DNA of 7,840 nucleotides from an uncultured Rivibacter sp. (GTDB lineage: Bacteria; Pseudomonadota; Gammaproteobacteria; Burkholderiales; Burkholderiaceae). Where the stretch lies: NCBI GenBank assembly GCA_946481025.1, contig CAMLNA010000170.1, positions 1 through 7,840 on the forward strand. Direction: 5' to 3'. Under the pieces are notes generated by a model, which saw only the letters and a list, made by a program, of their open reading frames with translations, made no database searches and was not told the origin of the DNA. Made by a program: the position numbers and the translations under genes. Positions 1 through 7,840 of this stretch are shown here, in pieces; the first letter of the stretch is position 1, and each line of letters starts with the position of its first letter.

Positions 1-73
1 GTGGTGGGGGTGGGGGTGGGGGCGGCGGAGGGACCTGATAACGAACGTAGCCACCACCATCTGCGATCAACAT
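1..73 (-). CDS. Proline-rich protein of unknown function, N-terminal fragment
   Basis: The gene starts at ATG 73 and leaves the window at the left edge after 24 full codons. The visible peptide is MLIADGGGYVRYQV followed by ten prolines. The start is well supported: AGGAGG at 79-84 lies 5 bases upstream, the best Shine-Dalgarno site in the window, and the gene begins 16 bases after the sctU stop, so it is probably in the same operon. The first codons use GGT, GTT, CGT, TAT and CCT, unlike the GC-ending codons of the neighbours. The proline run is encoded partly by a CCCCCA hexamer repeat. I do not recognise the family. Position and low-complexity N-terminus would fit a secreted or accessory T3SS protein, but this is inference. 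An ATG at 60 in another frame is a weaker alternative because it lacks a ribosome site. Confidence 0.6.
   Translation of the reverse strand, partial: MLIADGGGYVRYQVPPPPPPPPPP
3..30 (-). repeat. CCCCCA hexamer repeat encoding a proline run
   Basis: The minus strand carries three CCCCCA units next to CCGCCG, all read as proline codons in the gene starting at 73. The plus strand correspondingly has three runs of five G separated by single T, then GGCGG. The tract touches the left edge and may continue beyond it. Confidence 0.7.
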
Positions 74-78
74 GAGAA

Positions 79-84
79 CCTCCT
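79..84 (-). promoter_or_regulatory. Strong Shine-Dalgarno site of the proline-rich gene
   Basis: The minus strand reads AGGAGG, then five bases, then ATG at 73. This is a full match to the anti-Shine-Dalgarno core. It decides the start of the last gene and suggests high translation, compared with the weak sites of most of the core apparatus genes. Confidence 0.75.
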
Positions 85-89
85 GGCGT

Positions 90-1124
90 TCAATGGCTTT
101 CGCCCTGCGCCCAGCGCAGCAGCTTGGCCACGGGTGCGTAGAGCGAGCGCGGTATCGCCTGGTCCTGCGGCACCTCTTCGTAGAGGCGCTCGGCCAGGCC
201 GGGCTCGAATTCGGTGGGGATCAGCGCCTCGCTCGAGATGCGCCGGATCTGGGCGGCGATGTCGCCCTCGCCTCGCGCGATGACCCGCGGCAGGTCGTTT
301 TCGCCCAGGTATTGCAGCGCCACCGCGGTGCGGGCCGAATGGATCACCGCCGAGGCCATGCGCACGCGGTCGGCCAGCGTGAAATACACCGCCTCGAAGT
401 GGGCCGAGCGGCGCCGCGAGCGATTGATCGGGTCGCCTTCGACCTCCTTGTGCTCCTGGCGGAGGTCTTCGATCGACATGCGCTGCTGCTTCATGAACTC
501 GTAGTGCTCGTGCGCATAGTCGAGCAGCGCCATCACCACGTAGATCACGACCGCCCAGCCGAACATGGTGAGCACCATCTGCGCTCCCGCCGAAAGCATG
601 GCCGCGGGCCGGGCGTACCCGAGCTTCATCGCCGGGTCCACGTAGGCGCGCACCACCACGTACATGAGCGCCGCCAGCAGCGTGGTCTTGAGCAGCATCT
701 TCAGCAGGTTGACGAGGCTGCGCGTCGAGAAAATGCGCTTGAGCCCCTCGCCCGGATTCATGCGGTTCACGTCCGGCTTGATGCGTTCCCATGCGGCCAC
801 GCCGCCCACCTGGAACAGCGAGCCCAGGATGCCCGCCACGGCCACCACGACCATGATGGGCAGGGTGGCCCACAGCAGCGTCTCGGTGGTGTGCAGCAGC
901 AGCTCGCCGAAGCGGTCGTCGGGCCGGGTGAGCAGCGTGGTGCTGGTGGCATGCAGCCACAGCTCCCGCAGCAGCGTGAAGACGAGCCCGCCCCCCAGCC
1001 ACAGCATGATCACGCCGACCGCGAACACCGTGGTCGAGGCGACGTCGGAGCTGAACACGACCTCGCCCTTCTTGCGCGCGTCGCGCAGGCGCTTGGGGGT
1101 CGGGTCCTGGTTCTTTTCTGCCAT
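90..1124 (-). CDS. sctU: T3SS export switch protein SctU (YscU/HrcU/FlhB family), NPTH motif absent
   Basis: 344 residues, a normal family length. SctU sits at the base of the export gate in the inner membrane, and its cytoplasmic domain helps switch substrates from rod and needle to translocators and effectors. The N-terminus has the family signature (PTPKRLRDARKKGEV, 8-22). Four hydrophobic segments lie near 31-52, 80-105, 137-160 and 178-202, with the conserved linker EVEGDP at 227-232. The C-terminal domain aligns well, including TAVALQY at 266-272 and the final AKLLRW at 333-338. The oddity is at the autocleavage site: where the family has NPTH, this protein has HSAR (262-265, bases 330-341), so self-cleavage after Asn is not expected. 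ATG 1124 was chosen, 2 bases after the sctT stop, because a longer in-frame upstream extension lacks family similarity and would overlap sctT heavily. Confidence 0.95.
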   Translation of the reverse strand: MAEKNQDPTPKRLRDARKKGEVVFSSDVASTTVFAVGVIMLWLGGGLVFTLLRELWLHATSTTLLTRPDDRFGELLLHTTETLLWATLPIMVVVAVAGILGSLFQVGGVAAWERIKPDVNRMNPGEGLKRIFSTRSLVNLLKMLLKTTLLAALMYVVVRAYVDPAMKLGYARPAAMLSAGAQMVLTMFGWAVVIYVVMALLDYAHEHYEFMKQQRMSIEDLRQEHKEVEGDPINRSRRRSAHFEAVYFTLADRVRMASAVIHSARTAVALQYLGENDLPRVIARGEGDIAAQIRRISSEALIPTEFEPGLAERLYEEVPQDQAIPRSLYAPVAKLLRWAQGESH

Positions 1125-1126
1125 GG

Positions 1127-1909
1127 CTACAAGGTGGCCCGCAGGAAGTCGAGCACGCCGTTCTCGGGCCGCAGGAACTGCTGCAGCGACTCGTAGACGA
1201 AAAACAGCAGCAGCACCATCATCAACGTGGCCAGCAGGCTCTTGAGCGGCTGCGAGAACACGAACACGTTGAGCTGCGGTGCCACGCGGCTGATGAGGCC
1301 CATGCCGAGTTCCACCAGCATGAGCACGAACACCACCGGCGCGGCGAGCTTCACGATCCACAGGAAGAGCGTGTCGCCCTGGCGGACGGCGAACTGCTCC
1401 AGCACCGCCCCCACGCTCGGGAAGAACGAGCCCACCGGCCAGATGCGGTAGGAGTCGACCACCACGCCGAGCATCGCCAGCAGGCCGCCGGCCGAGACGA
1501 ACAGCGTGATGACCATCCAGCCGAGGAATTCGCCGGTCGGGCCGTTCTCGTGGCCGGCCACCGGGTCGAAGAACGACGCGTTGCTGGAGCCGGTCTGGAA
1601 GTCGATGAGGTCGCCCACGCTCTGGATGGCCCAGATGAAGATGCCGAACCCCAGGCCCAGCAGCAGCCCGATGAAGGCTTCCTTGCTCGCGATGAGCACC
1701 CAGGTGCCGATGTTCACCTCGGGCAGGTTGCCGGCCACCGGCGACATGAAGATCGCCAGCATGAGCAGCAGGCCGTTGCGCACGATGCCGGTGATCATGC
1801 TGCCCGACAGGAACGGCACCACGGCGAAGATGGCGAACAGCCGCGGCAGCGTGAGCACCACGGCCGAGAACATGCGTTCCAGCGCTTCGAGTTCGATGGT
1901 GGTTTCCAC
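1127..1909 (-). CDS. sctT: T3SS export gate protein SctT (YscT/HrcT/FliR family)
   Basis: 260 residues, normal for the family. SctT is an inner-membrane protein that assembles with SctR and SctS into the helical export gate through which unfolded substrates pass. Hydrophobic segments are visible near 14-34, 44-59, 69-95, 127-151, 180-206 and 223-241. The family motif SRVAPQLNVFVFSQPLK (207-223; compare the N-F-P-K pattern of FliR/YscT) is intact. The start is GTG at 1909, with a GGGGG run about 10 bases upstream; no ATG lies between it and the sctO stop. The gene follows sctO by 17 bases and precedes sctU by 2. sctR and sctS, its obligate partners, are not in the window and must be encoded elsewhere. 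The direct O-to-T junction is as in hrpB7-hrcT of Hrp2 clusters. Confidence 0.95.
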   Translation of the reverse strand: METTIELEALERMFSAVVLTLPRLFAIFAVVPFLSGSMITGIVRNGLLLMLAIFMSPVAGNLPEVNIGTWVLIASKEAFIGLLLGLGFGIFIWAIQSVGDLIDFQTGSSNASFFDPVAGHENGPTGEFLGWMVITLFVSAGGLLAMLGVVVDSYRIWPVGSFFPSVGAVLEQFAVRQGDTLFLWIVKLAAPVVFVLMLVELGMGLISRVAPQLNVFVFSQPLKSLLATLMMVLLLFFVYESLQQFLRPENGVLDFLRATL

Positions 1910-1926
1910 GGCGGCAGCCCCCGGCG

Positions 1927-2412
1927 CTACGAAAACCGCCTTGACGACCAGGTCACCGACGCGACTTCCTCGGCCACGTCTTCCTGCCGGGCCTCGTGCA
2001 GGCGTCGCTGCTGCTGCAGCCTGCGCTGCTGCATCTGCTGGGCCTTTTCCACCTCGCCCGCCGCGGCGCGCATGCGCTGCCGGCTTTCCTGCAACACCTG
2101 CTCGCGCTGCTGGTGCAGCCCTTGCGCCTGCGCAACGCCGGTGGCCGCCGTGGCGATGTGCCCGTCGAGCGCACCGCTCCAGGCGCTGGCCTGGCGCAGC
2201 TGCGCCACGCTGCAGGCGCCGCCCGACAAGGCCCCGGTGGTGGCCTGCCAGTGCGCGGCCTTAGCATCGATCTGCTGCTGCAGCTGGGCATGTGCCTGCT
2301 GCAGCAACGCCAGGCTTTGGTCGGCCGCGGCACGGTCGCGCGCCACCGCCTCCATGGCGGTGCGCTTCTGCCGTTCGCGCACTTCGATCAGGAGCTTCCA
2401 GTCCACGGCCAT
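1927..2412 (-). CDS. sctO: T3SS ATPase stalk protein SctO (YscO/HrpB7/FliJ-like)
   Basis: 161 residues, mostly predicted alpha-helical coiled coil and rich in Gln, Ala and Arg. Two long helical blocks lie at about 5-55 and 90-150, separated by a Gly/Ser-containing stretch (TGALSGGACS, 59-68). SctO proteins diverge strongly in sequence. The call rests on size, the coiled-coil hairpin pattern and position directly after the ATPase gene sctN, where yscO, hrpB7 and fliJ are found. The family member inserts into the centre of the ATPase hexamer and contacts the export gate protein SctV. The gene starts at ATG 2412, 3 bases after the sctN stop, with a GGGGG-containing ribosome site inside the end of sctN, so translation is probably coupled. 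No separate sctP (needle-length ruler) follows. Confidence 0.85.
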   Translation of the reverse strand: MAVDWKLLIEVRERQKRTAMEAVARDRAAADQSLALLQQAHAQLQQQIDAKAAHWQATTGALSGGACSVAQLRQASAWSGALDGHIATAATGVAQAQGLHQQREQVLQESRQRMRAAAGEVEKAQQMQQRRLQQQRRLHEARQEDVAEEVASVTWSSRRFS

Positions 2413-2415
2413 CGC

Positions 2416-3747
2416 TCAACCCCCGAAACCCTGCAACTGCGCCACGGTCCTGTCGAACGGCTGCGCAGACTCGGGCGCCTGGCGCAGGAAGTCCAGCATC
2501 GCCGGACGCAGTCCGATGGCCCGGTCGGCCTGCGCGTCGCTGCCGGCGCGGTATTCGCCGATCTGCACCAGCAGCTCCATCTCCTGGAACTTGGCCAGGA
2601 GGCTGCGGAAGGCGGCCGCCGCGTCGCGATGCGAGCGCGACGTCACCAGCGGCATCACACGGCTGATGCTGGCCAGCACGTCGATGGCCGGGTAGTGGTT
2701 GCCGGAAGCCAGCTTGCGCGACAGCACGATGTGCCCGTCGAGGATGGAGCGCACTTCCTCGGCGATCGGGTCGTTCTCCTCGTCGCCTTCGGTCAGCACC
2801 GAGTAGATGGCCGTGATGGAGCCGGTCTTGCCCTGCCCCGCCCGCTCGAGCAGTTGCGGCAGCATCGAGAAGATCGACGGCGGATAGCTGCGCCGCGTGG
2901 GCGGCTCGCCGCTGGCCAGCCCGATCTCGCGCTGTGCCCGCGCAAACCGGGTGAGCGAATCCACCAGCAGCAGGACCTTCTTGCCCTGGTCGCGGAAGTG
3001 CTCCGCGATGGTGGTGGCCACGTAGGCCGACTTGATGCGTTCCATCGGCGGACGATCGGAGGTGGACACCACCAGCACCGACTTCGCCAGCCCCTGCGGC
3101 CCCAGGCTGTGCTCGATGAATTCCTTCACCTCGCGGCCGCGCTCGCCGATGAGCGCGATCACGTTCACGTCGGCCTGCGAGCCGCGCGCCAGCATGCCCA
3201 GCAGCGTGCTCTTGCCCACGCCCGGTGGTGAGAAGACACCCACCCGCTGGCCTTCGCCCAGGGTGAGCAGGCCGTCGACGGCGCGGATGCCGGTGGCCAG
3301 GGGCGCGTCGATCATGCGGCGCGCCAGCGGGCTCACCGGGTCGCGATGCACCGGCATCTGCGCCAGGGTCGAGAGCGGCCCGCGCTCGTCGATGGGTTCG
3401 CCCAGGGCGTTGAGCACCCGGCCCAACAGCCCCACGCCCACCGGGCATGCATGGCCGCGGCCTGTGGGCACCACCTCGGTCAGCGCCGAGATGCCGGTGG
3501 TGGGCCCGAGCGGCGTGAGGATGGCGGTGTTGTGGTGGAAGCCCACCACTTCGGCCAGCAGCGGCGGCTCGCCGGGCGTGACCAGCTCGCAGAGTTCACC
3601 CACGTGGGCCTGGATGCCGGAGGCGTCGATCAGCATGCCGACCGCCTTGCTCACCCGGCCGCGCATGCCCACCGGCGTGATCCGTCCGAAGGCCTGCTCC
3701 AGGTCGGCAACGATGTTGAGCGCGGCGTCGGAGACAGGCTGGTTCAT
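2416..3747 (-). CDS. sctN: T3SS ATPase SctN (YscN/HrcN/FliI family)
   Basis: 443 residues, full length. This is the cytoplasmic hexameric ATPase that releases chaperones and unfolds substrates at the export gate. Visible motifs are Walker A SPPGVGKST (173-181), GERGREV (201-207), Walker B KVLLLVDS (257-264), the F1-type signature PAIDVLASIS (353-362) and an Arg in LSRKLA (342-347) at the expected arginine-finger region. The N-terminal beta-barrel domain spans about 20-95, and a helical C-terminal domain follows from about 370. No key residue is missing. ATG 3747 overlaps the sctL stop in an ATGA junction, which couples translation of the stator and the ATPase. FliI is the main alternative by homology, but neighbours sctJ, sctK and sctD identify an injectisome rather than a flagellum. 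Confidence 0.98.
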   Translation of the reverse strand: MNQPVSDAALNIVADLEQAFGRITPVGMRGRVSKAVGMLIDASGIQAHVGELCELVTPGEPPLLAEVVGFHHNTAILTPLGPTTGISALTEVVPTGRGHACPVGVGLLGRVLNALGEPIDERGPLSTLAQMPVHRDPVSPLARRMIDAPLATGIRAVDGLLTLGEGQRVGVFSPPGVGKSTLLGMLARGSQADVNVIALIGERGREVKEFIEHSLGPQGLAKSVLVVSTSDRPPMERIKSAYVATTIAEHFRDQGKKVLLLVDSLTRFARAQREIGLASGEPPTRRSYPPSIFSMLPQLLERAGQGKTGSITAIYSVLTEGDEENDPIAEEVRSILDGHIVLSRKLASGNHYPAIDVLASISRVMPLVTSRSHRDAAAAFRSLLAKFQEMELLVQIGEYRAGSDAQADRAIGLRPAMLDFLRQAPESAQPFDRTVAQLQGFGG

Positions 3748-4367
3748 GCGGACTCCAATCCCGAGCGCTGAACGGCGCGGCGGAAGGCCTCGAGCTGTGC
3801 GTCGATGCCCAGTTCGAGGGTGCCTGAAGCGGTGTGCACCACGCAGCTGCCCTCGGCCAGCGTCGCATCGGGTTGCACGGCCACGTTCATCTGCCAGTTG
3901 GCCTCGTCGCGCAGGCGGGCCAGCACCTGCTGCATGGCCTGCTCCTGCGCGGGCGCCACCCGCACGGTGATGAAAGGCTCGGTGCGCACCAGCGTGTCGA
4001 CGCGGCGCAGCGCGGCCTCGAACAGCTTCGCGGGTTCGGCCTCGGCGATGAACTGGCCGACCGCCCGCACGACGATCTGCGCCATCGATGCCCGCAGCGC
4101 ATGCAGCTGCCGCTCGGAGGCCAGGGTTTCGGACACGAGGCGCTGCGCGTATTCGACGCGCGCACGCTCGAGGCCTTCTTCGTAGCCCTGCCGGCGGCTC
4201 GCCTCGGCCTGCTGCGCCGCCTGCTGCACGATGCGCCGGGCCTCGCCCCGCGCGGTCTCGACCACCGCGGTGGCGTCGAGCAGCGCCGCGTACTCGGCTT
4301 CCTTGAGCACCTTGCGCTCGGACAGCAGCTGCAGGTTCTCGGTGGTGATCAGAAAAGCCAGTCCCAT
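3744..4367 (-). CDS. sctL: T3SS ATPase stator SctL (YscL/HrpB5/FliH family)
   Basis: 207 residues. SctL dimers link the ATPase SctN to SctK and SctQ in the sorting platform and restrain ATPase activity. The central part (about 15-110) is a charged, Gln/Ala/Glu-rich coiled coil. The C-terminal domain carries the FliH-like pattern VQPDATLAEGSCVV...GIDAQL (164-192). The open frame continues far upstream, but ATG 4367 was chosen: the protein then begins MGLAFLITTENLQLL, resembles family N-termini, and overlaps sctK by 19 bases instead of by hundreds. The ribosome site is weak (GAAAGA), so coupling to sctK is likely. It ends in an ATGA overlap with sctN. Confidence 0.92.
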   Translation of the reverse strand: MGLAFLITTENLQLLSERKVLKEAEYAALLDATAVVETARGEARRIVQQAAQQAEASRRQGYEEGLERARVEYAQRLVSETLASERQLHALRASMAQIVVRAVGQFIAEAEPAKLFEAALRRVDTLVRTEPFITVRVAPAQEQAMQQVLARLRDEANWQMNVAVQPDATLAEGSCVVHTASGTLELGIDAQLEAFRRAVQRSGLESA

Positions 4368-5038
4368 TGCGGCAATCTTTCGGGAACGATGCACGACAAC
4401 ACCAGCTCCCCGAGCTGGCGCTGCTGGCGCGACTCGAGCGCCGGCACGCGGTAGGTGGACATGCGGCGCGGCAGCTTGTGCTGCACCCGCTGCAGGACGG
4501 ATTCGCCTTCGGCGGCCATGAGGCCCAGCAACAGGCGGTAGCCGCGGGTGGCGACCACGTGGCCGGCGCCCACCGGCCGGTCCTTCAGGACCTTGGCATC
4601 CATGCGGATCTCGGTCAGCTCGGGCACGCGCTCCAGCACGAAATCGAGAGCGTCGTCGCCGAGCCTGCGGGCCTGGCGGCGCAGCTGTGCGCTCAAGGCG
4701 CCGCGCTGCCGCAGCAGCGGCAGGTGGGCGCACAAGCCGCAGTACAGGGCCAGCCGCCGCAGCGAGCCGGCATCCAGCAAGGCCAGGCGCTTGCCGCGCG
4801 AGTCGAAATTGAAGTCGCCTGGCGCGCCGCTGGCCGAAGAACGCATCAGCAGCTGCGACAGCACCGCGCGCCCGCGCTGGCCCAGCCTCGCCGGCACACG
4901 GTGGCGAACCGGCCAGTCGGCCGGCAGCCAGCTCGGGTGCAGCTCGGCCTCCGGGTGCAGGTTGAAATGCGTCACCAGCCGCACCAGGTCCATCGGGCCT
5001 GGTCCGCTGGCGAGAGGCGCTGCTGCCGTGGACGCCAT
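4349..5038 (-). CDS. sctK: T3SS sorting-platform protein SctK (YscK/HrpB4 family)
   Basis: 229 residues. SctK connects the cytoplasmic side of the SctD ring to the SctQ-SctL sorting platform. The best family evidence is FNLHPEAELHPSWLP (25-39), matching the Phe-Asn...Pro...Leu-His-x-Ser-Trp pattern of YscK. The position between sctJ and sctL also matches. The rest is an Arg/Leu-rich mostly helical protein with no membrane segment. The start is uncertain: ATG 5038 gives a low-complexity Ala/Pro lead of 15 residues, while ATG 4993 (MDLVRL) is closer to family N-termini and has AGG nearby. I kept the longer form because it lies 18 bases after the sctJ stop. The end overlaps sctL by 19 bases. Confidence 0.88.
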   Translation of the reverse strand: MASTAAAPLASGPGPMDLVRLVTHFNLHPEAELHPSWLPADWPVRHRVPARLGQRGRAVLSQLLMRSSASGAPGDFNFDSRGKRLALLDAGSLRRLALYCGLCAHLPLLRQRGALSAQLRRQARRLGDDALDFVLERVPELTEIRMDAKVLKDRPVGAGHVVATRGYRLLLGLMAAEGESVLQRVQHKLPRRMSTYRVPALESRQQRQLGELVLSCIVPERLPQWDWLF

Positions 5039-5056
5039 GGCGTGCGGCCCGCCGTG

Positions 5057-5836
5057 TCAGCGTCGCAGCACCTGGCGCCGTGCCCAGGTGCGCCAATCCA
5101 GCCCCTGCCGGCGCAGCAGCGTGGGCAGCACCATGAGGCACACCGCGGCCAGCAGCAGCAGCCCCAGCAGCACCGCCGCCGCACCGGGCGACAGCATGCC
5201 GAGGATCATCTGACCGCCGTTGCGCCCCTCCGCCTCGCCGTTGCCTGCCGTGGCGCGGCGCGCCTCGAACAGCGACAGCGACACCTGGTCGTGCGTGAGC
5301 CCTTCGATGCTGTGCGCCACCATGTCCTTCACCGCCGGCGCCAGCAGGCGCAGGTCCACGTCGGGCCGGTGCTTGATGAACACCGCCGCCGACGACGGGC
5401 GGATGCGATCGCTCAGCGGGTCGTTGGCCGGGATGACGACGTGCACCCGCGCCGCGACCACGCCGTCGACGGTGCGCAGCGTCTGAGACAGCTCCTGCGA
5501 CACCGCATAGATGTAGCGCATGCGCTCCTCGGAGGGCGTGGACACCAGGCCCTGCTTCTGGAACACGTCGCCCATGCTGGCATAGCGATCGTGCGGCAGG
5601 CCCTGGGCCCGCAGCACGTCGAGCGCGGCGCCGAGCCGGGCTTCGTCCACCTGGACCTGCCAGTTGCTGCCTTCGATGCGTTCCTTCGCGGCATCGATGC
5701 CTTCGGCCGACAGCGCCGCGACGATCTCGTTGGCCTCCTGTTCGTTGAGGCCGGAATACAGGCCCACCTTGCAGCCCGCCAGCGCAAGCGCCAGCGACAG
5801 TGCAAAGAGCGGCTTCAGCCAGCTGTGTGCGTTCAT
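5057..5836 (-). CDS. sctJ: T3SS inner-membrane ring lipoprotein SctJ (YscJ/HrcJ/FliF-like)
   Basis: 259 residues. SctJ forms the inner periplasmic ring of the basal body together with SctD. The N-terminus is a lipoprotein signal peptide with lipobox LAGC (Cys22). The YscJ domain follows, with characteristic LYSGLNEQEANEI (26-38), a GLPHDRYASMGDVF block around residues 80-93, and PSEERMRYIYAVSQELSQTL near 101-120. A membrane anchor (ILGMLSPGAAAVLLGLLLL and beyond) lies near 212-240, ending in a basic cytoplasmic tail. I chose ATG 5836 because GAGG lies 7 bases upstream and the signal peptide then has normal length. A GTG at 5848 overlapping the sctI stop (GTGA) would add four residues and is a real alternative. 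sctK follows after 18 bases. Confidence 0.96.
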   Translation of the reverse strand: MNAHSWLKPLFALSLALALAGCKVGLYSGLNEQEANEIVAALSAEGIDAAKERIEGSNWQVQVDEARLGAALDVLRAQGLPHDRYASMGDVFQKQGLVSTPSEERMRYIYAVSQELSQTLRTVDGVVAARVHVVIPANDPLSDRIRPSSAAVFIKHRPDVDLRLLAPAVKDMVAHSIEGLTHDQVSLSLFEARRATAGNGEAEGRNGGQMILGMLSPGAAAVLLGLLLLAAVCLMVLPTLLRRQGLDWRTWARRQVLRR

Positions 5837-5844
5837 GAGGGGCC

Positions 5845-6258
5845 TCACTGCTGGTTCTTCAGCAAGGTGCCGAACAGGCCGGTCGCCGCGCTGGCGAGGC
5901 CGGTGGAGATGTGCAACTTGGCGAACATGGTGTGCGCCTCCATCGAATGGTCGGTCAGCGCGAACATGGTCTTGATCGGGTCCGACAGGTCCATCGACTC
6001 GAGCATGCTGCGGCGCATCTCGTCATACGAGCGCACGTTGCCCGACAGCTGCGCGGCGAGCGCCTTGGCGGCGTCGCCCAGCGTGCTGGGGCCGCCCGCC
6101 ACCGAAGGCGGCGGCACCTGCATGCCCTGCATCATGTTGGCGAACAGCTTGGTGTCGGCCGGGTCGAAACGCTGCGAAGCCGCTGCGGACGGCGGCTGCT
6201 GTTGCGTCGCTGAGATCTCTGCCGGCTTGGCTGCGGCCAGTGCAACGGGGTCGGTCAT
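5845..6258 (-). CDS. sctI: T3SS inner rod protein SctI (YscI/HrpB2 family)
   Basis: 137 residues. SctI proteins form the short inner rod that joins the export gate and basal body to the needle, and are themselves early substrates. The N-terminal half is low-complexity (Ala, Gln, Pro), as expected for a secreted subunit. The conserved part is the C-terminal amphipathic helix from about 95 to the end, finishing in GTLLKNQQ, which matches the family ending. Size is close to HrpB2. Position directly before sctJ agrees with yscI-yscJ and hrpB2-hrcJ. ATG 6258 has a good ribosome site (GAGGTG about 5 bases upstream). The stop lies 8 bases before the chosen sctJ start. Three copies of a 10-base direct repeat lie just upstream. 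Confidence 0.88.
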   Translation of the reverse strand: MTDPVALAAAKPAEISATQQQPPSAAASQRFDPADTKLFANMMQGMQVPPPSVAGGPSTLGDAAKALAAQLSGNVRSYDEMRRSMLESMDLSDPIKTMFALTDHSMEAHTMFAKLHISTGLASAATGLFGTLLKNQQ

Positions 6259-6268
6259 GGTTCACCTC

Positions 6269-6298
6269 TTCACTGCGCTTCACTGCACTTCACTTCTT
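6269..6298 (-). repeat. Three-copy 10-base direct repeat upstream of sctI
   Basis: The plus strand carries CTTCACTGCG, CTTCACTGCA and CTTCACTTCT in direct succession. The first two differ at one base and the third is decayed in its last three bases. The array lies in the leader of sctI, between its ribosome site and the upstream hairpin. A period of 10 bases would put the copies on one face of the helix, but no known binding motif is recognised. Confidence 0.55.
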
Positions 6299-6302
6299 TG
6301 CG

Positions 6303-6335
6303 AAAAGGCGGCGGGCGCCCAGGCCGGGCGCCGCC
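6303..6335 (-). terminator. Terminator- or attenuator-like hairpin after the small gene
   Basis: Read on the minus strand, a GC-only stem formed by GGCGGC and GCCGCC plus an inner GCCC/GGGC stem (about 10 pairs, one 4-base bulge, 5-base loop) is followed directly by TTTT. It begins 10 bases after the stop of the 67-residue gene and ends 44 bases before sctI. This is the form of an intrinsic terminator with a short U tract, so partial read-through into sctI is likely. Such an element would make the upstream small protein more abundant than the apparatus proteins. Confidence 0.55.
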
Positions 6336-6345
6336 GCTGCACGCG

Positions 6346-6549
6346 TCAGGACGACTTGGCGGCCTGGCGGATGTCGTTGCCGGTGGACTTGGCCACTTCG
6401 CCGCCGGCGGCGGCGGCACCGTTCACCGTGTGGGCGGTGGACGCGGCGCCCTGGATGCTGGTGGACGCAGCCATGCTGGCGGCCATCAGGCGGGCGTTGT
6501 CGGCCGCGGCCTTGTTCATTTGCTCGATGGATGTGTCGACGCTTGCCAT
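6346..6549 (-). CDS. Small Ala-rich protein, candidate T3SS needle/pilin subunit (SctF position)
   Basis: 67 residues, about one third alanine, without Trp, Tyr, Phe, Cys or Pro, and with no signal peptide. Two helix-forming stretches (about 5-35 and 47-64) are joined by a Thr/Asn/Gly-rich turn near 40-50, the helix-turn-helix plan of needle subunits. It lies between sctD and sctI, where sctF sits in Ysc-type clusters. A strong ribosome site (AGGAG, 7 bases before ATG 6549) and the downstream terminator-like hairpin suggest abundant production, as a filament subunit needs. Against the call: the Asn-Pro turn usual in YscF/PrgI needles is absent, and the C-terminus (IRQAAKSS) is polar instead of hydrophobic. 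It may instead be closer to Hrp pilins, which diverge greatly, or be another small secreted or chaperone-like protein. Confidence 0.5.
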   Translation of the reverse strand: MASVDTSIEQMNKAAADNARLMAASMAASTSIQGAASTAHTVNGAAAAGGEVAKSTGNDIRQAAKSS

Positions 6550-6700
6550 GTGTTTCTCCTAGCGATGTTGGTTGGGTAAGTGCCTGAGGGTCTCCCTGCC
6601 GGCCCTGCGCGAGCCGCCGGGGAATTCCACGCGGCGGATGCACCGCCGCATGAAATGGGGGGAGCAGGCCGGCGCGGACGTGCTGTGCTGCTGCATGCCG
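6550..6700 (-). other. Intergenic region between sctD and the small gene
   Basis: This stretch of about 150 bases has no supported gene. It contains a hairpin (6628-6652) and the ribosome site of the small gene near its left end. I looked on the minus strand for a sigma70-type promoter, a PIP box (TTCG pair), a HrpL box and a sigma54 site and saw no convincing match. It remains the most likely place for an internal promoter or mRNA processing site in the cluster. Confidence 0.5.
6628..6652 (-). other. Strong RNA hairpin downstream of sctD
   Basis: The minus strand reads CATGCGGCGG, loop TGCAT, CCGCCGCGTG. This gives a 10-pair stem with one G-U pair and a 5-base loop. It lies about 49 bases past the sctD stop. 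No T tract follows, so it is not a standard intrinsic terminator. It may stabilise the 3' end of sctD mRNA or mark a processing point. GC-rich DNA makes chance hairpins common, hence the modest confidence. Confidence 0.4.
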
Positions 6701-7840
6701 TCACCTCGCCTGCTGCTGTTGTTGTTGCTGCTGCTGAACCTGTTGCTGCTGCGCCTGCTTTGTGTCGGGCGCGCCGCTCACCACCAGGCCGTCGGGGTCG
6801 ATGCGCTTGAGCTCGGCGCCCGAGCGCAGCACCGAGCCTTCGTAGTAGCGGCTGCCGTTGGACAGCTGGATGTGCCGAAGCCCGTTGCCGTCGTCGGTGA
6901 TGCTCACCATGCGGCCCGGCAGCACGCTCTGCCAGGCGCCCCATTGCGCCTGCAGGTCGGTGGTGCGTTCGCCTTCGGGCTTGGGCCGGTAGGCGACCTT
7001 GTCCGACACCAGCACGGCGGGGTGCAGGTCCTCGCCCAGGCGGCGGATCTTCTGCCGCACGGATTCGTCTTCGACCGTGCCCGACAGGACGAGCCGTCCC
7101 TGGCCCGCATAGGTGACGGCCACGCCGGGGTCGCTCACATAGCGGCGGGCGTGCTCGACCATTTCTTCGGCGGCGTGCACGTTGACGCTGACCTTGCGGC
7201 CGAACGGCGCCATGGCCTGCTGCAACGCCTGGCGCCGCTGGCGAGACTCCACGTAACCCTTCACCGAGAACTGCCCGCCCGGTGCGGCCAGCACCTCGAC
7301 TTCGGGGTACGGAGCCAGCGCCTTCTCCACCTCGGCCAGGTTCACGCTGCCGAAGCCGTTGCCCGGCGGGCTGCCCGCGCCCACCGCCACCGCCGCCAGG
7401 CCGGCCAGGGCCAGCGCCGCCAGCGCGCCGCCGGCCCAGTAGCGGTACCGCGGCGTCGGAGCGGCAGGTTGCGGCGCCTGCGCCTCGGCGCCCGGCAGCA
7501 CGCTTTCCGGCCCGGCGAACATGCGGTCGTCGGGCTCGGCGGCGGCGGCATAGGTGCGGTCGAGCTGGAAGTCGATGCTGCCCAGCGAGACGATGTCGCC
7601 GGCCACCACGCTCTTGCGCTGCTGCTTCATCTCCTCGCCGTTGAGCCGCGCCGACGCGGTGCCGACCTTCTGCATCGTGACGACGAGTTCCCCCACGGTG
7701 AACACGAGGTGGCGCGGCAGCACGTCGCCGCCGGGCAGCATCACTTCGCATTCGCCGCCGGAGCCCAGCACGTTGGCGCCGGGCTTGAGCGCGATGGTGC
7801 GGCCCTTCACCGCGCCGCTCAGGAAGCGCAGGCACCAGCC
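6701..7840 (-). CDS. sctD: T3SS inner-membrane ring protein SctD (YscD/HrcD family), 5' partial
   Basis: 379 codons are visible and the frame stays open to the right edge, so the true start is outside the window. A GTG at 7810 is in frame, but the ten codons before it (GWCLRFLSGA) continue the usual start of the FHA-like domain (compare W-x-x-R-F-x-x-G in YscD), so it is internal. The cytoplasmic FHA-like domain covers about 1-95. A Pro/Ala linker and one membrane helix (about 135-156) follow, then periplasmic BON/ring-building modules (about 165-350). The protein ends in a Gln-rich tail of 13 Gln in two runs. SctD forms the outer part of the inner-membrane double ring around SctJ, binds the sorting platform through SctK, and reaches the secretin SctC on the periplasmic side. 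Confidence 0.9.
   Translation of the reverse strand, partial: GWCLRFLSGAVKGRTIALKPGANVLGSGGECEVMLPGGDVLPRHLVFTVGELVVTMQKVGTASARLNGEEMKQQRKSVVAGDIVSLGSIDFQLDRTYAAAAEPDDRMFAGPESVLPGAEAQAPQPAAPTPRYRYWAGGALAALALAGLAAVAVGAGSPPGNGFGSVNLAEVEKALAPYPEVEVLAAPGGQFSVKGYVESRQRRQALQQAMAPFGRKVSVNVHAAEEMVEHARRYVSDPGVAVTYAGQGRLVLSGTVEDESVRQKIRRLGEDLHPAVLVSDKVAYRPKPEGERTTDLQAQWGAWQSVLPGRMVSITDDGNGLRHIQLSNGSRYYEGSVLRSGAELKRIDPDGLVVSGAPDTKQAQQQQVQQQQQQQQQAR
6710..6751 (-). repeat. CAG/CAA trinucleotide tract encoding the SctD poly-Gln tail
   Basis: Minus-strand codons CAG and CAA encode four Gln, one Val, then nine Gln, just before the final Ala-Arg and the stop. The mix of CAG and CAA makes the tract imperfect, but it is still prone to change in length by slippage. 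It lies in the periplasmic C-terminal end of SctD, outside the recognised ring-building domains. Confidence 0.85.

What the first reader, a model, noticed from the sequence alone, without database searches (positions are those of the whole stretch)
330..341. SctU without the NPTH autocleavage motif
Seen: the flanking C-terminal domain aligns residue by residue with YscU/FlhB (EVEGDP linker, TAVALQY after the site), but the four residues at the cleavage site are HSAR (262-265) in place of NPTH. Known: in YscU, EscU and FlhB the Asn-Pro bond cleaves itself, and changing Asn or Pro blocks cleavage and disturbs the switch to late substrates. Inference: this SctU is a non-cleaving form, so export control here works differently, or this SctU is a degenerate or lineage-specific variant. 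All other visible apparatus genes look intact, which argues against simple decay. sctP, the usual partner in switching, is also absent from its common place between sctO and sctT.
Basis: partly seen in the sequence, partly recalled or inferred. Interest (0 to 1): 0.72.

Follow-up and report, generated by a model that had tools for sequence, protein, structure and literature searches.

The report
Secretion switch protein without its self-cut
The switch protein of this bacterial secretion needle lacks the self-cutting site that the literature describes as universal, and so do all the sampled members of its branch, which suggests a secretion needle that has given up the usual early-to-late switch.

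Summary
In detail: window 330-341 (-) encodes HSAR at residues 262-265 of a 344-aa SctU/FlhB-family protein, where autocleaving members have NPTH. It is neither an error nor one degenerate strain. All 204 sampled proteins of the branch lack Asn-Pro, and their cleavage hairpin is one residue shorter than in all 99 Asn-Pro proteins compared. The branch is one clade nested among NPTH proteins (support 100/99); at least two smaller lineages lost the motif separately. The gene is under strong purifying selection (dN/dS 0.04). All 18 other full-length SctU/FlhB copies in the 16 genomes examined keep Asn-Pro.

The system is of the BCI injectisome type of Wallner 2021 (PMC8565462). Its locus has the core genes but no recognisable ruler SctP, gatekeeper SctW or SseC-type translocator, and giant modular proteins accompany it. 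In 399 Burkholderiales genomes the three with this SctU are exactly the three with the giants' DUF4781 domain.

Best reading: an uncut SctU in an injectisome that lost the cleavage- and ruler-dependent switch, with the giants as likeliest cargo. Non-cleavage is inferred, not measured. New variant of a known kind.

The parts
90..1124 (-). sctU, 344 aa, non-NPTH
   Evidence: PF01312 293.6 bits; translation
330..341 (-). HSAR, residues 262-265, in place of NPTH
312..350 (-). cleavage hairpin, residues 259-271, one residue shorter than in Asn-Pro proteins
   Evidence: strands 259-262 and 266-271 in the AF2 model; span 13 against 14 residues
189..191 (-). Glu312 where 31 of 32 dereplicated cleaving proteins have Arg (LARxLY motif)
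1127..1909 (-). sctT
   Evidence: PF01311, TIGR01401 over cut-off
1927..2412 (-). sctO-like (HrpB7/YscO/FliJ-like)
   Evidence: matches below cut-off, E 0.001-0.015, and position
2416..3747 (-). sctN, ATPase
3744..4373 (-). sctL
   Evidence: TIGR02499 over cut-off
4349..5038 (-). sctK
   Evidence: PF06578
5057..5848 (-). sctJ
   Evidence: PF01514, TIGR02544
5845..6258 (-). sctI-like, HrpB2-like
   Evidence: PF09487 24.5 bits, just under the cut-off of 26.5, and position
6346..6549 (-). 67-aa ORF, candidate needle subunit
   Evidence: position and conservation; no profile match over cut-off
6701..7840 (-). sctD, cut by the window end
   Evidence: PF16697, TIGR02500 over cut-off
1..73 (-). start of the ORF after sctU, 16 bases after its stop, with AGGAGG; runs off the window; a giant ORF stands here in 10 of 14 relatives' loci

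Best explanation
This is the SctU of a BCI-type injectisome that has lost the Asn-Pro autocleavage site as a fixed, ancestral trait. SHOWN: loss of Asn-Pro, a shortened hairpin, a single origin for this branch, purifying selection, a locus with the core genes and without a recognisable ruler gene. INFERRED: the protein stays uncut, because both the Asn that cyclises and the Pro are gone. It keeps the SctU_C fold as one chain, so it still serves as gate and export platform, but does not present the flipped PTH surface that SctP and early substrates read in cleaving systems. The cleavage- and SctP-dependent early-to-late switch has been dropped together with the ruler and the recognisable translocators. 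Export is then either switch-free or ordered by other means (expression, chaperones, SctV), and the modular giant proteins linked to the system are the likeliest late or sole cargo.
Against: No experiment on any BCI SctU. In most tested systems uncut mutants are crippled: low effector delivery in EPEC, no translocon or effector secretion in SPI-1 and SPI-2, strong reduction in two other Yersinia species. Ser263 (84 of 97; Ala in 13) could in principle serve another kind of cut. SctP is very variable and could be unrecognised. HrpJ/SctW and SseC searches (0 of 16 over cut-off) had no T3SS-bearing control genome, and the second, HpaP-bearing injectisomes in G001 and G408 were not recognised by them either, so these absences are weak. 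Secretion of the giants is unproven; 3 of 14 loci have none next to sctU and a fourth has 1,249 aa. I did not see the SctU of the B. vietnamiensis strain tested.
Confidence: 0.7

Rival explanations
1. The switch is kept, but works by conformation: the rebuilt, shorter hairpin and the changed LARxLY surface hold SctU in a form like the cleaved one, and an unrecognised SctP-like protein or one of the giants still measures or signals.
For: The exchanged sites lie at the loop and around it; HrcU Y318D in LARxLY frees late secretion from HpaC with little cleavage (PMC3040844 passages); 263 is only Ser or Ala in 97 of 97, so the loop is not wholly free.
Against: No SctP-like gene recognised in the loci; no partner known.
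Confidence: 0.2
2. The protein is still cut, by another chemistry: Ser263 attacks the preceding bond (N-to-O acyl shift, mechanism recalled, from no call) or a host protease cuts the loop.
For: Ser263 in 84 of 97 dereplicated branch proteins; SsaU N262A and YscU N263A show aberrant alternative cuts (PMC6168863 passage).
Against: Ala263 in 13 of 97; 262 and 264 vary; hairpin shortened.
Confidence: 0.06
3. A decaying or non-secreting relic, or a system in which SctU control no longer matters.
For: No known effector; Wallner 2021 allows a role other than secretion.
Against: dN/dS 0.04, intact core genes in the loci read, clade-wide persistence, BCI mutant phenotype in print.
Confidence: 0.04

Closest known systems
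BCI, Burkholderia cepacia complex Injectisome (PMC8565462, which names Variovorax as carriers)
   Same: SctU groups with Burkholderia and Variovorax proteins; core genes; a large element near the operon; no recognisable sctF; a LuxR-type gene nearby in some loci (L018)
   Different: In G001 the giant follows sctU and sctR and sctQ sit beside sctV, whereas in the published layout the large element separates sctR and sctQ from the rest; NPTH does not occur in that paper (count 0)
Autocleaving SctU/FlhB (YscU, EscU, SpaS, HrcU, FlhB)
   Different: No Asn-Pro, hairpin one residue shorter, second one-residue deletion after Tyr272, Lys284 to Arg, LARxLY Arg lost
Non-cleaving laboratory mutants such as EscU N262A, YscU N263A, HrcU N264A, SpaS N to A
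   Same: Expected to stay in one piece
   Different: Those sit in machines with rulers and translocators and lose part of their secretion; here the state is natural, old and selected
B. cenocepacia T3SS clusters (PMC12580581, section 4.1 and passages)
   Same: Long protein with a DUF4781 domain beside the clusters; no regulatory (SctP, SctW) or translocator genes in the main clusters
   Different: NPTH does not occur in that paper (count 0); it proposes an orphan sctF elsewhere in the genome

Membership tests
SctU/FlhB export-apparatus family | Full-length PF01312 match | tested here: met
   293.6 bits against 24.4, residues 3-338
SctU/FlhB export-apparatus family | NCBI's own cut-off for its SctU equivalog TIGR01404 (an annotation threshold) | tested here: not met
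   Best-scoring NCBIfam model, but 283.2 bits against 358: a divergent SctU
SctU/FlhB export-apparatus family | Place next to sctT in an injectisome operon | tested here: met
   2 bases between sctT and sctU
Autocleaving SctU | Asn-Pro dipeptide in the hairpin | tested here: not met
   HSAR; 0 of 204 branch members have it
Autocleaving SctU | C-terminal domain found as two fragments | not testable with these tools
   needs protein
BCI injectisome | Phylogenetic grouping with Burkholderia BCI | tested here: met
   by SctU only (100/99); the published tree used other proteins and was not repeated
BCI injectisome | Thirteen core genes C, D, J, K, L, N, O, Q, R, S, T, U, V | tested here: met
   12 by profiles over cut-off in the window or nearest genome G001; sctO only by weak matches and position. 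Q, R, S, V and C lie outside the window
BCI injectisome | Element of over 10 kb with LysM near the operon | tested here: inconclusive
   ORFs of 2,889 aa or more next to sctU in 10 of 14 loci, several cut by the locus end; LysM over cut-off in 1 of the 7 giants scanned; the window shows only the first 73 bases of the ORF
Injectisome with SctP-type switch | SctP/FliK or HpaP gene in the locus | tested here: not met
   no match in any of the 16 BCI loci; an unrecognised SctP is not excluded
Injectisome with SctP-type switch | SctW (HrpJ) and SseC-type translocator | tested here: inconclusive
   0 of 16 over cut-off, weak matches below it in 4 and 1 genomes; no T3SS positive control

The most novel reading that the evidence does not exclude
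BCI is a switchless injectisome: a type III machine that has shed SctU autocleavage, ruler, gatekeeper and classical translocators together, and exports its rod and needle plus very large modular proteins (open frames of about 2,500-4,200 aa with DUF4781, LysM or glutamate-cyclase-like modules) without a substrate hierarchy.
Probability: 0.35. Interest if true: 0.85.

Novelty: new variant of a known kind. Interest (0 to 1): 0.68.

Why it matters
NPTH is described in print as 'conserved in all FlhB homologs' (PMC3052322 passage), and whether the cut itself or only a conformation is needed for switching is still discussed (PMC3040844 and PMC10333785 passages). A natural, selected, clade-wide exception lets that question be asked without crippled mutants. 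The matching absence of a recognisable ruler and translocators gives a concrete hypothesis for what the cut is for, and the linked giants are candidate cargo for an injectisome whose effectors were not found in 2021 (PMC8565462).

Tried and rejected
Sequencing error or private mutation: rejected (independent assembly L005; 120 of 120 best homologues without Asn-Pro). Drift of all SctU/FlhB in these genomes: rejected (18 of 18 other full-length copies keep Asn-Pro). Decay: rejected by dN/dS and loci. A strict replacement motif: not found; 264 and 265 vary, 263 is Ser or Ala. sctO-sctT adjacency as a sign of lost sctP: rejected. Candidate sctF: AF2 gives one long helix, pTM 0.40, neither for nor against. 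Search for cleaving sister loci with P0204 in 399 genomes returned only two BCI copies; search for the P0203 lineage in 369 class genomes returned G001 and a 31% match, so the neighbourhoods of the other non-Asn-Pro lineages were not seen.

Rows dropped or limits: P0178 (frame disrupted at the site) and P0269-P0271 (site not covered) are outside the 204 and the 99. Trees used dereplicated rows (78 and 84). The three homologue searches list the best 120 of 556, 171 and 130 hits, so counts are of samples. BCI membership of the 204 was set by search rank plus seven proteins picked by their loop, and borne out by trees of subsets, not by one tree of all. 10 short C-terminal PF01312 copies in the 16 genomes were not counted. 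Absence of a family from the list says nothing.

Recalled, from no call: the N-to-O acyl shift. Papers: PMC8565462 abstract, results and discussion read; PMC12580581 section 4.1 and passages; PMC7771051, PMC7064499, PMC6168863, PMC3040844, PMC3708937, PMC3189125, PMC3052322, PMC10333785, PMC12911387 passages only; all others listings. That a naturally NPTH-free SctU clade is not in print rests on searches of an open-licence library; of the 6 papers with NPTH and Burkholderia I looked at passages of two, the other four as listings. Searches were for other points.

Full report
WHAT IS THERE. Window 90-1124 on the minus strand encodes an intact 344-aa SctU/FlhB-family protein. Residues 262-265, window 330-341, are HSAR. 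The genes around it, all on the same strand, are sctT, a sctO-like gene, sctN, sctL, sctK, sctJ, a HrpB2-like sctI, a 67-aa ORF and most of sctD, which is cut by the window end. An ORF with AGGAGG before it begins 16 bases after the sctU stop and runs off the window. The window's own assembly is not held.

HOW FAR THE LOSS GOES. None of the 120 best homologues has Asn-Pro at the site. A second search from a BCI protein of genome G286 gave 91 further proteins: 13 with NPTH, all distant (38% identity or less to that query), one with DGAR, one disrupted, and 76 of the HSAR/YSPR kind, among them many named Burkholderia and Paraburkholderia. Over all 315 proteins gathered, 204 of the branch (query included) cover the site: 0 have Asn-Pro, and all 204 have a 13-residue hairpin span, while all 99 Asn-Pro proteins have 14. 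The remaining 12 are 8 non-Asn-Pro proteins of other lineages, one disrupted and 3 that do not cover the site. The best structural alignments agree: 92 model residues span 94 residues in EscU N262D (3bzs) and in the CT091 mutant (3t7y).

ONE ORIGIN HERE, MORE ELSEWHERE. In a 78-row tree without the motif columns the 45 branch rows form one clade, support 100/99, nested among NPTH rows. In a wider 84-row tree four changes are needed and three are forced by well-supported branches. The others are a lineage with Asp or Glu at the Asn position and a full-length hairpin (P0203, P0213-P0216, P0260, P0266; P0213, P0216 and P0266 by sequence only, P0260 perhaps a separate event) and P0268.

CONSTRAINT. 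Between window and L005 dN/dS is 0.04 for the membrane part and the C-terminal domain alike; against 13 Variovorax copies it is 0.28-0.46 and 0.14-0.34, rough figures because of composition and distance. Of 48 positions at least 80% conserved in 32 dereplicated cleaving proteins, 36 are kept in the 97 dereplicated branch proteins; nine are exchanged: 139, 235, 259, 262-265, 284 and 312. Position 312 is the Arg of LARxLY, a motif described as near the PTH loop, whose Tyr, when changed in Xanthomonas HrcU, frees late secretion from HpaC (PMC3040844 passages). Within the motif, 262 is H, Y or C in 92 of 97, 263 is S or A in 97, 264 has 11 kinds, 265 is Arg in 71. So most of the exchange sits at the cleavage loop and its domain, like a rebuilt surface rather than general decay.

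THE REST OF THE GENOME. The 16 BCI genomes are G001, G315, G286 and 13 Variovorax. PF01312 has 34 full-length copies there: 16 BCI and 18 others; all 18 others have Asn-Pro (16 NPTH, one NPMH, one NPTR). G405 has the BCI SctU alone. FliK/SctP (PF02120) is over cut-off in 11 of 16 genomes; these matches lie on other contigs than the BCI sctU except in G410 and G315, about 420 and 800 kb away; five genomes have none. HpaP is in 2 of 16, each time with another injectisome that has NPTH. HrpJ/SctW and SseC: 0 of 16 over cut-off, with weaker matches in 4 and 1 genomes; no T3SS positive control, so weak evidence. In print, the B. cenocepacia main clusters likewise lack SctP, SctW and translocator genes (PMC12580581 section 4.1).

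THE GIANTS. Right after sctU, 10 of 14 loci (L005-L018) have an ORF of at least 2,889 aa, several running off the locus; L007 has 1,249 aa; L015, L016 and L018 have none there, but a DUF4781 open frame of over 3,300 aa lies about 17 kb upstream. They are mosaics: of seven scanned, four have DUF4781 (L005/L020, L006, L010, L055), one LysM (L008), two a glutamate-cyclase-like domain (L012, L055), L010 a Scabin-like match below cut-off, and L011 nothing. DUF4781 is over cut-off in 8 of 16 BCI genomes. In 399 Burkholderiales genomes DUF4781 is in three and BCI-type SctU (44-98% identity; all other matches 36% or less) in three, the same three; by chance about 1e-7, with the caution that in two of the three the genes are neighbours, so this is partly one locus seen twice; in G286 they lie about 579 kb apart. 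Both the large element and a DUF4781 protein at B. cenocepacia clusters are already in print. That they are secreted is my inference.

HOW IT PROBABLY WORKS. In cleaving systems the cut lets the PTH loop turn and offers a surface for SctP and substrates. Uncut mutants export rod and ruler but not translocon or effectors in Salmonella SPI-1, little effector in EPEC, and effectors but not translocators in Y. enterocolitica, though two other Yersinia species lose both (passages). A machine without ruler and classical translocators would lose little by losing the cut. I therefore think this branch uses SctU as an uncut gate and platform without a SctP-type switch. Whether order is absent or kept by other means I cannot tell. 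That a BCI machine does something is shown by the B. vietnamiensis sctV mutant (that strain's SctU not seen). T3SS genes are also enriched in Variovorax that live in poplar roots, type not stated (PMC12911387 passage).

VERDICT. Within the open-licence library searched I found no report of it.

Noticed in passing
window 6346-6549 (-): 67-aa Ala-rich ORF between sctD and sctI, recognised by shared motifs in 12 of 13 Methylibium and Variovorax loci (not L013); like-placed ORFs of 18% identity in L056 and L058. Candidate needle sctF, which Wallner 2021 could not identify; AF2 gives a single helix.
   Followed up: partly
window 1-73 (-): Start of the ORF after sctU: MLIADGGGYVRYQV followed by a run of prolines; its start differs from that of the giant in G001.
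   Followed up: partly
L012 11100-20999 (+), L055 3202-13401 (-): D-glutamate-cyclase-like domain (PF14336, E 7e-70 and 1e-102) inside the giant ORFs; LysM in the giant of L008.
   Followed up: no
proteins P0203, P0213-P0216, P0260, P0266; P0268: Further SctU lineages without Asn-Pro, separate from BCI, with an acidic residue at the Asn position; neighbourhoods unseen.
   Followed up: partly
protein P0278: A Ralstonia wenshanensis protein with FSAR at the site groups with the BCI branch.
   Followed up: no
L057 16481-19098; L076 1194-13544: In G286 the place between sctR and sctU holds a transglycosylase gene and a 589-aa gene instead of a giant; its DUF4781 giant (about 4,116 aa) lies about 579 kb away.
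   Followed up: partly
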